Assembly: GCF_000615975.1 (NCBI RefSeq)
Contig: NZ_BAMP01000008.1
Location: forward strand, 1 to 64,000
Direction: 5' to 3'
DNA: 64,000 bases
Source: Nitratireductor aquibiodomus NL21 = JCM 21793
GTDB lineage: Bacteria; Pseudomonadota; Alphaproteobacteria; Rhizobiales; Rhizobiaceae
Under the pieces are notes generated by a model. The model made no database searches. It had not been told where the DNA came from and saw nothing but the letters and a program-made list of their open reading frames with translations. The translations under genes were made by a program, and so were the position numbers. The number at the start of each line of letters is the position of its first letter. Positions within the stretch are counted from its first letter, which is position 1. Below are positions 1 to 64,000 of the stretch, one piece after another.

Positions 1-252
1 CCCCTTGCCCCGCCGAAAGGCCAGAAAGGCGCGCAGGTCCGCCGGGCGCAACTCGGCAATGTCGGAGAGACCCGGTGCCTCGCCGCAATGCCCTGTGAGA
101 AACTGCAGAAACTGCCGCGTGTCGCGCTCATAGGCATCGACGGTCAGCGCCGAAAGACGCCGCTCATCGGCCAGCGAGGCAAGCCACCTGACACGGGCCT
201 TCTGGAGATCGGGCTTTGCGGAAATGAGGAAATCCTGGTCCATACGCGGCAT
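1..252 (-). CDS. xerC: Tyrosine recombinase XerC, N-terminal part (runs off the window)
   Basis: The minus strand encodes about 84 residues, starting at ATG 252 (a second in-frame ATG lies at 243), and remains open to base 1. The translation has the N-terminal SAM-like core-binding domain of Xer recombinases: a helix around the phrase TVDAYERDTRQFLQFL, followed by LRPADLRAFLAFRR. XerC works with XerD at dif to resolve chromosome dimers. The catalytic domain (Arg, His-x-x-Arg, Tyr) would lie outside the window, so activity cannot be judged. Phage-type integrases share this fold, but the housekeeping surroundings favour XerC. Confidence 0.8.
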   Translation of the reverse strand, partial: MPRMDQDFLISAKPDLQKARVRWLASLADERRLSALTVDAYERDTRQFLQFLTGHCGEAPGLSDIAELRPADLRAFLAFRRGKG

Positions 253-307
253 TCTGAACCAGTCTGGTTAGCGAGCGGTGAAGGTCAGAGCCCTCCTGCA
301 AGAGGTG

Positions 308-2118
308 CTATGCGCCCTCAACCTCCTCGCGCAGCATCTCCAGCTCCAGCCATTCCTCTTCCATCGTCTCGCGGCTCGCGCGCTTTTCATCGAGCTCTTT
401 GGAATAGCGCTGAAAAGCGGCTGCATCCCGCGTGTAGAGGTTCGGATCGGCAAGTTTCTCTTCCAATGCCGCGATCTCATCCGCCAGCTCGTCGATCTTC
501 TGCGGCAGCGTCTCCAGCGCGAACTTCTGCTTGTAGGAGAGCTTCTTCGATGCCGGCTTGGGCGTGCCCGCATTGCCGGCTGGCTTCGCCTTCTGCTGCT
601 CGGCACTACGGGTCTTGCGCCGCTCCAGCTCCTCGCCCTTGCGCTGCGCTATCATGTCGGAATAGCCGCCCGCATACTCGACCCAGCGGCCATCGCCAGC
701 AGGCGCAATGGTGCTCGTCACCGTACGGTCGAGGAAATCGCGGTCATGGCTGACCAGCAGCACCGTGCCCGGAAAACCCTCAACAAGCTCCTGCAGAAGA
801 TCGAGCGTCTCCATATCGAGATCGTTTGTCGGCTCATCGAGCACGAGCAGGTTGGCCGGACGCGAGAGAAGTCGGGCCAGAACCAGCCGCGCGCGTTCAC
901 CGCCCGAAAGCTCGCGGATCGGCGTACGCGCCTGCTCGGGTTTGAACAAAAAGTCCTTCATGTAGGAAACGACATGCCGCTCCTGCCCGTTGACGACGAC
1001 GCTGTCGCCGCGCCCGTCGGTCAGGAAGTGAGAGAGCGTCTCCAGCGGATCGAGAGCACGCTTCTGGTCCAGAATGGCGATTTCCAGATTGGCACCGAGC
1101 CGCAGCGATCCCTCATCGGGCTCAAGCTTACCTGTCAAAAGGTTGATAAGCGTCGTTTTGCCGGCGCCATTGGGCCCGACAAGACCAACCCGGTCGCCGC
1201 GCAGAATGCGCGTGGAGAAGTCCTTGACCACCTGCAACCCGTCATAGGATTTTGCGAGCCCTTTCGCTTCGATGACGAGCTTGCCGGATTCGGCAGCATC
1301 ACTGGCCGCCATGGTCGCCACGCCTTCCGCGCCGCGGTGGCTGCGGTGTTTCTCGCGCAGCGCCTGCAACTCACCAAGGCGGCGCACATTGCGCTTGCGG
1401 CGCGCGGTCACGCCATAGCGCAGCCAGTGCTCTTCACGCTCGATCTTGCGGGCGAGCTTGTGCTGCTCGCGCTCTTCCTCTTCGAGCACCTGATCGCGCC
1501 AGTCCTCGAAGTGAGCGAACCCCTTGTCGAGCCGCCGCGTCACACCCCGGTCGAGCCACACGGTTGCGCGGCTTACCTTTTCCAGAAATCGGCGGTCATG
1601 CGAGATGGTGACCAAAGCGGAAGAGGTCCGCTGCAACTCTTCCTCAAGCCACTCGATGGTGGCGAGATCGAGATGGTTGGTCGGCTCATCGAGCAATAGC
1701 AGATCCGGCTCCGGCGCAAGCACGCGCGCAAGTGCCGCCCGCCGCGCCTCACCGCCCGACAGTGTCGCCGGGTCTTCATCGCCCGTGAGCCCCAGCCGGT
1801 CGATGACCAGCGCCACCCGGTTGATGTCGTCGGCAGGGCCGAGCCCCGCTTCCACATAAGCGCGCACGGTCGCAAAGCCCTGCCAGTCGAGTGTCTGCGG
1901 CAAATAACGTATGGTTGCCGTCGGCTGGCGAAAAATCTCGCCGTCCTGCGACTCCACGATCCCGGCGGCAATTTTCAACAGTGTCGATTTGCCGGAGCCA
2001 TTGCGCCCCACCAGCGCAAGCCGCTCGCCGGGGCCGACCATCAGCGAGGCACCGGCGAGCAGCGGCGTGCCACCGAACGTGAGACGAATATCATCCAGCT
2101 TTAAAAGGGGCGGCGCAT
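308..2118 (-). CDS. uup: ABC-F family ATPase, Uup-like (start disturbed by a probable lost base)
   Basis: Soluble protein with two ABC ATPase domains and no membrane segments. Domain 1 has Walker [10 protein letters not shown], signature LSGGEARR and Walker [13 protein letters not shown]; domain 2 has [17 protein letters not shown] and [14 protein letters not shown]-terminal coiled coil of about 75 residues rich in Glu and Lys is typical of Uup. ABC-F proteins act on ribosomes or on branched DNA intermediates. The first in-frame ATG (2041) lies inside the first ABC domain and would remove its first beta strand. The reading frame is coding-like back to about 2118, where ATG is followed by CGCCG instead of the expected GCGCCG, suggesting a lost G. 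An alternative is a CTG start at 2125 after GGAG. The 5' end abuts thiN, consistent with a shared transcript. Confidence 0.85.
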
Positions 2119-2121
2119 GGT

Positions 2122-2768
2122 TCAGCGTTCTCCGTCATGCAGTAGATGCGCCATGAACAGCGCTCGGCCCTTTTTCAAGGTGATCGAGAGGTCGCCCTTC
2201 ACGACATTGGAAAGCGTCAGAGACGATCCGAAGGGCACCTCAACGGCATCGAGCGGCCATTTCGCGCCTTCGACCGTGAGGCCGGAAAGCTCCGAAAAGC
2301 GAGGATCGAAAACAGTGTGCCATCAGCATAGGCGAAGCTGTGGCGCTGCCCGGAGACGAGCGGCACGCCTTCCTGATGCCCGCTCGTCAGCTTCGCGGCA
2401 ATGCCGCGCTCGGAGAGCTGCAATGCCTGAGCGAAATGCAGGAACATGTGGTCGGCCCGTTCGCCTCCGAAGGCGCCGGCCAGCAGAAGGCTTGTCGCCC
2501 CTGCCTCCAGAGCTGCCGCAATCGCGATCTCGCCGTCGGTCTTGTCCTTCTCGGAGGGGAAGGTGCGGCGCGCCACGTCGGCATAGGCATCCTCAAACCC
2601 GTCGGGCACGGAATCGAAATCCCCCACCCAGAGCTCGGGCTTCACATCCAGAAGCGCAGCATGGCGCATGCCCGAATCCGCTGCGATGATGCGGCTGTCG
2701 GCGATTTCGGCATCGAGGGCCGGTGTCCGGGTGAGGTCTCCGCCAAGGAGAAGGGTAAATCGGCTCAT
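2122..2768 (-). CDS. thiN: Thiamine pyrophosphokinase (broken by a one-base frameshift)
   Basis: Transfers pyrophosphate from ATP to thiamine to make thiamine diphosphate. From ATG 2768 the protein shows the family features: GGDLTRTP near the start, IAADSG, the conserved WVGDFDS, and EKDKTDGEIA with the acidic substrate-binding residues. After FSILAF (about 2300) the frame runs into unrelated residues and stops at 2217. The neighbouring frame continues the expected C-terminal beta domain (LTVEGAKWPLDAVEVPFG, then LSNVVKGDLSITL) to a TGA at 2122-2124. One T missing from the T4 run at 2295-2298 explains this. The repaired protein is about 215 residues, normal for the family. It lies divergent to the thiBPQ operon and its TPP riboswitch, a sensible context. 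Its stop overlaps the start region of uup. Confidence 0.88.
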
Positions 2769-2867
2769 GGGCGAGGCCCATATCATGCCGGCGGGCCAGC
2801 GCCAACGGCGTTTGCGCCATTCACCCCCCTTGCGGAGCTGCGCACCGCGCCCTATTTTCCCGGTCGC

Positions 2868-2965
2868 TCTAACGGGGTGCCGACGCATTGTCGGCTGAGA
2901 GGCTTGGGAAGAACCCAACCAACCCGCGGAACCTGATCCGGTTGATACCGGCGGAGGGATTAGAC
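2868..2965 (+). promoter_or_regulatory. TPP riboswitch (thi box)
   Basis: The leader carries the hallmark conserved blocks of the thiamine diphosphate aptamer: GGGGTGC at 2874-2880, GGCTGAGA at about 2894-2901, ACCC in the next stem, and the closing block GAACCTGATCCGGTTGATAC followed by CGGCGGAGGGA. It ends about 50 bases before the thiB start, whose ribosome-binding GAGGAGG lies at 3002-3008. In proteobacteria such elements usually block translation or terminate transcription when thiamine diphosphate is plentiful. I see no strong T-tailed terminator between aptamer and gene, so translational control is more likely (inference). Confidence 0.95.
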
Positions 2966-3013
2966 GCTTTTCGGACAGCGCCTCATTCCCAGACCAGAAA
3001 AGAGGAGGCGCAA

Positions 3014-4018
3014 ATGCGCACCACCACCCTGCTTTCCACTCTGGCGCTCGGCGCGCTGGTTCTTTCCGGCCAGGCATTCGCCCAGGAAAAGCTCACCGTC
3101 TACACCTATGAGAGCTTCACGTCCGACTGGGGCCCAGGCCCACAGGTGGAAAAGGCGTTTGAGGCGGGATGCGCCTGCGACGTGGAATTCGTTTCGGTCG
3201 CCGATGGCGTGGCACTGCTCAACCGTGTCCGGCTTGAGGGTGCATCCACCAGGGCCGACATCGTTCTCGGCCTCGACAACAACCTGATCCATGAGGCGCA
3301 GGAGACCGGCCTCTTCGCGCCCCATGGCATCGACATGGCGAAAGTGAGCGTGCCGGGTGGCTTTGAGAACGACGTTTTCGTGCCCTTCGACTATGGCTAT
3401 TTCGCTTTCGTCTACGACACCGAAGCCATCGAGACGCCGCCGGAAAGTCTGAAGGATCTGGTGGAGAGCGAGGGTGATCTGAAGATCGCCATTCAGGACC
3501 CGCGCACCTCCACACCGGGGCTTGGTCTTCTGCTCTGGGTCAAGGCCGTCTATGGCGACGAGGCGGCCACCGCCTGGAGCCGGTTGCAGGACAAGGTGCT
3601 GACGGTGACACCCGGCTGGAGCGAGGCCTATGGGCTGTTCACCAGCGGTGAGGTTCCCATGGTGCTCTCCTACACCACCTCGCCCGCCTATCACCGCATC
3701 GCCGAGGATACAGAGCGCTACAAGGCAGCCAGCTTCGCGGAAGGCCATTACCTGCAGGTGGAAGTGGCCGCACAGACGATTGCGGGAGCGAAGAACCCGC
3801 TGGCGCAGAAGTTCCTCGCCTTCATGACCGGTCCCGGCTTTCAGGACGCCATTCCCGAAACCAACTGGATGTTCCCGGCCGGAGAAATCTCCGGCCCGCT
3901 GAACCCGGTCTTCGATGACCTTGTGAAACCGGAAAAGACGCTCGAATTTTCACCTGAGGAGGTTGCAAAGAACCGCAGGGCCTGGGTGGATGAGTGGCTT
4001 TCGGTGATGAGCCGCTGA
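3014..4018 (+). CDS. thiB: Thiamine ABC transporter, periplasmic binding protein
   Basis: 334-residue periplasmic protein. Start ATG 3014 follows GAGGAGG with good spacing; an upstream extension of the frame to 2888 runs through the riboswitch and is not coding. Residues 1-22 form a Sec signal peptide ending in GQAFA|QE. The mature start [19 protein letters not shown] is characteristic of ThiB. It captures thiamine (and its phosphates) for the ThiPQ importer. First gene of the riboswitch-controlled thiBPQ operon; its stop overlaps the 5' end of thiP if the GTG start of thiP at 3994 is used. Confidence 0.94.
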
Positions 4019-4038
4019 CCATCCCGCACGCGCCCGCC

Positions 4039-5636
4039 ATGGACAGACGCATAACAGCGGGGCGCTTCGCGCTTACCGCCATCGGCCTGCTGATCGGCGG
4101 GGCCTTCATCGGTCTCGCCGTGGAGGCAGCAGGCCAGGGTGCCGGCGCGCTGGAGGCGTTCGATGCCTGGCTGTTGCGCATTGCGCGCTTCACGCTCTGG
4201 CAGGCGCTGCTGTCAACACTGCTTTCTGTTTTACCAGCGATCCTTCTGGCGCGGGCGCTGGCACGGCACCCTGCCTTTCCAGGCCGTGCCTTCATCCTGC
4301 GCCTGTTCGCCGTGCCGCTTGCGCTACCGGCCATCGTGGCAGCCCTTGGCGTGCTCGCGCTCTATGGCCGCGCGGGCTTCTTTGCACCGTTCCTGTCGGT
4401 CGCCTTCAACGAGCACTGGCCCGGCATCTATGGCCTTTCGGGCATTCTGGTCGCCCATGTCTTCTTCAACCTGCCGCTCGCAACGCGGCTCTTCCTGAAC
4501 GCGCTTGAAAGCGTGCCGGCAGACCAGTGGCGTCTTTCGGCCCAGCTTGGCATGGGCGCGCGCGCCTCGTTCCGGTTTCTCGAATGGCCGGCCATGCGCG
4601 CTGCCCTGCCCGGCATCGCCGGGCTCGTCTTCATGCTATGCGTCACATCCTTCACCATCGTCTTGCTGCTTGGCGGCGGGCCGCGCGCCACCACGCTGGA
4701 AGTGGCAATCTATCAGGCCTTGCGCTTCGACTTCGACCCCGCGCGCGCACTGGTGCTCACCCTCATTCAGGTGGCGCTCGCGGGCAGCATCGTTCTGGCG
4801 ATGAGCCGTCTCGGCGCTTCCTTCAGCGGCGACGCGAACCTGCCTGTCGCGCCCCGCCGGATCGTCTGGCACACACCCGCCGAAACCGGTCTCAACGCGA
4901 CCCTCATTCTCATCGGCCTGTTCTTCGTCGCCGGTCCGATGGGCGCGACCGTGATTGCCGGCCTCAGGGCCGATCTCGGGCGCCTTGCGACCGAAAGCGC
5001 GGTCTTCTCCGCCACGACGACCAGCCTTGTCTTCGCGGGCCTTTCGTCGCTTCTCTGCCTCATCCTTTCTCTGGCGCTGGTCGCCGCCCGGCGCGCACTG
5101 GAAATGAAGCGCGGCGCCCTGCCCGCAACCCTGCTGGAGCGCGCAACGGACAGCGGCGCCGCCATGGTGTTGATCGTGCCGCCGCTGGTCATCGGCGCGG
5201 GCTGGTTTATTCTCCTGCGTCATGTGGGCAATGTCTTCGCTTTCGCACCGGCCATGGTCGTTACGGTCAATGCAGTGATGGCCATGCCCTTCGCCATACG
5301 CGCCATCCGTCCGGCTTATGATGCCGCGAGCGCCCGTCATGAAAGGCTGTGTCTGTCGCTCGGCATCACCGGCTGGACCCGGCTGCGCCTTGTCGACTGG
5401 CCGGCGCTCAAACGCCCCGCCGCCACCGCACTCGCCTTTGCCGCGGCCCTTTCGCTGGGCGATCTTGGCGTCATTGCCCTGTTCGGCTCCGATCAGGTGC
5501 AGACCCTGCCATATCTCCTGCTGCAGCGCATGGGCAGCTATCGCACGGCGGATGCCGCCGGCATTGCCCTTTTCCTCGGGCTGCTGTGTCTGGGATTGAT
5601 GTTTATCGCCGATCGCTCGGCAGGGAGAAGACATGA
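4039..5636 (+). CDS. thiP: Thiamine ABC transporter permease (3' end probably frameshifted)
   Basis: Long inner-membrane permease with about twelve hydrophobic segments in two homologous halves, each with the EAA-type cytoplasmic loop (around [17 protein letters not shown] and [18 protein letters not shown]). It moves thiamine delivered by ThiB. I choose ATG 4039; a GTG at 3994 would overlap thiB. As written the frame does not stop at the end of the membrane domain but runs 178 bases into thiQ, ending at 5811 with an Arg-rich non-family tail. In the adjacent frame a TGA at 5634-5636 overlaps the thiQ ATG (ATGA), the usual arrangement. I infer one lost base at about 5615-5622, giving a protein of about 531 residues, normal for ThiP. 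This frameshift is less certain than the others. Confidence 0.9.
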
Positions 5637-6442
5637 TCAAGACCGCCGCTGGACATGGCGCCCGAATCGCTCTGGAGGCGTTGCAGTTCGCTTACCCGGG
5701 CGGGAGTCCGATGGCGTTCGACGCGACCATCGCTGCGTCAGACATCGTCGCCGTCATGGGCCCGAGCGGCTCGGGCAAGTCGACCCTGCTCAGCCTGATT
5801 GCAGGCTTTGAGCGACCCGCATCGGGCCGCATCCTCATCGATGGCCAGGATGTCTCTGCGCTTACTCCCCACCGCCGGCCGGTCTCCATGGTGTTTCAGG
5901 AAAACAATCTCTTCGCGCATCTCACCGTCGCCCAGAATGTAGGGCTTGGCCGCTCACCCTCTCTGAAACTGACGGAAGAAGACCGCGCGGCCGTCTCGGA
6001 CGCTCTTGCGAGAACCGGCCTCGCCGGCAAGGAAGACCGGCTGCCGCAGGCGCTTTCGGGCGGCGAGCGCCAGCGCGTGGCACTTGCCCGCGTTCTGATT
6101 CGCAAACGTCCGGTTCTCCTGATGGATGAACCCTTCGCCTCGCTTGGACCGGCGCTGCGCGACGAAATGCTCGCGCTCATAGCCGCGCTGCACGCAGAAC
6201 AGAAAATGACGGTCCTTATGGCCACGCACGATCCGCTCGATGCGGAGCGGCTCTGCAAAACCATGATCTTCGTGGAAGATGGAATAATCTCGGCGACGGG
6301 TACAACCGGGGCGTTTGTTTCAGGCACAGCGTCGGAAGCCTTCAACCGCTATATAGCGCACGCCGGGAAATCAATTAAGCTCCAAGAAATGGATTCCCCT
6401 TTTGCAGCTTATACGCTAGACCGTGCCCCGGATGGGACATGA
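5633..6442 (+). CDS. thiQ: Thiamine ABC transporter ATP-binding protein
   Basis: Cytoplasmic ATPase of the thiamine importer. Walker [10 protein letters not shown] is at residues 43-51, the Q-loop is in VFQENNLF, the signature is [14 protein letters not shown], Walker B is [11 protein letters not shown] and the switch His is in MATHDP. It is encoded in a different frame from thiP, beginning at an ATG that overlaps the inferred thiP stop. At 269 residues it is about 35 longer than typical ThiQ; the extra C-terminal residues after FNRYIA have no recognisable motif. Last gene of the thiBPQ operon. Confidence 0.94.
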
Positions 6443-6549
6443 CGAAATGCTGAGGGAACCAAACGCGTGACTCGCACATTAATGCCGGTCATGCTTTGGA
6501 CAAGATCAACCGGAAGGACATTCACCTGTCCAATCGAGCGCCCGCTACC

Positions 6550-8036
6550 ATGAACTTCCTGCCGTCAGCGCGTTCCTTGCCGCGCAAAACTGTCCTGGCC
6601 CTGACGCTCACCGCGCTCCTGTCCGGCTGCCAGATGATTCCGACCGACACAGGCAGCTTCATGCCTTCGTCCAACCCGGTCACGGTGGACACGGTAACAC
6701 GCGGCAACCGCCTGGCGCGCCTTGCCCGCCAGCAGCACCCGCGCATCCTGCAGACTTACGGCGGCGAATACTCCGATCCGAAGCTCGAGCGCATGGTGGC
6801 CAAGGTCGTCGGCTCGCTCACGCTCGACGAACAGAACACCGGCGCCGCCTACAGGATCACCATCCTCAACTCGCCGAACGTCAATGCGTTCGCCCTGCCC
6901 GGTGGCTACCTCTACGTCACACGCGGCCTTCTCGCGCTCGCCAACGATTCGGCGGAACTTGCTGCCGTGCTCGCGCATGAGATGGCGCATGTGACCGCCA
7001 ATCACGGCATCGAGCGGCAGAAGCTCGAAGCGGAAGAAAAATTCGCGTCGAAAGTGGTCAATGAAGTGGTCGGCGGGCGCGATCAGGCGGCCCAGGCCGC
7101 TCTGGTGCGCGGCAAGCTCCGGCTTGCGCAGTTCTCCCGCAATCAGGAGCTTGAAGCCGACCGTATCGGCATCCGCACCACCTCCCATGCGGGGTATGAC
7201 GCTTTCGCGGCGGCACGTTTCCTTCAGGCGATGGACGCCTATCAGGGCTTTCGCAGCGTCAGCGGCGCGACTGACGCCAGCCTCGACTTTCTGGCCAGCC
7301 ACCCCAATGCGCCGCGCCGTATCGAACTCGCACAGCGCCATGCCCGCGAACTGCAACAGCCGGACGCGGCAGGCAAGCGTGACCGCGAATCTTTCCTCGC
7401 CGGCATTGACGGGATGATCTACGGCGATTCGCCGGAAGAAGGCTTTGTGCGCGGGCGCGATTTTCTGCACCCGGGCCTCGGCGTCGCGTTCCGCGTCCCC
7501 CAGAGGTTCGTCATCGACAATTCAGCAAAGGCGGTCACCGCCGTCGGGCCCGACGACATCGCGGTCCGTTTCGATGGCGCAACGGTGCCCCAGGGCACGT
7601 CCCTGTCCGACTATCTGACCAGCGGCTGGGTGGCCGGACTGGAACCTGAGACCATCCGCACGCTCACCATCAATGGCTACCCGGCTGCAAAAGGCCGCGC
7701 CAGTGCCGACGGCTGGCAGTTCGACGTGACGGTGATCCGCTCCGGCGGGCAGGTTTATCGTCTGCTGACAGCCGCGCCGGCGACGAGCGGTGATCTTGAG
7801 AGGGTCGCCGATTCGGTCAGCCAGAGCTTCCGTGTTCTTGACCAGACCGAGCGTGCGGCCCTCAAGCCCCTGCGCATTCGCGTGGTTACGGTTCAGCCCG
7901 GCGAAACACTGGGTTCGCTGGCCGCACAAATGCGCGGCGTCGATCGGAAAGTCGAACTGTTCCGCCTCCTGAATGCGCTCAGCCCGGGCGCACGCCGTCA
8001 GCGGGGACCAGGGTGAAGATCGTCACCGACCAGTAG
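6550..8036 (+). CDS. M48 family zinc metalloprotease lipoprotein, BepA-like (frameshift near the 3' end)
   Basis: Start ATG 6550 gives a lipoprotein signal peptide with lipobox LLSGC; a TTG at 6496 is an alternative. The catalytic zinc motif HEMAH (HExxH) is followed downstream by the third-ligand motif ELEAD, as in M48 peptidases, and SHPNAPRR closes the protease domain. The rest is a C-terminal domain ending in a LysM-like stretch (VTVQPGETLGSLA). Proteins of this group process or degrade misassembled outer-membrane proteins in the periplasm. Near the end the frame turns to RRQRGPG and stops at 8016. The neighbouring frame gives TPSAGTRVKIVTDQ and stops at 8034-8036, matching the usual family C-terminus. 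One base is therefore missing at about 7988-7995. Repaired length is about 495 residues. Confidence 0.88.
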
Positions 8037-8127
8037 GGCAATTCCAGGGAAAGCTGAAACCGGTTGTTTGTCCGGAACTGCGTGAAACGCCGAAGCGGGC
8101 CACGCAGCAGCACTACCGAACAGTCTC

Positions 8128-8984
8128 TCAGACTGCGCCACCTGCAAGCGCGGGATGTTCGCGCGAAAGCACGCTGCGCAGCTTCTCGATCGCCCTGCTC
8201 TCGATCTGGCGGACGCGTTCCTTCGATATTCCGAGCGCCGTGCCAAGCGCCTCCAGCGTGGCCCCCTCATCCGACAGGCGACGCTCGCGGATGATCTTCA
8301 GTTCGCGTTTGTCGAGAACATCGAGCGCATCGGTAAGCCAGAGCGCCCGGCGTTCGCCATCGATCATCTGCTCAACCGTTTCGTCGATTGGATCGTCATC
8401 GGAAGGAATAAAATCCATCCGCTCTGCGGACGCCTCCCTTCATCGCGCATCGGGGCATTGAGGGAAAGATCGGGACCGGAAAGTCTTGCATCCATCATGG
8501 CCACGTCTGCCGGCGACACACCGAGAAGCCTGGCCGCTTCCTCGTGGATCTCGCTGGAGGTTCCCATGCTCTTCTGCAGCTTCGCCCGCAGCCGGCGAAA
8601 CTTGAAGAACAGCGCCTTCTGCGCAGAACTCGTTCCGCCGCGCACGATGGACCAGTTGCGCAGAACATAGTCCTGCATCGAAGCGCGTATCCACCAGGTT
8701 GCGTATGTCGAGAAGCGCACGCCCCGCTCCGGGTCAAAGCGCGCGGCGGCTTCCAGAAGGCCGATATGGCCTTCCTGAATGAGATCACCCACCGGCAGTC
8801 CGAAGTTCCGGAAGCGGGCGGCCATGGCAATAACCAGCCGCATATGGGCCACGGTTAACTGGTGAAGCGCCTGCTGATCGTGCTTCCTGTACCAGCGCTT
8901 CGCCAGATCCTGTTCTTCTTCCAGCGCCAGATACGGCGCCTTCATGGCACTTTCAATCAGTTTGCGTTCCGCCCGGTCTTGCAT
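8128..8984 (-). CDS. rpoH: RNA polymerase sigma-32 family factor, RpoH2-like (one-base frameshift)
   Basis: Sigma-70 family, group 3. Region 1.2/2.1 begins after MKAPYLALEEEQDLA; region 2 has FRNFGLPVGDLIQEGHIGLLEAA and FDPERGVRFSTYATWWIRAS; the segment VLRNWSIVRGGTSSAQKALFF is an RpoH-type signature. Region 4 with its helix-turn-helix (TLEALGTALGISKERVRQIE) lies in the next frame. The frames join between RDEG and SAERMDFIPSDDD, so one base is missing at about 8425-8432 (GGGGAGG read as GGGAGG). Repaired length is about 285 residues. It directs heat or general-stress transcription. An EcfG-type promoter lies about 230 bases upstream, which matches the known control of Sinorhizobium rpoH2 by RpoE2. 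Confidence 0.92.
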
Positions 8985-9221
8985 GATGCACTCCCGCGTT
9001 ACGGCCCGCCCCCCTTAAACAAAGGCTTCGCGGACCTCCAAGCCCAAACGCACCGGCTCTGGCCAATGCGCGGTTCGTTCTGTCAGAGCGTCGTTGACGC
9101 ACCGTCCGAACACGCGCGGCCCACGCCAATGGCGGATATCCCGCAAACCCCGACAAGAGCCGTCACAAGGCTTCGCAAACTGCGGTGATCTCGACCGAAG
9201 CAACGAGACATCACCTAAAGT

Positions 9222-9247
9222 AACGAGTCGGAAACAGGAAAAGTTCC
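9222..9247 (-). promoter_or_regulatory. EcfG (general stress sigma) promoter upstream of rpoH
   Basis: On the minus strand GGAAC (9247-9243) is followed by 17 bases and then CGTT (9225-9222). This matches the GGAAC-N16/17-CGTT consensus recognised by the alphaproteobacterial general-stress sigma factor EcfG/RpoE2. Transcription would start near 9215, leaving a leader of about 230 bases before the rpoH ATG at 8984. In Sinorhizobium meliloti rpoH2 is a known RpoE2 target, so the site fits the gene. Confidence 0.75.
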
Positions 9248-9276
9248 AGCCGCGGCAAAATTGAAGCCGGCAACAA

Positions 9277-9304
9277 AAAACCCGGCTGAAGCCAGCCGGG
9301 TTTT
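9277..9304. terminator. Bidirectional rho-independent terminator
   Basis: A perfect 12-base inverted repeat, AAAACCCGGCTG (9277-9288) and CAGCCGGGTTTT (9293-9304), encloses a 4-base loop, with A-run and T-run on the outer sides so it can end transcripts from either direction. It lies about 125 bases downstream of the carD stop on the minus strand, with one copy of the dispersed repeat in between, and would mainly terminate carD. Confidence 0.85.
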
Positions 9305-9314
9305 CTAGTTCACC

Positions 9315-9407
9315 ATGCGTCCATCCGGACGCACAAAGGACGATCTAAACGATTGATGGAGCATCGAAACAATCCGAAAACCGGATTTCACCTTTCGGTT
9401 CGATGCC
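9315..9407 (+). repeat. Dispersed two-hairpin intergenic repeat, copy A
   Basis: Contains GCGTCC-atcc-GGACGC (6-base stem, tetraloop), then GCACAAAGGACGATCTA, GAGCATCG, and a second hairpin from CCGAAAA to TTTCGG, ending in CGATGC. The same order of blocks occurs at 45958-46052 and, truncated and inverted, at 32213-32278. Located between the carD stop and the rpoH terminator. Similar intergenic palindromic elements are common in Rhizobiales genomes. Confidence 0.8.
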
Positions 9408-9430
9408 CTGAAACCAGTTGAAGGGGAAGC

Positions 9431-10003
9431 TTATGCCGCCTCTTCCTTCTCGCCTTCCTCATTGTCGGCCTTCGCACCGCGACGCGGGCCCTTGTTGAGG
9501 TTGGTCTCAATCAGGCGCACGGCCTCCGTCTCCGACATGCGGTTAACGGCCGCGATCTCGCGCGCCATGCGATCGAGCGCGGCTTCATAAAGCTGACGCT
9601 CCGAGTAGGACTGCTCCGGCTGGTTGTCGGCGCGGTAGAGATCGCGCACGACTTCCGAAATCGAGATCAGGTCACCCGAATTGATTTTTGCATCATATTC
9701 CTGGGCGCGGCGCGACCACATGGTGCGCTTCACGCGGGCGCGGCCCTGCACAACCTTGAGCGCGCGATCAACATAGTCGGTTTCGGAAAGCTTGCGCATG
9801 CCGATAGACGTCGCCTTGGCGACCGGCACCTTGAGGCGCATCTTGTCCTTCTGGAAATCGATGACGAACAATTCCAGCTTGTGACCGGCGACTTCCTGCT
9901 CTTCGATCGTAACGATCTGCCCGACGCCATGCGCCGGATACACAATATATTCGCCAGTCTTGAATCCCTGGCGCTGCGCCGATTTCTTCTGCTGGGTGGT
10001 CAT
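9431..10003 (-). CDS. carD: CarD family transcriptional regulator
   Basis: 190 residues. The N-terminal half (GEYIVYPAHGVGQIVTIEEQ through VVQGR) is the CarD/RID Tudor-like domain that binds the RNA polymerase beta subunit. The following helical part (WSRRAQEYDAKINSGDLISISEVVRDLY, then SYSERQLYEAALDRM) is the DNA-contacting domain that stabilises the open promoter complex. The tail is rich in Glu and Lys (KADNEEGEKEEAA). Translation begins at ATG 10003. The gene sits between rpoH and the ferredoxin gene, an arrangement usual in rhizobia, and is probably transcribed alone, ending at the 9277-9304 terminator. Confidence 0.95.
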   Translation of the reverse strand: MTTQQKKSAQRQGFKTGEYIVYPAHGVGQIVTIEEQEVAGHKLELFVIDFQKDKMRLKVPVAKATSIGMRKLSETDYVDRALKVVQGRARVKRTMWSRRAQEYDAKINSGDLISISEVVRDLYRADNQPEQSYSERQLYEAALDRMAREIAAVNRMSETEAVRLIETNLNKGPRRGAKADNEEGEKEEAA

Positions 10004-10383
10004 CCGCCTAACACTCCTGTTCTAGTGGGACATGCAGGTTTCGTCTCGCCTCGACGATACCCCGTGCCCATACGCCTGCCGGCTTCTCGGACGCATAGAA
10101 GATTGAAAGCTCTGGAAGATGGTGACAGCGCCTGCACCTAAGGCCCGCCACGCAAACCAATACACCCTGACCCAGATAGCCCCGGTCCGGATTTTGAGCC
10201 CCACCTTTCAGTGATTAGTCTGTGTGCGCCATCAAAAGACGTGTTGTCACCGGCATGATTTTGTGAAGCTACCACAAAAAGCCGAAAGAATCAAGAATTT
10301 GACGCATGTGCGAAGATGTCGCGGCAGAATCCTGCGCGATCGCCCCGTCTTTTAGCGTTATGCCCCACGGTCAAAAAGTGGGT
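10004..10383. other. Intergenic region between fdxA and carD
   Basis: 380 bases without a credible gene; short frames here lack coding character. It should hold the carD promoter. The only clear structure is an inverted pair TTTTGTG (10259-10265) and CACAAAA (10273-10279) with a 7-base loop. This could be a weak terminator for fdxA or an operator. Confidence 0.5.
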
Positions 10384-10722
10384 TCAGTCTCCTTCGCCGG
10401 GCTCCGGCGAAAAATACTGTTCCAGCTTGTTTTCGACGCCATCGAATTCCTTGGCGTCGGCCGGAGGCTCTTTCTTAGCGGTGATGTTGGGCCATTTTTC
10501 GGCATATTCGGAGTTGAGCTGAAGCCAGCTGTCCAGCCCCGGCTCCGTGTCGGGCTTGATCGCCTCTGCCGGGCATTCCGGCTCACAGACACCGCAGTCA
10601 ATGCACTCATCCGGATGGATGACGAGCATGTTCTCACCTTCATAGAAACAGTCTACCGGACAGACTTCTATACAGTCCATGTACTTGCACTTGATGCAGT
10701 TGTCGGTGACGATATAGGTCAT
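10384..10722 (-). CDS. fdxA: Ferredoxin FdxA, 7Fe ([3Fe-4S][4Fe-4S]) type
   Basis: 112 residues from ATG 10722; the longer frame to 10791 is not needed. The N-terminal half carries the cluster-binding pattern [17 protein letters not shown] followed by [16 protein letters not shown], identical in layout to the Azotobacter FdI type that holds one 3Fe-4S and one 4Fe-4S cluster. The C-terminal half ([16 protein letters not shown] onward) is the long tail typical of this subgroup. Cytoplasmic electron carrier; partner unknown here, although a ferredoxin-NADP reductase gene is encoded at 60.4 kb in the same window. Confidence 0.95.
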
Positions 10723-10860
10723 TGGTGCTCTCGGCTGACAGCTTCTTCGAATGTCGAGAGGTGAGGTATCCCCTTTGAAGAGCCGTTGCAAGGCCCGTTG
10801 TTGCGCCGCAATCGTCGCAGGCGGAATCCCATTCCAGCCTTCACAGACCGCAATTCAGCA

Positions 10861-11250
10861 TCACCCATCGTCGCGCCATCGGTCGAGGGCACGACGTTCC
10901 TTCTTGGTCGGGCGCCCGGCCCCCATATCGCGCTTTGGCGGCACCGCCGCGGTCACGGCCTCCTTCGGCGGAGCTGGCGGGGTCATGTCCTCGTAAAGCG
11001 TTCGCGCTTCTTCTGCAGGACCTCGCCGCGCGCCCGGCGCGAGGACACGGTAGACGAGTATCCGCCGGTCGAGGGAAATGGTGAGCACGTCGCCCACCTT
11101 GATCTGGTAGGCGGCCTGCTCGATCTTGTTGCGGTTGACGCGAACCCGCCCGGCCTGGGCGAGCCTGGCGGCGAGCGAGCGTGATTTTACCACCCGCGCG
11201 AAGAACAGCCACTTGTCGATGCGCTGCCGTTCTAAAGCCGTTCCGCTCAT
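10861..11250 (-). CDS. S4-domain RNA-binding protein (Hsp15-like)
   Basis: 129 residues. The first 65 form an S4 domain (QRIDKWLFFARVVKSRSLAARL, then GRVRVNRNKIEQAAYQIKVGDVL). In E. coli Hsp15 (HslR) this fold binds stalled 50S subunits carrying nascent chains. The C-terminal half is basic and low-complexity (RPTKKERRALDRWRDDG), again as in Hsp15 relatives. It starts 9 bases downstream of the helicase stop and is likely co-transcribed with it, linking two RNA-related functions. Confidence 0.9.
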   Translation of the reverse strand: MSGTALERQRIDKWLFFARVVKSRSLAARLAQAGRVRVNRNKIEQAAYQIKVGDVLTISLDRRILVYRVLAPGARRGPAEEARTLYEDMTPPAPPKEAVTAAVPPKRDMGAGRPTKKERRALDRWRDDG

Positions 11251-11259
11251 TGCATGGCG

Positions 11260-14200
11260 CTACTTCTTCAGCTGGTCCTTCAGGGCAGCGAGCTTCGCAA
11301 AGGGTGAATCCGGATCAATGCGCGCCGGGCGCTCCTCACGCGGGCGGTGCGGTGCGCCCTTGCGCTTGAAGCCCGGCTTTTCGCCATCCTTGCGGTGCGG
11401 CTTGCCTCGCTTCTGGGCCCCGTCACGCTCCTGACGCCCGCGCGCCTGCTGACGCGGGTTCCCCTTGCCTGCACCATGGCGCTTGCGCCCGTCAAAACGG
11501 GCCTGCCGCCAGATGAGGACCGGCTTGGGTTCTTCTTCTTCGCCGGCTGGCTTTTCGGCCGGGGCTTCGGAAGCAGGTGCTTCAGCCGCCGCCTCGGGCG
11601 TCGCATCCGGTTCGATCTCTGCCTCAGGCGCCGAGAGCTCTGCAGGTGTCTCCGCTACGGCGGGTTCCACTGCCACTTCCTCATTCGGCTGCGTGGCAGC
11701 GTCCGCGCCCTCAGCCACAGGCTCGGCGGGTTTGGCCCCCTCCTCGGCCTTCTGCGTGGCATCCTTTTCCGCAGCCGCCTCATCCAGCGCCTTCAGATGC
11801 GCCGCCTCATCCAGCGCCTTCAGATGCGCCGCCACCTCTTCGGCCGGTTTCGGTCCCCGCGATAGCCCAGCCCCTTGAGGATCGCCTCCATGTCGTCGGC
11901 AGTCGCACCAAGAATGGACATCATCGCCGGCGTGACCACAAAGGCCGCACCGTCATAACCACCCTCCGGACGTGCTCCCGTTCCCGGCTTCCAGGAAAGC
12001 GCGGGACGGATGAGGTCCGCAAGGCGTTCCAGGATGTCGACGCGCACGGCACGGCGGCCGAGATTGCGATACCCCGCAAGACCGTAGAAGGCCTTCTCAA
12101 AGGCCGGATCGGTCACGATGGACGTGCGGCCGGCGGCAAGCGCGGCCACCACATCGCCATAGCCCGGCTTGTCTTTTGCGTCGTTCTTGAGCGCCCAGAG
12201 AAGCGACAGGAGACCGGCCGGTGCCGGCTTGATCAGCGCGGGGACAAAGATGTGATACGCGCCGAAGCGCACGCCGAGGCGACGCAGCGATGCACGCGCG
12301 TCCTGGTCCAGCGCCCGAACGTCTTCAGCCACAGTGCGGCGGTTCAGAACGCCAAAATTCTCGGCGAGCTGGAAGGCGATGCCACGCGCCATGCCCGACA
12401 GGCTTTCCGTATCGCGCAGGTCCACCAGCGGCTTCAGGAGCGATTCGACCTGATAGGTCACAAAGCGCTCGGCGCGGGCGGCGACCTTGTCGCGCGCCGG
12501 TCCAGTCAACTGCTCGTCGGCCAGGAGCACGATGCGCGGCTTCAGCGCATCCTCACCGGCCACCAGAGTGGCAATCGGCTGCCCGAGCCAGCGCAGCAGG
12601 CCGTCGGAATCGAGCGCCAGGTCCCCATTGCCCGACGCGGCAAAACGGTCCGCGCGGGTTTCAAACTCGGCGGCAAGCGCTTTCTGGGCGGCAGCCTTTA
12701 CGGCGCGCGCGTCCTCTCCTTCCGCCGAACGGTCGGCGGTAAAGCGGAACCCTAGCATCTCACCAACGTGATGCCCCTCGACAAGGACTTCGCCAACGGG
12801 GCTGATTTCTGCTTCCGGCATTGCATTCTCTCTCAGGCGCTTCATGAGCACGGAAGTCCTGCGGTCCACAAAGCGTTTCGTCAATCGCTCATGCAACGCA
12901 TCGGACAAACTGTCCTCAATCTCTCGTGTTTTTTCCTGCCAGTGTGTCGCATCGGCCAGCCATCCGGGCCTGTGCGAGACAAATGTCCATGTGCGAATCT
13001 GCGCGATCCGCTGTGATAACGTGTCGATGTCCCCCTCGGTGGAAGAGGCACGCTTGACCTGTTCGGCCATGTAGTCTTCATCGACATGGCCCATTCGCGC
13101 CAGATCAGAAAAGACTGCACCAACAATTTCCGCGTGCTGGGCCGGTGCGATGCGCCGGTAATCGGGCAGCACACAGGCCTCCCACAGGAGCCCGACACGC
13201 TCGCGTCCCTCGGCCAGCGCCCGGACATCCCCGTCACGCGAAAGGAATTCGAGCACTTTCGCATCGGCGGCCGGCAGCGCGCGCGTCAGGCCGTCCACGG
13301 GCGGCGGCGTATCGAGCGACGCCTTGAGCGCATCGACACTGGAAAGATCAAATGAGGCGGTGCGCCATTGCAGCACCTTCACGGGATCGAACTCATGCGC
13401 CTCGATGCGGTGGACCAGTTCATCGGCGAAGGGGTCGACCTGGCCGGTAACGCCAAACGTGCCGTCGCGCAGGTGCCGGCCGGCGCGGCCTGCAATCTGC
13501 CCGAGCTCCGCCGGATTAAGATCGCGATACTGGAAACCGTCGAATTTGCGGTTCTGCGCGAAGGCCACGTGATCGACATCGAGGTTGAGCCCCATGCCGA
13601 TCGCATCCGTCGCCACCAGATAGTCGACATCGCCGGACTGATAGAGCGCGACCTGTGCGTTGCGCGTGCGGGGCTCAGCGCGCCGAGCACCACGGCCACC
13701 CCGCCGCGCTGGCGGCGGATCAGTTCGCCAATGGCATAAACCTCGTCGGAGGAAAACGCCACGATGGCCGAGCGACGCGGCAGCCGCGTGATCTTGCGCG
13801 AGCCGGAATAGGTGAGCACCGACATGCGCGGCCGGGTGATGACGGAGAGGCCCGGCAGGAGCTTTTCCAGTATGCCACGCATCGTGCCGGCCCCGAGCAG
13901 CAACGTTTCCTCGCGGCCCCGCAGATGCAGGATACGGTCGGTGAAAATGTGGCCGCGTTCGAGATCCGCGGCAAGCTGGACCTCGTCGATCGCAACGAAG
14001 GCCACATCGGCCTCACGCGGCATGGCCTCCACCGTACACACCGAAAAGCGTGCCCCCGGCGGCGCAATCTTTTCCTCGCCGGTTATCAGTGCCACATGCT
14101 GCTCGCCCACCTTGGCGACCACGCGCGAATAGACCTCGCGCGCAAGCAGGCGCAGCGGCAGACCGATGATGCCGCTGGAATGCGCAACCATGCGCTCGAT

Positions 14201-14299
14201 GGCGAGATGCGTCTTGCCCGTGTTGGTAGGGCCGAGGATGGCTGTGACGTTGCGCCCCGAAAGCACCCGGGGGCTGGCGTTCTGATTCTGGAAATTCAT
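11260..14299 (-). CDS. Suv3-like superfamily 2 RNA helicase (two one-base frameshifts)
   Basis: Repaired length about 1013 residues, start ATG 14299. Walker A GPTNTGKTH, the DEAD-box variant DEVQ and GAGTMRG form the first RecA domain. The second continues in the next frame with LYQSGDVDYLVATDAIGMGLNLDV and QIAGRAGRH (motif VI). The frames join at ALSP|RTRNAQVALYQ: one C is missing from the run at 13670-13673. After a long alpha-helical region, a second shift at 11855-11858 separates GLGYRG from an acidic, Ala/Glu/Pro-rich stretch and a basic tail (GRKRHGAGKGNPRQQARGRQ), ending at 11260. Suv3-family helicases unwind RNA in degradosome-like complexes. The low-complexity C-terminus is usual for the rhizobial form. 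S4 protein and ferredoxin genes follow on the same strand. Confidence 0.9.
11774..11827 (-). repeat. 27-base tandem duplication inside the helicase gene
   Basis: Two adjacent identical 27-base units (11774-11800 and 11801-11827) encode the nine-residue segment AAHLKALDE twice in the low-complexity part of the helicase. The frame is kept, so it is a tolerated in-frame duplication at the edge of a disordered tail. Confidence 0.85.
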
Positions 14300-14966
14300 A
14301 GGGCCCGGAAAGCCGTCTACCTCAGCGAAAAAAGGCGAGCACACGGGTTAGCACGCTTTGCCTCCGCATTCCAAGGCAAGACTGTCATTCCCCCGACAAT
14401 GACTGCCATATGCCTTCGCATATCCATGCATCCGTTAAGGTTTGGAACGAGTCTGGAACGAATCGGCGACGAATCACTGACTTTGCAGATTTCCCGTTTT
14501 GTTCACCCCAACATACTGTATGACGCAGAGGAAGCGGAACTAGATGCTGAATCTGTGTCAAACGGGAAGTGCCGCAAAGGAAGGGTGACCGTTAACCTTT
14601 TGCAGGCAGCGGAGACGCAGGTCCGTTCTTCCCTGCACAAGCATAAGATTTTGTTAGGAAAATTTGACCGTCTGTTAACAGCCGCACCGTGCAGATGGAG
14701 ACCTGGCATTAACACTTCGACCAAACCCGGAACGAATCAGCGACGAATCAGTGATATCGCAATGTTCCCGTTACGTTCACCGCTACATCTGGTGTTTTCC
14801 ACTGCCTGTCGACAGACAGCGCACACCTTATCCACAGCTCGGCTCCGGCAAGATGAAAGCTCCGTTAACCGAATTGCTTCAAATTGATACAGGATCGAGG
14901 GGCCCGGAACGCCATGATCGATCCACAGCGTCCCGAAAATTTACGGCGCGGCATACCTGATTTTCA
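14300..14966. other. Non-coding region with GANTC iteron-like repeats and a DnaA box
   Basis: About 660 bases with no credible coding frame, between the divergently oriented helicase start and the 3' end of phaB. Two 53-base imperfect direct repeats (14455-14507 and 14729-14781, 43 of 53 identical by eye) each hold two GAATC sites 11 bases apart. The first is preceded by a third unit (GAGTC, also 11 bases away). A perfect DnaA box TTATCCACA lies at 14828-14836, and several GTTAAC/GTTAAG motifs are scattered through the block. It may hold the helicase promoter, a small RNA, or a replication-related site. Confidence 0.6.
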
Positions 14967-15686
14967 TCAGATGAAGTATTGCCCGCCATTGACGGTCAGC
15001 GTCGAGCCGGTCACGAAGCCTGCATCGTCGGACGCCAGGAAGAGCACCGACCGTGCGATTTCCGACGCCTCGCCCAGCCGCCCCACCGGGATTTGCGCGA
15101 TGATCTTCTCGCGCACCGCTTCCGGCACGGCCATCACCATGTCGGTGGCGATATAGCCCGGGCAGATCGCATTCACCGTCACATTGAAACGCGCCCCCTC
15201 CTGGGCCAGCGCCTTGGTGAAACCGATCTCCCCGGCCTTGGCGGCCGAGTAATTGGCCTGGCCCATCTGGCCTTTCTGACCGTTGATCGAGGAAATACTG
15301 ATGATCCGGCCAAACTTGCGCGAGCGCATGCCGGCGAAAACCTGATGCGTCATATTGAAGACGCCGTTGAGATTGACATCGACCACCGCGCGCCAGTCTT
15401 CCGGCGTCATCTTGTGAAACATCACATCGCGCGTGATCCCGGCATTGTTGACCAGAATATCTACGGGCCCGAGATCGGCTTCGATCTTCGCCACACCCTC
15501 GGCACAGGCGTCATAGTCGGCGATCGACCATTTATAGGTGGCGATGCCGGTTTCCTCGGTAAACCGGGACGCCGCCTCGTCATTGCCCGCATAGTTCGCC
15601 GCAACCTGATAGCCCGCCTCTTTGAGAGCTGTCGCTATCGCCGCGCCGATACCACGGGTTCCCCCGGTAACAAGTGCCGTCTTCAT
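14967..15686 (-). CDS. phaB: Acetoacetyl-CoA reductase
   Basis: 239-residue short-chain dehydrogenase using NADPH to reduce acetoacetyl-CoA to (R)-3-hydroxybutyryl-CoA for polyhydroxyalkanoate synthesis. Residues 6-14 hold the cofactor motif TGGTRGIGA. The structural motif NNAG, the catalytic Ser in SSINGQKGQ, and YSAAKAG with Tyr and Lys are all present. The phrase GQKGQMGQANYSAAKAG distinguishes PhaB/PhbB from other SDR members such as FabG. Start ATG 15686 was chosen because the longer frame (to 15836) crosses into the phaA terminus. It is immediately downstream of phaA on the same strand, forming the classical phaAB pair. Confidence 0.95.
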   Translation of the reverse strand: MKTALVTGGTRGIGAAIATALKEAGYQVAANYAGNDEAASRFTEETGIATYKWSIADYDACAEGVAKIEADLGPVDILVNNAGITRDVMFHKMTPEDWRAVVDVNLNGVFNMTHQVFAGMRSRKFGRIISISSINGQKGQMGQANYSAAKAGEIGFTKALAQEGARFNVTVNAICPGYIATDMVMAVPEAVREKIIAQIPVGRLGEASEIARSVLFLASDDAGFVTGSTLTVNGGQYFI

Positions 15687-15795
15687 GCAGATCGCCTCCC
15701 TTGAGATGAATGTTCCCCGCCGCCTTCGCCCTATTGTGCCTGAGCGATAATCCGGCTGGCGCGCAACGGTCTCCCGCGGCGCGCCGCCAATCAGC

Positions 15796-16980
15796 CTACA
15801 GCGCTTCCACGCACATGGCGACGCCCATCCCGCCACCGATGCAAAGTGTCGCCAGCCCCTTCTTCGCGCCCCGGCGGCGCATTTCGAAGGCGAGCGTGTT
15901 GAAAACGCGGGTGCCAGAAGCTCCTATCGGATGCCCGATGGCAATCGCTCCGCCATTGACGTTCACGATCTCCGGGTTCCAGCCCATATCCTTATTGACG
16001 GCGCAGGCCTGCGCGGCAAAAGCCTCGTTGGCCTCGACCAGATCGAGATCTTCCGCCTTCCAGCCAGCCTTCTCCAGAGCACGGCGAGACGCGGGGATCG
16101 GCCCGGTGCCCATGATCGCCGGGTCGACACCCGCCGTTGCCCACGAGGCGATGCGGACGAGCGGTGTCAGGCCCCGGCGCTCCGCCTCGCTTTCGCGCAT
16201 CAGCACGACAGCGGCAGCGCCATCATTGATGCCAGACGCGTTGGCCGCGGTCACGGTGCCTTCCTTGTCGAAGGCCGGGCGCAGTTTCTGCATCCCCTCC
16301 AGCGTCGCGCCATGGCGGATATATTCGTCGTCGGAGACGACCGTCTCACCCTTGCGGCTCTTGACGGTCACCGGCACGATCTCGTCCTTGAAACGCCCGG
16401 TCTTCTGCGCGGCCTCCGCCTTGTTCTGCGAGGCGAGCGCGAAAGCATCCTGCTCGTCGCGCGTGATCTGGAACTGCCGCGCCACATTTTCCGCCGTGAT
16501 GCCCATGTGGTAACCGTTGAAGGCATCCCACAGACCATCGCGGATCATCGTGTCGATCATCGAGTAATCGCCCATTTTCACGCCGGCACGCAGATAGGCG
16601 CAATGTGGCGAGAGGGTCATCGATTCCTGCCCGCCGGCAACGATGATGTCGGCATCGCCGGTTGCAATCTGCTGCATGCCGATGGCGATGGTGCGAAGGC
16701 CCGAACCGCAGACCTGGTTGAGCACCCAGGCGGTTGTCTCTTTCGGCAGGCCGGCGGCGATCGACGCCTGACGCGCCGGGTTCTGCCCCTGGCCCGCGGT
16801 CAGCACCTGACCGAGTATCACCTCGTTCACCTCTTCCGGCGCCACCCCGGCGCGCGAAAGCGCCTCGCGGATCGCGGTAGCGCCCAGCTCATGCGCCGGC
16901 ACCGTGGCGAACGACCCGTTGAAGGAACCGACCGGTGTGCGGGCGGCGCTGGCGACGACAATGGCTTCGGCTGACGACAT
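15796..16980 (-). CDS. phaA: Acetyl-CoA acetyltransferase (beta-ketothiolase)
   Basis: 394 residues, start ATG 16980. It condenses two acetyl-CoA to acetoacetyl-CoA, the first step towards PHB. The active-site cysteine is in NQVCGSGLR, the second cysteine in CIGGGMG near the C-terminus, and the catalytic His in [14 protein letters not shown]. Length and motifs match biosynthetic thiolases of the PhaA/PhbA type. First gene of the phaAB operon, divergent from the PHA regulator phaR. Confidence 0.96.
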
Positions 16981-17285
16981 GGAAGGTTCTCCCTTGGAAA
17001 AGGCATACACGCGAAAATGTGCAGCCCATGTGACGGACTGTCCTTATCCGCATTTGTCGCGGCTAATCAGGGCCGAGTCAAACGGATGTGTGCAGCGCAG
17101 CAACCCATGCGCAGTGCCGAACGAAAGCGCTCGCGTCTTCGCCACTGCGAAAACCGCTTTCATTCGACCGGATTTTGCGCATATCCTGCCCATGGTCCTT
17201 GAATCCAGGGCATCGTTTTTCCAGGTCGACGCAAAGAGACGGCCGGACGCGACGCCATAGACACCGTGCTACGGGGAGGTCAGTA
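16981..17285. other. Divergent promoter region between phaA and phaR
   Basis: About 305 bases holding the promoters of phaAB (minus) and phaR (plus). A GGGGAGG sequence just before 17286 is the phaR ribosome-binding site. PhaR proteins often repress phasin genes and themselves, so an operator is expected here, but I could not pick a convincing palindrome. Confidence 0.5.
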
Positions 17286-17897
17286 ATGCCAGCCAAGGAC
17301 GACCCGATCGTCATCAAGAAATATGCCAATCGCCGCCTCTACAACACAGGCACCAGCACTTACGTGACGCTGGAAGACCTCGCCGAAATGGTGAAGCGCG
17401 ATGAGAATTTCGTCGTTCAGGACGCCAAGTCCGGCGACGACATCACCCATTCGGTGCTGACCCAGATCATTTTCGAACTGGAGAACGACCGCAACGGCCA
17501 GAACATGCTGCCGGTGTCGTTCCTGCGCCAGCTCATCGCATTCTATGGCGACCAGATGCAGATGGTCGTCCCGAGCTTTCTTGAACAGTCCATGATGGCC
17601 TTCTCGAAAGAACAGGAACGCATGCGCGAGCAGATGAACAAAGCATTCGGCACATCTTCCATGGACATGATGGGCATGTCGGCGCCCATGAAAATGGTCG
17701 AGGAGCAGACCCGCCGCAACATCGAGATGTTTCAGAACGCCATGCGCATGTTCACGCCGATGCCCGGCGCACCCGAACAGCCCGCTGCCGCGGACACGGA
17801 AACGGGTGACGACAACCCCCGGTCCGATGACCTGAAGGACTTACGGGAGCAGATCGCGGCAATGCAACGCAAGATCGATTCAATGGGCGATACCTGA
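17286..17897 (+). CDS. phaR: Polyhydroxyalkanoate synthesis repressor PhaR
   Basis: 203 residues from ATG 17286, preceded by GGGGAGG. The N-terminal 60 residues form the PHB/PHA accumulation regulator DNA-binding domain (IVIKKYANRRLYNTGTSTYV and LEDLAEMVKRDENF). This is followed by the PHB accumulation domain (HSVLTQIIFELE, then LPVSFLRQLIAFYGDQMQ). The C-terminal part is Met-rich and ends in a short coiled coil (DLKDLREQIAAMQRKIDSM). PhaR senses PHA granules and represses granule-protein genes; its position beside phaAB fits. Confidence 0.95.
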   Translation: MPAKDDPIVIKKYANRRLYNTGTSTYVTLEDLAEMVKRDENFVVQDAKSGDDITHSVLTQIIFELENDRNGQNMLPVSFLRQLIAFYGDQMQMVVPSFLEQSMMAFSKEQERMREQMNKAFGTSSMDMMGMSAPMKMVEEQTRRNIEMFQNAMRMFTPMPGAPEQPAAADTETGDDNPRSDDLKDLREQIAAMQRKIDSMGDT

Positions 17898-17945
17898 TCC
17901 GGCGGATACACCCGCGGACCGAAACCACCTCCCGGGAAACACCAA

Positions 17946-18362
17946 ATGTCCTCCCCCATTCGCGACAGGCTGGCCATGCTTTCCGGTATGACGCCGGTTC
18001 TGGGTGAAGACATTTATATCTTATGCAGCGTCAGACCGGACGTCGCGCAGACACTGTTCAGCGACGCAAGGGGTATCTTCATCGAAGAGGAAGGCACGAC
18101 GCTGGTGCTTTCCCTCGAGCGCGCAGAGGCGCTTGGCTTCGACACCGGCATGCCGATGCGCCGGATCGTTCTTATGGTCCATTCCGCACTCGACGGTGTC
18201 GGGCTCACCGCGGCCGTCGCCACGGCTCTGGCGGAGGAAGACATCCCCTGCAATGTGATCGCCGCTTTCCACCACGACCACATCTTCGTGCCCGGGAATC
18301 AGGCCGAAAAGGCGCTCCTGGTGCTTCAGGGCGTTCAGAAGCGTGCACAGTCTACCAAATAG
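17946..18362 (+). CDS. ACT domain-containing protein
   Basis: 138 residues with a double ACT-like architecture: an N-terminal segment (MTPVLGEDIYILCSVRP) and a C-terminal ACT unit (IVLMVHSALDGVGLTAAVATALAEEDIPCNVIAAFHHDHIFVP when read through; shown here only to mark its borders by the phrases HSALDGVG and HHDHIFV). Members of this small conserved family have no assigned role; ACT folds usually bind amino acids. It follows phaR by 48 bases and ends at a strong terminator, so it may be co-transcribed with phaR. Confidence 0.8.
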   Translation: MSSPIRDRLAMLSGMTPVLGEDIYILCSVRPDVAQTLFSDARGIFIEEEGTTLVLSLERAEALGFDTGMPMRRIVLMVHSALDGVGLTAAVATALAEEDIPCNVIAAFHHDHIFVPGNQAEKALLVLQGVQKRAQSTK

Positions 18363-18373
18363 CCCAAACGAAA

Positions 18374-18399
18374 AAAGACCGGCCAGAGACCGGTCTTTT
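18374..18399. terminator. Bidirectional rho-independent terminator
   Basis: Inverted repeat AAAAGACCGG / CCGGTCTTTT around a short loop, between the convergent ACT-protein gene and rpmF. The outer A and T runs let it serve both strands. Confidence 0.85.
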
Positions 18400-18423
18400 C
18401 GCAATCCAGTGGAGAGTAGGCGC

Positions 18424-18606
18424 TTATGCGTCCTTCGGCTCCAGAACCTGACGGCCGCGATACATGCCGGTCTTCAGGTCGATGTGGTGCGGACGACGCA
18501 GCTCGCCCGAATTCTTGTCTTCGACATAGGTCGGTGCCTTGATGGCATCGGCCGAGCGGCGCATGCCGCGCTTCGAAGGCGTCGTTTTCCTTTTTGGTAC
18601 AGCCAT
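18424..18606 (-). CDS. rpmF: 50S ribosomal protein bL32
   Basis: 60-residue protein beginning [18 protein letters not shown], the standard bL32 N-terminus, and continuing with the conserved [20 protein letters not shown] of the alphaproteobacterial form. It lacks the zinc-binding cysteine pairs found in some other bacteria, as is usual in this class. Structural protein of the large ribosomal subunit. It is transcribed towards the terminator at 18374-18399; mtgA lies upstream on the same strand. Confidence 0.97.
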
Positions 18607-18758
18607 TGTCCTGCTCCGCTAATCGGTCAAAGGCCGTTGCGGCCCCTTGATCCAGGGCCCAGCATTTCGGCCGGGAATTGGAAGTCGGCGTGCCTATACA
18701 CCTCCAAACGGGTTTTGGCCAGTGGGGCGCAGCGCATTTTTTTGGAGAATCGCCATAA

Positions 18759-19535
18759 TCAGGGTTTCAGGCAGCCCACATAACCGCCCGCCTTGCGCGC
18801 CCGCTGCTCGATGTTTGCGGCGAGCCGGTTGAGGCCGCCCGATGGCTTTGCCGGATTGCGCTCCAGCGGGTTGGGCAGCGTCACCGCCAGAAGGGCCGCC
18901 TGCCGGCGGGTAAGCTCGGAAGCCGGTCGGCCGAAATAGTGCTGCGCCGCAGCTTCAGCACCATAGATGTTCGGTCCCCACTCGACGATGTTCAGATAGA
19001 TTTCAAGGATGCGCCGCTTGGAAAGCACAAGGTCCAGATAGACGGCCAGGGGCAGTTCCAGCCCCTTGCGAACGAAGGAACGGCCCTGCCACAGATAGAG
19101 GTTCTTCACCGCCTGCATCGGAATGGTGGAAGCGCCGCGGGCCTTTTCCCCGGAAAGCGCATCATTGATGACAAGGTTCAGCGCCGCCCAGTCTATGCCG
19201 TCATGGGCGCAGAACTGCCCGTCCTCCGACATCATCACGGAGTACTGGATCAGCGGGCCCATTTCCTCGAGCGTTTTCCAGCGGCGGTCATACCCCTCAA
19301 GCGTCGCCAGATCCCGCAGCATCAATGTAGAGACAGGATGAATGAACGGGACCTTGTAGAGAATGGTCAACCCGGCGGGAATCAGTGCCAGAACGGCAAG
19401 GACAATCACAACACGGCGAAGAAGCCATCCCCGCCAGCGACGCGCAGCCCCCGTCCGTGTTTTGCCGCTGCGGCCACGACGTCTGCCGCCTCTGGTCGAC
19501 GGTTTTTTCTCGGGATCGACTGTCGGGCCGCTCAA
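18759..19535 (-). CDS. mtgA: Monofunctional biosynthetic peptidoglycan transglycosylase
   Basis: Glycosyltransferase family 51 enzyme that polymerises lipid II into glycan strands. After a basic N-terminus comes one membrane anchor ([19 protein letters not shown]). The GT51 motifs follow: the catalytic Glu in [14 protein letters not shown], then [16 protein letters not shown], the second Glu motif [20 protein letters not shown], and [15 protein letters not shown] use the TTG start at 19535 after GGGGGAA, because extension to 19730 adds sequence with no family resemblance; the exact start is uncertain. Length is about 258 residues. Divergent from ispA. Confidence 0.93.
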
Positions 19536-19662
19536 ACCTGTTCCCCCGGTGTCATGTACGCCTCTAAAAAACAGCTTTTCGCATAGCGGTCCAATGCCTG
19601 CGGCGCAATGGCACCGGCAATCGGGCTTGACCCGGGCGCCCATTAGCGGCATCGCTCCGGGC

Positions 19663-20583
19663 ATGGAAGAGACAATGATACTCCCCTTCGAGGTGAAACT
19701 GGCCGCCGGCGCGAGCCTGGTGGAGAACACCCTGCGCGATCTGCTCGATGCCCGTCCGCTTGAGGGTGAGCTTTATCGGCCCGAACGGCTGCTCAGGGCC
19801 ATGCGCCACGGCGTGCTGAACGGCGGCAAGCGTCTCCGCCCCTTCCTCGTTCTTGAAACAGCCGCGCTTTTCGATACGAGCGACGACGTGGCGGCGCTGC
19901 GCGTGGCGGCAGCGCTGGAATGCGTGCATTGCTACTCCCTCGTCCATGACGACCTGCCGGCGATGGATGATGACGATCTGCGGCGGGGCCAGCCGACCGT
20001 GCATCGCGCATTTGACGAAGCCGCGGCGATCCTTGCTGGCGACAGCCTGTTGACCTACGCATTCGACATTGTGAGCGCCCCCGAGACGCCCTTGCCAGCA
20101 GAAGCGCGGCTCGCGCTCGTCAACCGGCTTGCCCGCGCTTCCGGTATCGGCGGCATGGCGGGTGGGCAGGCGCTGGACCTGGCCGCGGAAGGCTCGAGGC
20201 TCAGTGAAGAAGAAATACTTCGCCTTCAGGCCATGAAGACGGGAGCCCTGATTCGCTACGCCTGCGAGGCCGGCGGCGTGATCGGAGGCGCACAACCGGC
20301 AGATATAGAACGTCTCGGTGAATTCGGCGCAGCCATCGGACTGGCCTTCCAGTTGGCCGACGATCTTCTGGACCTCACATCCAGCAGCGAGACAATGGGC
20401 AAAGCGACCGGCAAAGACGCCGCTGCCGGCAAGGCGACACTGGCAGGCCTGCACGGCGTCGACTGGACGCGCCGTCAGCTGAATGGGCTTGTCGCCCAGG
20501 CAGAGGATATTCTGGAGCCATTCGGCGAGCGCGCCGAAACCCTGCGGCAGACCGCGCGATTTGTGGCCGACCGGCAGAAATAA
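19663..20583 (+). CDS. ispA: Polyprenyl synthetase, farnesyl diphosphate synthase type
   Basis: 306 residues from ATG 19663 (ATG 19675 is possible). All-alpha prenyltransferase. The substrate-binding site has GGKRLRPFL, the first Asp-rich motif [14 protein letters not shown] with the bacterial farnesyl-type insertion and the preceding HCYSLVH, GGQ in [16 protein letters not shown], and the second Asp-rich motif DDLLD. It condenses isopentenyl diphosphate with allylic diphosphates to farnesyl diphosphate, feeding quinone, undecaprenyl and hopanoid synthesis. ispG, an earlier enzyme of the same pathway, lies 4 kb downstream. Confidence 0.94.
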
Positions 20584-20714
20584 CCCGACCGCACCGCATC
20601 TTTATCTTCTGACCGGAAAAAGTGAGCTTCGCCTTGCTTCTCTGCGCGGCGTATTTCATTTCGCTGCGCTGCCTTCGATCTTGGAAGGCCATGTAAAAAC
20701 AAATTCTTTTAGCG

Positions 20715-20729
20715 TTAATCGGGCATTAA
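20715..20729 (+). promoter_or_regulatory. CtrA binding box upstream of the hybrid histidine kinase
   Basis: TTAA (20715-20718), seven bases, TTAA (20726-20729): an exact TTAA-N7-TTAA, the full CtrA consensus of alphaproteobacteria. It is 48 bases before the kinase start, in promoter position, which suggests cell-cycle control of that gene. Confidence 0.6.
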
Positions 20730-20776
20730 TCCGGATATTCAATTCTTACGGGGATGGGGATGTCTTGGGAAGAGTA

Positions 20777-23236
20777 ATGCCTACCGTGGGTACACAGCAG
20801 TATATGCGCGGGCGCCTGTTCGTGCTTCTGATTGGATTCGTGGTCGCGGTTGCCATGGGAACGGGGTTCCTGCTTTGGCAGACACAGGTCACCAAGAACC
20901 AGGTGCGCTTCGGTGCGTTCATCAGCCATATGGCCGATGCCACCAACGACGTGATTCACAATGCGCTGCGACTGGAGCAGGCCGAGCTCCTCTCAAACGG
21001 CGGCGCAGCCGAGACCGAAGCGAGCCACAGCGAACTTGAGATGGCTCTGGCCAGATTGAAGGACGCCTATCAGGCGCTCGAATTCGCCATCAGCGGGCAA
21101 ATAACCACGCTGGAAAGCCAGCGCCTCAGCAACCTTCAGGTCGGCGGAAACGCTGGCGCACCGGTTCCGCAAACCACCCCGACCGCTACCGACATCACCG
21201 GCCATGCCGTCCCGGCTTCGGTGCGGCGTATCTGGCTTGGCCAGAATGGGGAACCGGCGCTCCGCAGCCAGATCCGCGACATCATCTCGCTCGCCAACAG
21301 GCTGGAGGTGTTCACCGACTATGAGAACGCCACGGCACGTCGCGTTTTCAAACAACTGCAGACACTGGCCAACACGCAGGTGCGCCCGGAGCTTAAACGC
21401 ATCTCCGATCTGCTCAATGCGGGGATGATCGAAAGCCATGGCACCCTCCAGTGGGGTCTCTTCGGCGTTGCCGGGGCCATGGTTGGCGCAAGCCTCCTGC
21501 TTGCGCTTCGCATCTTTGAGCCAATGATCCGCCGCATTTCCAAAGCGCACCAGGAGCTACACAGCGCTAACATTTCGCTCGCCGCCGAGAAGATAAAAGC
21601 GCAATCCGCCGACCGCACGAAATCGGAGTTCCTGGCCAATATGAGCCACGAGATCCGCACGCCGATGAATGGCGTCATGGGCATGGCGGAACTGCTCGCC
21701 CGCACCAATCTCGACCAGCGTCAGGCGATGTTCGTCGACGTGATCGTCAAGTCCGGCACCGCTCTTCTGACGATCATCAACGACATTCTCGATTTCTCCA
21801 AAATCGATGCCGGTCAGCTCAAACTGGACGAGGCGCCCTTCCGGATCAGGGAAGCGATTGAGGATGTGGCAGCTCTCGTCTCCTCCCGCGTGGCCGAAAA
21901 GAATCTGGAACTCATCGTTCGGGTCGACCCGGAGCTCTCCGCGTCTTTCATCGGCGATGTCGGGCGTTTCAGGCAGATCGCCACGAACCTCGTCGGCAAT
22001 GCCGTAAAATTCACCGAACGGGGGCACGTACTGATCGACGTTTCGGGGAAAACCAAAGGCAACACTGCACAGGTTACGGTTCGTGTAGAAGACACCGGCA
22101 TCGGCATCCCGCCGGACAAGCTGGAAGCGGTTTTCGACAAGTTCGCACAGGTCGACTCCTCATCCACCCGCCGTCACGAAGGAACGGGTCTCGGGCTCGC
22201 CATCGCCGTGAAGCTCGCCGAACTGATGGGTGGTTCGATTGAAGCAACAAGCGAGGTCGGAAAAGGCTCGACCTTCGTTTTCACCCTGCCGTTCGCCATC
22301 GACACGGCAAACGCGACACAGGTGACAGCACCCGTCGACGTTTCCGGGGCCCGTGTTTTCGTGATCGACGACAATGCGATCAACCGCGAGATCCTTCTGG
22401 AACAGCTGAACAGCTGGGGGTTCGAGTGCGCAGCCGCGGAAAGTGGTGCCGTTGGCCTTGCCTTCCTTCAGCGCTCTGCCCAGCTCGACGCCCGCGTGGA
22501 CTGCGTGATCCTCGATTACCAGATGCCCGACATGAACGGCGCCGACGTCGCCAAGAAGATCAAGACCGATCCGGCACTCGCTGGCATCCCGCTTGTCCTC
22601 CTGACATCGGTCGATCAGACCGACACCGCGCGTCTCGTCAGCGAATGTGGCATCGCCGCCCATCTCAACAAGCCGACGCGCTCATCCATGCTTCTCGAAA
22701 CACTCGTCTCCGTGATGCAGGTAAGCCGAGCCCTCCCGGACCAGCCGCAGGGCGATGCCCCTGCGCCGGCGAAGCCAATCCAGATTCACGCCTCGACACC
22801 GCTCGAGCGCGGTCTCTCGGGGTCGCGCGGCGCCAACGGGCCGCTCGACGTCCTGGTCGCCGAGGACAACGAGGTCAACCAGCTGGTGTTCAGCCAGATT
22901 CTTGATGGAATGGGCTTGAAATACAGAATTGCAGGCAACGGCAAGACGGCAGTGGAGATGCTGCACACGCTGAAACCCCGGCTCGTTCTCATGGACGTTT
23001 CCATGCCGGAAATGAACGGCTTCGAGGCAACGGCCGCGATCCGGGAGCATGAAGCCGCCAGCGGCACGCATACACCGATCATAGGCATCACCGCGCACGC
23101 TCTGAGGGGCGACCGCGAAAAATGCCTGGGCGCGGGCATGGACGATTATCTGCCCAAGCCGATCTCCCCGCAAAAACTCGCCGAAAAGATCACGCACTGG
23201 CGCAACGATCCGGAGCAGCTTACCGCAAGCGCCTGA
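20777..23236 (+). CDS. Hybrid sensor histidine kinase with two receiver domains
   Basis: 819 residues from ATG 20777; the frame is open upstream to 20483 but overlaps ispA and is not coding there. Transmembrane segments at about 12-33 and 226-248 flank a periplasmic sensor rich in helices. HisKA has phospho-acceptor His291 in [12 protein letters not shown]; the ATPase domain shows [15 protein letters not shown] and GTGLGLAI. Receiver 1 has Asp580 ([11 protein letters not shown]) and receiver 2 has Asp740 ([15 protein letters not shown], then YLPKPI). No phosphotransfer (Hpt) domain is fused, so a separate Hpt protein is expected. The signal is unknown. A CtrA box at 20715-20729 suggests a link to the cell cycle. 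The next gene is convergent and unrelated. Confidence 0.93.
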
Positions 23237-23280
23237 GACACACCGGTGACCCCCTGTCCCACCGGCCCCGCCTGCATGCT

Positions 23281-23616
23281 TTAAAGGTTCTCCTGCTCGA
23301 TGCGCCCCGACGCATGGATGCACACAATGTCGAGACGTTCCGATCCGACATTGGCAAAGCTGTGCGGCGTGTCGGCCGGGACGACGACAATATCGCCGGC
23401 ATGTGCCCGCACAGTCTCATCGCCCACTGTGAACTCCGCCTCCCCCGAATGCAGCACCCAGGTTTCCGAATAGGGATGCTTGTGCAGGCCGGTGGCGTGG
23501 CCGGGCGGACTGTTCATGACAAACATCGAAACCTGTCCGCCATAGGGTTCTCCCTCGAACGTCACGGTTCCCTTCGGGCTTGGCTTCTGCTGTGAGCGTC
23601 GGATGATCTCAAACAT
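23281..23616 (-). CDS. Cupin domain protein
   Basis: 111-residue single cupin. Motif 1 is GLHKHPYSETWVLHSGEAEFTV (metal ligands His-His-Glu, here HKHPYSE) and motif 2 is HAGDIVVVPADTPHSFANVG with the second His ligand. Small cupins of this sort bind a metal and act as isomerases, dioxygenases or sensors; the substrate is not evident. It is transcribed divergently from a MarR regulator across two identical operator palindromes, so it is the likely regulated target. Confidence 0.85.
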   Translation of the reverse strand: MFEIIRRSQQKPSPKGTVTFEGEPYGGQVSMFVMNSPPGHATGLHKHPYSETWVLHSGEAEFTVGDETVRAHAGDIVVVPADTPHSFANVGSERLDIVCIHASGRIEQENL

Positions 23617-23669
23617 GGCTGTCTCTCCCTTCCTCCTTGAGCGTCCGCAGGCGATGGCCTGAGAGCAAG

Positions 23670-23714
23670 TATCTTAACGCAAAGATAGTTGCAATATATC
23701 TTTGTGTCAAGATA
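23670..23714. promoter_or_regulatory. Tandem MarR-type operators between the cupin gene and marR
   Basis: Two copies of the palindrome TATCTT-N6-AAGATA, at 23670-23687 and 23697-23714, spaced 27 bases centre to centre, in the 139-base divergent promoter region. Half-sites are identical and the spacers differ, which marks the half-sites as the selected part. Two sites per control region is typical for MarR autoregulation. Confidence 0.8.
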
Positions 23715-23755
23715 TATAGTGAGCCATTCGGAGTCGCAGACGATTGAGGGCCTTC

Positions 23756-24283
23756 ATGAGCATTGAGAAAACCGGCGGGGATCATGTCGATCGCCTGCGC
23801 GCGCAGTGGGCGCGCGAGCTTCCCGATCTGGACACGAGCCCCATGAGCATTCTCGGCCGCATCTACCGGCTTTCAATGCTCGTCCGCCCCGGTATCGAGG
23901 AAACCTTCGCCGCCTTCGATCTTGATCGCGGCGAGTTCGACGTCATCGCCACCCTGCGCCGCGCGGGGCCGCCCTACCGGCTGACGCCAACCGAACTCTA
24001 CAAATCCCTGATGATCACTTCGGGCGGCCTGACACACAGGCTGAAACGCCTTGAAAAGGCCGGCCTGGTCGAGCGTATCCCCTCGCCTGAGGACGGGCGC
24101 AGCATGATCGTCGGTCTGACGGGCACCGGGATAAAGCGTGCGGAAGAGGCCTTCCGGGCAGACATGGAAAGCGAGCTTGCCCTCTTCGCGTCAATGCCAG
24201 CCGCGCGCCGTGAACTTCTGGCGGAGCTGTTGCGCGAGCTCACCGAGAATGTGACGTCAAACCTGGCGGACCGGGAAAACTAA
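23756..24283 (+). CDS. MarR family transcriptional regulator
   Basis: 175 residues from ATG 23756 (TTG 23744 possible). The N-terminal helices (SILGRIYRLSMLVRPGIEETFAAFDL) lead to the winged helix (FDVIATLRRAGPPYRLTPTELYKSLMITSGGLTHRLKRLEKAGLVERIPSPEDGR in family layout; key marks are LTPTELYKSL, SGGLTHRLKRLE and DGRS). The C-terminal helices dimerise. MarR proteins usually repress and are released by small aromatic ligands. Two palindromes just upstream suggest that it controls itself and the divergent cupin gene. Confidence 0.92.
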   Translation: MSIEKTGGDHVDRLRAQWARELPDLDTSPMSILGRIYRLSMLVRPGIEETFAAFDLDRGEFDVIATLRRAGPPYRLTPTELYKSLMITSGGLTHRLKRLEKAGLVERIPSPEDGRSMIVGLTGTGIKRAEEAFRADMESELALFASMPAARRELLAELLRELTENVTSNLADREN

Positions 24284-24286
24284 ACT

Positions 24287-25564
24287 TTATTCCGCCGCCT
24301 CGCGGGGTCCGAAACGCTTTTCGATATAGTCGCCGACCATTTTTTCAAACTCCGCGGCGATGTCCTCGCCCCGCAGCGTCGCGGCCTTCCTGCCGTCGAC
24401 GAAGACCGGCGCAGCCGGAGTTTCGCCCGTGCCAGGCAGCGAAATGCCGATATCGGCATGTTTGGATTCGCCCGGCCCGTTGACGATGCAGCCCATCACC
24501 GCAACCTTGAGGCTTTCCACCCCCGGATACTTCTTGCGCCAGACCGGCATGTTCTTGCGCAGATCGCCTTCGATCTTCTGGGCCAGCTCCTGAAAGACGG
24601 TCGACGTCGTACGGCCGCAACCGGGGCATGCGGCAACCACCGGCAGAAACTGGCGGAAGCCCATGGTCTGCAGAAGCTCCTGTGCCACCTGCACCTCGCG
24701 GGTGCGGTCGCCACCGGGCTCCGGCGTCAGGGAAATGCGGATCGTGTCGCCAATACCCTGCTGCAGCAGGATGCCCATCGCCGCCGACGAGGCAACGATA
24801 CCCTTCGTGCCCATCCCGGCTTCCGTGAGCCCGAGATGCAGCGAATGGTTGGAGCGCCGTGCGAGCTCGGTATAGACCGCGATCAGGTCCTGCACCTGGC
24901 TCACCTTGGCCGACAAGATGATCCGGTCACGGCCGAGGCCGATCTCCTCGGCAAGTTCCGCCGAAAGCAGCGCCGACTGCACGATGGCCTCGCGCGTCAC
25001 CTCCTGCGCCGTCATGGGCGAGCCATTGTTCTGGTTCTCGTCCATCAGACGCGTCAGCAGCTCCTGGTCGAGCGACCCCCAGTTGACGCCGATGCGGACC
25101 GGCTTGTCGTATTTGATCGCCGTCTCGATGATCGCAGCGAACTGGCGGTCCTTCTTGTCCTTGAAGCCGACATTGCCGGGGTTGATGCGATATTTCGCCA
25201 GCGCCTCTGCACAAGCCGGATGATCGGCCAGCAGCTTGTGGCCGATATAGTGGAAATCGCCGACCAGCGGGACGAAAATGCCGACACGCTCCAGCCGCTC
25301 GCGGATACGCGGGACGGCAGCCGCAGCTTCGTCGCGATCAACCGTGATGCGCACCAGCTCGGAGCCCGCACGGTGAAGCGCCGCCACCTGTGCAACCGTG
25401 CGGTCCACATCCGCCGTGTCGGTGTTCGTCATCGACTGGACGACCACGGGCGCATCCCCGCCGACAATAACGTTGCCGACGGCAACACCCACCGCATCAC
25501 GCCGCGGGAATGGCGAAGAGAAATAGCCGCTCACAGATTTGCTGGCCGTGAATGTTCCGGTCAT
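24287..25564 (-). CDS. ispG: 4-hydroxy-3-methylbut-2-en-1-yl diphosphate synthase (IspG/GcpE)
   Basis: 425 residues. It converts methylerythritol cyclodiphosphate to HMBPP with a 4Fe-4S cluster in the non-mevalonate isoprenoid pathway. The N-terminal TIM barrel shows [17 protein letters not shown], the motif YRINPGNVG and [12 protein letters not shown]. The C-terminal cluster domain has ACPGCGRTT and [11 protein letters not shown], with the three Cys ligands and the catalytic Glu. The start ATG 25564 matches the family N-terminus. Convergent with marR and divergent from bdhA. Confidence 0.97.
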
Positions 25565-25740
25565 GGGGGAACTGTCCCGTTTTCAGCCGTATCGGGCTTG
25601 AGGTGGCCGAGACCGGCCCGAATGTCAATGGCGCAGAAGCGCATTTGCGCAGATCGGCTCGCTTGACAGCGTCTGCATCCGTCGCTTTGCTGCGTTGCAG
25701 CATCACTTCAGTTTCCCCAGCTTCAACGAAGGGCCATGCC

Positions 25741-26538
25741 ATGCAGGACGAACCGGGCAATCACAATCGGACGGCTGTCATCACCGGCTCAACCTCCGGC
25801 ATCGGCCTCGGTGTTGCCGAAGCGCTGGCAGCCAGCGGCTGCAACATCGTGCTGAACTCGTTCACCGACAGCGCCGACGACCACGCTCTCGCAAAGAAGC
25901 TTGCCGATGATCACGGCGTGGAAGCGGCCTACGCGAGCGCCGACATGTCGGACGCGAACGCCTGTCGCGATCTTGTCGAACAGGCCGCAAAGCGCTTCGG
26001 TGGCGTCGATATTCTCGTCAACAACGCCGGCATCCAGCATGTCGCTCCGGTCGAGGAGTTTCCCGTCGAAAAGTGGAACGCCATTCTGGCGATCAATCTT
26101 TCGTCATCCTTCCACACCATCGCCGCTGCGATCCCGCACATGAAGAAGGCCGGCAGCGGTCGCATCGTCAACATAGCGTCGGCGCACGGCTTGCGCGCCT
26201 CGCCCTTCAAATCCGCCTATGTGGCCGCAAAGCATGGCGTCGTGGGCCTGACCAAGACAGTCGCTCTGGAACTGGCTGAGACCGGCATCACCTGCAACGC
26301 TATCTGTCCCGGCTATGTGCTCACGCCTCTGGTGGAAGCGCAGATTCCCGACCAGATGAAAGTGCATGGCATGGATCGTGAGACGGTCGTACGCGAAGTG
26401 ATGCTCGCCAGACAGCCGACCCGCGAATTTGTCACCATTGAGGAACTGGGTGGACTGGTGATCTTCCTGTGCTCCAGCCATGCGGCCCAGATGACCGGCA
26501 CAGCCTTGCCCATGGATGGCGGCTGGACGGCACAGTAG
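25741..26538 (+). CDS. bdhA: 3-hydroxybutyrate dehydrogenase
   Basis: 265-residue short-chain dehydrogenase, start ATG 25741. NAD-binding motif TGSTSGIGLGVAEALA, NNAGIQHVAPVEEFP, catalytic Ser in IASAHGL and Tyr/Lys in YVAAKHG; the C-terminal MDGGW is usual. The motifs NAGIQHVAPVEEFP and AHGLRASPFKSAYVAAKHG are characteristic of D-beta-hydroxybutyrate dehydrogenase, which oxidises hydroxybutyrate released from PHB to acetoacetate. Together with phaA, phaB and phaR this window covers both synthesis and use of the polymer. Convergent with the tetR gene. Confidence 0.93.
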   Translation: MQDEPGNHNRTAVITGSTSGIGLGVAEALAASGCNIVLNSFTDSADDHALAKKLADDHGVEAAYASADMSDANACRDLVEQAAKRFGGVDILVNNAGIQHVAPVEEFPVEKWNAILAINLSSSFHTIAAAIPHMKKAGSGRIVNIASAHGLRASPFKSAYVAAKHGVVGLTKTVALELAETGITCNAICPGYVLTPLVEAQIPDQMKVHGMDRETVVREVMLARQPTREFVTIEELGGLVIFLCSSHAAQMTGTALPMDGGWTAQ

Positions 26539-26575
26539 AGAAATTCCAGGAATGCAAACGTCCCGGATCAAGGCC

Positions 26576-27189
26576 TCAGCCGCGCCCCGCTGCGCCGCGG
26601 CCATGGAAATCTCGAGAATGCGTACTAGCCGTCGCGCGCCTTCTATCGCCGGCTTGCCGCACAGTCCGCGCATGCGCATGCCTTCGAGACCGTCAAGCAG
26701 GATCTCCGCCAGCCCGCGCGCTGAGAGCCCTTGCCCCTCAAGATCGGCATGCGTCCGGGCTGCCTCGTCCGCCACCGCCGCCTCAACGATGGAGGTGAGC
26801 CCGTCACGCCACTCGGCGATGATGTCGGCGGCGATCTTGTTCTCCATATCGAGAATCTCCTGCCCGTGCGCCGACTGGTCGATGGTTTCAATCAGTCCGA
26901 ACAGGGCGCGATCGAGCGCCGTCATCATTCGCTCGCCAAAAGTGCCGTCTTCGGCCAGTCCCTGCCGCGCACCCTCGAGCGACTGCTCGAGAACACACGC
27001 GCCGATGGCGCGAAAAATATCGGCCTTGTTGCGGAACTGAAGGTACAGCGCGGGCCGGGAGACCTCGGCCGAGCGGGCAATGTCGTCCATCGTGGTCCGC
27101 GCGAAGCCATAGGCGAGGAACACCTTCATGGCGCCATCAAGGATACGCTCCCGCTTCGGATCATCGGTACATCTGGCGATCAGATTCAT
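26576..27189 (-). CDS. TetR family repressor (one-base frameshift near the 3' end)
   Basis: About 204 residues after repair. The N-terminal DNA-binding domain reads ILDGAMKVFLAYGFARTTMDDIARSAEVSRPALYLQF, with a helix-turn-helix around residues 30-50 (marks: TTMDDIARSAEV, RPALYLQFRNK). The ligand domain follows. As written the frame does not stop after ISMAAAQRG but continues antisense through bdhA to 26104, which is implausible. One C missing from the run at 26585-26588 would restore a TGA at 26576-26578 and a normal-length protein. Start ATG 27189 (GTG 27198 possible). A perfect operator 25 bases upstream and the RND efflux genes beyond it suggest that it represses the pump and itself. Confidence 0.88.
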
Positions 27190-27501
27190 TGCACGCACTT
27201 TCTTTCAATGACCATTGACAAAATAACGGATTTTGTCAATATGTCCCAACCCTCGCGCAACATGCGCGCAGAGGCCGCCTTTATTCGCCCGCACTCTGGC
27301 TCCAGGCCAACGTTCGTTGATGTCAGGAGCAATAGCCCTTTGGCTTTTGTAAAGCCCGCGCGTGCGATATAGGAGCGTGCTTTTGTCGCAAGATACGGGC
27401 TTCGTGCCCTTGCGCCCAGGCGAATTGAATTCTGCGCGGGCAGTCCCCATATCGGGCCAGTCCTTACTTGACCGGCCGGCTCTATCGCATCGGAAAACGA
27501 C
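27190..27501. other. Divergent control region between tetR and the RND efflux operon
   Basis: About 310 bases. Apart from the TetR-type operator at 27214-27240 I see no gene, no clear second operator and no terminator. Short frames here lack coding character. The efflux promoter should lie in this stretch. Confidence 0.5.
27214..27240. promoter_or_regulatory. TetR-type operator
   Basis: Perfect 11-base inverted repeat ATTGACAAAAT (27214-27224) and ATTTTGTCAAT (27230-27240) with a 5-base spacer, centred 38 bases upstream of the tetR start. Size and spacing suit a TetR dimer. TTGACA within it may also be the minus-35 element of a promoter that the repressor blocks. Confidence 0.82.
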
Positions 27502-28641
27502 ATGCCGAAGATAAGGTTGCATAAACTTGCCGCGATTGCCGTTCTGGTCGCGACAACCGCCTGGATCGCTACGGGGGAATTCTCCTCCGTCGGCAGCGCC
27601 AGCGAGGAAACAGAGACCGTTGCGCAGCGTCCGGAGAACAAGCCTGCGGAAGCGCAGACGGTAACCGTCGCCACGCCGCCGCGCATCGATCATTCACGCA
27701 CCATCCGCGTTTCCGGCAAGACTGCTGCAGACAAGCGCTCCGCCCTGGCCCTGCGTGCCGGTGGCGTCGTTTCAGAACTGCCGGTTTCCAAAGGTGACAA
27801 TATCTCCGCTGGCGACCTGATCCTGAGGCTTGAGACCGAAGGCAAGGAAGCTGCGGTCGAAACCGCGCGCCAGGTCCTGGCACAGCGCGAGGCTGAATCC
27901 GAAGCCGCTGACCGTCTGGCCAAGTCCGGAAATCTGGCACGGCTGCAACTCGACAGCGCTCGTTCTGCATTGGCCACCGCCCGCTCACAGCTTGAAGCGG
28001 CCGAAGCCGACCTTGCACGCATTACGGTTCGCGCACCCTTCGACGGCATCATAGATAAAGTCGACGTGGAGCTCGGTTCCTCCGCCATGCAGGGCCAGGA
28101 AGTCGCCACGCTGATCAAACTCGACCCGGTGATTGCCGTGGGCGAGGTCAGCGAACACGATCTCGGTTCCGTCGATGTCGGCGACGGTGCGGAGGTTCGG
28201 CTTGTCAACGGCTCCAGTGTCAGAGGCGAAGTGCGCTTCGTCAGCCGTGAAGCATCGGAACAGACCCGCACCTTCCGCATCGAAGTGGCGGTACCCAATC
28301 CGGACGGCGACATTCCAGCGGGCATGACCGCGGAGATCAACATCCATGCCGAGCCGGTGGAGGCTGTAGCCCTGCCGCGCTCCGTGGTTACGCTGAACGA
28401 GGACGGTGAACTCGGCGTCCGCGCCGTCGATGACGACAGCAAGGTCGTGTTCTACCCCATCGATCTGGTCGACGACACGCCGCGCGCCCTCTTCCTTGCG
28501 GGTATCCCGGCCGACGCCCGGGTGATCGTTTCCGGGCAGGATCTGGTGACCGAGGGCGATGCGGTGAAGACCGAGGCTGCCGATCAGAAGCTGATACGGG
28601 AACTGGCCGGCGTCCTCGCCTCTGAAATGACCAGCCGCTGA
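27502..28641 (+). CDS. RND efflux system, periplasmic adaptor (membrane fusion) protein
   Basis: 379 residues. An N-terminal signal/anchor (LHKLAAIAVLVATTAWIATG) is followed by an acidic, low-complexity stretch to residue 55, then the lipoyl halves (VSGKTAADKRSALALRAGGVVSELPV and ADLARITVRAPFDGIIDKV, giving the borders only). An alpha-hairpin lies between them (QVLAQREAESEAADRLAKSG), and beta-barrel and membrane-proximal domains complete it. It bridges the inner-membrane pump to an outer-membrane channel. No outer-membrane factor gene is nearby, so a shared TolC-type channel is likely. It is 120 bases upstream of the pump gene and downstream of a TetR operator. Confidence 0.92.
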   Translation: MPKIRLHKLAAIAVLVATTAWIATGEFSSVGSASEETETVAQRPENKPAEAQTVTVATPPRIDHSRTIRVSGKTAADKRSALALRAGGVVSELPVSKGDNISAGDLILRLETEGKEAAVETARQVLAQREAESEAADRLAKSGNLARLQLDSARSALATARSQLEAAEADLARITVRAPFDGIIDKVDVELGSSAMQGQEVATLIKLDPVIAVGEVSEHDLGSVDVGDGAEVRLVNGSSVRGEVRFVSREASEQTRTFRIEVAVPNPDGDIPAGMTAEINIHAEPVEAVALPRSVVTLNEDGELGVRAVDDDSKVVFYPIDLVDDTPRALFLAGIPADARVIVSGQDLVTEGDAVKTEAADQKLIRELAGVLASEMTSR

Positions 28642-28761
28642 GGCAGTCCGCAACGGCGGAACTCGTTTCCGCCCGGGAGGCTGCAAGACAACGAAACAGA
28701 GCGCCTCCGTTATCAGGAGAACGACGGCAGCGCGCTGACGGGACAAGACAGGACCTGCCCG

Positions 28762-31700
28762 ATGGACATCGTCCGTATTGCAATTCAGAACGCCAGGCTG
28801 ACCTTATCCATCCTGCTCTTCTTCGTGATCGCCGGGTCGCTGGCCTATGTCAGCATTCCGAAGGAAGCCGAGCCGGATGTTCCGATCCCGATCATCTATG
28901 TGAGCCTGACCTATCAGGGCATCTCGCCCGAAGATTCGGAACGGCTCCTGCTTCGCCCCATCGAAACCCGGCTGAAAAGCCTGGAGGGTGTCAAGGAAAT
29001 GCGCTCCTCCGCCTATCAGGGCGGCGGCTTTGTCCTTGTCGAGTTCCAGGCCGGCTACGACTTCTCCAACGCCATCGAGGATGTGCGCGCCAAAGTGGCC
29101 GATGCCCGGCGCGAGTTGCCGCAGGGCGCCGACGAACCTTCGGTGCATGAGGTCAATATCTCGGAATTCCCGATCCTGGTCGTAACGCTGGCCGGCAATG
29201 TGCCGGAGCGTGTCCTGTCCACCGCCGCGCGGGAGCTCAGGGACCGGATCGAGGAAATTCCCGGCGTACTCGAGGGCACGCTTCAGGGCTCTCGGGACGA
29301 ACTGGTCGAGATTCTCATCGATCCGATGAAACTGTCGTCCTACGGCCTGCAGCTCGACCAGATGATCAATGGTGTCAACGCTTCAAACAGCCTGGTGGCA
29401 GCCGGCTCGCTGGAAGGCGAAGCCGGACGTTATGCGGTCAAGGTGCCTTCGCTGATCGAAACGGTCGAGGATGTGGCCAACCTGCCGATCGTCTCCAGCC
29501 CGGATGCCGTTGTGCGCGCCCGCGATCTGGCCGCAATCCGCTCCACGTTCAAGGACGCCGAGACCATCACCCGTCTGAATGGTAGAAACGCGATCGCCAT
29601 TGAGGTCAAGAAGCGCGTCGGCGCCAATCTCGTCGAAACGGTCGACTCGGTTAAGGCCGCGGCCGCCGAATTCGAGCAGGCCGCCGATGGCAACATCACC
29701 GTGTCCTACAGCCAAGACAAGTCGGTGATGATCCGCGATATGCTGAAGGACCTTCAGAACCACGTCCTGATCGCCGTGATCCTGGTCTTCATCGTTGTCC
29801 TTTACACCCTTTCCGGCCGCGCCTCCCTGCTGATCGGCCTTGCGGTTCCCGCATCCTTCCTGATGGGCATTTATGCGCTCTCGCTCGGTGGCTTCACCGT
29901 CAACATGGTGGTGCTCTTCAGCCTCATTCTGGCAGTCGGCATGCTGGTGGACGACGCGATCATCGTGACCGAATTCGCCGAACGCCGCATGACCGAAGGC
30001 ATGGACAAGGCGCAGGCCTTCGAACTGGCGGCCAAACGCATGGCCGGTCCCGTCATTGCCGCCACCATGACCCGCATCGCCGCCTTCTCGCCACTCCTCT
30101 TCTGGCCGGGCATTGTCGGCGAGTTCATGAAATACCTGCCGATCACGCTGATCGTCACGCTCAGCGCATCCATGATCTACGCCCTGATTTTCACCCCGAC
30201 TCTCGGCGCGATTTTCGCCAAGGCGCATGTCGAGGAAGAACAGAAGCCGGATGGCTGGTATATGAAGCTCGTGAAGCAGGCCGTCCGCTTCCCGAAAACC
30301 GTTCTGCTTCTCACGGTCGGCCTTCTCGGCGGCATCATCTATTCCTACTCGCAATACGGCGCCGGCGTTGAATTCTTCCCCAATGTCGAGCCGGAATACG
30401 GCCTGATGTATGTGCATGCCCGCGGCAATCTCTCTCTCGAAGAGATGGACCGGCTGACAAAGCCCGCCGAGGAAAAGCTGCTCAACTGGCCGGGCATCGA
30501 ATCCGTCTACACCCGCGTCGGCAAGACCCGCGGCGGCGGGCAGGATATCGATGAAGATGTCATCGGCGTCATCCAGTATGAGTTCATCGACTGGCGCGAA
30601 CGTGAGCCGGCCAGCAAGATTCTCGACGATCTGCGCCGTGAACTCGCCGGCACGCCGGGCGTTGAAATCGAGGTTCGCGTGCCCGATGCAGGGCCGCCGA
30701 CGGGACAGCCGATCCAGATTCGCCTTTCGGCAGCGGATCCGGCAAACCTGAACGATCAGGCTGCGGATGTGGCGCGGGCGATCGCGAATGTTCCGGGAGT
30801 CATCGATATCTCTGATGGTCTTCCCCCGCCCGGTATCGACTGGGCGATCAACGTGGACCGCGCCCGGGCCGCGCAGTACGGGATCAGCCCTGTCTCCGTG
30901 GGTACCGTGGTTCAACTCGTGACCAACGGCCTGAAGCTCTCGGAATACCGGCCTGCCGGCGTCGACGACGCTGTCGATATCCGCCTGCGCCTGCCCGAGG
31001 ACCGACGCACCCTATCCGCACTCGACCAACTGCGTGTGCAGACTTCGCAGGGGCCGGTGCCGATTGCCAACTTCGTCTCACGCGAACCCGAGCGCTCGAC
31101 CGGCATCCTGAACCGCATCGACGGTCAGCGCACCATCGTGGTCAGCGCCAATATTGCAAGCGGCTATCAGGTCTCCTCCGTTCAGGCCGAGGTCACCCAG
31201 ACGTTGAGCGACATGGATCTTGGCGCAACGCGCTGGAAGCTCGCCGGCTCGAACGAGGAAAGCGAGGAGGCAAGTGCCTTCCTGTCAAAAGCGTTTGGCG
31301 CGGCGATCTTCCTGATCTTCGTGGTGCTCCTTGCCCAGTTCAACAAGTTCACCAGCGTCTTCCTTGTGCTGATGACCGTTGTCATGGCCACCATTGGCGT
31401 GTTCCTCGGCCTGCTCATCACCGGCCAGCCCTTTGGCATCGTCATGTCCGGCATCGGCGTGATCGCGCTCGCCGGCGTGGTGGTGAACAACAACATCGTG
31501 CTGATCGACACTTATGACAGGCTGCGGCACGAGGGCTGGAAAAAGCGGGAGGCCATCCTCCAGACCTGCCGCGAGCGCGCGCGTCCGGTGATGCTGACGG
31601 CCATCTCTGCCGTGCTTGGCGTTCTGCCGATCGCCTTTGGTCTGGGCCTCGAACTGTTCCACCAGGAGATCACCATCGGCGCACCCTCCACTCAATGGTG

Positions 31701-31923
31701 GATTTCGCTGTCCGGCGCCATCGTCTACGGCCTGACCTTCGCAACAGCTCTGACCCTCATCGTGACCCCTTCGGCCCTGATGGTGTTCACGCGAGAAACC
31801 CTTCCGGCCGGACAGAAGCGGCGCGGCCTGTTCGCGCGTCTCTTCCGGCGCGGTAAAAAACAGGAGGCTTCGACGAAGACTTCCGACATTCCGGAGGACC
31901 CCTTCCCCAAGCCGGCTGAATAA
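28762..31923 (+). CDS. RND efflux pump, inner-membrane permease (AcrB/MexB superfamily)
   Basis: 1053 residues in the canonical RND layout: a first transmembrane segment near residue 12, a large periplasmic loop, a six-helix block (about 330-540), a second periplasmic loop and a final six-helix block. Conserved features include the N-terminal NARLTLSILLFFVIAGSLAY, the acidic pair in helix 4 (LILAVGMLVDDAIIVTEFAERRM) used for proton relay, and FGIVMSGIGVIALAGVVVNNNIVLID in helix 11 (marks: GVVVNNNIVLID). It resembles the multidrug/CusA-HAE branch without the methionine cluster of copper pumps. Substrate unknown. A strong terminator follows at 31946. Confidence 0.94.
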   Translation: MDIVRIAIQNARLTLSILLFFVIAGSLAYVSIPKEAEPDVPIPIIYVSLTYQGISPEDSERLLLRPIETRLKSLEGVKEMRSSAYQGGGFVLVEFQAGYDFSNAIEDVRAKVADARRELPQGADEPSVHEVNISEFPILVVTLAGNVPERVLSTAARELRDRIEEIPGVLEGTLQGSRDELVEILIDPMKLSSYGLQLDQMINGVNASNSLVAAGSLEGEAGRYAVKVPSLIETVEDVANLPIVSSPDAVVRARDLAAIRSTFKDAETITRLNGRNAIAIEVKKRVGANLVETVDSVKAAAAEFEQAADGNITVSYSQDKSVMIRDMLKDLQNHVLIAVILVFIVVLYTLSGRASLLIGLAVPASFLMGIYALSLGGFTVNMVVLFSLILAVGMLVDDAIIVTEFAERRMTEGMDKAQAFELAAKRMAGPVIAATMTRIAAFSPLLFWPGIVGEFMKYLPITLIVTLSASMIYALIFTPTLGAIFAKAHVEEEQKPDGWYMKLVKQAVRFPKTVLLLTVGLLGGIIYSYSQYGAGVEFFPNVEPEYGLMYVHARGNLSLEEMDRLTKPAEEKLLNWPGIESVYTRVGKTRGGGQDIDEDVIGVIQYEFIDWREREPASKILDDLRRELAGTPGVEIEVRVPDAGPPTGQPIQIRLSAADPANLNDQAADVARAIANVPGVIDISDGLPPPGIDWAINVDRARAAQYGISPVSVGTVVQLVTNGLKLSEYRPAGVDDAVDIRLRLPEDRRTLSALDQLRVQTSQGPVPIANFVSREPERSTGILNRIDGQRTIVVSANIASGYQVSSVQAEVTQTLSDMDLGATRWKLAGSNEESEEASAFLSKAFGAAIFLIFVVLLAQFNKFTSVFLVLMTVVMATIGVFLGLLITGQPFGIVMSGIGVIALAGVVVNNNIVLIDTYDRLRHEGWKKREAILQTCRERARPVMLTAISAVLGVLPIAFGLGLELFHQEITIGAPSTQWWISLSGAIVYGLTFATALTLIVTPSALMVFTRETLPAGQKRRGLFARLFRRGKKQEASTKTSDIPEDPFPKPAE

Positions 31924-31945
31924 CAGGCCCAGCCTGTCAGATTTG

Positions 31946-31985
31946 CGGGCCGGCGCGCTCCTCGCAGCGCGCCGGCCCGTTTTTG
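31946..31985 (+). terminator. Rho-independent terminator after the RND operon
   Basis: Thirteen-base GC-only stem (CGGGCCGGCGCGC and GCGCGCCGGCCCG) with a short loop, followed by TTTTTG. It lies 23 bases after the permease stop. Confidence 0.92.
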
Positions 31986-31992
31986 TTTTGAG

Positions 31993-32017
31993 GGAACCTG
32001 AAGCCATCTGAAGCGTT
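31993..32017 (+). promoter_or_regulatory. EcfG (general stress sigma) promoter of the DUF3309 gene
   Basis: GGAAC (31993-31997), 16 bases, CGTT (32014-32017): an exact EcfG consensus. Transcription would begin near 32024, about 30 bases before the start codon at 32054. It lies directly after the RND terminator, so the small gene has its own stress-type promoter. Confidence 0.78.
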
Positions 32018-32053
32018 GAATTGCAAGGCTTTCAAGACAGCGAGGAGAACGCG

Positions 32054-32212
32054 ATGTCGCTCGGCACAATCCTCATCATAATTCTCATCCTCATTCTGCT
32101 CGGCGCCATCCCCGCATGGCCGCATTCGCGTGGATGGGGTTACGGACCGTCAGGCATACTTGGCCTGATCCTTGTCATCGTCCTGATCCTGATGCTGATG
32201 GGCAATATCTAG
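32054..32212 (+). CDS. DUF3309 family small membrane protein
   Basis: 52 residues: two hydrophobic helices (LGTILIIILILILLGAIPAW and GILGLILVIVLILMLMGNI) joined by the conserved PHSRGWGYGPSG loop that defines DUF3309. Start ATG 32054 follows GAGGAG. The family is widespread in Rhizobiales and its function is unknown. The EcfG promoter just upstream suggests a general-stress role, for example at the membrane under osmotic or oxidative stress (inference). Confidence 0.88.
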   Translation: MSLGTILIIILILILLGAIPAWPHSRGWGYGPSGILGLILVIVLILMLMGNI

Positions 32213-32278
32213 AGTATCGGACCGAAAAGTGAATATCGGTTTTCGGGTTATTCCGATGCTCAATCAATAGTTTAGATC
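32213..32278 (-). repeat. Dispersed intergenic repeat, copy B (truncated, inverted)
   Basis: On the minus strand it reads GATCTAAAC, GAGCATCGGAATAA, CCGAAAACCG, CACTTTTCGG, CCGATACTC, the same block order as copies A and C. The first GCGTCC hairpin is missing. It fills the gap between the DUF3309 gene and the convergent MFS gene and may act as a terminator through its CCGAAAA/TTTTCGG hairpin. Confidence 0.75.
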
Positions 32279-33455
32279 AGGCTTCGCCGGCTGGCTGGAC
32301 GACGATCGTGTCAGCGGAGCTCACGAGATTGGCCAGCATCAGGACGCAGGCGAGCAGAACCGAAAACGCGATGAAGATCGGTGCGAAACCGGTGCGCTCG
32401 GCAATGAACCCCACAAGCGAGGGGGCAACGAGCATGCCGGAATAGCCGATCGTGGTCGCAACGCTCATGCCTGCTCCGGGTGAAAGTCCCGGCTGATTGC
32501 CGGCCGCCGAAAAGACGATCGGCACCATGTTGGCGATCCCCATCCCGCTTAACGCAAAGGCGATCGTCGCCAGCATGGGCGTCGGAGCAAGCCCTGCCCC
32601 GAGCATGCCGACAGTCGCAACGACCCCCGAATAACGCAATGTGCGCACGGCACCGAAACGGTTGCGCAGCCGGTCGCCGGCAAACCGCATCATCGCCATC
32701 GTGCCTGAAAACGCCGTGAAGGCGAGGCTCGCCTCGGCAATGCCGGCGCCCATTTCCTGCCGCAGGTAGAGTGCCGCCCAGTCGAGCACCGCGCCCTCCG
32801 GCAGCATGCAGATGAGTGCGACCAGCCCCGTTACATAGATCATGGGGTTGCGCGGCAGCCTGCCGCGCCCATGGCCCGCCTGCCCCGCCACGGGGCGCGC
32901 TTCGACAATCAAAAAGGGGAGCGTAATCAGCACAAGCGCAAAGGCAAATGCAACCACCATGCCCGCATGCGCCATGTAGCCGTAGCGCTCGAGAAGCAGA
33001 CCGCCGACACCGGCGCCGACAAAGCCGCCGAGGCTCCAGAAACCGTGCGAAGAGGACATCACCGCCCGCCCGAGCGACCGCTCCACCGCCACGGCATTGG
33101 CGTTCATGGAAATGTCCATCGCTCCAAGAAACGCACCAAAAAAGACCAGCGCCGCAACCATCTGCCAGATCTGCGTGGCCGCGACGAGACCGGCAAAGGA
33201 CAGCGTGCATATGAAAGCGGCGATCCGCAGGATGGCGCGGGAACCAAAACGACCGATCAGATAACCGCAGAGCGGCATAACCGACACCGCGCCGCAGCCG
33301 AAAACGAGGATCAACAGCCCGAGTGCCGTCTCACTCAGATCGAAACGCGAAGCAACCACGGGAATCTGCGGTGCCCAGCTACCCACCATGAAACCGTTGA
33401 CAAAGAATGAGGCCGCTACGGCCCAGCGCCCGATGGACGCATTCCGGAAAGACAT
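32277..33455 (-). CDS. MFS transporter
   Basis: 392 residues with twelve predicted membrane helices. Start ATG 33455 gives MSFRNASIGRWAVAASFFVNG; an upstream start (33494) is less likely. The first loop between helices 2 and 3 holds GYLIGRFGSRAI (variant of the MFS G-x-x-x-D/G-R-x-G-R motif). The fold resembles the YbjJ/fucose-permease-like group of drug or sugar carriers. Substrate cannot be inferred. It is convergent with the DUF3309 gene and 90 bases from the pyruvate carboxylase stop. Confidence 0.85.
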   Translation of the reverse strand: MSFRNASIGRWAVAASFFVNGFMVGSWAPQIPVVASRFDLSETALGLLILVFGCGAVSVMPLCGYLIGRFGSRAILRIAAFICTLSFAGLVAATQIWQMVAALVFFGAFLGAMDISMNANAVAVERSLGRAVMSSSHGFWSLGGFVGAGVGGLLLERYGYMAHAGMVVAFAFALVLITLPFLIVEARPVAGQAGHGRGRLPRNPMIYVTGLVALICMLPEGAVLDWAALYLRQEMGAGIAEASLAFTAFSGTMAMMRFAGDRLRNRFGAVRTLRYSGVVATVGMLGAGLAPTPMLATIAFALSGMGIANMVPIVFSAAGNQPGLSPGAGMSVATTIGYSGMLVAPSLVGFIAERTGFAPIFIAFSVLLACVLMLANLVSSADTIVVQPAGEA

Positions 33456-33544
33456 GTGGGGCTCCAAAAGGAAACGGCGCATCAGGAAAACCACCTGATG
33501 CGCCGCATCTAAATCGGTTTAATCGAGCACGTCAATCCATGGCG

Positions 33545-36500
33545 TCAATCACCATTCTCGAACACGACGAGAAGGTCCTTGGCGTCGATCTGATCGCCGG
33601 CGCCCACAAGAACCTCGGCAATCGTGCCGTCGCGTTCGGCGTGAAGCGCCGTTTCCATCTTCATGGCCTCGATTGACAGGAGCACATCGCCGGACTGCAC
33701 GCTCTGCCCCGGCTTGACGGCGAGCGTGGAAACCACGCCCGGCATCGGCGCCCCCACATGCGCCTCGTTTCCGGCCTCCGCCTTGCGGCGGGCGGCGGAA
33801 GCGGATGCACCGTGAACCCTGTCGGGAACCTTGACGCGGCGAGGCTGGCCATTGAGCTCGAAGAAGACGGTGACCATGCCCTTTTCGTCCACCTCGCCGA
33901 CGGCAAGACAGCGGATGACGAGCGTCTTGCCGCGCTCGATGTCGACAAAAATCTCATCCTCCGGCTCCATCCCGTAGAAATAGACCGGCGTCGGCAGAAC
34001 GCTGACAGGGCCGTAGCTTTCCGATGCTGCGGCAAAGTCGGTGAAAACTTTCGGATACATAAGCCAGGACGAGAACTCATACTCGCTGACCTTGCGGCCA
34101 AGCTTCTCTTCCAGCGCCGTCCGATCGGCCTCAAGGTCTGCAGGTTCAAGCAGGGAGCCCGGGCGCACGGTGATCGGCTTGCCACCCTTCAGAACCTTCT
34201 TCTGAAGGGCCACCGGCCAGCCCGCAGGCGGTTGACCGAGGTCGCCATGCAACATGGAGACAACCGAATCCGGGAAGGCGATATCCTTCTCCGGGTTCTC
34301 GACATCGGCGACCGTCAGATCCTGCGAGACCATCATCAGCGCCATGTCGCCCACGACCTTGGAGGAGGGCGTGACCTTGACGATGTCGCCGAACATCATG
34401 TTGACGTCATGATAGGCACGCGCAACCTCGTGCCAGCGGGTTTCCAGCCCCAGCGAGCGGGCCTGCTCCTTTAGATTGGTGAACTGGCCGCCAGGCATTT
34501 CGTGCAGATAGACCTCGGAAGCCGGTCCTTTCAGATCGCTCTCAAAGGCCGCGTACTGGTTGCGCACGGCCTCCCAGTAGAAGGAGATACGGCGCACCCA
34601 CTCACGGTCGAGCCCGGTATCGCGGGCATCCCCCTTGAGCGCCTCGACGATGGAGCCGAGACAGGGCTGCGAGGTGTTGCCGGAAAGGGCATCCATGGCC
34701 GCATCCACCGCGTCGACACCGCTTTCCACGGCAGCAAGCACCGTCGCGGCGGAAATGCCGGACGTATCATGCGTGTGGAAGTGGAGCGGCAGGTCGGTCG
34801 CCTCGCGCAGCGCCTTGAACAGCACACGCGCAGCACCGGGTTTAAGGAGGCCCGCCATGTCCTTGATGGCGATGATGTTGGCACCGGCAGCCTCAAGCTC
34901 GCCAGCTAGACCGACGTAGTATTTGAGGTCGTATTTGGCGCGGTCCGGGTCGAGGAGATCGCCCGTAAAGCAGATCGTGGCTTCACACAGTTTGCCTTCG
35001 GAGCGCACCGCGTCCATCGCCACGCGCATGTTCTCCACCCAGTTCAGGCAGTCGAACACACGGAAGAGATCAATGCCCCCTGCCGCCGCCTGTTTGACGA
35101 AATGCTGCACGACATTGTCGGGATAGTTGGTGTAACCGACGCCATTCGCCCCGCGCAAAAGCATCTGCAGAAGCAGGTTCGGAGCGCCCTCGCGGATGCG
35201 TGAAAGACGCTCCCACGGGTCCTCCGTCAGGAAGCGCATGGCGACATCGAAGGTCGCCCCACCCCAGCATTCCAGCGACAGAAGCTCTGGCAGCGCGCGG
35301 GCATAGACGCCGGCAATCCGCACCATATCGAATGTGCGCATGCGTGTGGCGAGCAGCGACTGATGCGCATCGCGCATTGTGGTGTCGGTGACGAGTACGC
35401 GCTCCTGCTCGCGCATCCATTTGGCGAACCCATCGGCGCCCAGACTGTCGAAAGTCTGCTTACTGCCATCCGGCACCGGCATATCCACATAGGGCACATG
35501 CGGTGCGGCCGCCTCGGCATTGGGCAGTGCCCGACCCCGCGCCTCGGGATGGCCGTTCACCGTAACATCGGCCAGATAGTTCAGAAGCTTGGTAGCGCGA
35601 TCCTGCCGCCTGACTTGCGTGAAGAGTTCAGGCGTCTCATCGATGAACCGGGTCGTATAGGAAGCGTTGCGGAAATCCGGATGGCTGATGATCGCTTCAA
35701 GGAAGGTCAGGTTGGTCGCCACGCCGCGAATGCGGAACTCGCGCAGCGCGCGGTCCATCCGGGCGATTGCCTCTTCGGGCGTCGGCGCCCAGGCCGTGAC
35801 CTTTTCCAGGAGCGGATCGTAGAACCGCGTGATGACGGCGCCGGAATAAGCCGTACCGCCATCGAGCCGGATGCCGAAACCGGTCGCGCCGCGATAGGCG
35901 GTGATGCGGCCGTAGTCGGGAATGAAATTCTGCTCCGGATCCTCGGTGGTAATGCGGCACTGGAGGGCATCGCCATTGAGGCGGATATCGGCCTGCGCAG
36001 GCACGCCCGACGCCTTGTCGCCGATCTTCTTGCCTTCCAGAATGTGGATCTGCGCCTTCACGATGTCGACGCCGGTCACCTCCTCGGTGACCGTATGCTC
36101 CACCTGAATACGCGGATTGACCTCGATGAAATAGAATGCGCCCGTATCGGCATCCATGAGGAATTCGACTGTGCCGGCGCCCACATAGTCGGTCGCCTCG
36201 GCGATCTTCAGCGCATAGCCACAAAGCTCGGCGCGCTTCTCATCGTTCAGATACGGTGCCGGTGCGCGCTCCACGACCTTCTGGTTGCGGCGCTGGATGG
36301 AACAATCGCGCTCGAACAGATGCACGGCATTGCCATGCGTGTCGCCCAGCACCTGCACCTCCACATGGCGCGCGCGCTCGACCAGCTTTTCCAGATAGAC
36401 CTCGTCCTTGCCGAAAGCGGCCTTGGCCTCGCGCTTCGCCTCGGTGACTTCATGCTCCAGGTCCTCGCGGGTGCGGATGACGCGCATGCCGCGCCCGCCA

Positions 36501-37018
36501 CCGCCCCAGGAAGCCTTGAGCATGACCGGGAAGCCCACCTCCTCGGCCATCTCTGCAACCCTGGTCATATCGTCCGGCAGCGGCTCCGTGGCCGGAACCA
36601 CCGGCACACCGACCTCGATGGCCAGGTTGCGGGCAGCGACCTTGTTGCCAAGGCGGCGCATGGTCTCGGGCTTTGGCCCGATGAAGACAATACCGTTTTC
36701 CGCGCAGGCTTCGGCGAATTCCGGGCTCTCCGACAGAAGGCCGTAGCCTGGATGAATGGCATCCGCGCCCGACAGTTTGGCAACGCGGATCACCTCATCG
36801 ATCGACAGATAACTCTCGATGGGGCCGAGATCGCGTTCAAGGTGCGGCCCACGCCCGACCTGATAGGATTCGTCCGCCTTGAACCGGTGCAGCGAGTACT
36901 TGTCCTCCTCGGCCCAGATGGCCACCGTTCGGATATCGAGTTCATTGGCTGCGCGGAAGACGCGGATGGCGATTTCAGAACGGTTTGCGACAAGAATCTT
37001 CTTAATCTGCACTGGCAA
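33545..37018 (-). CDS. pyc: Pyruvate carboxylase
   Basis: 1157-residue biotin enzyme making oxaloacetate from pyruvate, bicarbonate and ATP. Biotin carboxylase domain (about 1-460): ILVANRSEIAIRVFRAA, the ATP-grasp loop KASWGGGGRGMR and FIEVNPRIQVEHTVTE. Carboxyltransferase domain (about 540-820): VTDTTMRDAHQSLLATRMR with the metal and pyruvate site, and HFHTHDTSG. A PYC_OADA linker domain is followed by the C-terminal biotinyl domain with the biotinylated Lys in EAMKMET, about 40 residues from the end. All domains are intact in one frame. Anaplerotic; it supplies the TCA cycle and gluconeogenesis alongside PHB metabolism. Confidence 0.97.
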   Translation of the reverse strand: MPVQIKKILVANRSEIAIRVFRAANELDIRTVAIWAEEDKYSLHRFKADESYQVGRGPHLERDLGPIESYLSIDEVIRVAKLSGADAIHPGYGLLSESPEFAEACAENGIVFIGPKPETMRRLGNKVAARNLAIEVGVPVVPATEPLPDDMTRVAEMAEEVGFPVMLKASWGGGGRGMRVIRTREDLEHEVTEAKREAKAAFGKDEVYLEKLVERARHVEVQVLGDTHGNAVHLFERDCSIQRRNQKVVERAPAPYLNDEKRAELCGYALKIAEATDYVGAGTVEFLMDADTGAFYFIEVNPRIQVEHTVTEEVTGVDIVKAQIHILEGKKIGDKASGVPAQADIRLNGDALQCRITTEDPEQNFIPDYGRITAYRGATGFGIRLDGGTAYSGAVITRFYDPLLEKVTAWAPTPEEAIARMDRALREFRIRGVATNLTFLEAIISHPDFRNASYTTRFIDETPELFTQVRRQDRATKLLNYLADVTVNGHPEARGRALPNAEAAAPHVPYVDMPVPDGSKQTFDSLGADGFAKWMREQERVLVTDTTMRDAHQSLLATRMRTFDMVRIAGVYARALPELLSLECWGGATFDVAMRFLTEDPWERLSRIREGAPNLLLQMLLRGANGVGYTNYPDNVVQHFVKQAAAGGIDLFRVFDCLNWVENMRVAMDAVRSEGKLCEATICFTGDLLDPDRAKYDLKYYVGLAGELEAAGANIIAIKDMAGLLKPGAARVLFKALREATDLPLHFHTHDTSGISAATVLAAVESGVDAVDAAMDALSGNTSQPCLGSIVEALKGDARDTGLDREWVRRISFYWEAVRNQYAAFESDLKGPASEVYLHEMPGGQFTNLKEQARSLGLETRWHEVARAYHDVNMMFGDIVKVTPSSKVVGDMALMMVSQDLTVADVENPEKDIAFPDSVVSMLHGDLGQPPAGWPVALQKKVLKGGKPITVRPGSLLEPADLEADRTALEEKLGRKVSEYEFSSWLMYPKVFTDFAAASESYGPVSVLPTPVYFYGMEPEDEIFVDIERGKTLVIRCLAVGEVDEKGMVTVFFELNGQPRRVKVPDRVHGASASAARRKAEAGNEAHVGAPMPGVVSTLAVKPGQSVQSGDVLLSIEAMKMETALHAERDGTIAEVLVGAGDQIDAKDLLVVFENGD

Positions 37019-37657
37019 AAACTCCGGGAAGAGAAGGATGGTGCGGGATTGCCCGGCGCGAAACTCCCCTCCGCGCCAAAACGACGCGTATGATTAGCGT
37101 GGACGATGCTGCGGTGCAAACTTTCTTGACGCGAAGGAAGATTGGCAGGTTTTGACGCGGCGATTTTCCGTTTCGCATGGTACCGCCCCCTGCTTCGACC
37201 TGATGGACGGCTCCATCTTCGTCGTTCCGGCGGACGGGAGCGAGAGGCTGGGTCCATTGAGCGGTGGCTCCAGATGCCGCAGAGTGCGCAGGAACGCGGC
37301 CAGGTGCTCGCTCATGCTCCGTTTGAAGAGTGCAGGCCAGCATCGAACGTCCCCTTCTCCCCGTTTGTGGGGAGCAGGTGAAAATGAGGGCGAGCGCAAT
37401 CAATGGCAGGGATACCGACAGAGGTGGAGAAGATCGCAAAGCGCCACCTGCCCCTTCCCCCTGCCGGGACCTTCTCCCGACAGGCGGGGAGCGGGAGGTC
37501 GTCGTCCCGGGCTTGCCCCTGGACCCATCGGCAGAATGCGTAGACGCTCGGCCCCGTCTTCATCCAGCCGCCCCCGCATTCCCGATCCCTCTTGACGCCA
37601 TCCCGCAACCATGCGAGAAGCGGGCTCAATATATCGATAAATCCGGATATTTCGATA
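37019..37657. other. Intergenic region between pyc and arsR with palindromic repeats
   Basis: About 640 bases with no credible gene. Contains hairpin-forming segments CTTCTCCCC..GGGGAG (about 37352-37374) and a longer GC-rich one around 37452-37492 (CCTTCTCCCGACAGGCGGGGAG), resembling the small dispersed palindromes common in Rhizobiales. The last 26 bases are the ArsR operator. Confidence 0.55.
37632..37657 (+). promoter_or_regulatory. ArsR operator overlapping the start of arsR
   Basis: Imperfect 26-base palindrome (22 of 26 positions symmetric) running from TATCGA to TCGATA, centred on CCGG, ending directly before the arsR ATG at 37658. It occupies the space where a ribosome-binding site would be; none is visible, so the message may be leaderless. 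Binding of ArsR here would block its own transcription and the downstream ars genes. Confidence 0.72.
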
Positions 37658-37990
37658 ATGCAAAAAACCGAAGCCATATACGCGCTCGCCGCGCTCGGTC
37701 AGGAGACCCGGCTTGATGTGTTCCGCCTACTCGTTCAAGCCGGACCGCAGGGTCTGCCGGCGGGGGAGGTTGCGGCCAGACTGGGCGTTGTCCAGAACAC
37801 CGCCTCCGCGCACCTGAAGGTTCTTTCACAGTCGGGCATGATCCGCGCCGAGCGGGAAGGACGCATCATTCGCTACACGGCCGACATGACTGGCTTTCGC
37901 GATCTTCTCGCCTTCCTCCTTGAAGATTGCTGCAACGGAAACCCTGACCTGTGTCGCCCCGCCATCGAGGCTGCGACCTGTCACTGCTAG
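37658..37990 (+). CDS. arsR: ArsR family arsenic-responsive repressor
   Basis: 110 residues from ATG 37658; an in-frame TTG at 37592 would add 22 residues read through the operator. Winged helix: LGQETRLDVFRLL, then GEVAARLGVVQNTASAHLKVLSQSG as recognition region. The usual N-terminal metal motif ELCVCDL is absent. Instead the C-terminus has a cysteine cluster (Cys91, Cys92, Cys99, Cys108, Cys110), reminiscent of the C-terminal As(III) site of Acidithiobacillus ArsR. It controls the arsC-acr3-arsC operon that begins 13 bases later. Confidence 0.92.
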   Translation: MQKTEAIYALAALGQETRLDVFRLLVQAGPQGLPAGEVAARLGVVQNTASAHLKVLSQSGMIRAEREGRIIRYTADMTGFRDLLAFLLEDCCNGNPDLCRPAIEAATCHC

Positions 37991-38002
37991 GAGGCCTGCG
38001 CC

Positions 38003-38512
38003 ATGAGTGATAAAACGTTCAATGTGCTTTTTCTGTGCACCGGAAACTCGGCCCGCTCCATTCTTGCAGAAGCAATTTTGAATCGGGTTGGCACCCAGCG
38101 TTTCAAAGCTTTTTCGGCTGGCTCCCAGCCCAAGGGTTCGGTCCATCCATTCGCGCTGGAACTGCTCGAAAACATGAACCACGACATTTCCTTCGCCCGC
38201 TCGAAGGACTGGGCCGAATTCGCAACGCCCGACGCGCCCACCCTCCATTTCGTCTTCACGCTTTGCGACAGCGCGGCCCAGGAAGCCTGTCCGGTCTGGC
38301 CCGGCCAGCCGATGACGGCGCACTGGGGGCTACCCGACCCGGCGGCGGTGACGGGCACCGGGGCCGAGAAGCATCTCGCTTTCGCCGACACCTATCGCAT
38401 GCTCAACAACCGCATCTCAATATTTACGGCGCTGCCGCTCGCCTCGCTCGACCGGCTTTCCCTGCAGCGCCGTCTCGACGAGATCGGCCGTACGCCGGCC
38501 CATTCGCAATAG
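38003..38512 (+). CDS. arsC: Arsenate reductase, thioredoxin-coupled (low-MW phosphatase fold)
   Basis: 169 residues. The CX5R phosphatase loop is CTGNSARS with nucleophile Cys12; the relay cysteines are Cys88 and Cys96 (CDSAAQEAC), as in the Bacillus/Staphylococcus arsenate reductase family that is recycled by thioredoxin. It reduces arsenate to arsenite for export by Acr3. A tail of about 30 residues beyond the core is basic and helical. It lies 12 bases after arsR and 10 before acr3, so they form one operon. A second, unrelated arsenate reductase follows acr3. Confidence 0.94.
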
Positions 38513-38522
38513 GATCCATTTG

Positions 38523-39602
<1,080 letters not shown>

Positions 39603-39613
39603 GCGAGACAATC

Positions 39614-40012
39614 ATGACCGTCACCATCTATCACAATCCGAAATGCGGCACCTCGCGCAATGTGCTGGCCATGCTCCGCGAAGCCGGTGAAGAACCGCAG
39701 GTGATCGAATATCTCAAGACCCCGCCCGGCCGCGAAAAACTGGTGTCGCTGATCGCCGCCATGGGCGTGTCGCCCCGCGCGATCCTGCGCCAGAAGGGCA
39801 CGCCTTATGACGAGCTGGGCCTTGGCGAAGACAAATGGAGCGATGACGAGCTGATCGACTTCATGGTCGAGCACCCGATCCTGATGAACCGCCCCATCGT
39901 GGAGACACCGCTCGGCACGAAACTCTGCCGCCCGTCCGAGACCGTGCTGGAGCTCCTGCCGGAAGACGCGGTGAAAGCTTTCACCAAGGAAGACGGCGAA
40001 GTGGTGCGGTAG
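39614..40012 (+). CDS. arsC: Arsenate reductase, glutaredoxin-coupled
   Basis: 132 residues. Thioredoxin-like fold with the catalytic Cys11 in HNPKCGTSRN and the Arg residues of the E. coli ArsC site (including RQKGTPYDEL and NRPIV). It uses glutathione and glutaredoxin. Start ATG 39614. The operon therefore encodes two unrelated arsenate reductases, one thioredoxin- and one glutaredoxin-type, plus an Acr3 exporter. Confidence 0.95.
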   Translation: MTVTIYHNPKCGTSRNVLAMLREAGEEPQVIEYLKTPPGREKLVSLIAAMGVSPRAILRQKGTPYDELGLGEDKWSDDELIDFMVEHPILMNRPIVETPLGTKLCRPSETVLELLPEDAVKAFTKEDGEVVR

Positions 40013-40071
40013 CAGGCTGCGACGTGATCGCGCGTTGACTTCAGCTCCGGGCCGGTTGAGAGTTCCGGCCC

Positions 40072-41466
40072 GTGAGCACGGATCGCAAGACACCGCCGCC
40101 GGCCATCCCCGCGCGGATATGGAAGATCGCCGCCCTCACCGGCGCCGGCGCGTTCATGGCGATGCTCGATTCCACGGTCGTCAATCTCGCCCTCGAAACG
40201 ATACGGGAAGATCTCACCACCACGCTGCCTCTGATCCAGTGGATTGCCACTGGGTATCTGGTCGCGCTGGCAATCTCCCTTCCTGCCGCCGCCTGGCTCG
40301 GAAACCGTTTCGGCTATGGCCGCCTGTGGGCGTTCGGCCTTGCGGGGTTTACGGGAGCATCGGTGCTCTGCGCCATCGCGCCCGGGCCGTGGTCGCTGAT
40401 CGCGGCCCGCTTCCTTCAGGGGCTGGCCGGTGGACTCATGGTGCCGGCGGGACAGGCGATCATCGGCGCGACCGCAGGTCCCAGGCAGCTTGGCCGAATC
40501 ATGGGCGCGCTTGGGCTTGTCGTTGCACTGGGGCCGGCCATCGGCCCGGCAATTGGCGGACTCCTGCTCGATCATGCGTCATGGCGCTGGTTGTTCTGGA
40601 TCAACGTTCCGGTCGGCGTTGCGGCTCTTCTTCTCGCAAAGGGCCTTGTTCCAGCCGGCGACCGGGACGAGACGCGGCGTCTCGATATTGCGGGTCTGCT
40701 TCTGCTTGGTGCCGGGCTGCCGCTCTTCCTCTATGGCGCGACCGAATTCGGTGCCGAAGGCCTCACACGCACCAACCTAGTCTGCTTCATCGCCGGCCTC
40801 GTCCTCGTCGCCGGTTTCGTTGCAAACACCACACGTGCGCGGCCACCGCTTATCGACCTTACGCTTCTTCGGCGGCCGATTTTTTCTACAGCCACGCTCA
40901 CAACCAGCCTGACCGGTGCCAACATGTATGGCGGGCTCCTGCTTCTGCCGCTCTACCTTCAGGTGATCGCGGCCCGCGACACGGTGGAGACCGGATTTCT
41001 GCTTTTGGCCATGGGGCTCGGCAGCGCTCTGGCCCTGCCGGTCGGCGGCGCGCTGACTGACCGTTTCGGTGCCGGTCGGGTAACGCTCGTCGGCGCACTT
41101 GCGCTCCTCTTGAGCACCTTGCCCTTCCTTCTGCCCACGCCGCTCCCGGCCCTGTGGCTGGCACCGCTTCTCGTTGTCAGGGGCATCGGCATGGCGCTTG
41201 GCCAGATGCCGGCCATGACGGCTGCCTACGCCGCCGCGCATAAAGAGGAAATGGGCGATGCGGCAACGCTGGTGAACATCGTTCAGCGTGTCGGCGGCGC
41301 AATCGGTGCTGTCCTGATCGTCGTCCTTCTCGCCCATGCGGATGGTGCCGGGGGGTATTTCAATGCGTTCGTGACGCTCTCGATCATCTCGGCGCTCACC
41401 ATGCTCCTCGCTTTGGTCATGATGCGCCTGACCGCGCGGGACCAGCACGAAGCCACTGCCGGATGA
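40072..41466 (+). CDS. DHA2-family MFS multidrug exporter (EmrB/QacA type)
   Basis: 464 residues, GTG start at 40072, fourteen predicted helices. Helix 1 carries the DHA2 signature AFMAMLDSTVVNLALETI; motif A is WLGNRFGYGRLWAFG and motif C is GLVVALGPAIGPAIGGLLLD. It likely exports hydrophobic drugs by proton antiport. No periplasmic EmrA partner is encoded nearby. It follows the ars genes by 59 bases on the same strand and could be part of the same transcript; the link to arsenic is not supported by sequence. Confidence 0.88.
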   Translation: MSTDRKTPPPAIPARIWKIAALTGAGAFMAMLDSTVVNLALETIREDLTTTLPLIQWIATGYLVALAISLPAAAWLGNRFGYGRLWAFGLAGFTGASVLCAIAPGPWSLIAARFLQGLAGGLMVPAGQAIIGATAGPRQLGRIMGALGLVVALGPAIGPAIGGLLLDHASWRWLFWINVPVGVAALLLAKGLVPAGDRDETRRLDIAGLLLLGAGLPLFLYGATEFGAEGLTRTNLVCFIAGLVLVAGFVANTTRARPPLIDLTLLRRPIFSTATLTTSLTGANMYGGLLLLPLYLQVIAARDTVETGFLLLAMGLGSALALPVGGALTDRFGAGRVTLVGALALLLSTLPFLLPTPLPALWLAPLLVVRGIGMALGQMPAMTAAYAAAHKEEMGDAATLVNIVQRVGGAIGAVLIVVLLAHADGAGGYFNAFVTLSIISALTMLLALVMMRLTARDQHEATAG

Positions 41467-41626
41467 GCGTTCGAAGTGAGCGGAATTTATTTCACCACGC
41501 TGTACATTTGCCTCCGACACGCGTAGTAGGGCGCAAAAGCGTTGGCGAAATGGCCGCGCTGCGCGCCCTCCAGACCATCTGCCACAGACGATCTCACAAA
41601 GCGCGCTCATTTCCGAAAGAAGATGA

Positions 41627-43431
41627 ATGACCGAGTTCGAAGGCATTGTGCCAGCGCTTGGCCGGGCGTTGGACAAGCGCGGCTATACCGAATTGACCCA
41701 GGTACAGAAGGCCGTTCTGGAGCTGGAACCCGCGGGCGCCGATGCGCTCGTTTCCGCGCAGACCGGTTCCGGCAAGACCGTTGCCTTCGGCATCGCGCTG
41801 GCGCCGAGCCTGCTTGATGGCGAGGAGCGTTTTGATCGTGCTGCCGCCCCGCTGGGCCTTGCTGTCGCACCGACGCGTGAACTGGCACTCCAGGTCAAGC
41901 GCGAGCTCGAATGGCTCTATGCCGAGACCGGCGCCGTGATCGCGTCCTGTGTCGGCGGCATGGACATCCGCACTGAGCGCCGCGCGCTTGAGCGCGGTGC
42001 GCATATCGTCGTCGGCACACCCGGCCGCCTGTGCGACCACATCCGCCGCAACGCGCTCGACATGTCGGACCTGCGCGCTGTCGTGCTGGACGAGGCCGAT
42101 GAGATGCTCGATCTCGGCTTCCGCGAGGATCTAGAGTTCATTCTGGATGCCGCACCCGCCGAGCGCCGCACGCTGATGTTTTCGGCGACTGTCTCGCGCA
42201 CCATCGCCAATCTGGCGAAGAATTATCAGCGCGATGCAGTCCGCATCACAACGGCTGCCGAGCAGAAGCAGCACGGCGATATCGAGTATCGCGCTTCCTC
42301 GCCATTCCGCAGGAGCGCGAAAACGCCATCATCAACGCGCTGCGCTACCATGAGGCGCGCAATGCGCTGGTGTTCTGCAACACGCGCGCCACCGTCAACC
42401 ATCTGACCGCGCGGTTCAACAATCGCGGCTTCTCGGTCGTAGCCCTCTCGGGCGAGCTCAGCCAGAGCGAGCGCACCCATGCGCTTCAGGCCATGCGCGA
42501 CGGGCGCGCCCGTGTCTGTGTCGCGACCGATGTTGCAGCCCGCGGCATCGACCTGCCCAATCTTGAACTCGTGGTTCACGCGGATCTGCCAACCAACGCC
42601 GAAACGCTTCTGCACCGCTCTGGCCGCACCGGGCGGGCAGGGCGCAAGGGTGTCAGCGCGCTCATCGTCGCGCCCAATGGTCGCCGCCGGGCCGAGCGCC
42701 TTCTGCGCGATGCCAAGGTGCGGCTTGAGTGGACCAGCCCGCCTTCCGCCGACGAGGTTCTTCAGCGTGATGACGAACGCCTGATGGCCGACCCGCATCT
42801 CGAAGATCCCATTCAGGAAAACGAGGCAGACTTCGTCAAAGCGCTTCTTGAGAAGCACGGGGCCGAGCAGATCGCGGCGGCCTTTGTCAGGCTTCACCGC
42901 GCAAAGCTCTCCGCGCCGGAGGATGTCACGGAAGTGACCATCCAGGACGGTGGCGGCATGCGCGAGGAACGCGCGCCGCGCCGTGAGGAATTCGACGAGA
43001 GCGTCTGGTTCTCCCTGTCGGTTGGCCGCAAGCAGAATGCCGAGCCGCGCTGGCTCATCCCGCTTCTGTGCCGTGCCGGCGATATCACCAAGCGCGAGAT
43101 CGGCGCTATCAAAATGCAGCAGGACGAGACCTTCGTTCAGCTCGATGCCGCCTGTGTCGACCGCTTCCTTGCGGCCATCGGCCCGCAGGCCGTTCTAGAG
43201 CGCAGCATCCGGGTCGTGCAATTGGACGGAGCGCCTGAATTCGCAGCGCGCGGCAGCGGGCCGAAACCCTTCGCCGGCAAGCGCAGGCCGGCCGGCAAGC
43301 CGCATCGCAAGGGCGGCGAATGGCGCGACGATGCCAAGCCCTGGGCGAAGAAAGACGGCAAACCCGGCAAGCCGAAATTCGCCAAGCCCGCAGGCGGCAA
43401 GAAGAAGCCCGCCCGCAGGCCCAAGGACTAG
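41627..43431 (+). CDS. DEAD-box RNA helicase (one-base frameshift)
   Basis: Repaired length about 601 residues. The first frame has the Q motif (TELTQVQKAVL), Walker A AQTGSGKT, PTRELA, GTPGRL, the DEAD box in VVLDEADEML and the SAT motif, then turns to nonsense after YRAS. The neighbouring frame continues with LAIPQERENAIINALRYHEA before the coding start seen at 42370 (FCNTRATVNHLTARF), ATDVAARGIDLPNLE and HRSGRTGRAG. The frames meet at about 42295-42300, so one base was lost. The C-terminal part holds a DbpA-like RNA-binding domain and a Lys/Gly/Pro-rich tail, suggesting a role in ribosome assembly or RNA decay. Confidence 0.92.
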
Positions 43432-43515
43432 TCGTTTCTGGGAGCTTGTCGCTCTCCCTTCGCATGCCCAAATCAGCCATCTGAATCCGGTTGAATATGG
43501 GCATGAGGGACTGCG

Positions 43516-44265
43516 ATGAGTGGACTTGAGGGCAAGATTGTCGTGGTTACGGGTGCTGGTCGCGGGCTAGGTGCGGCCTTTGCCACGAGCCTCGCCATGG
43601 CCGGGTGCCGCTTAATCCTTTGCGGGAGACGCATGGGTGATCTCGAGACGGTTGGTCGCGCCGTGACCCGGCTGTCCGGGCATCACCCCGACCTCGTAAC
43701 CCTCGACCTGGCGGACGCACCGAGCGTGCGGGATGCCGTAAAGCAGATTGAAGCGCGCCTGTCTCATGTCGACATCCTGATCAACAACGCGGCCATGTGG
43801 CTTGAAAGCAGCACGGAGCCTTATGAGGATAAGGCCGTGCTACAGGTGATCAACTCTGCCATAGCCGGAACTTTCCTGTTCACCCAGGGCCTACGTTCCC
43901 TGATGGAAGCATCCGAAGCACCGGACGTTGTGACCATCGGTTCCATAAGCGGCCTCCCGAATGCGGCATTGCAGTCGGTCTCCGTGCCGTTCTACGCCGC
44001 CAAGCACGGTCAGACAGCGCTGGCCGAAGGCCTCCGGCAGACCTTCGCGGGCACGGACTTTCGCTCGATCCTCGTCAATCCCCCCTATCTCGATGATGTC
44101 CAGCCAGACCACCCCGACTGGAAGGCCGCCGGTCAAAGGCAGAAAGGGCAGAGGGGGACTGGCCGCGATGTGATTGAAGCCGTGATTTTTGCGCTCACCA
44201 GACCCAGGCATGTCTCCCTGACCATCGACATCGATGCCGACGAGGGCGGCCTGCACCCGCGCTGA
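43516..44265 (+). CDS. Short-chain dehydrogenase/reductase
   Basis: 249 residues. Cofactor motif TGAGRGLGAAFA, NNAA in place of NNAG, the catalytic Ser in SISGLP and Tyr/Lys in YAAKHG. The arrangement is that of classical SDR enzymes using NAD(P)H. After the core the protein is rather short and ends in SLTIDIDADEGGLHPR. Substrate cannot be inferred; neighbours (DEAD-box helicase before, SulP transporter after) give no clue. Confidence 0.82.
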   Translation: MSGLEGKIVVVTGAGRGLGAAFATSLAMAGCRLILCGRRMGDLETVGRAVTRLSGHHPDLVTLDLADAPSVRDAVKQIEARLSHVDILINNAAMWLESSTEPYEDKAVLQVINSAIAGTFLFTQGLRSLMEASEAPDVVTIGSISGLPNAALQSVSVPFYAAKHGQTALAEGLRQTFAGTDFRSILVNPPYLDDVQPDHPDWKAAGQRQKGQRGTGRDVIEAVIFALTRPRHVSLTIDIDADEGGLHPR

Positions 44266-44340
44266 CCATTCGAATGGGCGAAGGGCTGTGCGCACGTGTT
44301 GCGCTGCAGCATCATCCGGGTTAAACACCGCGCATCCGCT

Positions 44341-44392
44341 TAGGACCCGGTGAAACTCCGGGTGGCTCTGCCGGCCGCTGATCCGCCGGCGC
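44341..44392 (+). other. Structured leader upstream of the SulP gene (candidate cis-regulatory RNA)
   Basis: Two GC-rich hairpins: ACCCGG (44345-44350) with CCGGGT (44358-44363), loop TGAAACT; and GCCGGC (44370-44375) with GCCGGC (44385-44390), 9-base loop. They lie about 60 bases before the SulP start. The layout suggests a folded 5' leader, but I cannot assign it to a known riboswitch class. Confidence 0.35.
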
Positions 44393-44449
44393 AACCTCGA
44401 TCGTTTCTGTCTTTCCCGGCCGCAGAAGCCTGTCGGCGGTTGGGAGGTC

Positions 44450-45952
44450 ATGTCTCCTGAAGGTTCCATGTTCTCGCTTTCCCATTACCGTGACGAATGG
44501 TTCGGCAATATTCGCGCCGATCTCCTTTCCGGCCTCGTGGTCGCGCTTGCGCTCATCCCCGAAGCCATCGCCTTTTCCATCATTGCCGGTGTCGATCCCA
44601 AGGTCGGGCTCTACGCCTCCTTCTCCATCGCGGTCATCACGGCCATCGCCGGTGGCCGGCCGGGCATGATCTCGGCGGCGACAGCCGCCACCGCCGTGCT
44701 CATGGTCACACTGGTGAAGGAGCATGGGCTGCAATATCTGCTCGCCGCCACGGTGCTGGCCGGCCTGTTGCAGATCGGGGCAGGCCTCCTGAAGCTCGGC
44801 CATTTGATGCGTTTCGTATCGCGCTCGGTCATGACAGGCTTCGTTAACGCTCTGGCGATCCTGATCTTCATGGCGCAGCTGCCCGAGCTGATCGGTGTGC
44901 CGAACCTCACCTATGTGATGGTCGCCGCAGGCCTTGCCATCATCTATCTGTTTCCGCGTCTGACCAAGGCGATTCCGTCGCCGCTCATCTGCATCATCGT
45001 GCTCACCACGGTGTCCATCGCCTTCGGCCTCGATGTGCGCACGGTGGGCGACATGGGCGAGCTTCCCTCCACCTTCCCGGTCTTCCTCATTCCGGACATT
45101 CCGCTCAATCTGGAAACGCTCCAGATCATCCTGCCCTATTCGGCGGCGGTGGCAGCGGTTGGCCTTCTGGAATCGCTCATGACCGCCTCGCTGGTGGACG
45201 AGCTCACCGACACGCAGAGCAACAAGAACCAGGAATGCATCGGCCAGGGCCTTGCCAACACGGCAACTGGCTTTATCGGCGGCATGGCCGGCTGCGCCAT
45301 GATCGGCCAGTCGATGATCAATGTGAAATCCGGCGGTCGCGGGCGTCTTTCCTGCTTTGTCGCCGGTGTCTTTCTTCTGTTCATGATCGTGCTTCTGGGC
45401 GACTGGGTGCGGCAGATCCCGATGCCCGCACTTGTCGCCATCATGATCATGGTCTCGATCGGCACCTTCTCATGGTCGTCGATCAAGAACCTGCGCGAGC
45501 ATCCGCTGTCGTCCTCCGTGGTCATGCTGGCCACGGTCGTCTGTGTGGTGGCAACCCACAATCTCGCCATCGGCGTGCTGGTTGGCGTGCTTCTCTCCGG
45601 CATCTTTTTCGCGGGCAAGATCGCTCAGATCTTCCGCGTCACCTCCACCCTGTCGGACGATGGGCGCGAGCGCACCTACCGCGTGGAGGGACAGCTCTTT
45701 TTCGCCTCGGTTGAAGACTTCAACGCTGCCTTCGACTTCAAGGAAGGGCTGGACAAGGTCACCATCGATGTTTCGCGCGCGCATATCTGGGACATTTCCA
45801 GTGTTGGCGCACTGGACATGATCGTGCTCAAATTCCGCCGCGACGGTGCCGAGGTGGAAATCATCGGCATGAACGAGGCCAGCGAAACGATCGTCGACAA
45901 GCTTGGCATTCACGACAAGCCGGGCGCACTTGAAAAGCTGATGGGCCACTAG
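44450..45952 (+). CDS. SulP family anion transporter with STAS domain
   Basis: 500 residues. The SulP membrane domain begins with the signature [20 protein letters not shown], followed by [32 protein letters not shown] (marks: [13 protein letters not shown]). Ten or more helices are followed by a C-terminal STAS domain (about 400-500) with [14 protein letters not shown] and a Ser-containing switch motif ([12 protein letters not shown]). Such proteins carry sulfate, bicarbonate or dicarboxylates; the substrate is undetermined. A structured leader precedes it, a universal stress protein and a phosphofructokinase follow. Start ATG 44450 or 44468. Confidence 0.92.
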
Positions 45953-45957
45953 ATCGC

Positions 45958-46052
45958 CGTGCGTCCTTTCGGACGCACAAGGGACGATCTAGTTTTTTAA
46001 TTGAGCATCGGTATCGCCGAAAACCGGATTCAACTTTTCGGCCCGATGCTAC
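45958..46052 (+). repeat. Dispersed two-hairpin intergenic repeat, copy C
   Basis: GCGTCC-tttc-GGACGC tetraloop hairpin, GCACAAGGGACGATCTA, an AT-rich spacer, GAGCATCGGTAT, and the second hairpin CCGAAAA..TTTTCGG ending in CCCGATGCT. Same orientation and order as copy A. It sits between the SulP gene and the universal stress gene and may process or end the first transcript. Confidence 0.82.
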
Positions 46053-46063
46053 AGGGGAAATAG

Positions 46064-46918
46064 ATGTCAAAGATCACCGCATTCATCGACGGCTCCATCT
46101 ATTCGCAGAGCGTCTGCGAACACGCAGCATGGATCGCCGGCAGGCTTGAAGCATCCGTGGAGCTTCTCCACGTCCTTGGTCGCCGTGAGACGGGCAGCGC
46201 CCCGTCCGATCTCTCCGGCAACATCGCGCTTGGCGCGCGGTCATCGCTCCTTAAGGAGCTTTCCGAGCTTGACGAGCAACGCGCGCGCCTTGCCATGAAG
46301 CGCGGCCGTGCCATCCTCGAAGATGGCGAGGCTGCCGTGCGTGCCGCCGGTATCGAAAAGGTCTCTGGCCGCATTCGCCATGGCGATGTGGTGGAGACGG
46401 TGGCCGAAGTGGAGGAAGATTCCGATCTTCTGGTGATCGGCAAGCGCGGCGAGGCGGCGGATTTTGCAAAACTGCATCTCGGCTCAAATCTTGAGCGTGT
46501 GGTGCGGTCGAGCCACCGCCCGGTCTTCGTCGCCAACCGCGCTTTCAAGCCGATCGACAAGGTGCTTGTCGCCTATGACGGGGGCGCAAGCAGCATGAAG
46601 GCGGTGGATGCCATGGCGCGCTCGCCGCTCTTTGCCGGCCTCGCCGTCAAGCTTCTCACGGTTGGAAGCGACACCAGCGAGGCGCGCAACCGGCTTGCCG
46701 ATGCAGAAGCCGTGTTGCGGGGCGGTGGCATCGAAGCGACAAGCGAAGTGCTGCCCGGTCAGCCTGAAACGGTCATCTCCGAGCGTGTCGAGAGCGAGAA
46801 TTTCGGTCTGCTCGTCATGGGCGCCTATGGCCACTCGCGCATTCGCAGCCTGATCATCGGCTCGACCACCGAGACGATGCTGCGCTCCTGCAAGATACCG
46901 GTCATGCTCTTCCGCTAA
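46064..46918 (+). CDS. Universal stress protein, two UspA domains
   Basis: 284 residues with tandem Usp folds. The second domain has KVLVAYDGGASSMKAVDAMAR and the ATP-binding motif near VMGAYGHSRIRSLIIGS. The first is divergent (AFIDGSIYSQSVCEHAAWIA, then DLLVIGKRGEAADF). Tandem Usp proteins are usually cytosolic and respond to starvation, oxidative or membrane stress. It starts just after repeat copy C and lies between a SulP transporter and a phosphofructokinase, all on one strand. Confidence 0.92.
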   Translation: MSKITAFIDGSIYSQSVCEHAAWIAGRLEASVELLHVLGRRETGSAPSDLSGNIALGARSSLLKELSELDEQRARLAMKRGRAILEDGEAAVRAAGIEKVSGRIRHGDVVETVAEVEEDSDLLVIGKRGEAADFAKLHLGSNLERVVRSSHRPVFVANRAFKPIDKVLVAYDGGASSMKAVDAMARSPLFAGLAVKLLTVGSDTSEARNRLADAEAVLRGGGIEATSEVLPGQPETVISERVESENFGLLVMGAYGHSRIRSLIIGSTTETMLRSCKIPVMLFR

Positions 46919-47007
46919 TCTTTCATGCTGGCATGACAGCTCTTTCCAGCCCCGCATTCGCCATGCCATGAATGGCAAAATCGCATTGCAAGGAAAGAGC
47001 GCGAGCC

Positions 47008-48174
47008 ATGGCCGAAACCTTCGTCATCGCCCAGGGCGGCGGTCCCACCGCCGTCATCAACCAGACCGTTGCCGGTGCTGCGCTGGAAGCCATGAAACTC
47101 TATCCCGGATGTCGGGTGCTCGGTGCGCTGCATGGCGTGCGGGGCATTCGCGATGGCCGCTTCGTCACCCTGTCCGATCTCTCCGAGACCGAGTTGCTGC
47201 GCATCGCCGCCACGCCGAGTGCGGCGCTCGGCTCCACCCGCGACAAGCCCGACGCGGCCTATTGCGAAGAGATTATGAAAGGTCTCAAGGACGTCGGCGC
47301 GGATGCCTTCATCAACATTGGTGGCAACGACACCTCCGGCACGCAGGCAATCCTGCGCGATGCTTCTGGCGGTGGCATGACCTTCATGCACGCGCCAAAG
47401 ACCATCGACAACGACCTGATGGAAAACGACCACACACCGGGCTTCATCTCGGCGGGTGAAATGGTGGCCGGCGCTTTCCTGAGCGTCGATCTCGATTTCC
47501 GCGCTCTGCCCGGCGTCTATGTGGGCATCGTCATGGGCCGCCATGCGGGCTTTCTCACGGCCGCCGCTGCCGCCTGGGCGCTCGATGAAGAAAGCGGCCC
47601 GCACCTCGTCTATGTGCCCGAGCGCGCCTTCGAGCGTGGTCGCTTCATCGAGGATGTGAAGGCGACGGTCGCCCGCCACGGGCGCTGTGTCGTGGCCATG
47701 TCGGAGGGCGTGGCCGATGCCGACGGTCGCTCGCTCGTTGAAACGCTGGTGCCAGCCGAGATGCAGGAGCGTGATGCCCACGGCAATCTCAAGCTCTCCG
47801 GTAGCGATCTTGGCCAAGCCATCGAGCGCATTCTGGCCGAAGATCTCGCCGGCCAGCGCGCCCGCGTCGACACGTTCGGTTATCTGCCGCGCGGCAACAT
47901 CGCCACCACCAGCGAGATCGACGCGCGCGAGGCGTTCGATGCCGGTGCCTTCGCGATCCGTTCGGTGGAAAAAGGCGACGGATCCGTCGCGCTTCAGTTC
48001 GATGGCGAAAAGACGGTGTGCCGTCTGGTCGATCTCGACGCCGTAGCCGGCAAGACCCGCCACATGCCCGAGACCTATCTCAGGCCGGATGAAAACCGTC
48101 TGTCAGACGAGGGCCTCGCCTATCTCCACCGCCTCCTGCCGCGCCGCTACGATCCGGCGACGCCTTTTGTATGA
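47008..48174 (+). CDS. 6-phosphofructokinase, with pyrophosphate-type active-site residues
   Basis: 388 residues from ATG 47008 after AGGAAAGAG; an upstream ATG (46972) lacks a ribosome site. The N-terminal phosphate-binding loop is QGGGPTAVINQ. Asp108 in GGNDTSG and Lys131 in PKTIDNDL are at the two positions that separate PPi-dependent enzymes (Asp, Lys) from ATP-dependent ones (Gly, Gly), so pyrophosphate is the likely phosphoryl donor. It interconverts fructose 6-phosphate and fructose 1,6-bisphosphate and can run both ways. Many rhizobia lack a classical ATP-PFK. It follows the universal stress gene by 89 bases. Confidence 0.92.
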   Translation: MAETFVIAQGGGPTAVINQTVAGAALEAMKLYPGCRVLGALHGVRGIRDGRFVTLSDLSETELLRIAATPSAALGSTRDKPDAAYCEEIMKGLKDVGADAFINIGGNDTSGTQAILRDASGGGMTFMHAPKTIDNDLMENDHTPGFISAGEMVAGAFLSVDLDFRALPGVYVGIVMGRHAGFLTAAAAAWALDEESGPHLVYVPERAFERGRFIEDVKATVARHGRCVVAMSEGVADADGRSLVETLVPAEMQERDAHGNLKLSGSDLGQAIERILAEDLAGQRARVDTFGYLPRGNIATTSEIDAREAFDAGAFAIRSVEKGDGSVALQFDGEKTVCRLVDLDAVAGKTRHMPETYLRPDENRLSDEGLAYLHRLLPRRYDPATPFV

Positions 48175-48191
48175 AGCCTGCCGGCGTGTGA

Positions 48192-48765
48192 CTAGCTGTT
48201 GCGCATCGTGTAGCGCAGGAGCACGATCCCGTCGTTGAAAGTGCGGCATTCGGCGAGTTCCAGCATGGTGGCGGTCCCTTCAGGGAAGAGCCGCTTGCCA
48301 CGGCCGAGCACGGTCGGATAGACCATCAACCGGAATTCGTCGATCAGCCCGTGCGGCATCAGCGTATGCGCCACCGAGCCGCTGCCGAAGATCAGGATGT
48401 CGCCTCCCGGGGTTTCCTTGAGCGCGCGCACCGCTTCCACCAGATCGCCGCGGAGCAGCGACGTGTTGTTCCATTGCGGGTCTTCGATCGTCGTTGATGC
48501 GAGATATTTCGGCAGCGCGTTCATCCGGCGCGCATAACCCGCCTCGTCATCGACCTGGGCCAGACAGCAGCAAAACCGTCATAGGTTTTTCGGCCATAGA
48601 TCATGGCGTCGCAGCCCATCAGTTCCTCATGCTTGAAGCGTCTCCGTCCGGGCCACGGCTGAACGGCCCGGTCCAGTCTCCAAGGCCGGAACCTTCCATG
48701 CCGACGGGGTCTTCGATAACCCCGTCGAGCGACATGTACTGTGTGACAATGATCTTTCTGGACAT
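48192..48765 (-). CDS. Dihydrofolate reductase-fold protein, RibD C-terminal family (two frameshifts)
   Basis: About 191 residues after repair, start ATG 48765. Three pieces in three frames join up: MSRKIIVTQYMSLDGVIEDP through TGPFSRGPDG; then RRFKHEELMGCDAMIYGRKTYDGFAAVWP; then QVDDEAGYARRMNALPKYLAST to the C-terminal VLLRYTMRNS. They are separated by missing bases at about 48645-48655 and at the GGG run 48556-48558. The fold carries the NADPH-binding GGDILIFGSGSVAHTLM and the late PTVLGRGKRLFPEG. Such proteins are reductases of unknown substrate, often called DHFR family. Convergent with the phosphofructokinase gene, with only 17 bases between the stops. Confidence 0.85.
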
Positions 48766-48966
48766 GGATATCTCCCAGGGCGGCCTGCCGCCGACTTGCG
48801 TGAAACTGAACATCAGCGGGAACGCTGTGTCTGCAAGACGAACGTACGGGGTGATATCCGACACGGTGCAGCGGAGTACGCGCATCGTGGTGCAAACGAG
48901 ATGATTTAAAACACCATGCGGGCCATCCCGGACCTCCAGGCTGAAGTCCGGAAGGCGCAATCTGTG

Positions 48967-49269
48967 CTAGCGCTTACGCACGAATTCCGTGCGCAGCACA
49001 AGACCCTTGATGCCTTCGTGACGGCAATCGATCTCTTCCCTGTTGTCCGTCAGGCGGATCGTCTTGATCACCGTGCCCCGCTTCAGCGTCTGGCCGGCGC
49101 CCTTCACTTTCAGGTCCTTGATCAGCGTTACGGAATCGCCATCCGCCAGCGGATTGCCTTCAGCGTCGACGACCGCGCCGCGCTGCGCCTCAAGCGCTTT
49201 CATTTCCGAGGCTGGCATCCATTCGCCGGTTACCTCGTCATACACATACTCGTCATCACTGTCGGTCAT
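48967..49269 (-). CDS. PhnA-like protein (YjdM family)
   Basis: 100 residues from ATG 49269. The C-terminal half is the compact PhnA beta domain: GNPLADGDSVTLIKDLKVKG, TLKRGTVIKTIRL, then EEIDCRHEGIKGLVLRTEFV. The N-terminal zinc ribbon of E. coli YjdM is replaced by a short acidic start (TDSDDEYVYDEVTGEW). The family was named for alkylphosphonate utilisation but has no proven role in it; its true function is unclear. It stands alone between a DHFR-fold gene and a serine hydrolase on the same strand. Confidence 0.85.
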   Translation of the reverse strand: MTDSDDEYVYDEVTGEWMPASEMKALEAQRGAVVDAEGNPLADGDSVTLIKDLKVKGAGQTLKRGTVIKTIRLTDNREEIDCRHEGIKGLVLRTEFVRKR

Positions 49270-49336
49270 ATCGCGCCTTCTTTGCTCCGGGCAAAGAGCC
49301 CGCCGCTTTCTCAAACAGGTGTCATGGTTGCTCGGA

Positions 49337-50899
49337 CTATTTCCGAACGAACGTGCCGTCGTTCAACTGGTCGAAATACTCCACACGAACGTCTTGCGCC
49401 AGCGCGCCATCAACGGAGAACTGGACCGACGAGATCGAGCCCGACATGGCGTTCTCGTTCAGCGGATAGAAGACAAACTCATCGCCCGACCAGTGTTGCA
49501 GCGGGAAGCTGCTCGATGTGCCTTCAACCTTCATCACGAGCCCGCCGTCCGCTTCTTCGACAACGAGGTTGCCGAAATAATCATTGGCGAAAGTGCCGGT
49601 GTAGCTGGCAAGCGTGCGTGCGGGCTTCGCGTCTGCGGGCGCTTCCTTTCCGGCATATTCGCCTACCGGCGCCAGCATCGGCGCAAAGGCGACGGGATAC
49701 ATGGCCAGCCAGTCGCGCTGGATTTCACCGTATTGCACAAGATCCATGAAGCTCATGGAGATACCTTCGGCGAGGCCGATCGGTTGCGCATTGGTCAGGA
49801 CAACAATGCCGATATCAGCCGACGGGATCATGATGAAGTTGGTGGCTGCTCCCAGGGCGAACGCGCCCGAGTGGCTGATCATCACGCGGCCCGCAGGCGA
49901 GACGCCTACGCCAAAGCCGTATCCGTAGAAGCTGGCGCGAGCGGCGGGTGTTTCGGGCCTGCCGGACACCGACTGTGGGCTGAGTGCCGGCAGGAGCGCA
50001 GCAGCATCGACGATCCGGCGCCCATCGTATTCACCGTTGCCAAGCAGCATACGGAGCCAGGTCGCCATGTCGTTCACGCTGGCGCTCACCCCGCCGGCGG
50101 GCGATTGTGCGTCGGGATCGCGCTGGTAGAGCACCTCCCAGTGATTACCATTGCGCATGTGGCCGAAAGCGCGGTTATCCCGCGCCAGAAAGTCACTCAG
50201 CCGCGAGGATGTACTGTTCATGCCGAGCGGCCTGTAGATTGCGTCTTCGCTGAGCGTGGCCCAGTCCTTGCCGGCAACGCTCGCCACTGCCTCGGCGGCG
50301 GCCGTAAGGCCAAAATTCGTATAAGCATACTTGAGCCGGAACGCGCCAAGCTTCAGGTATCGGAGCTGCTCCAGAATCACCTTTTGCGGGTAGCCCAGAT
50401 CCTCAAGATCGTCGCCCGCGTGGTCGGGCAGGCCCGATCGATGCGCATAAAGGTCGCCAATGGTCAGGAGCGCCGTGCTTTGGGGATTGGAAAGTTTGAA
50501 CCAGGGCAGGATGTCGGTCATCGGCGTGTCCCAGCCAACTGTGCCTTGACTGACTTGCTGGGCAACCACGGTCGCACCCACCGGTTTGGAAAGCGAGGCG
50601 AGCTGGAATGCCGTGTCGGTGTCGACCACTGCTTCCTCGCCGGCCTTGCGCACGCCATAGCCTCTGGCAAACAGAACTTCGTCCTTGCGAACCACCGCGA
50701 CCGCCAGACCCGGAACGCCATGTTCCTTCATGGACTTCTCGATAATGCCGTCGAGCGCTTCAACGGCTTTGCCGATCTGCCCCTCCGGAATGGCTACCCC
50801 TGCAGTCTGTGCGGGTGGCGGCAGGTCATTGGCCAGAGCGGCTGCCGTTGCGGCAGTCAGAGCCAGCGCGGCAGCGGCTGCAAGAATGCGGGGCGCCAT
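49337..50899 (-). CDS. Serine hydrolase of the class C beta-lactamase family
   Basis: 520 residues from ATG 50899, with a Sec signal peptide rich in Ala (ILAAAAALALTAATAAALA). The catalytic Ser and Lys are in SLSK (FQLASLSKPVG), Tyr in YTNFG, and the third motif is HSGAF instead of KTG, typical of esterase or D-aminopeptidase-like members rather than true antibiotic-hydrolysing AmpC. The last 110 residues form a separate beta domain (LASYTGTFANDYFG onward) as in PbpX or EstB-type proteins. Periplasmic. Substrate unknown. Confidence 0.9.
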   Translation of the reverse strand: MAPRILAAAAALALTAATAAALANDLPPPAQTAGVAIPEGQIGKAVEALDGIIEKSMKEHGVPGLAVAVVRKDEVLFARGYGVRKAGEEAVVDTDTAFQLASLSKPVGATVVAQQVSQGTVGWDTPMTDILPWFKLSNPQSTALLTIGDLYAHRSGLPDHAGDDLEDLGYPQKVILEQLRYLKLGAFRLKYAYTNFGLTAAAEAVASVAGKDWATLSEDAIYRPLGMNSTSSRLSDFLARDNRAFGHMRNGNHWEVLYQRDPDAQSPAGGVSASVNDMATWLRMLLGNGEYDGRRIVDAAALLPALSPQSVSGRPETPAARASFYGYGFGVGVSPAGRVMISHSGAFALGAATNFIMIPSADIGIVVLTNAQPIGLAEGISMSFMDLVQYGEIQRDWLAMYPVAFAPMLAPVGEYAGKEAPADAKPARTLASYTGTFANDYFGNLVVEEADGGLVMKVEGTSSSFPLQHWSGDEFVFYPLNENAMSGSISSVQFSVDGALAQDVRVEYFDQLNDGTFVRK

Positions 50900-50973
50900 G
50901 TTTAAACCTCCAGTATAAACCGATTGCACCGACCGTTCTGAAAGGAAGTCTTTAACGAAAGTAAAACGCCAGC

Positions 50974-51855
50974 TCAGCAGAAGAGATGCCGCTCCCTGTC
51001 CACCAGTTCGCCTATGAACGCTGACGTCACCTGAATGCGGCGCGTCGGGCGCATGGATTCGTGATAGACCGTCCAGTAGCTGCGACGGATCGGTTCGACC
51101 CAGTCGAGTGCGATCAGCTCTTCATCCCCGCGCGCGATGAAGGTGTGCAATATGCCGATGCCGGCACCGGAGCGCACCGCTTCCACTTGGCCCATGGCTG
51201 AGGAAACGGCAAAGTCGGCAGTCCAGTTTTCCGAGATTTCAGCGGCGTAGTCGAGCGTCGGGCTGAACACGAGATCAGGCACATAGCCAACAAGCCGATG
51301 ACGGCCAAGGTCGGCAGCGCGCTTCGGAAGATCGTGCTTCCTGGCATAGGCACGGGAAGCATAGAGCCCGAGCGTGTAATCCACCAGCTTGGCGGCCACA
51401 AGCCGACCTTCCGTCGGGCGGTCCACCGTCACGGCGATGTCGGCCTCGCGGCGCGATAGCGAGAGCGAACGGGGAACCGGCACAAGCTGTACGGAAAGTC
51501 CCGGGTGCCGCTCGGTCAGGGCGCCGAGCCGCGAAGCGAGGAAAGCCACGCCGAAACCGTCCGGCGCGCCGATCCGCACCGTGCCGGTCACATCCTCGCT
51601 TTCGCCGGCGATTTCGGCCCGCGCGGCGATCATGTCGGCTTCCATGCGCTCGGCGGTTGCCAGCAACTGCTCGCCCGCGGCCGTGAGTTCGGTTCCGGTC
51701 GTCAACCGGTGAAAGAGCTTTGCCCCTATGGACTCCTCCAGTGCAGCCACCCGGCGTGAGACCGTCGCATGGTTGAGCCCGAGCCGCTTCGCCGCGCCAA
51801 GAATCTGCCCGGCCCGCGCGACGGCCAGAAAAACGCGCACATCGTCCCAATTCAA
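50974..51855 (-). CDS. LysR family transcriptional regulator
   Basis: 293 residues. The N-terminal winged helix reads NWDDVRVFLAVARAGQILGAAKRLGLNHATVSRRVAALE and places the helix-turn-helix at about 17-42 (marks: GAAKRLGLNHATVSRR). The rest is the two-lobed ligand domain (TVRIGAPDGFGVAFLA, then ADIAVTVDRPTEGRL). It resembles the group of LysR proteins that regulate adjacent dehydrogenases. It is divergent from the methylmalonate-semialdehyde dehydrogenase gene, so it probably senses a valine or myo-inositol catabolite and activates that gene. Confidence 0.9.
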   Translation of the reverse strand: MNWDDVRVFLAVARAGQILGAAKRLGLNHATVSRRVAALEESIGAKLFHRLTTGTELTAAGEQLLATAERMEADMIAARAEIAGESEDVTGTVRIGAPDGFGVAFLASRLGALTERHPGLSVQLVPVPRSLSLSRREADIAVTVDRPTEGRLVAAKLVDYTLGLYASRAYARKHDLPKRAADLGRHRLVGYVPDLVFSPTLDYAAEISENWTADFAVSSAMGQVEAVRSGAGIGILHTFIARGDEELIALDWVEPIRRSYWTVYHESMRPTRRIQVTSAFIGELVDRERHLFC

Positions 51856-51910
51856 CCGGCTCTCCCATGCTCGATATTTTTCGCACGCGACATTTTATTT
51901 CGACTTTATT

Positions 51911-51946
51911 TTTTGCACAACGGTTGCTGTGCGTGTCACGTTGCAA
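51911..51946. promoter_or_regulatory. Candidate LysR operator between the regulator and mmsA
   Basis: Inverted repeat GCACA (51915-51919) and TGTGC (51928-51932), nested in a wider TTTGCA..TGCAAA pair (51912-51917 and 51941-51946 region), in the 145-base divergent region. LysR sites have dyads with the T-N11-A pattern; the fit is approximate. Confidence 0.45.
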
Positions 51947-52000
51947 ATCCGGGAGGGAGTGGAGAGAATGACGCCAACTTCAAAATCAGGGAGAAGTCTT

Positions 52001-53497
52001 ATGGAGGATTTCGGTCACTTCATCGGCGGCAGGCATGTTGCCGGAACGAGCGGGCGCAGCCAGGACGTCATGCAGCCCATGGATGGCACGGTGCGCTGCA
52101 AGGTTGCCCTTGCCAGCGCCGCCGAAGTGCGTGCTGCGGTCGAGAATGCGAAGGCCGCACAGCCCGGATGGGCGAAGACCAATCCACAGCGCCGCGTGCG
52201 CGTGCTCATGAAGTTTCTTGAACTCGTGCACCGCGACTATGACGAGCTTGCCGAGCTTCTCGCCCGCGAACACGGCAAGACCATTCCGGATGCCAAGGGC
52301 GATATTCAGCGCGGGCTCGAAGTGGTCGAGGTGTGCATCGGTGCGCCGCACATGATGAAGGGCGAATACACCGAGGGCGCGGGCCCGGGCATCGACGTCT
52401 ATTCCATGCGCCAGCCGCTCGGCGTGGTGGCGGGCATCACGCCCTTCAACTTCCCGGCCATGATTCCGCTCTGGAAGATCGCGCCAGCCATCGCCTGCGG
52501 CAACACCTATGTGCTGAAGCCTTCCGAGCGCGATCCGGGCGTGCCGATGCGCATTGCCGAACTCTTCCTTGAGGCGGGTTTGCCCGAGGGGGTTCTCAAT
52601 GTCGTCAACGGCGACAAGGAAGCGGTTGACGCCATCCTCGACGATCCGGACATCAAGGCTGTCGGCTTCGTGGGCTCCACGCCGATCGCGCAATACATCT
52701 ACAGCCGCGCCACCGCCAATGGAAAGCGCGCGCAGTGCTTCGGCGGTGCAAAGAACCATCTCATCATCATGCCGGATGCCGACATGGATCAGACGGTCGA
52801 TGCGCTGATCGGTGCTGGTTACGGCTCCGCCGGCGAGCGGTGCATGGCCGTTTCGGTGGCCGTACCCGTGGGCCAGGAGACGGCCGACAGGCTGGTTGAG
52901 AAGCTCATCCCGCGTGTCGAGAGCCTCAAGGTCGGCCCCTCGACCGATGCTTCGGCCGATTTCGGGCCCCTCGTCACCCAGCAGGCGCTGGAGCGCGTGA
53001 AGGGCTATGTCGACCTTGGCGTGAAGGAAGGCGCGAAACTTGTCGTCGATGGCCGCGATTTCAAAATGCAGGGCTATGAGAACGGCTACTATATGGGCGG
53101 CTGTCTGTTCGACAACGTCACGAAAGACATGCGCATCTACAAGGAAGAAATCTTCGGCCCGGTGCTCTCGGTTGTGCGTGCCAACACCTATGAGGAAGCC
53201 CTGGCGCTGCCCAATGATCATGAATTCGGCAATGGCGTTGCCATCTTCACCCGTGACGGTGACGCGGCGCGTGATTTCGCTGCCCGCGTGGATGTCGGCA
53301 TGGTGGGTGTGAATGTCCCCATTCCAGTGCCGATCGCGTATTATACTTTCGGAGGGTGGAAGGCGTCCGCTTTCGGCGATCTGAACCAGCACGGACCGGA
53401 TGCATTCCGCTTCTACACCAAGACCAAGACGGTCACCTCACGCTGGCCTTCAGGTGTGAAGGATGGTGCGGAATTCGTCATTCCGACAATGAATTAG
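52001..53497 (+). CDS. mmsA: CoA-acylating methylmalonate-semialdehyde dehydrogenase
   Basis: 498 residues, normal for MmsA, from ATG 52001 preceded by GGGAGAAG; ATG 51968 is an alternative that adds 11 residues. Aldehyde dehydrogenase fold: GITPFNFPAMIPLWKIAPAI, CGNTYVLKPSERDPGVP, the NAD loop FVGSTPIAQYIY, and the catalytic Cys281 in GSAGERCMAVSVA. The downstream VNVPIPVPIAYYTFGG is diagnostic of MmsA among ALDH proteins. It converts methylmalonate semialdehyde to propionyl-CoA (valine catabolism) or malonate semialdehyde to acetyl-CoA (inositol). Next to a branched-chain amino acid importer, so valine use is the likely context. Confidence 0.96.
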   Translation: MEDFGHFIGGRHVAGTSGRSQDVMQPMDGTVRCKVALASAAEVRAAVENAKAAQPGWAKTNPQRRVRVLMKFLELVHRDYDELAELLAREHGKTIPDAKGDIQRGLEVVEVCIGAPHMMKGEYTEGAGPGIDVYSMRQPLGVVAGITPFNFPAMIPLWKIAPAIACGNTYVLKPSERDPGVPMRIAELFLEAGLPEGVLNVVNGDKEAVDAILDDPDIKAVGFVGSTPIAQYIYSRATANGKRAQCFGGAKNHLIIMPDADMDQTVDALIGAGYGSAGERCMAVSVAVPVGQETADRLVEKLIPRVESLKVGPSTDASADFGPLVTQQALERVKGYVDLGVKEGAKLVVDGRDFKMQGYENGYYMGGCLFDNVTKDMRIYKEEIFGPVLSVVRANTYEEALALPNDHEFGNGVAIFTRDGDAARDFAARVDVGMVGVNVPIPVPIAYYTFGGWKASAFGDLNQHGPDAFRFYTKTKTVTSRWPSGVKDGAEFVIPTMN

Positions 53498-53533
53498 GCG
53501 GATTTCCGCCTGTTTTCTCCAGTGTTTCGCCAG

Positions 53534-53565
53534 GCCCGCATCGACACCCGATGCGGGCTTTTTGC
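53534..53565 (+). terminator. Rho-independent terminator after mmsA
   Basis: Stem GCCCGCATCG / CGATGCGGGC with a short loop, followed by TTTTTGCTTTT. It lies 36 bases after the mmsA stop. Confidence 0.9.
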
Positions 53566-53682
53566 TTTTCGGTCTCCGTAGCGCTGTTTTGTTCTTTTTT
53601 GTCTAAAACTTGCAATATTGGTGCGTCTTTACCGTAAATTCCGAGGGAATCTGCGCGATGCGCTCAAATTTTTCCTGTCAAT

Positions 53683-53708
53683 GCAATGACATTGCACTGG
53701 TCCAGTGC
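53683..53708. promoter_or_regulatory. Two overlapping palindromes upstream of the liv operon
   Basis: GCAATG-A-CATTGC (53683-53695) and GCACTGG-T-CCAGTGC (53694-53708) are both perfect inverted repeats and share two bases. They lie about 165 bases before livH. This looks like paired or alternative operator sites for a regulator of branched-chain amino acid uptake; the protein is not identifiable here. Confidence 0.6.
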
Positions 53709-53869
53709 TAGCTTCCCGCGTCAACAAGAGCCGGAGAAACCGGCCTTCGGTCTGGAGCCGGTCGTGGGAAGTTTGCCGTTGCAATCGGGCGTCATTCCTC
53801 TACGACTATCAAGGGGAAAGAATAAGAAATGCGCCTGAATGGCGACATTTCAGGGGAGTTGCATATAAC

Positions 53870-54793
53870 ATGGAATATTTCGTCCAGCAGCTTATCAACG
53901 GGCTGACGCTGGGTTCCATCTATGGGCTGATCGCCATTGGCTACACCATGGTCTATGGCATCATCGGAATGATCAATTTCGCGCATGGCGACGTCTTCAT
54001 GATCGGTGCGTTCATCGCTCTGGCGATGTTCCTCATCCTGACGACCGTGCTCGGCTTTGCATTTCTGCCCGTGGTGTTGCTCATCGTGCTCATCGTGGCC
54101 ATGATCTTCACGTCCGCCTGGGGGTGGACGGTCGAGCGGCTCGCTTACCGCCCCCTGCGTGGGTCCTTCCGCCTCGCTCCGTTGATCACCGCAATCGGCA
54201 TGTCGATCGTTCTGCAGAACTTCGTGCAGATCACGCAGGGCGCACGCGTCAAGCCGCTGCCGCCGCAGATCCAGGGTGGCATAACGCTGATGGAAGGCAG
54301 TGCGACCGGCATTTCGGTTCAGCTTTCCTACATGCAGATCATCATCATTCTGACGACCATCGCGCTGATGGCGGGATTCACGCTGCTGATCACCCGCACG
54401 CCGCTCGGTCGCGCACAGCGCGCCTGCGAACAGGACCGAAAGATGGCGGCGCTGCTCGGCATCAATGTCGACCGCACCATTTCGCTGACCTTCGTCATGG
54501 GGGCCGCGCTGGCCGCCGTGGCCGGCCTGATGTTTGTGCTGCTCTATGGCGTGATCGACTTCTACATCGGCTTCCTGGCCGGGGTTAAGGCGTTCACCGC
54601 GGCCGTTCTGGGTGGTATCGGCTCCCTCCCCGGCGCCATGCTGGGTGGTCTTCTGATCGGCCTTATCGAGGTGTTCTGGTCGGGTTATTTCTCGGTCGAA
54701 TACAAAGACGTCGCGGCGTTCTCGATCCTGGCAATCGTGTTGATCTTCCTGCCGTCCGGCCTTCTGGGGCAGCCTGAAGTGGAGAAGGTCTGA
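53870..54793 (+). CDS. livH: Branched-chain amino acid ABC transporter permease LivH
   Basis: 307 residues from ATG 53870. Eight hydrophobic segments; the N-terminal QQLINGLTLGSIYGLIAIGYTMVYG and INFAHGDVFMIGAF are diagnostic of the LivH family. The cytoplasmic coupling loop is in RAQRACEQDRKMAALLGINV. It partners with LivM in the membrane. First gene of the six-gene cluster livH-livM-livG-livF-small membrane protein-livK. Its stop overlaps the livM start (ATG inside GGTCTGATGG). Confidence 0.95.
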   Translation: MEYFVQQLINGLTLGSIYGLIAIGYTMVYGIIGMINFAHGDVFMIGAFIALAMFLILTTVLGFAFLPVVLLIVLIVAMIFTSAWGWTVERLAYRPLRGSFRLAPLITAIGMSIVLQNFVQITQGARVKPLPPQIQGGITLMEGSATGISVQLSYMQIIIILTTIALMAGFTLLITRTPLGRAQRACEQDRKMAALLGINVDRTISLTFVMGAALAAVAGLMFVLLYGVIDFYIGFLAGVKAFTAAVLGGIGSLPGAMLGGLLIGLIEVFWSGYFSVEYKDVAAFSILAIVLIFLPSGLLGQPEVEKV

Positions 54794-56184
54794 TGGCGAC
54801 GAACGGTTCTAACAGGGCGGTCGCTGCGCCGCAGAACGATCCCAATTCCTTTGCCGCTTCGGTCAAGGATGCCGCCACTGCCGGCTTTCTGGTCGCCGTT
54901 CTCGGCTTCTTCTTCATCGGCATCCGCACGGACATCGCGCCCGGCGGACTTGATCTCAAGATGCGCTGGGGCGCATGGATCGTCTCGATCCTCGTCGTCT
55001 TTGTGGGCCGGCTCCTCCTCAATCTCTTCGTGCTCAAGACCGACAGCCCAATCACACGGAAGATTGCCGGCGCGATGCCGAGCGGCTCGCGCTTTGCCGG
55101 AACGGGCAAATGGCTCATGCGGGCGCTCTTTGCCTTTGCGCTCGTGCTGCCCTTCTTCTTCACCACCTTCTTTCCCGGCAAGGACCGCCAGTTCATCGAC
55201 CTGGCCATCCTGATCATGACCTACATCATGCTCGGCTGGGGCCTGAACATTGTGGTGGGGCTCGCAGGCCTGCTCGATCTGGGATACGTCGCCTTCTATG
55301 CGGTTGGCGCCTATTCCTTCGCGCTGCTCGCGCAGTATCTCGATATGGGTTTCTGGTTCGCGCTGCCGCTGGCGGGCATTCTCGCAGCGTGCTGGGGCAT
55401 CGTGCTTGGCTTCCCGGTGCTGCGCCTGCGTGGTGACTATCTGGCGATCGTCACGCTCGCCTTCGGTGAGATCATTCGCGTCGTTCTCCTGAACTGGTAC
55501 GAGTTCACCAATGGGCCGGACGGCATCTCGGGCATTCCCAAGCCCACATTCTTCGGTCTGGAACTGAAACGTGGCGAAGGCGGTTTTGCCGATTTCTTCG
55601 GCATTGCTTATGACCCGATCCAGCGCTTCATCTTCCTCTACTACATCATCTTCATTCTGGCGCTGATCACCAATTTCGTGACCATGCGTCTGCGCCGCCT
55701 GCCCATCGGGCGTGCCTGGGAGGCGCTGCGTGAGGATGAAATCGCGTGCCGTTCGCTCGGCATCAACACACGCAACACCAAGCTGACGGCCTTCTCCATC
55801 GGCGCCATGTTCGGCGGCTTTGCAGGCTCCTTCTTTGCCACGCGGCAGGGCTTCATCTCGCCGGAGAGCTTCACCTTCCTGGAATCGGCGATCATTCTCG
55901 CCATCGTGGTTCTGGGCGGTCTCGGCTCGCAGGTGGGCGTGGTGATCGCGTCGATCGTGATGATCGGCGGCATCGAGATGCTGCGCAATCTCGGCTTCCT
56001 CCAGCAGGTCTTCGGCTCAGGCTTCGATCCGGTGCAGTACCGCATGCTGATCTTCGGCCTCGCCATGGTGCTCATCATGGTGTGGAAGCCGCGCGGCCTG
56101 ATTTCGACCCGCGAACCTTCCGTGGTTCTGAAGGAAAAGAAACGTATCGGCGCCGATATGGTGGCTCAGGGTGAGGGACACTGA
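54793..56184 (+). CDS. livM: Branched-chain amino acid ABC transporter permease LivM
   Basis: 463 residues. An N-terminal extension of about 130 residues with three extra helices precedes the core, as is usual in Rhizobiales. The core shows GWGLNIVVGLAGLLDLGYVAFYAVGAY and FPVLRLRGDYLAIVTLAFGEIIR (marks: GLAGLLDLGYVAFYAVGAY, RLRGDYLAIVTLAFGEI). The coupling loop is RAWEALREDEIACRSLGINT. Translationally coupled to livH and livG by 1-base overlaps. Confidence 0.95.
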   Translation: MATNGSNRAVAAPQNDPNSFAASVKDAATAGFLVAVLGFFFIGIRTDIAPGGLDLKMRWGAWIVSILVVFVGRLLLNLFVLKTDSPITRKIAGAMPSGSRFAGTGKWLMRALFAFALVLPFFFTTFFPGKDRQFIDLAILIMTYIMLGWGLNIVVGLAGLLDLGYVAFYAVGAYSFALLAQYLDMGFWFALPLAGILAACWGIVLGFPVLRLRGDYLAIVTLAFGEIIRVVLLNWYEFTNGPDGISGIPKPTFFGLELKRGEGGFADFFGIAYDPIQRFIFLYYIIFILALITNFVTMRLRRLPIGRAWEALREDEIACRSLGINTRNTKLTAFSIGAMFGGFAGSFFATRQGFISPESFTFLESAIILAIVVLGGLGSQVGVVIASIVMIGGIEMLRNLGFLQQVFGSGFDPVQYRMLIFGLAMVLIMVWKPRGLISTREPSVVLKEKKRIGADMVAQGEGH

Positions 56185-57767
56185 TGGACGCGGCAACGAC
56201 CATGAAAAACTCTGATCAGTCGACGCCCGGCTGGGATCGCGATCCGGTCCTGAGCGTCGAGCATCTGACCATGCGCTTCGGCGGCCTCGTGGCCGTCGGA
56301 GACCTCTCCTTCAATGTCGGCCGGGGCGACATCACCGCCCTGATCGGCCCCAACGGTGCGGGTAAGACCACGGTCTTCAACTGCGTTACCGGCTTCTACA
56401 AACCCACCGAGGGGCGCATCGTGATGCGCCACGGGCCGGGCCGGCAGCAGGATGATGTGGAAACGCTGACCGATAGCGGCCAGCGCTGGAAGACCACCGG
56501 AAACGGTGCGGTCTATCTTCTCGAGCGCATGCCGGATCACGAGATCTCGCACAAGGCCAAGGTGGCGCGCACCTTCCAGAACATCCGCCTGTTCGGCGGT
56601 ATGACGGTTCTGGAAAACCTGCTTGTCGCCCAGCACAACCCGCTGATGGTTGCTTCCGGCTTCTCGATCGGGGGGATTCTGGGCCTTCCGAGCTACAAGA
56701 AGGCGCAAAAGGAGGCTGTCGACAGGGCTGTCTACTGGCTGGAGCGCACGCATCTCATCGATCGCGCCGACGATCCGGCGGCCGATCTGCCCTATGGAGC
56801 GCAGCGTCGTCTGGAGATCGCGCGCGCCATGTGCACGAAGCCGCAGCTTCTGTGCCTCGATGAGCCGGCCGCCGGCCTCAACCCGCGCGAATCCGCCGAG
56901 CTCAACGAGTTGCTGAAATATATCCGCGACGAGCACGATGTGTCGGTGCTGCTGATCGAGCATGACATGGGCGTAGTGATGGAAATCTCCGACCATGTGA
57001 TCGTGCTCGATTACGGTGTGAAGATCTCCGACGGGCCGGCGGATTTCGTCAAGAACGATCCCAAGGTCATCGCCGCCTATCTGGGTGTCGACGACGAGGC
57101 CGAGATCGATATGCCCGAAGTGCGCGAGGACATCGAAAAGGTTGCAGGCGACGGGCCCGCAAAGAAAAAGCCGACTGCTAGATCAAAGGCGGCCCCCGCC
57201 GCGAAGAAGACGGCAGCAAAGGCAAAACCCTCGTCAAAGGCCTCGACTGCGAAGACATCGACAGCCAGATCCACGGCAACAAAGGCGTCCTCTGCAAAGG
57301 CTTCGAGCGCTGCATCCACCGCAGCGAAGCCGAAAACTGCCGCCAGGACCGCTGCGAAGCCGAAACCCGCTCCAGCCGCCAGCGAGGTGAAGATCGCCAA
57401 TGCCGGGGATTATCCCGGCAGCCAGCCGCACGGCACCAAAAAGCCGCGCGCGGGCGGTGCCAACAACCTCACCCGCGTCAAGGGGATCGGCCCCGCCAGC
57501 GAAAAGAAGCTGAATGCGCTCGGCGTCTGGCATTTCGACCAGATCGCGGCGTGGAAAAAGGCCGAGGTTCAATGGGTCGGTTCCTATCTCGCCTTCCCCG
57601 GTCGCATCGAGCGTGAAGAGTGGGTCAAGCAGGCCAGAGTTCTCGCCAAGGGCGGCGAAACCGAGTTCTCCAAACGCGTTGACAAGGGCGAGGTGGCCAG
57701 CAGCGTGCCCGGCAAGCGGGGCGCACAGCCCAAAAAGAAGACCACCGGTAAGGGAGGCAAGGCATGA
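56184..57767 (+). CDS. livG: LivG ATPase fused to a Lys/Ala-rich linker and a helix-hairpin-helix module
   Basis: 527 residues, about 200-270 longer than ordinary LivG. Residues 24-320 form the ATPase: Walker A GPNGAGKT at about 54-61, ARTFQNIRLF, signature LPYGAQRRLEIARA, Walker B LLCLDEPAAGLN and switch His in LIEHDMG. Residues 326-425 are low-complexity Lys, Ala, Ser, Thr and Pro. Residues 427-505 carry a helix-hairpin-helix domain: LTRVKGIGPASEKKLNALGV, WHFDQIAAWKKAEVQWVGSY, FPGRIEREEWVKQAR. That module is known to me from the C-terminus of alphaproteobacterial NuoE and some ribosomal L21 proteins. The fusion is in frame, with no sign of a shift, and overlaps livF by four bases. The tail is basic, so nucleic acid or ribosome contact is possible (inference). 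Confidence 0.93.
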   Translation: MDAATTMKNSDQSTPGWDRDPVLSVEHLTMRFGGLVAVGDLSFNVGRGDITALIGPNGAGKTTVFNCVTGFYKPTEGRIVMRHGPGRQQDDVETLTDSGQRWKTTGNGAVYLLERMPDHEISHKAKVARTFQNIRLFGGMTVLENLLVAQHNPLMVASGFSIGGILGLPSYKKAQKEAVDRAVYWLERTHLIDRADDPAADLPYGAQRRLEIARAMCTKPQLLCLDEPAAGLNPRESAELNELLKYIRDEHDVSVLLIEHDMGVVMEISDHVIVLDYGVKISDGPADFVKNDPKVIAAYLGVDDEAEIDMPEVREDIEKVAGDGPAKKKPTARSKAAPAAKKTAAKAKPSSKASTAKTSTARSTATKASSAKASSAASTAAKPKTAARTAAKPKPAPAASEVKIANAGDYPGSQPHGTKKPRAGGANNLTRVKGIGPASEKKLNALGVWHFDQIAAWKKAEVQWVGSYLAFPGRIEREEWVKQARVLAKGGETEFSKRVDKGEVASSVPGKRGAQPKKKTTGKGGKA

Positions 57768-58498
57768 GCGCTCAGAACGAACCCTTGCTCTCGGTGCGCG
57801 GCGTCGAGACCTATTACGGCAACATCGTCGCCCTGCGTGGTGTCGATATGGATGTCCATCGCGGCGAAATCGTTACCATGATCGGCGCCAATGGTGCCGG
57901 CAAGTCGACGCTGATGATGACCATCTGCGGCGATCCCCGCGCCCGCAACGGCCAGATCGTCTATGACGGCATCGACATTACCATGATGCCGACGCACGAC
58001 ATTGTCAGCCTCGGCATCGCCCAGTCGCCGGAAGGGCGCCGCATCTTCCCGCGCATGACGGTGATGGAGAACCTGCAGATGGGCGCAGCTCTCGTCGATC
58101 CGAAGTATTTCGACGAGGACATCGCCAAGGTCTTCAAGCTGTTCCCGCGCCTCAAGGAACGCATCAGCCAGCGCGGCGGCACGCTGTCGGGTGGTGAGCA
58201 GCAGATGCTTGCCATCGCGCGAGCGCTGATGAGCCGGCCCAAGCTTCTGCTACTGGACGAACCGTCGCTCGGCCTTGCACCGCTGATCGTGAAGCAGATC
58301 TTCGATGCCATCCGCGAATTGAACGAGAAGGAGGGGCTGACGGTCTTCCTGGTCGAGCAGAATGCCTTCCACGCGCTGAAGCTTGCTCATCGCGGCTATG
58401 TCATGGTCAACGGCAATGTGACCATGAGCGGCACCGGCGCGGAGCTTCTCAAGAAGGAAGAAGTGCGCGCGGCGTATCTCGAAGGCGGGAGGCACTGA
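57764..58498 (+). CDS. livF: Branched-chain amino acid ABC transporter ATP-binding protein LivF
   Basis: 244 residues. Walker A GANGAGKST, PEGRRIFPRMTVMENL, signature LSGGEQQMLAIARALM, Walker B LLLLDEPSLGLAP, switch His replaced by the family Q-N in LVEQNAFHAL. Normal length for LivF. Its ATG overlaps the livG stop (ATGA), and its own stop overlaps the next gene, so the operon is tightly coupled. Second ATPase of the LivFGHM importer, with the fused LivG as partner. Confidence 0.96.
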   Translation: MSAQNEPLLSVRGVETYYGNIVALRGVDMDVHRGEIVTMIGANGAGKSTLMMTICGDPRARNGQIVYDGIDITMMPTHDIVSLGIAQSPEGRRIFPRMTVMENLQMGAALVDPKYFDEDIAKVFKLFPRLKERISQRGGTLSGGEQQMLAIARALMSRPKLLLLDEPSLGLAPLIVKQIFDAIRELNEKEGLTVFLVEQNAFHALKLAHRGYVMVNGNVTMSGTGAELLKKEEVRAAYLEGGRH

Positions 58499-58851
58499 TG
58501 GAACACGCAAATGGACCGATCTGGGAAGTCACTTTCTGGGAGTTCTTCTTCGTCACAATCCTTCTTGCAGGCGGTGCCGCCTACCTTACGGGCCGCGCCA
58601 TGGCGCGCACCTGGCAGGCCGATGCTCAGCTTGCCTTCTACATCGTGCTTCTGGCGGCAGCGACGCGCTTCATCCATTTCGCGCTGTTCAGCGGCACGCT
58701 GCTCTCGCTTCACTACTACATCGTCGACCTGATCGTGTTGCTGATTATCGCTTTTGTCGGCAAGCGTATTACGCGCGCCGGGCAGATGGCGACACAGTAT
58801 AGCTTCCAGTATCGGCGCAGTGGACCACTGGGCTGGCAACGTTCAGGCTGA
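58498..58851 (+). CDS. Small membrane protein of the liv operon (DUF6867-like)
   Basis: 117 residues with three predicted helices: TFWEFFFVTILLAGGAAYLTG, QLAFYIVLLAAATRFIHFALF and SLHYYIVDLIVLLIIAFVGK. A conserved aromatic C-terminus follows (QYSFQYRRSGPLGWQR). The family sits between livF and livK in many Rhizobiales and has no known function; a role as an accessory subunit of the importer is plausible. It starts at the ATG overlapping the livF stop. Confidence 0.85.
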   Translation: MEHANGPIWEVTFWEFFFVTILLAGGAAYLTGRAMARTWQADAQLAFYIVLLAAATRFIHFALFSGTLLSLHYYIVDLIVLLIIAFVGKRITRAGQMATQYSFQYRRSGPLGWQRSG

Positions 58852-59011
58852 ACGGATTCATGATTAACCGGTATGAAGCCTTTATTTCTTGTTTGAATTG
58901 GGGTTTCATGCCGATTAAGCGGGCCGCTGCGGTCCGCAAAGGCCAAACCGGAAAGCCAAACACCATTTCCGGAGAGCCAAGGGAACTTCTGGTGTTTTAA
59001 AGGGAGAAGTC

Positions 59012-60111
59012 ATGAAAAAGGCACTTATGGCTGGCGCAGCACTCAGCCTGATGATGACCGGTTCCGCATGGGCGGACATCACGATTGCAGTTGCTGGCCC
59101 CATGACGGGTCAATATGCTTCCTTCGGTGAGCAGATGAAAGCCGGTGCCGAGCAGGCCGTGGCTGACATCAACGAGGCCGGTGGCGTCAACGGCGAAATG
59201 CTGAAGCTGGAAGTGGGCGATGACGCCTGCGATCCCAAGCAGCTGTCGCTGTTGCCAACCAGTTCGCAGGCTCCGGCGTTTCCTTCGTTGCAGGTCACTT
59301 CTGCTCGGGTTCGTCCATCCCGGCCTCGTCGGTCTATGCAGAGGAAGGCATCATCCAGATCTCGCCGGCTTCTACGAACCCGGCTTTCACCGACAACCGC
59401 CCCGGCCCCGGCGTCTATCGCGTCTGCGGCCGTGACGATCAGCAGGGCGATGTCGCCGGCAAGTTCCTCGTCGAGAATTTCGGCGACAAGAAAGTGGCCT
59501 TCGTTCACGACAAGACCGCTTATGGCAAGGGCCTTGCCGATGCGACGATGGCTGCCTACGAAGCTGCCGGGGGCACCCCGGCTCTCTACGAAGCCTACAC
59601 CGCCGGTGAAAAGGACTACACCGCGCTCGTCTCCAAGCTGAAGCAGGAAGGTATTGGCGTTCTCTATGTCGGCGGCTACCACACGGAAGCCGGCCTCATG
59701 GCGCGTCAGATGCGCGAGCAGGGCATGGACACGGTGCTTGTCTCGGGTGACGCCCTCGTCACCGACGAGTATTGGGCCATCACCGGCGATGCCGGCGAGG
59801 GCACGCTGATGACCTTCTCGCCCGATCCGCGCAAGAACGAGATCGCAAAGCCAGTCGTCGACAAGCTGCTCGCTGCCGGCAAGACGGCTGAAGGCTACGC
59901 ACTCTACACCTATGCCGCCATCCAGGCTTGGAAGGATGCCGTCGAGGCAGCCGGTTCCACCGATTACGATCCGGTCGTTACCGCACTCAATGACGGCAAT
60001 TTCTCGACCGTTCTTGGCGACCTGTCCTTCGACGACAAGGGCGACGTGACGCTGCCCGGCTATGTCTTCTACGAGTGGAAAGACGGCAAATACGATTACC
60101 TCGAGCAGTAA
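59012..60111 (+). CDS. livK: Branched-chain amino acid ABC transporter substrate-binding protein LivK (one-base frameshift)
   Basis: About 366 residues after repair, start ATG 59012 after GGGAGAAG. Signal peptide ALMAGAALSLMMTGSAWA|D. The first frame is correct to DDACDPKQ, then becomes unrelated. The next frame gives AVAVANQFAGSGVSFVAGHFCSG and continues through ISPASTNPAFTDNRPG, VYRVCGRDDQQGDVAG and VAFVHDKTAYGKGLAD to the stop at 60111. One G is missing near 59242 (CAG-GCT read as CAGCT). Periplasmic binding protein of the Leu/Ile/Val family, with the two disulfide-linked cysteines expected. Encoded last in the operon with a 160-base gap, so it may have its own promoter. Confidence 0.94.
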
Positions 60112-60449
60112 GCCACTGCTCGGTGTGAGGTCTGCGGCCCGGCAGCGATGCCGGGCCGTTTTCTTTTGGCGAAGCGCATGTCACAGACGTTTATGCCCCT
60201 TCACCCACGCCCTCGTGATCCTTGGACCTGATCCAAGGGTCCATGCCAAAACATCAGCATAAACCGCAACTTCTGAAGAACACCCGTCTCTGTTGTGCCT
60301 GCCTCCTGACACCTGCCGGCCGGCATGAATCCTGTGGTCAAGCCATCAGACAACAAAGCAGGGCTTTGCATCGAGCTGCGCAGGCGCGTCAACCAGTAGA
60401 GCAAAGGGGGAGCGCGGCATTCCCCCTCGCGAACTCAGCGGAGGAGCAA
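60112..60449. other. Intergenic region between livK and the ferredoxin-NADP reductase gene
   Basis: About 340 bases. Holds the livK terminator (60135-60167) and a short palindrome CCTTGGA-cctga-TCCAAGG (60220-60238) of the dispersed kind common in this order. Nothing else is supported; the next gene is convergent. Confidence 0.55.
60135..60167 (+). terminator. Rho-independent terminator after livK
   Basis: Stem CGGCCCGGCA / TGCCGGGCCG with a GCGA tetraloop, followed by TTTTCTTTT. It begins 23 bases after the livK stop. Confidence 0.94.
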
Positions 60450-61277
60450 TCAGCCCACGAAGGCGCGTTCGACGACGAAATCCGCCGGCTCAGCGTTGGA
60501 ACCTTCCTCGAGACCCGCTTTCTCGACCAGCGCCTTCACATCCTTGAGCATGGCCATGGAGCCGCAGATCATGACACGGTCGTTCTCGCGGTCGAAGGGC
60601 TCGGTGCCGAGCGCCTTGAACAACTCGCCATTCTCGATCAGCGTCGTGATGCGCCCCATGACGGACGAGGTCTCGCGCGTGGTTGAGGTGAAATGGGTCA
60701 GGCGTCCCTGGACCAGCTCACCAATCAGCGGATCGTCTTTAAGAGCGGTCACCAGTTCCTTGCCGTATTCAAGCTCGGCCACGTCGCGGCAGGTGTGGGT
60801 GAGGATGATGTTGTCGAACTTCTCATAGGTCTCCGGATCGCGGATCAGGCTCGCGAAGGGCGCGATGCCCGTGCCGGTGGAGATCATGTAGAGGTTTTTC
60901 GCCGGCGTCAGCGCATCATTGACCAGCGTGCCCGTGGACTTCTGGCGCATGAGCACCGTGTCACCGGGCTGGATCTTCTGCAAGTGCTGGGTCAGCGGGC
61001 CATCCGGCACCTTGATGGAGAAAAACTCCACTTCCTCGTCCCAGGCAGGGCTGGCGATGGAATAGGCGCGAAACACCGGCTTTTCCGCATTGGGCAGGCC
61101 GATCATCACGAACTCGCCGGAGCGAAAACGGAAGCTTTGCGGCCGCGTGATGCGGAAGGCAAAGAGATTGTCCGTGTAATGTTTCACCGATGTCACGCGC
61201 TCGGCAAAGCAGCCGGCGGGAATCGGGAATTCAGGGGTCTTTTCGGCGTCGTTCTCGCGGAGCGCAGCGCTGTCCAT
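60450..61277 (-). CDS. fpr: Ferredoxin-NADP reductase
   Basis: 275 residues from ATG 61277. FAD-binding half: FRFRSGEFVMIGLP, FRAYSIASPAWDEEVEF with the FAD-contacting RAYS, and the loop SIKVPDGPLTQHL. NADP-binding half: MISTGTGIAPFASLIRD, then the C-terminal MICGSMAMLKDVKALVEKAGLEEGS and the terminal aromatic stretch VVERAFVG. This is the bacterial subclass II FNR, which passes electrons between NADPH and ferredoxin or flavodoxin and often supports oxidative-stress defence. The 7Fe ferredoxin at 10.4 kb is a possible partner. Divergent from the hydantoinase genes. Confidence 0.95.
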   Translation of the reverse strand: MDSAALRENDAEKTPEFPIPAGCFAERVTSVKHYTDNLFAFRITRPQSFRFRSGEFVMIGLPNAEKPVFRAYSIASPAWDEEVEFFSIKVPDGPLTQHLQKIQPGDTVLMRQKSTGTLVNDALTPAKNLYMISTGTGIAPFASLIRDPETYEKFDNIILTHTCRDVAELEYGKELVTALKDDPLIGELVQGRLTHFTSTTRETSSVMGRITTLIENGELFKALGTEPFDRENDRVMICGSMAMLKDVKALVEKAGLEEGSNAEPADFVVERAFVG

Positions 61278-61471
61278 GAATACTATCCTCGTTCGGTCGG
61301 AAGTCTCTATGCCTGTTTCCGGTCCGGATGCAAACCCAAATCGCGGTATCAATGGCTGCTCTTGCCTGTCAAATTTATTAGTATACAAATGAATTTGACG
61401 CAAGTTTCGTACGTTCGACACCTATTTCAATTCGTCGGGTCAACAAAGGTTTCACATTCCGGATTTCACCC

Positions 61472-63559
61472 ATGAATGAGAAAAAAGGCATCAATTCGGG
61501 TTCTGTCGTCGTCGGCATCGATGTGGGCGGCACCTTCACCGACCTGATCCTGATCGATTCCCGCGAAGGATCTGATATGGGTCCGCGAGTGCGGGTCGCC
61601 AAGACCCCAACCACCATCGAAAACCAGGCTTTTGGCGTGGTCAACGCGATACGCGAGACCGGGGTTCCGGCCTCCGAAATCGGCCTGATCGTGCATGGCA
61701 CCACCACCACGACCAATGCGGTTCTGGAGCGGCAGCTTGCCAGAACCGGCATGATCACCACCGCCGGCTTCCGCGACATCATCGAGCTTGGCCGCCGCAC
61801 ACGGCCACAGGCCTATGGCATGACGGGGACCTTCACTCCGGTGGTGCCGCGCAATCTGCGGCTCGAAGTGGATGAGCGCATGGACGCCGCCGGAAACGTG
61901 CTCACCCCGCTCGATGAGGATGGCGTGCGCGCGGCGGTAAAGGCGCTGCTCGATCAGCGTTGCGTTTCACTGGTGATCCATTTTCTCCATGCCTATGCCA
62001 ACCCGGCGCACGAAAAGCGCGCTGCCGAAATCGCCGCCGAACTCTGGCCCAACAATTACATCACCACTGGACATGCGCTGCTTTCCGAAGCGCGCGAGTT
62101 CGAGCGCGGCGTAACGGCTGCGGTCAACGCCTCGGTGCAGCCGATCCTGGAGCGCTACATCGCCCGGCTTTCGAACGAGTTGCAAGGCCTCGGCTATGCG
62201 CGCGACTTTCTGGTGATGAACGGAAATGGCGGCATGATCTCCGCTGCCCACGTGGCCCGTGAGGCCGCCAAGACGGTGATGTCCGGCCCGGCCTCGGGCG
62301 TGATGGCCGCCGCCTTTACCGCGCGGCGGGCGGGCGTCGACAATCTCATCACCTACGATATGGGCGGCACCTCCACCGATGTGGCGCTTGTGCGCGGGGC
62401 GCGGCCTGCGGTCTCCAACGAGATCGAGGTGGAGTATGCGATGCCGATCCACGTGCCCATGGTGGACGTGCACACTGTGGGTGCCGGCGGCGGATCGATT
62501 GCACGCGTCAACGATGCGGGGCTTCTGGAAGTGGGGCCCCAGAGCGCGGGCGCAAAGCCCGGCCCGATCTGCTATGGCCGCGGCGGCATGGAGCCGACCA
62601 TCTCCGATGCCAATCTCCTGCTTGGCAGATTGAACTCGAAAAAACTTCTCTCCGTCGACAATCCGGTTTCCGTTTCCGATGTGGAGGCGATCTTTGCAAA
62701 AAGGCTTGGAAGCCGTCTCGGACTTTCCGGCGTGGAAGCGGCGGGTGCTGTGCTGCAGATCGCCAACATCAAGATGGCGGGCGCTATCCGCATGGTTTCG
62801 CTCGGCAAGGGGCACGACCCGCGCGATTTTGCGCTCTTCGCCTTTGGCGGCGCGGGACCGCTGCACGCGGCGGCCCTTGCCCGCGAGTTGGGCATTCCAC
62901 GCGTGATGGTGCCGGCGCGCCCCGGCATCACCAACGCGCTCGGCTGCGTGGTCGCGGACCTCAGGCACGATTTCGTGCGCACGGTGAACCGCCCTGTGGC
63001 GAGCCTCGATGTAGCACTCGTCAAAAGCGTGCTTGAAGAGCAGCGCGCCGAGGGCGAGGCGCTGATCGCGGAAGAGACGGTGCAGCCGGAGCGCATTGAA
63101 TGTGTGCACACGGCGGACATGCAGTTTGTCGGCCAGACGCATCTCATCAATGTGCCACTGCCCGGCCCCGAGGTTGATCGCGATACGCTGCAGGCGCTCT
63201 TCGAGGAGGCCTATTACAATCGCTTCAAGGTGCGGCTGCCGGAGATCCGCGCCAATCTCGTCAATCTCAACACGTCCGTGATCGGCGTGCGCGCGGATAT
63301 CGACCTTGCCAGCCTGATCGACCCGGCAGGACGTGTGGCAACGCTGGCCGAGGCGCTGAACGAGCGGCGGCAGGTCTGGTTTGTTGGGGAATGGCACGAC
63401 ACGCCGGTCTATGCCCGCGAAAAACTGCCGCTCGATGCGGTGATCGAGGGGCCGGCGATCCTCGAACAGCTCGACACGACAACGGTGATCGAGCCCGGCG
63501 ACCGGGCGGCATCCGATGCGGATGGGAACATCATCATCACGGTGGGAGCGGGCCGATGA
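61472..63559 (+). CDS. hyuA: Hydantoinase/oxoprolinase subunit A
   Basis: 695 residues. N-terminal ATPase motif GIDVGGTFTDLILID of the actin-like HyuA fold, then VHGTTTTTNAVLER, the glycine-rich MNGNGGMISAAHVAREAAKTVMSGPASGVMAA (marks: NGNGGM, VMSGPASGVM), and YDMGGTSTDV. Central GAGGGSIARVND and FGGAGPLHAAALARELG complete the family set. ATP-dependent ring opening of hydantoins, 5-oxoproline or related cyclic amides; the substrate cannot be fixed. It overlaps hyuB by four bases. Start ATG 61472. Confidence 0.93.
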   Translation: MNEKKGINSGSVVVGIDVGGTFTDLILIDSREGSDMGPRVRVAKTPTTIENQAFGVVNAIRETGVPASEIGLIVHGTTTTTNAVLERQLARTGMITTAGFRDIIELGRRTRPQAYGMTGTFTPVVPRNLRLEVDERMDAAGNVLTPLDEDGVRAAVKALLDQRCVSLVIHFLHAYANPAHEKRAAEIAAELWPNNYITTGHALLSEAREFERGVTAAVNASVQPILERYIARLSNELQGLGYARDFLVMNGNGGMISAAHVAREAAKTVMSGPASGVMAAAFTARRAGVDNLITYDMGGTSTDVALVRGARPAVSNEIEVEYAMPIHVPMVDVHTVGAGGGSIARVNDAGLLEVGPQSAGAKPGPICYGRGGMEPTISDANLLLGRLNSKKLLSVDNPVSVSDVEAIFAKRLGSRLGLSGVEAAGAVLQIANIKMAGAIRMVSLGKGHDPRDFALFAFGGAGPLHAAALARELGIPRVMVPARPGITNALGCVVADLRHDFVRTVNRPVASLDVALVKSVLEEQRAEGEALIAEETVQPERIECVHTADMQFVGQTHLINVPLPGPEVDRDTLQALFEEAYYNRFKVRLPEIRANLVNLNTSVIGVRADIDLASLIDPAGRVATLAEALNERRQVWFVGEWHDTPVYAREKLPLDAVIEGPAILEQLDTTTVIEPGDRAASDADGNIIITVGAGR

Positions 63560-64000
63560 ACAACACCTCTTCTCTCGACGCCATCACGCTTTCCGTTATT
63601 CAGGCGGCACTTCAGCAGGTGTGCGACGAGATGGACCTGACCTTCTCGCGCGCCGCCTTCTCGCCCGTCATTGCGGAAGCCAACGACCGTTCGGACGGCA
63701 TCTACGCCGCCGAGGATGGCGCGCTGATTGCGCAGGGCTCGGCCGGTCTGCCGGTCTTCGTCGGCGTGATGCAGTATTCCACGCACACGCTCATCGAGCG
63801 CATCGCCAGCGGCGAGACGGCAGCGCCCGAACCCGGCGACATCTACATCGTCAACGACCCGTATCTCGCGGCACACATCTCATGGATGTGCGCTTCGCCA
63901 TGCCAGTCTGGCGTGATGGGAAAATCTTCTGCTGGCTCTCCAACACCGGCCACTGGCCGGACATTGGTGGTGCGGTTCCGGGCGGCTTTTCCGCCTCCGC
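63556..64000 (+). CDS. hyuB: Hydantoinase/oxoprolinase subunit B, N-terminal part (one-base frameshift, runs off the window)
   Basis: Begins MNNTSSLDAITLSVIQ with the conserved AALQQVCDEMDLTFSRAAFSPVIAEANDRSD-type N-terminus (marks: EMDLTFSRAAFSP, EANDRSDGIY) and IVNDPYL. There the frame turns wrong: the family reads DPYLGGTHLMDV, but the sequence gives DPYLAAHISWM. One G is missing near 63866-63871 (CTCGGCGGC read as CTCGCGGC). The next frame resumes HLMDVRFAMPVWRDGKIFCW and GHWPDIGGAVPGGFSA to the window end. Partner of HyuA, forming the two-subunit enzyme. Confidence 0.9.
   Translation, partial: MNNTSSLDAITLSVIQAALQQVCDEMDLTFSRAAFSPVIAEANDRSDGIYAAEDGALIAQGSAGLPVFVGVMQYSTHTLIERIASGETAAPEPGDIYIVNDPYLAAHISWMCASPCQSGVMGKSSAGSPTPATGRTLVVRFRAAFPPP

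Follow-up and report, generated by a model that had tools for sequence, protein, structure and literature searches.

The question raised by this locus is what function may be served by a repeat-bearing, non-coding block at 14345-14960 of the window, i.e., of the whole 64-kb stretch of DNA analysed here. The block is intergenic: a Suv3-like helicase gene starts on one side (minus strand, ATG at 14299), and a phaB-type gene ends on the other (minus strand, 14967). The first-pass annotation, made from the letters alone, had offered several readings, namely a methylation-sensitive regulatory element or a DnaA-titration site, possibly an origin-like sequence or a small-RNA locus. The results below allow us to conclude that the block is a real and very old stretch of non-coding DNA, probably a switch, kept ahead of one helicase operon in many alphaproteobacteria and, as judged from sequence comparisons, that its repeat is an ancient, conserved DNA element of about 80 bp, duplicated in this lineage.

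The motifs described in the first-pass annotation were all recovered. Its two imperfect direct repeats (14455-14507 and 14729-14781) agree at 43 of 53 positions, whereas the best ungapped 53-nt repeat in dinucleotide-shuffled blocks had 27.1 matches on average and 33 at most (n = 200). A repeat search extended them to 80-nt copies, 14435-14514 and 14709-14788, which lie 274 bp apart and are 74% identical. GANTC occurs at 14449 (as GAGTC), 14460, 14471, 14549, 14734 and 14745; the site at 14549 had escaped notice earlier, and the 11-bp spacings, including that of the third unit GAGTC, are as claimed. Three GANTC pairs are spaced by 11 bp when compared to 0.011 expected, a number reached in none of 2000 shuffles, while the count of GANTC itself is only weakly raised (six vs. 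2.74 expected, p = 0.043, dinucleotide shuffles). The perfect DnaA box at 14828-14836 is exact; 0.004 such boxes are expected from shuffles, and it is the sole one in the window. The GTTAA motifs are likewise present, as GTTAA or TTAAC before both copies and again between and after them. In addition, each copy contains a perfect box, GAAC-N7-GAAC in copy 1 and GTTC-N7-GTTC in copy 2 (two vs. 0.033 expected from shuffles). The features of the block and its neighbourhood are the following.

9431-10003, minus strand: carD/cdnL, a CarD-family regulator (Pfam CarD domains)
10384-10722, minus strand: fdxA-type ferredoxin (Pfam 4Fe-4S domains)
10861-11250, minus strand: S4 RNA-binding domain protein (Pfam S4)
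11820-14299, minus strand: Suv3-like helicase gene, interrupted by a frameshift in the assembly (Pfam DEXQc_Suv3 and Helicase_C on the Rhizobium orthologue)
14346-14374, minus strand: probable helicase core promoter, TTGGAA-17 bp-CTAACC
14432-14516, plus strand: element copy 1, helicase-proximal, with 63.5% of columns invariant in the window and nine same-genus genomes; it comprises the 11-bp units GAAC-GAGTC, GAAC-GAATC and CGAC-GAATC, then CTGAC, TTTC-N7-GTTC (14490-14504) and CAACAT (14509-14514)
14459-14465, minus strand: match to the GcrA motif YGAKTCG in unit 2 of copy 1 (CGAATCG on the plus strand, CGATTCG on the minus strand)
14470-14476, minus strand: GcrA-type motif in unit 3 of copy 1, where the element varies least (CGAATCA on the plus strand, TGATTCG on the minus strand)
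14539-14553, plus strand: conserved A.ATGCTGAATC with the GANTC 78 bp past unit 3 of copy 1; 80% of columns invariant in the genus
14588-14601, no strand assigned: CGTTAACCTTTT motif; half of the columns invariant in the genus
14641-14668, no strand assigned: A+T-rich, partly conserved stretch between the copies; 29% of columns invariant
14705-14790, plus strand: element copy 2, with 57% of columns invariant in the genus alignment; it comprises TTAAC, GAAC-GAATC, CGAC-GAATC, GTTC-N7-GTTC (14764-14778) and CTACAT (14783-14788)
14733-14739, minus strand: GcrA-type motif in unit 2 of copy 2 (CGAATCA on the plus strand)
14744-14750, minus strand: GcrA-type motif in unit 3 of copy 2 (CGAATCA on the plus strand)
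14795-14802, plus strand: TTTTCCAC, DnaA-box-like; TTCCAC kept in 10 aligned genus loci
14828-14836, plus strand: perfect DnaA box TTATCCACA; exact in seven of 10 genus loci, the window included
14967-15689, minus strand: phaB-type short-chain reductase, 3' end facing the block; an inconstant neighbour

The putative helicase promoter pattern, TTGGAA-17 bp-CTAACC, was found in all 10 genus loci and in none of 129 other loci. A terminator-like hairpin with a T-run (14338-14357, minus strand) lies just upstream of the helicase start and overlaps this promoter. The helicase region 11820-14344 holds two overlapping open frames, 13379-14344 and 11820-13616, where the Rhizobium orthologue is a single long gene; the split may be an assembly error or just as well a real frameshift. 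Past the DnaA box, GTTAACC and TTGCTTCAAATTGATACAG (14857-14880) are conserved in the genus.

A lack of conservation in close relatives had been set beforehand as the refuting outcome; instead, the element was matched in all nine same-genus genomes. In the first similarity search of 60 genomes, the window's own among them, the block matched these nine at E values of 2.2e-20 or lower, 13 of 26 further genomes from the same family at 1.5e-6 or lower, and one of 24 from other families of the order (E 7e-9); in one more genome of another family (G054) the element was detected by a profile, the first search having given only E 0.0024. Conservation is centred on the copies. Across the window and the nine same-genus genomes, 64% of the columns are invariant in copy 1 and 57% in copy 2, 49% from copy 2 through the DnaA box and 50% in the putative helicase promoter, and just 2-11% in seven stretches between and around the copies. 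The 44 copies taken from 21 loci could be aligned almost without gaps.

A scan of a public genome collection with GAACGAATCNNCGACGAATC, which demands units 2 and 3 and is thus blind to variation there, gave at least 118 stretches, among them three neighbouring same-contig pairs and one Streptomyces record; the matches listed include Rhizobium, Mesorhizobium, Ensifer, Hoeflea, Brucella, Bartonella, Chelativorans and others. The Streptomyces record (L176) matched the 20-letter pattern and is among the 139 loci discussed below, where it is presumably the one without an element by profile; the match is presumed to be due to chance or contamination. Among the matches listed, 38, 77, 19 and six of 140 loci carry one, two, three and four anchored copies, respectively, nine unanchored matches being omitted and single copies often standing at a cut locus end. 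Copies within one locus share their orientation, the sole opposite-strand match at E ≤ 0.01 being a weak overlap in L127.

A sequence-only profile trained on rhizobial copies alone (R1) found the element in 31 of 289 genomes of the class at E ≤ 0.01, the own genome counted, and, at E < 1e-6, in 14 genomes in addition to the window's own (best value 3e-13). A second profile (R2), built from 27 distant and 13 rhizobial copies, found it in 47 of 385 class genomes at E ≤ 0.01 and, again counting the own genome, in 40 of 385 from 17 families at E < 1e-6; 12 of these 40 lie outside its alignment, with E from 7.5e-7 to 4.9e-18. The class consensus of the element reads GGAACAnnnnnGGAACGAATCAGGnCCGAATCACTGACnnnnnnnnnTTCnnGnTTTGTTCACnACTAnATnTnGTG. 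The 8-Mb genome G420 of the same order bears a second, weaker element-like site (23 bits; L275, 5784-5855), which lies in or next to an open frame at a distance from the helicase. In the portions of the literature covered by our search, which was incomplete in coverage, no description of this element was found. In our judgement, bacteria seldom show a non-coding element of 80 bp that can be recognised at a single operon across 17 sampled families.

The element is clearly linked to one operon. Among the matches listed, 124 of 139 rhizobial-pattern loci have a divergent Suv3-like helicase behind it, 12 of the remaining ones being cut by the locus end, two lacking the helicase (L153 and L189) and one lacking the element. 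The same holds for 28 of 30 loci fetched from the class at large. The gene order is helicase-S4-TerB-fdxA-carD, with the element at its head. In G113 no helicase was seen in 19 kb, and in G261 an insert with a MerR gene puts about 4.6 kb between helicase and element; the latter insert (L327) holds a MerR-family regulator (Pfam) and other genes, and a short stretch resembling the helicase N-terminus lies near the element. In G408, where no helicase was seen in the 8 kb fetched, the element precedes TerB-fdxA-carD. The helicase is present in 31 of 50 class genomes without an R2 match, which indicates that the operon can do without the element, and no degenerate element was found in 30 helicase upstream regions of R2-negative genomes, which suggests that in many lineages it is missing as a whole.

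The other flank of the element is not constant. It is an acyl-CoA dehydrogenase gene in several families and different genes elsewhere, so that phaB is a local neighbour only; as a constant partner it was refuted by its location elsewhere in L090 and L130, and one common divergent gene was ruled out by the differences among lineages. In five loci (L021, L116, L129, L157 and L158) a gene for a hydrophobic DUF3309-like protein of 51-56 aa, with Pfam applied to that of L021, stands between or after the copies, and some of these loci also carry a glycine-zipper protein gene.

Which part of the element is kept most strictly? Variation is least in CGAATC and the A or G that follows it. Unit 3 reads ACGAATC in all 44 copies obtained by block similarity, the next base being A in 34 and G in 10, and CGAATC[A/G] in all 27 distant copies; in the rhizobial set, which was anchored on CGAATC, the following base is A or G in 269 of 271 copies. 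In the background, 51 of 916 GANTC sites have this form. The invariance of unit 3 is partly built in, because the scan required CGAATC in both units, profile hits favour it, and the later copies were anchored on it, nine being left out. In unit 2, the motif is present in 249 of 271 rhizobial copies vs. six of 27 distant ones. Since the N of GANTC in unit 3 is always A, more than a methylation site is kept. The reverse complement of CGAATC[A/G] is YGATTCG, in agreement with the GcrA motif of Caulobacter, which was given as TGATTCG, YGAKTCK or YGAKTCG (PMC7987155). In Brevundimonas, the same report found no such preference, apart from a slightly favoured C in front of the site (PMC7987155).

Of the earlier suggestions, that of a methylation-sensitive regulatory element is the one that gains support. 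Its core is the extended GANTC motif of GcrA, and a CcrM-type methylase domain is encoded in 28 of the 29 element-bearing genomes searched (absent in G261). However, CcrM is common anyway: the domain occurs also in 36 of 50 genomes without an R2 match, so that its co-occurrence is not discriminating and was dropped as proof. The conservation pattern of GcrA and CcrM was described as one and the same (PMC3973325). Another possible reader of the GANTC sites is MucR, as MucR proteins bind some unmethylated GANTC in Caulobacter (PMC7987155).

On the strength of motif, architecture and operon linkage, we consider it most likely, though with moderate confidence, that the element is a GcrA/CcrM regulatory site of the helicase-carD operon, duplicated in rhizobia and perhaps helically phased. 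The block would then be the upstream control region of the helicase-S4-(TerB)-fdxA-carD operon, with a functional unit composed of GAAC-type half-sites in 11-bp steps, the near-invariant CGAATC[A/G], CTGAC, about nine free bases, TTC-N4-TTTGTTCAC and, at the end, C(T/A)AnAT. GcrA, a cell-cycle regulator, may dock on this unit with a grip that would be tuned by CcrM methylation of the inner GANTC, such that the transcriptional output of the operon could track the passage of the replication fork. In rhizobia, the complexes on the duplicated copies would cooperate on one face of the DNA. The GAAC units, TTTGTTCAC and C.A.AT are left unexplained by GcrA, and the conservation of these additional parts suggests a further partner, either a LexA-like protein or an unknown one. 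If this is a GcrA site, the methylation circuit would be tied to CarD/CdnL, which was linked to rRNA transcription (PMC5324124), and the locus would offer a single-locus test, in many families, of the original purpose of the GcrA/CcrM circuit.

The spacing of the copies is consistent with such an arrangement. Of 120 pairs of adjacent copies closer than 330 bp, 37 show a distance of 271-275 bp, 34 one of 280-284 bp and three one of 276-279 bp, the other 46 ranging from 196 to 300. In a jitter test on 55 spacer values, collapsed in a way that removes shared descent in part only, a period of about one helical turn was favoured (p = 0.0025 for 10.5 bp), but 9.5 and 11 bp fit better, and the test is not a sharp one. 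The distance from the putative helicase -10 box to copy 1 is 123 bp in six of 10 genomes and 102, 120, 132 and 133 bp in the others, i.e., shifted by -21, -3, +9 and +10. Taken together, these steps, mostly near one or two turns, are suggestive of helical phasing.

Caulobacter locus tags presumably run in gene order, as is the convention. The gene for its CarD homologue, cdnL, is CCNA_00690 (PMC6994171), and with tags in order the position of the element, some five or more genes from carD, fits CCNA_00697. The latter is the strongest GcrA ChIP site in Caulobacter, with three GAnTC and a requirement for CcrM in vivo; its fragment showed promoter activity in lacZ fusions, the reporter dropped by only 31% on GcrA depletion, and mutation of GAnTC had no effect (PMC3667746). 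The last two results speak against the GcrA/CcrM reading. Going by the gene numbers, this site is probably at the same place as our element, which, if a GcrA site, would offer a reason for a puzzling top GcrA peak whose reporter hardly responds to GcrA. Three GANTC proved a weak tie to CCNA_00697, being reached or exceeded in just six of 27 distant copies. Family f89 may belong to the Caulobacterales, its CcrM being 72% identical to that of Caulobacter, but the CcrM of f141 is equally close (73%).

The element thus resembles GcrA/CcrM promoters of Caulobacter in its core, the reverse complement of YGATTCG, and the CCNA_00697 site in its several close GANTC and in the likely common gene neighbourhood. 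It differs from such promoters in being long and composite, with further conserved parts, an extent of 17 families and tandem copies in rhizobia, and in the place of its motif, some 120-137 bp above the putative helicase start (and about 50 bp from a putative plus-strand start). A bolder version, in which an ancient alphaproteobacterial docking hub for GcrA gave rise to the strongest GcrA peak of Caulobacter, held GcrA in a replication- and methylation-dependent manner, coupled the supply of CarD, a global regulator of transcription, and perhaps of free GcrA to passage of the fork and grew into helically phased arrays in rhizobia, we regard as doubtful.

Several other explanations have to be weighed against the GcrA/CcrM reading. 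The alphaproteobacterial LexA consensus is GAAC-N7-GAAC, and the element might be an operator recognised by another protein, LexA foremost, through GAAC half-sites spaced by 11 bp, with GAATC as part of the site and methylation incidental. At the left of the element, half-sites follow each other in steps of 11 bp, with TTC/GTTC as their mirror image at the right. Besides the perfect boxes in copies 1 and 2 of the window, a perfect GAAC-N7-GAAC occurs in 122 of 139 helicase-side copies, which thus share both half-site and step with SOS boxes, and at least one perfect box in 33 of 44 copies of the first set; lexA promoters carry GAACACAACTGGAAC in all five genus genomes, the recA promoter of G166 (RecA by Pfam) matches the right arm of the element, and LexA is encoded in 25 of 27 element-bearing genomes. 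Half-sites, lexA promoter box and LexA presence make an SOS role of the helicase-side copy a live rival. However, the perfect box is kept in only 19 of 132 copies farther from the helicase and is lost in 20 of 27 distant ones (seven keep it, and in none of the 27 is the first base of the right arm a G), GTTC-N7-GTTC is found in only 38 of 270 copies, the most constant CGAATC[A/G] falls outside the SOS box, and the whole element is found at the helicase operon and absent at lexA. We therefore hold a LexA-type operator to be improbable as the explanation of the element as a whole. A further peculiarity of the helicase-side copies is GAGTC at unit 1, seen in 56 of 138 vs. none of 132 others. The lack of LexA in G298 and G286 was not used as proof against it, the recA promoter of G298 having a perfect box, and BvrR, a regulator of 11-bp repeats, was considered as a reader but offered no match to judge by.

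The right end of the element raises another option. The rhizobial -10 box is CTATAT, and C.A.AT, which resembles it, is kept in 246 of 270 copies at any distance from the helicase and in 25 of 27 distant copies. The element could accordingly be a plus-strand promoter that points away from the helicase, towards a divergent gene or a short non-coding transcript, with C(T/A)AnAT as its -10 box and the rest binding an activator, possibly GcrA. An acyl-CoA dehydrogenase frame starts 43-156 bp downstream in eight of 27 distant loci and, in G113 and G408, which show no helicase in the stretches fetched, stays beside the element; the promoter activity of the CCNA_00697 fragment in lacZ fusions (PMC3667746) would fit as well. 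On the other hand, a conserved -35 is missing, the downstream gene varies (acyl-CoA dehydrogenase, an rpmB-like frame named by eye, DUF3309, phaB or convergent genes), the sequence downstream is not shared among copies, the plus strand of the block has no terminator-like site, and neither a covarying structure in the copies nor a credible Rfam match of the block was found; this makes the option rather unlikely. The persistence of the element in G113 and G408 could also speak for a chromosomal reservoir or landmark that binds GcrA, or some other replication-coupled protein, and does not chiefly regulate its neighbours. There are one to four copies, some more than 1 kb apart yet conserved, and the probable Caulobacter counterpart combines strong GcrA binding with little reporter effect (PMC3667746). 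But the element keeps its orientation and its place at a single operon in 124 of 139 and 28 of 30 loci, which suggests a local job, and we give this account a low probability.

As to replication, the chromosomal origin of rhizobia is the hemE region, and datA is a known DnaA-binding site. The block resembles these in its perfect DnaA box, TTTTCCAC, GTTAAC motifs, GANTC cluster and A+T-rich stretch, and the stretch with the DnaA box is 49% invariant in the genus. In contrast, it is misplaced, the GC skew does not change at the site, and the DnaA box is not generally conserved. In five genomes (G001, G002, G004, G008 and G024) hemE lies about 410-490 kb from the block, which bears out the earlier statement that this is not the main chromosomal origin; the distance is 51 kb in G054 and about 132 kb in the record of Rhizobium sp. 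NLR16a, still different places. A sign change of the GC skew was sought at the block in G002, and none was found: within the 360 kb around it, 33 of 36 10-kb bins are negative, and the three positive ones are all on one side, at 31-61 kb. In the NLR16a record, a 50-kb patch of positive skew encloses the element, also with no sign change there. The origin-like sequence proposed earlier is thus not supported and was rejected, and the case for a DnaA-titration site is weak, the exact box being present in just 17 of 140 loci although its stretch is well conserved in the own genus. An origin-like or titration function altogether seems to us extremely improbable.

The NLR16a record, 'plasmid p3' (NZ_CP072868, 489 kb, L051-L075), holds hemE, fdxA and carD. 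No RepC match was found in it, and it had been considered as a repC-less replicon hinting at origin function; this was abandoned, as the record holds hemE itself. Its GC skew is negative in 36 of 49 bins, which together with hemE indicates a slice of the chromosome, so that it is probably a chromosomal piece separated by assembly or by real fission.

Small RNA loci of rhizobia include the alpha-r families and MmgR, and the block is similar to these in being intergenic, repeated and near PHB genes. It is dissimilar in the absence of a covarying fold from the copies (84 columns; five pairs predicted, no compensatory changes) and of a credible family in an Rfam search of the block, where one match fell far below the gathering score; the small-RNA locus suggested earlier was therefore rejected. 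In the main texts of two S. meliloti sRNA surveys, no passage on the helicase, phbB or SMc locus tags was found. Elsewhere in the window, Rfam matches to a sul1 RNA and a TPP riboswitch were obtained, at 44340-44395 and 2863-2976.
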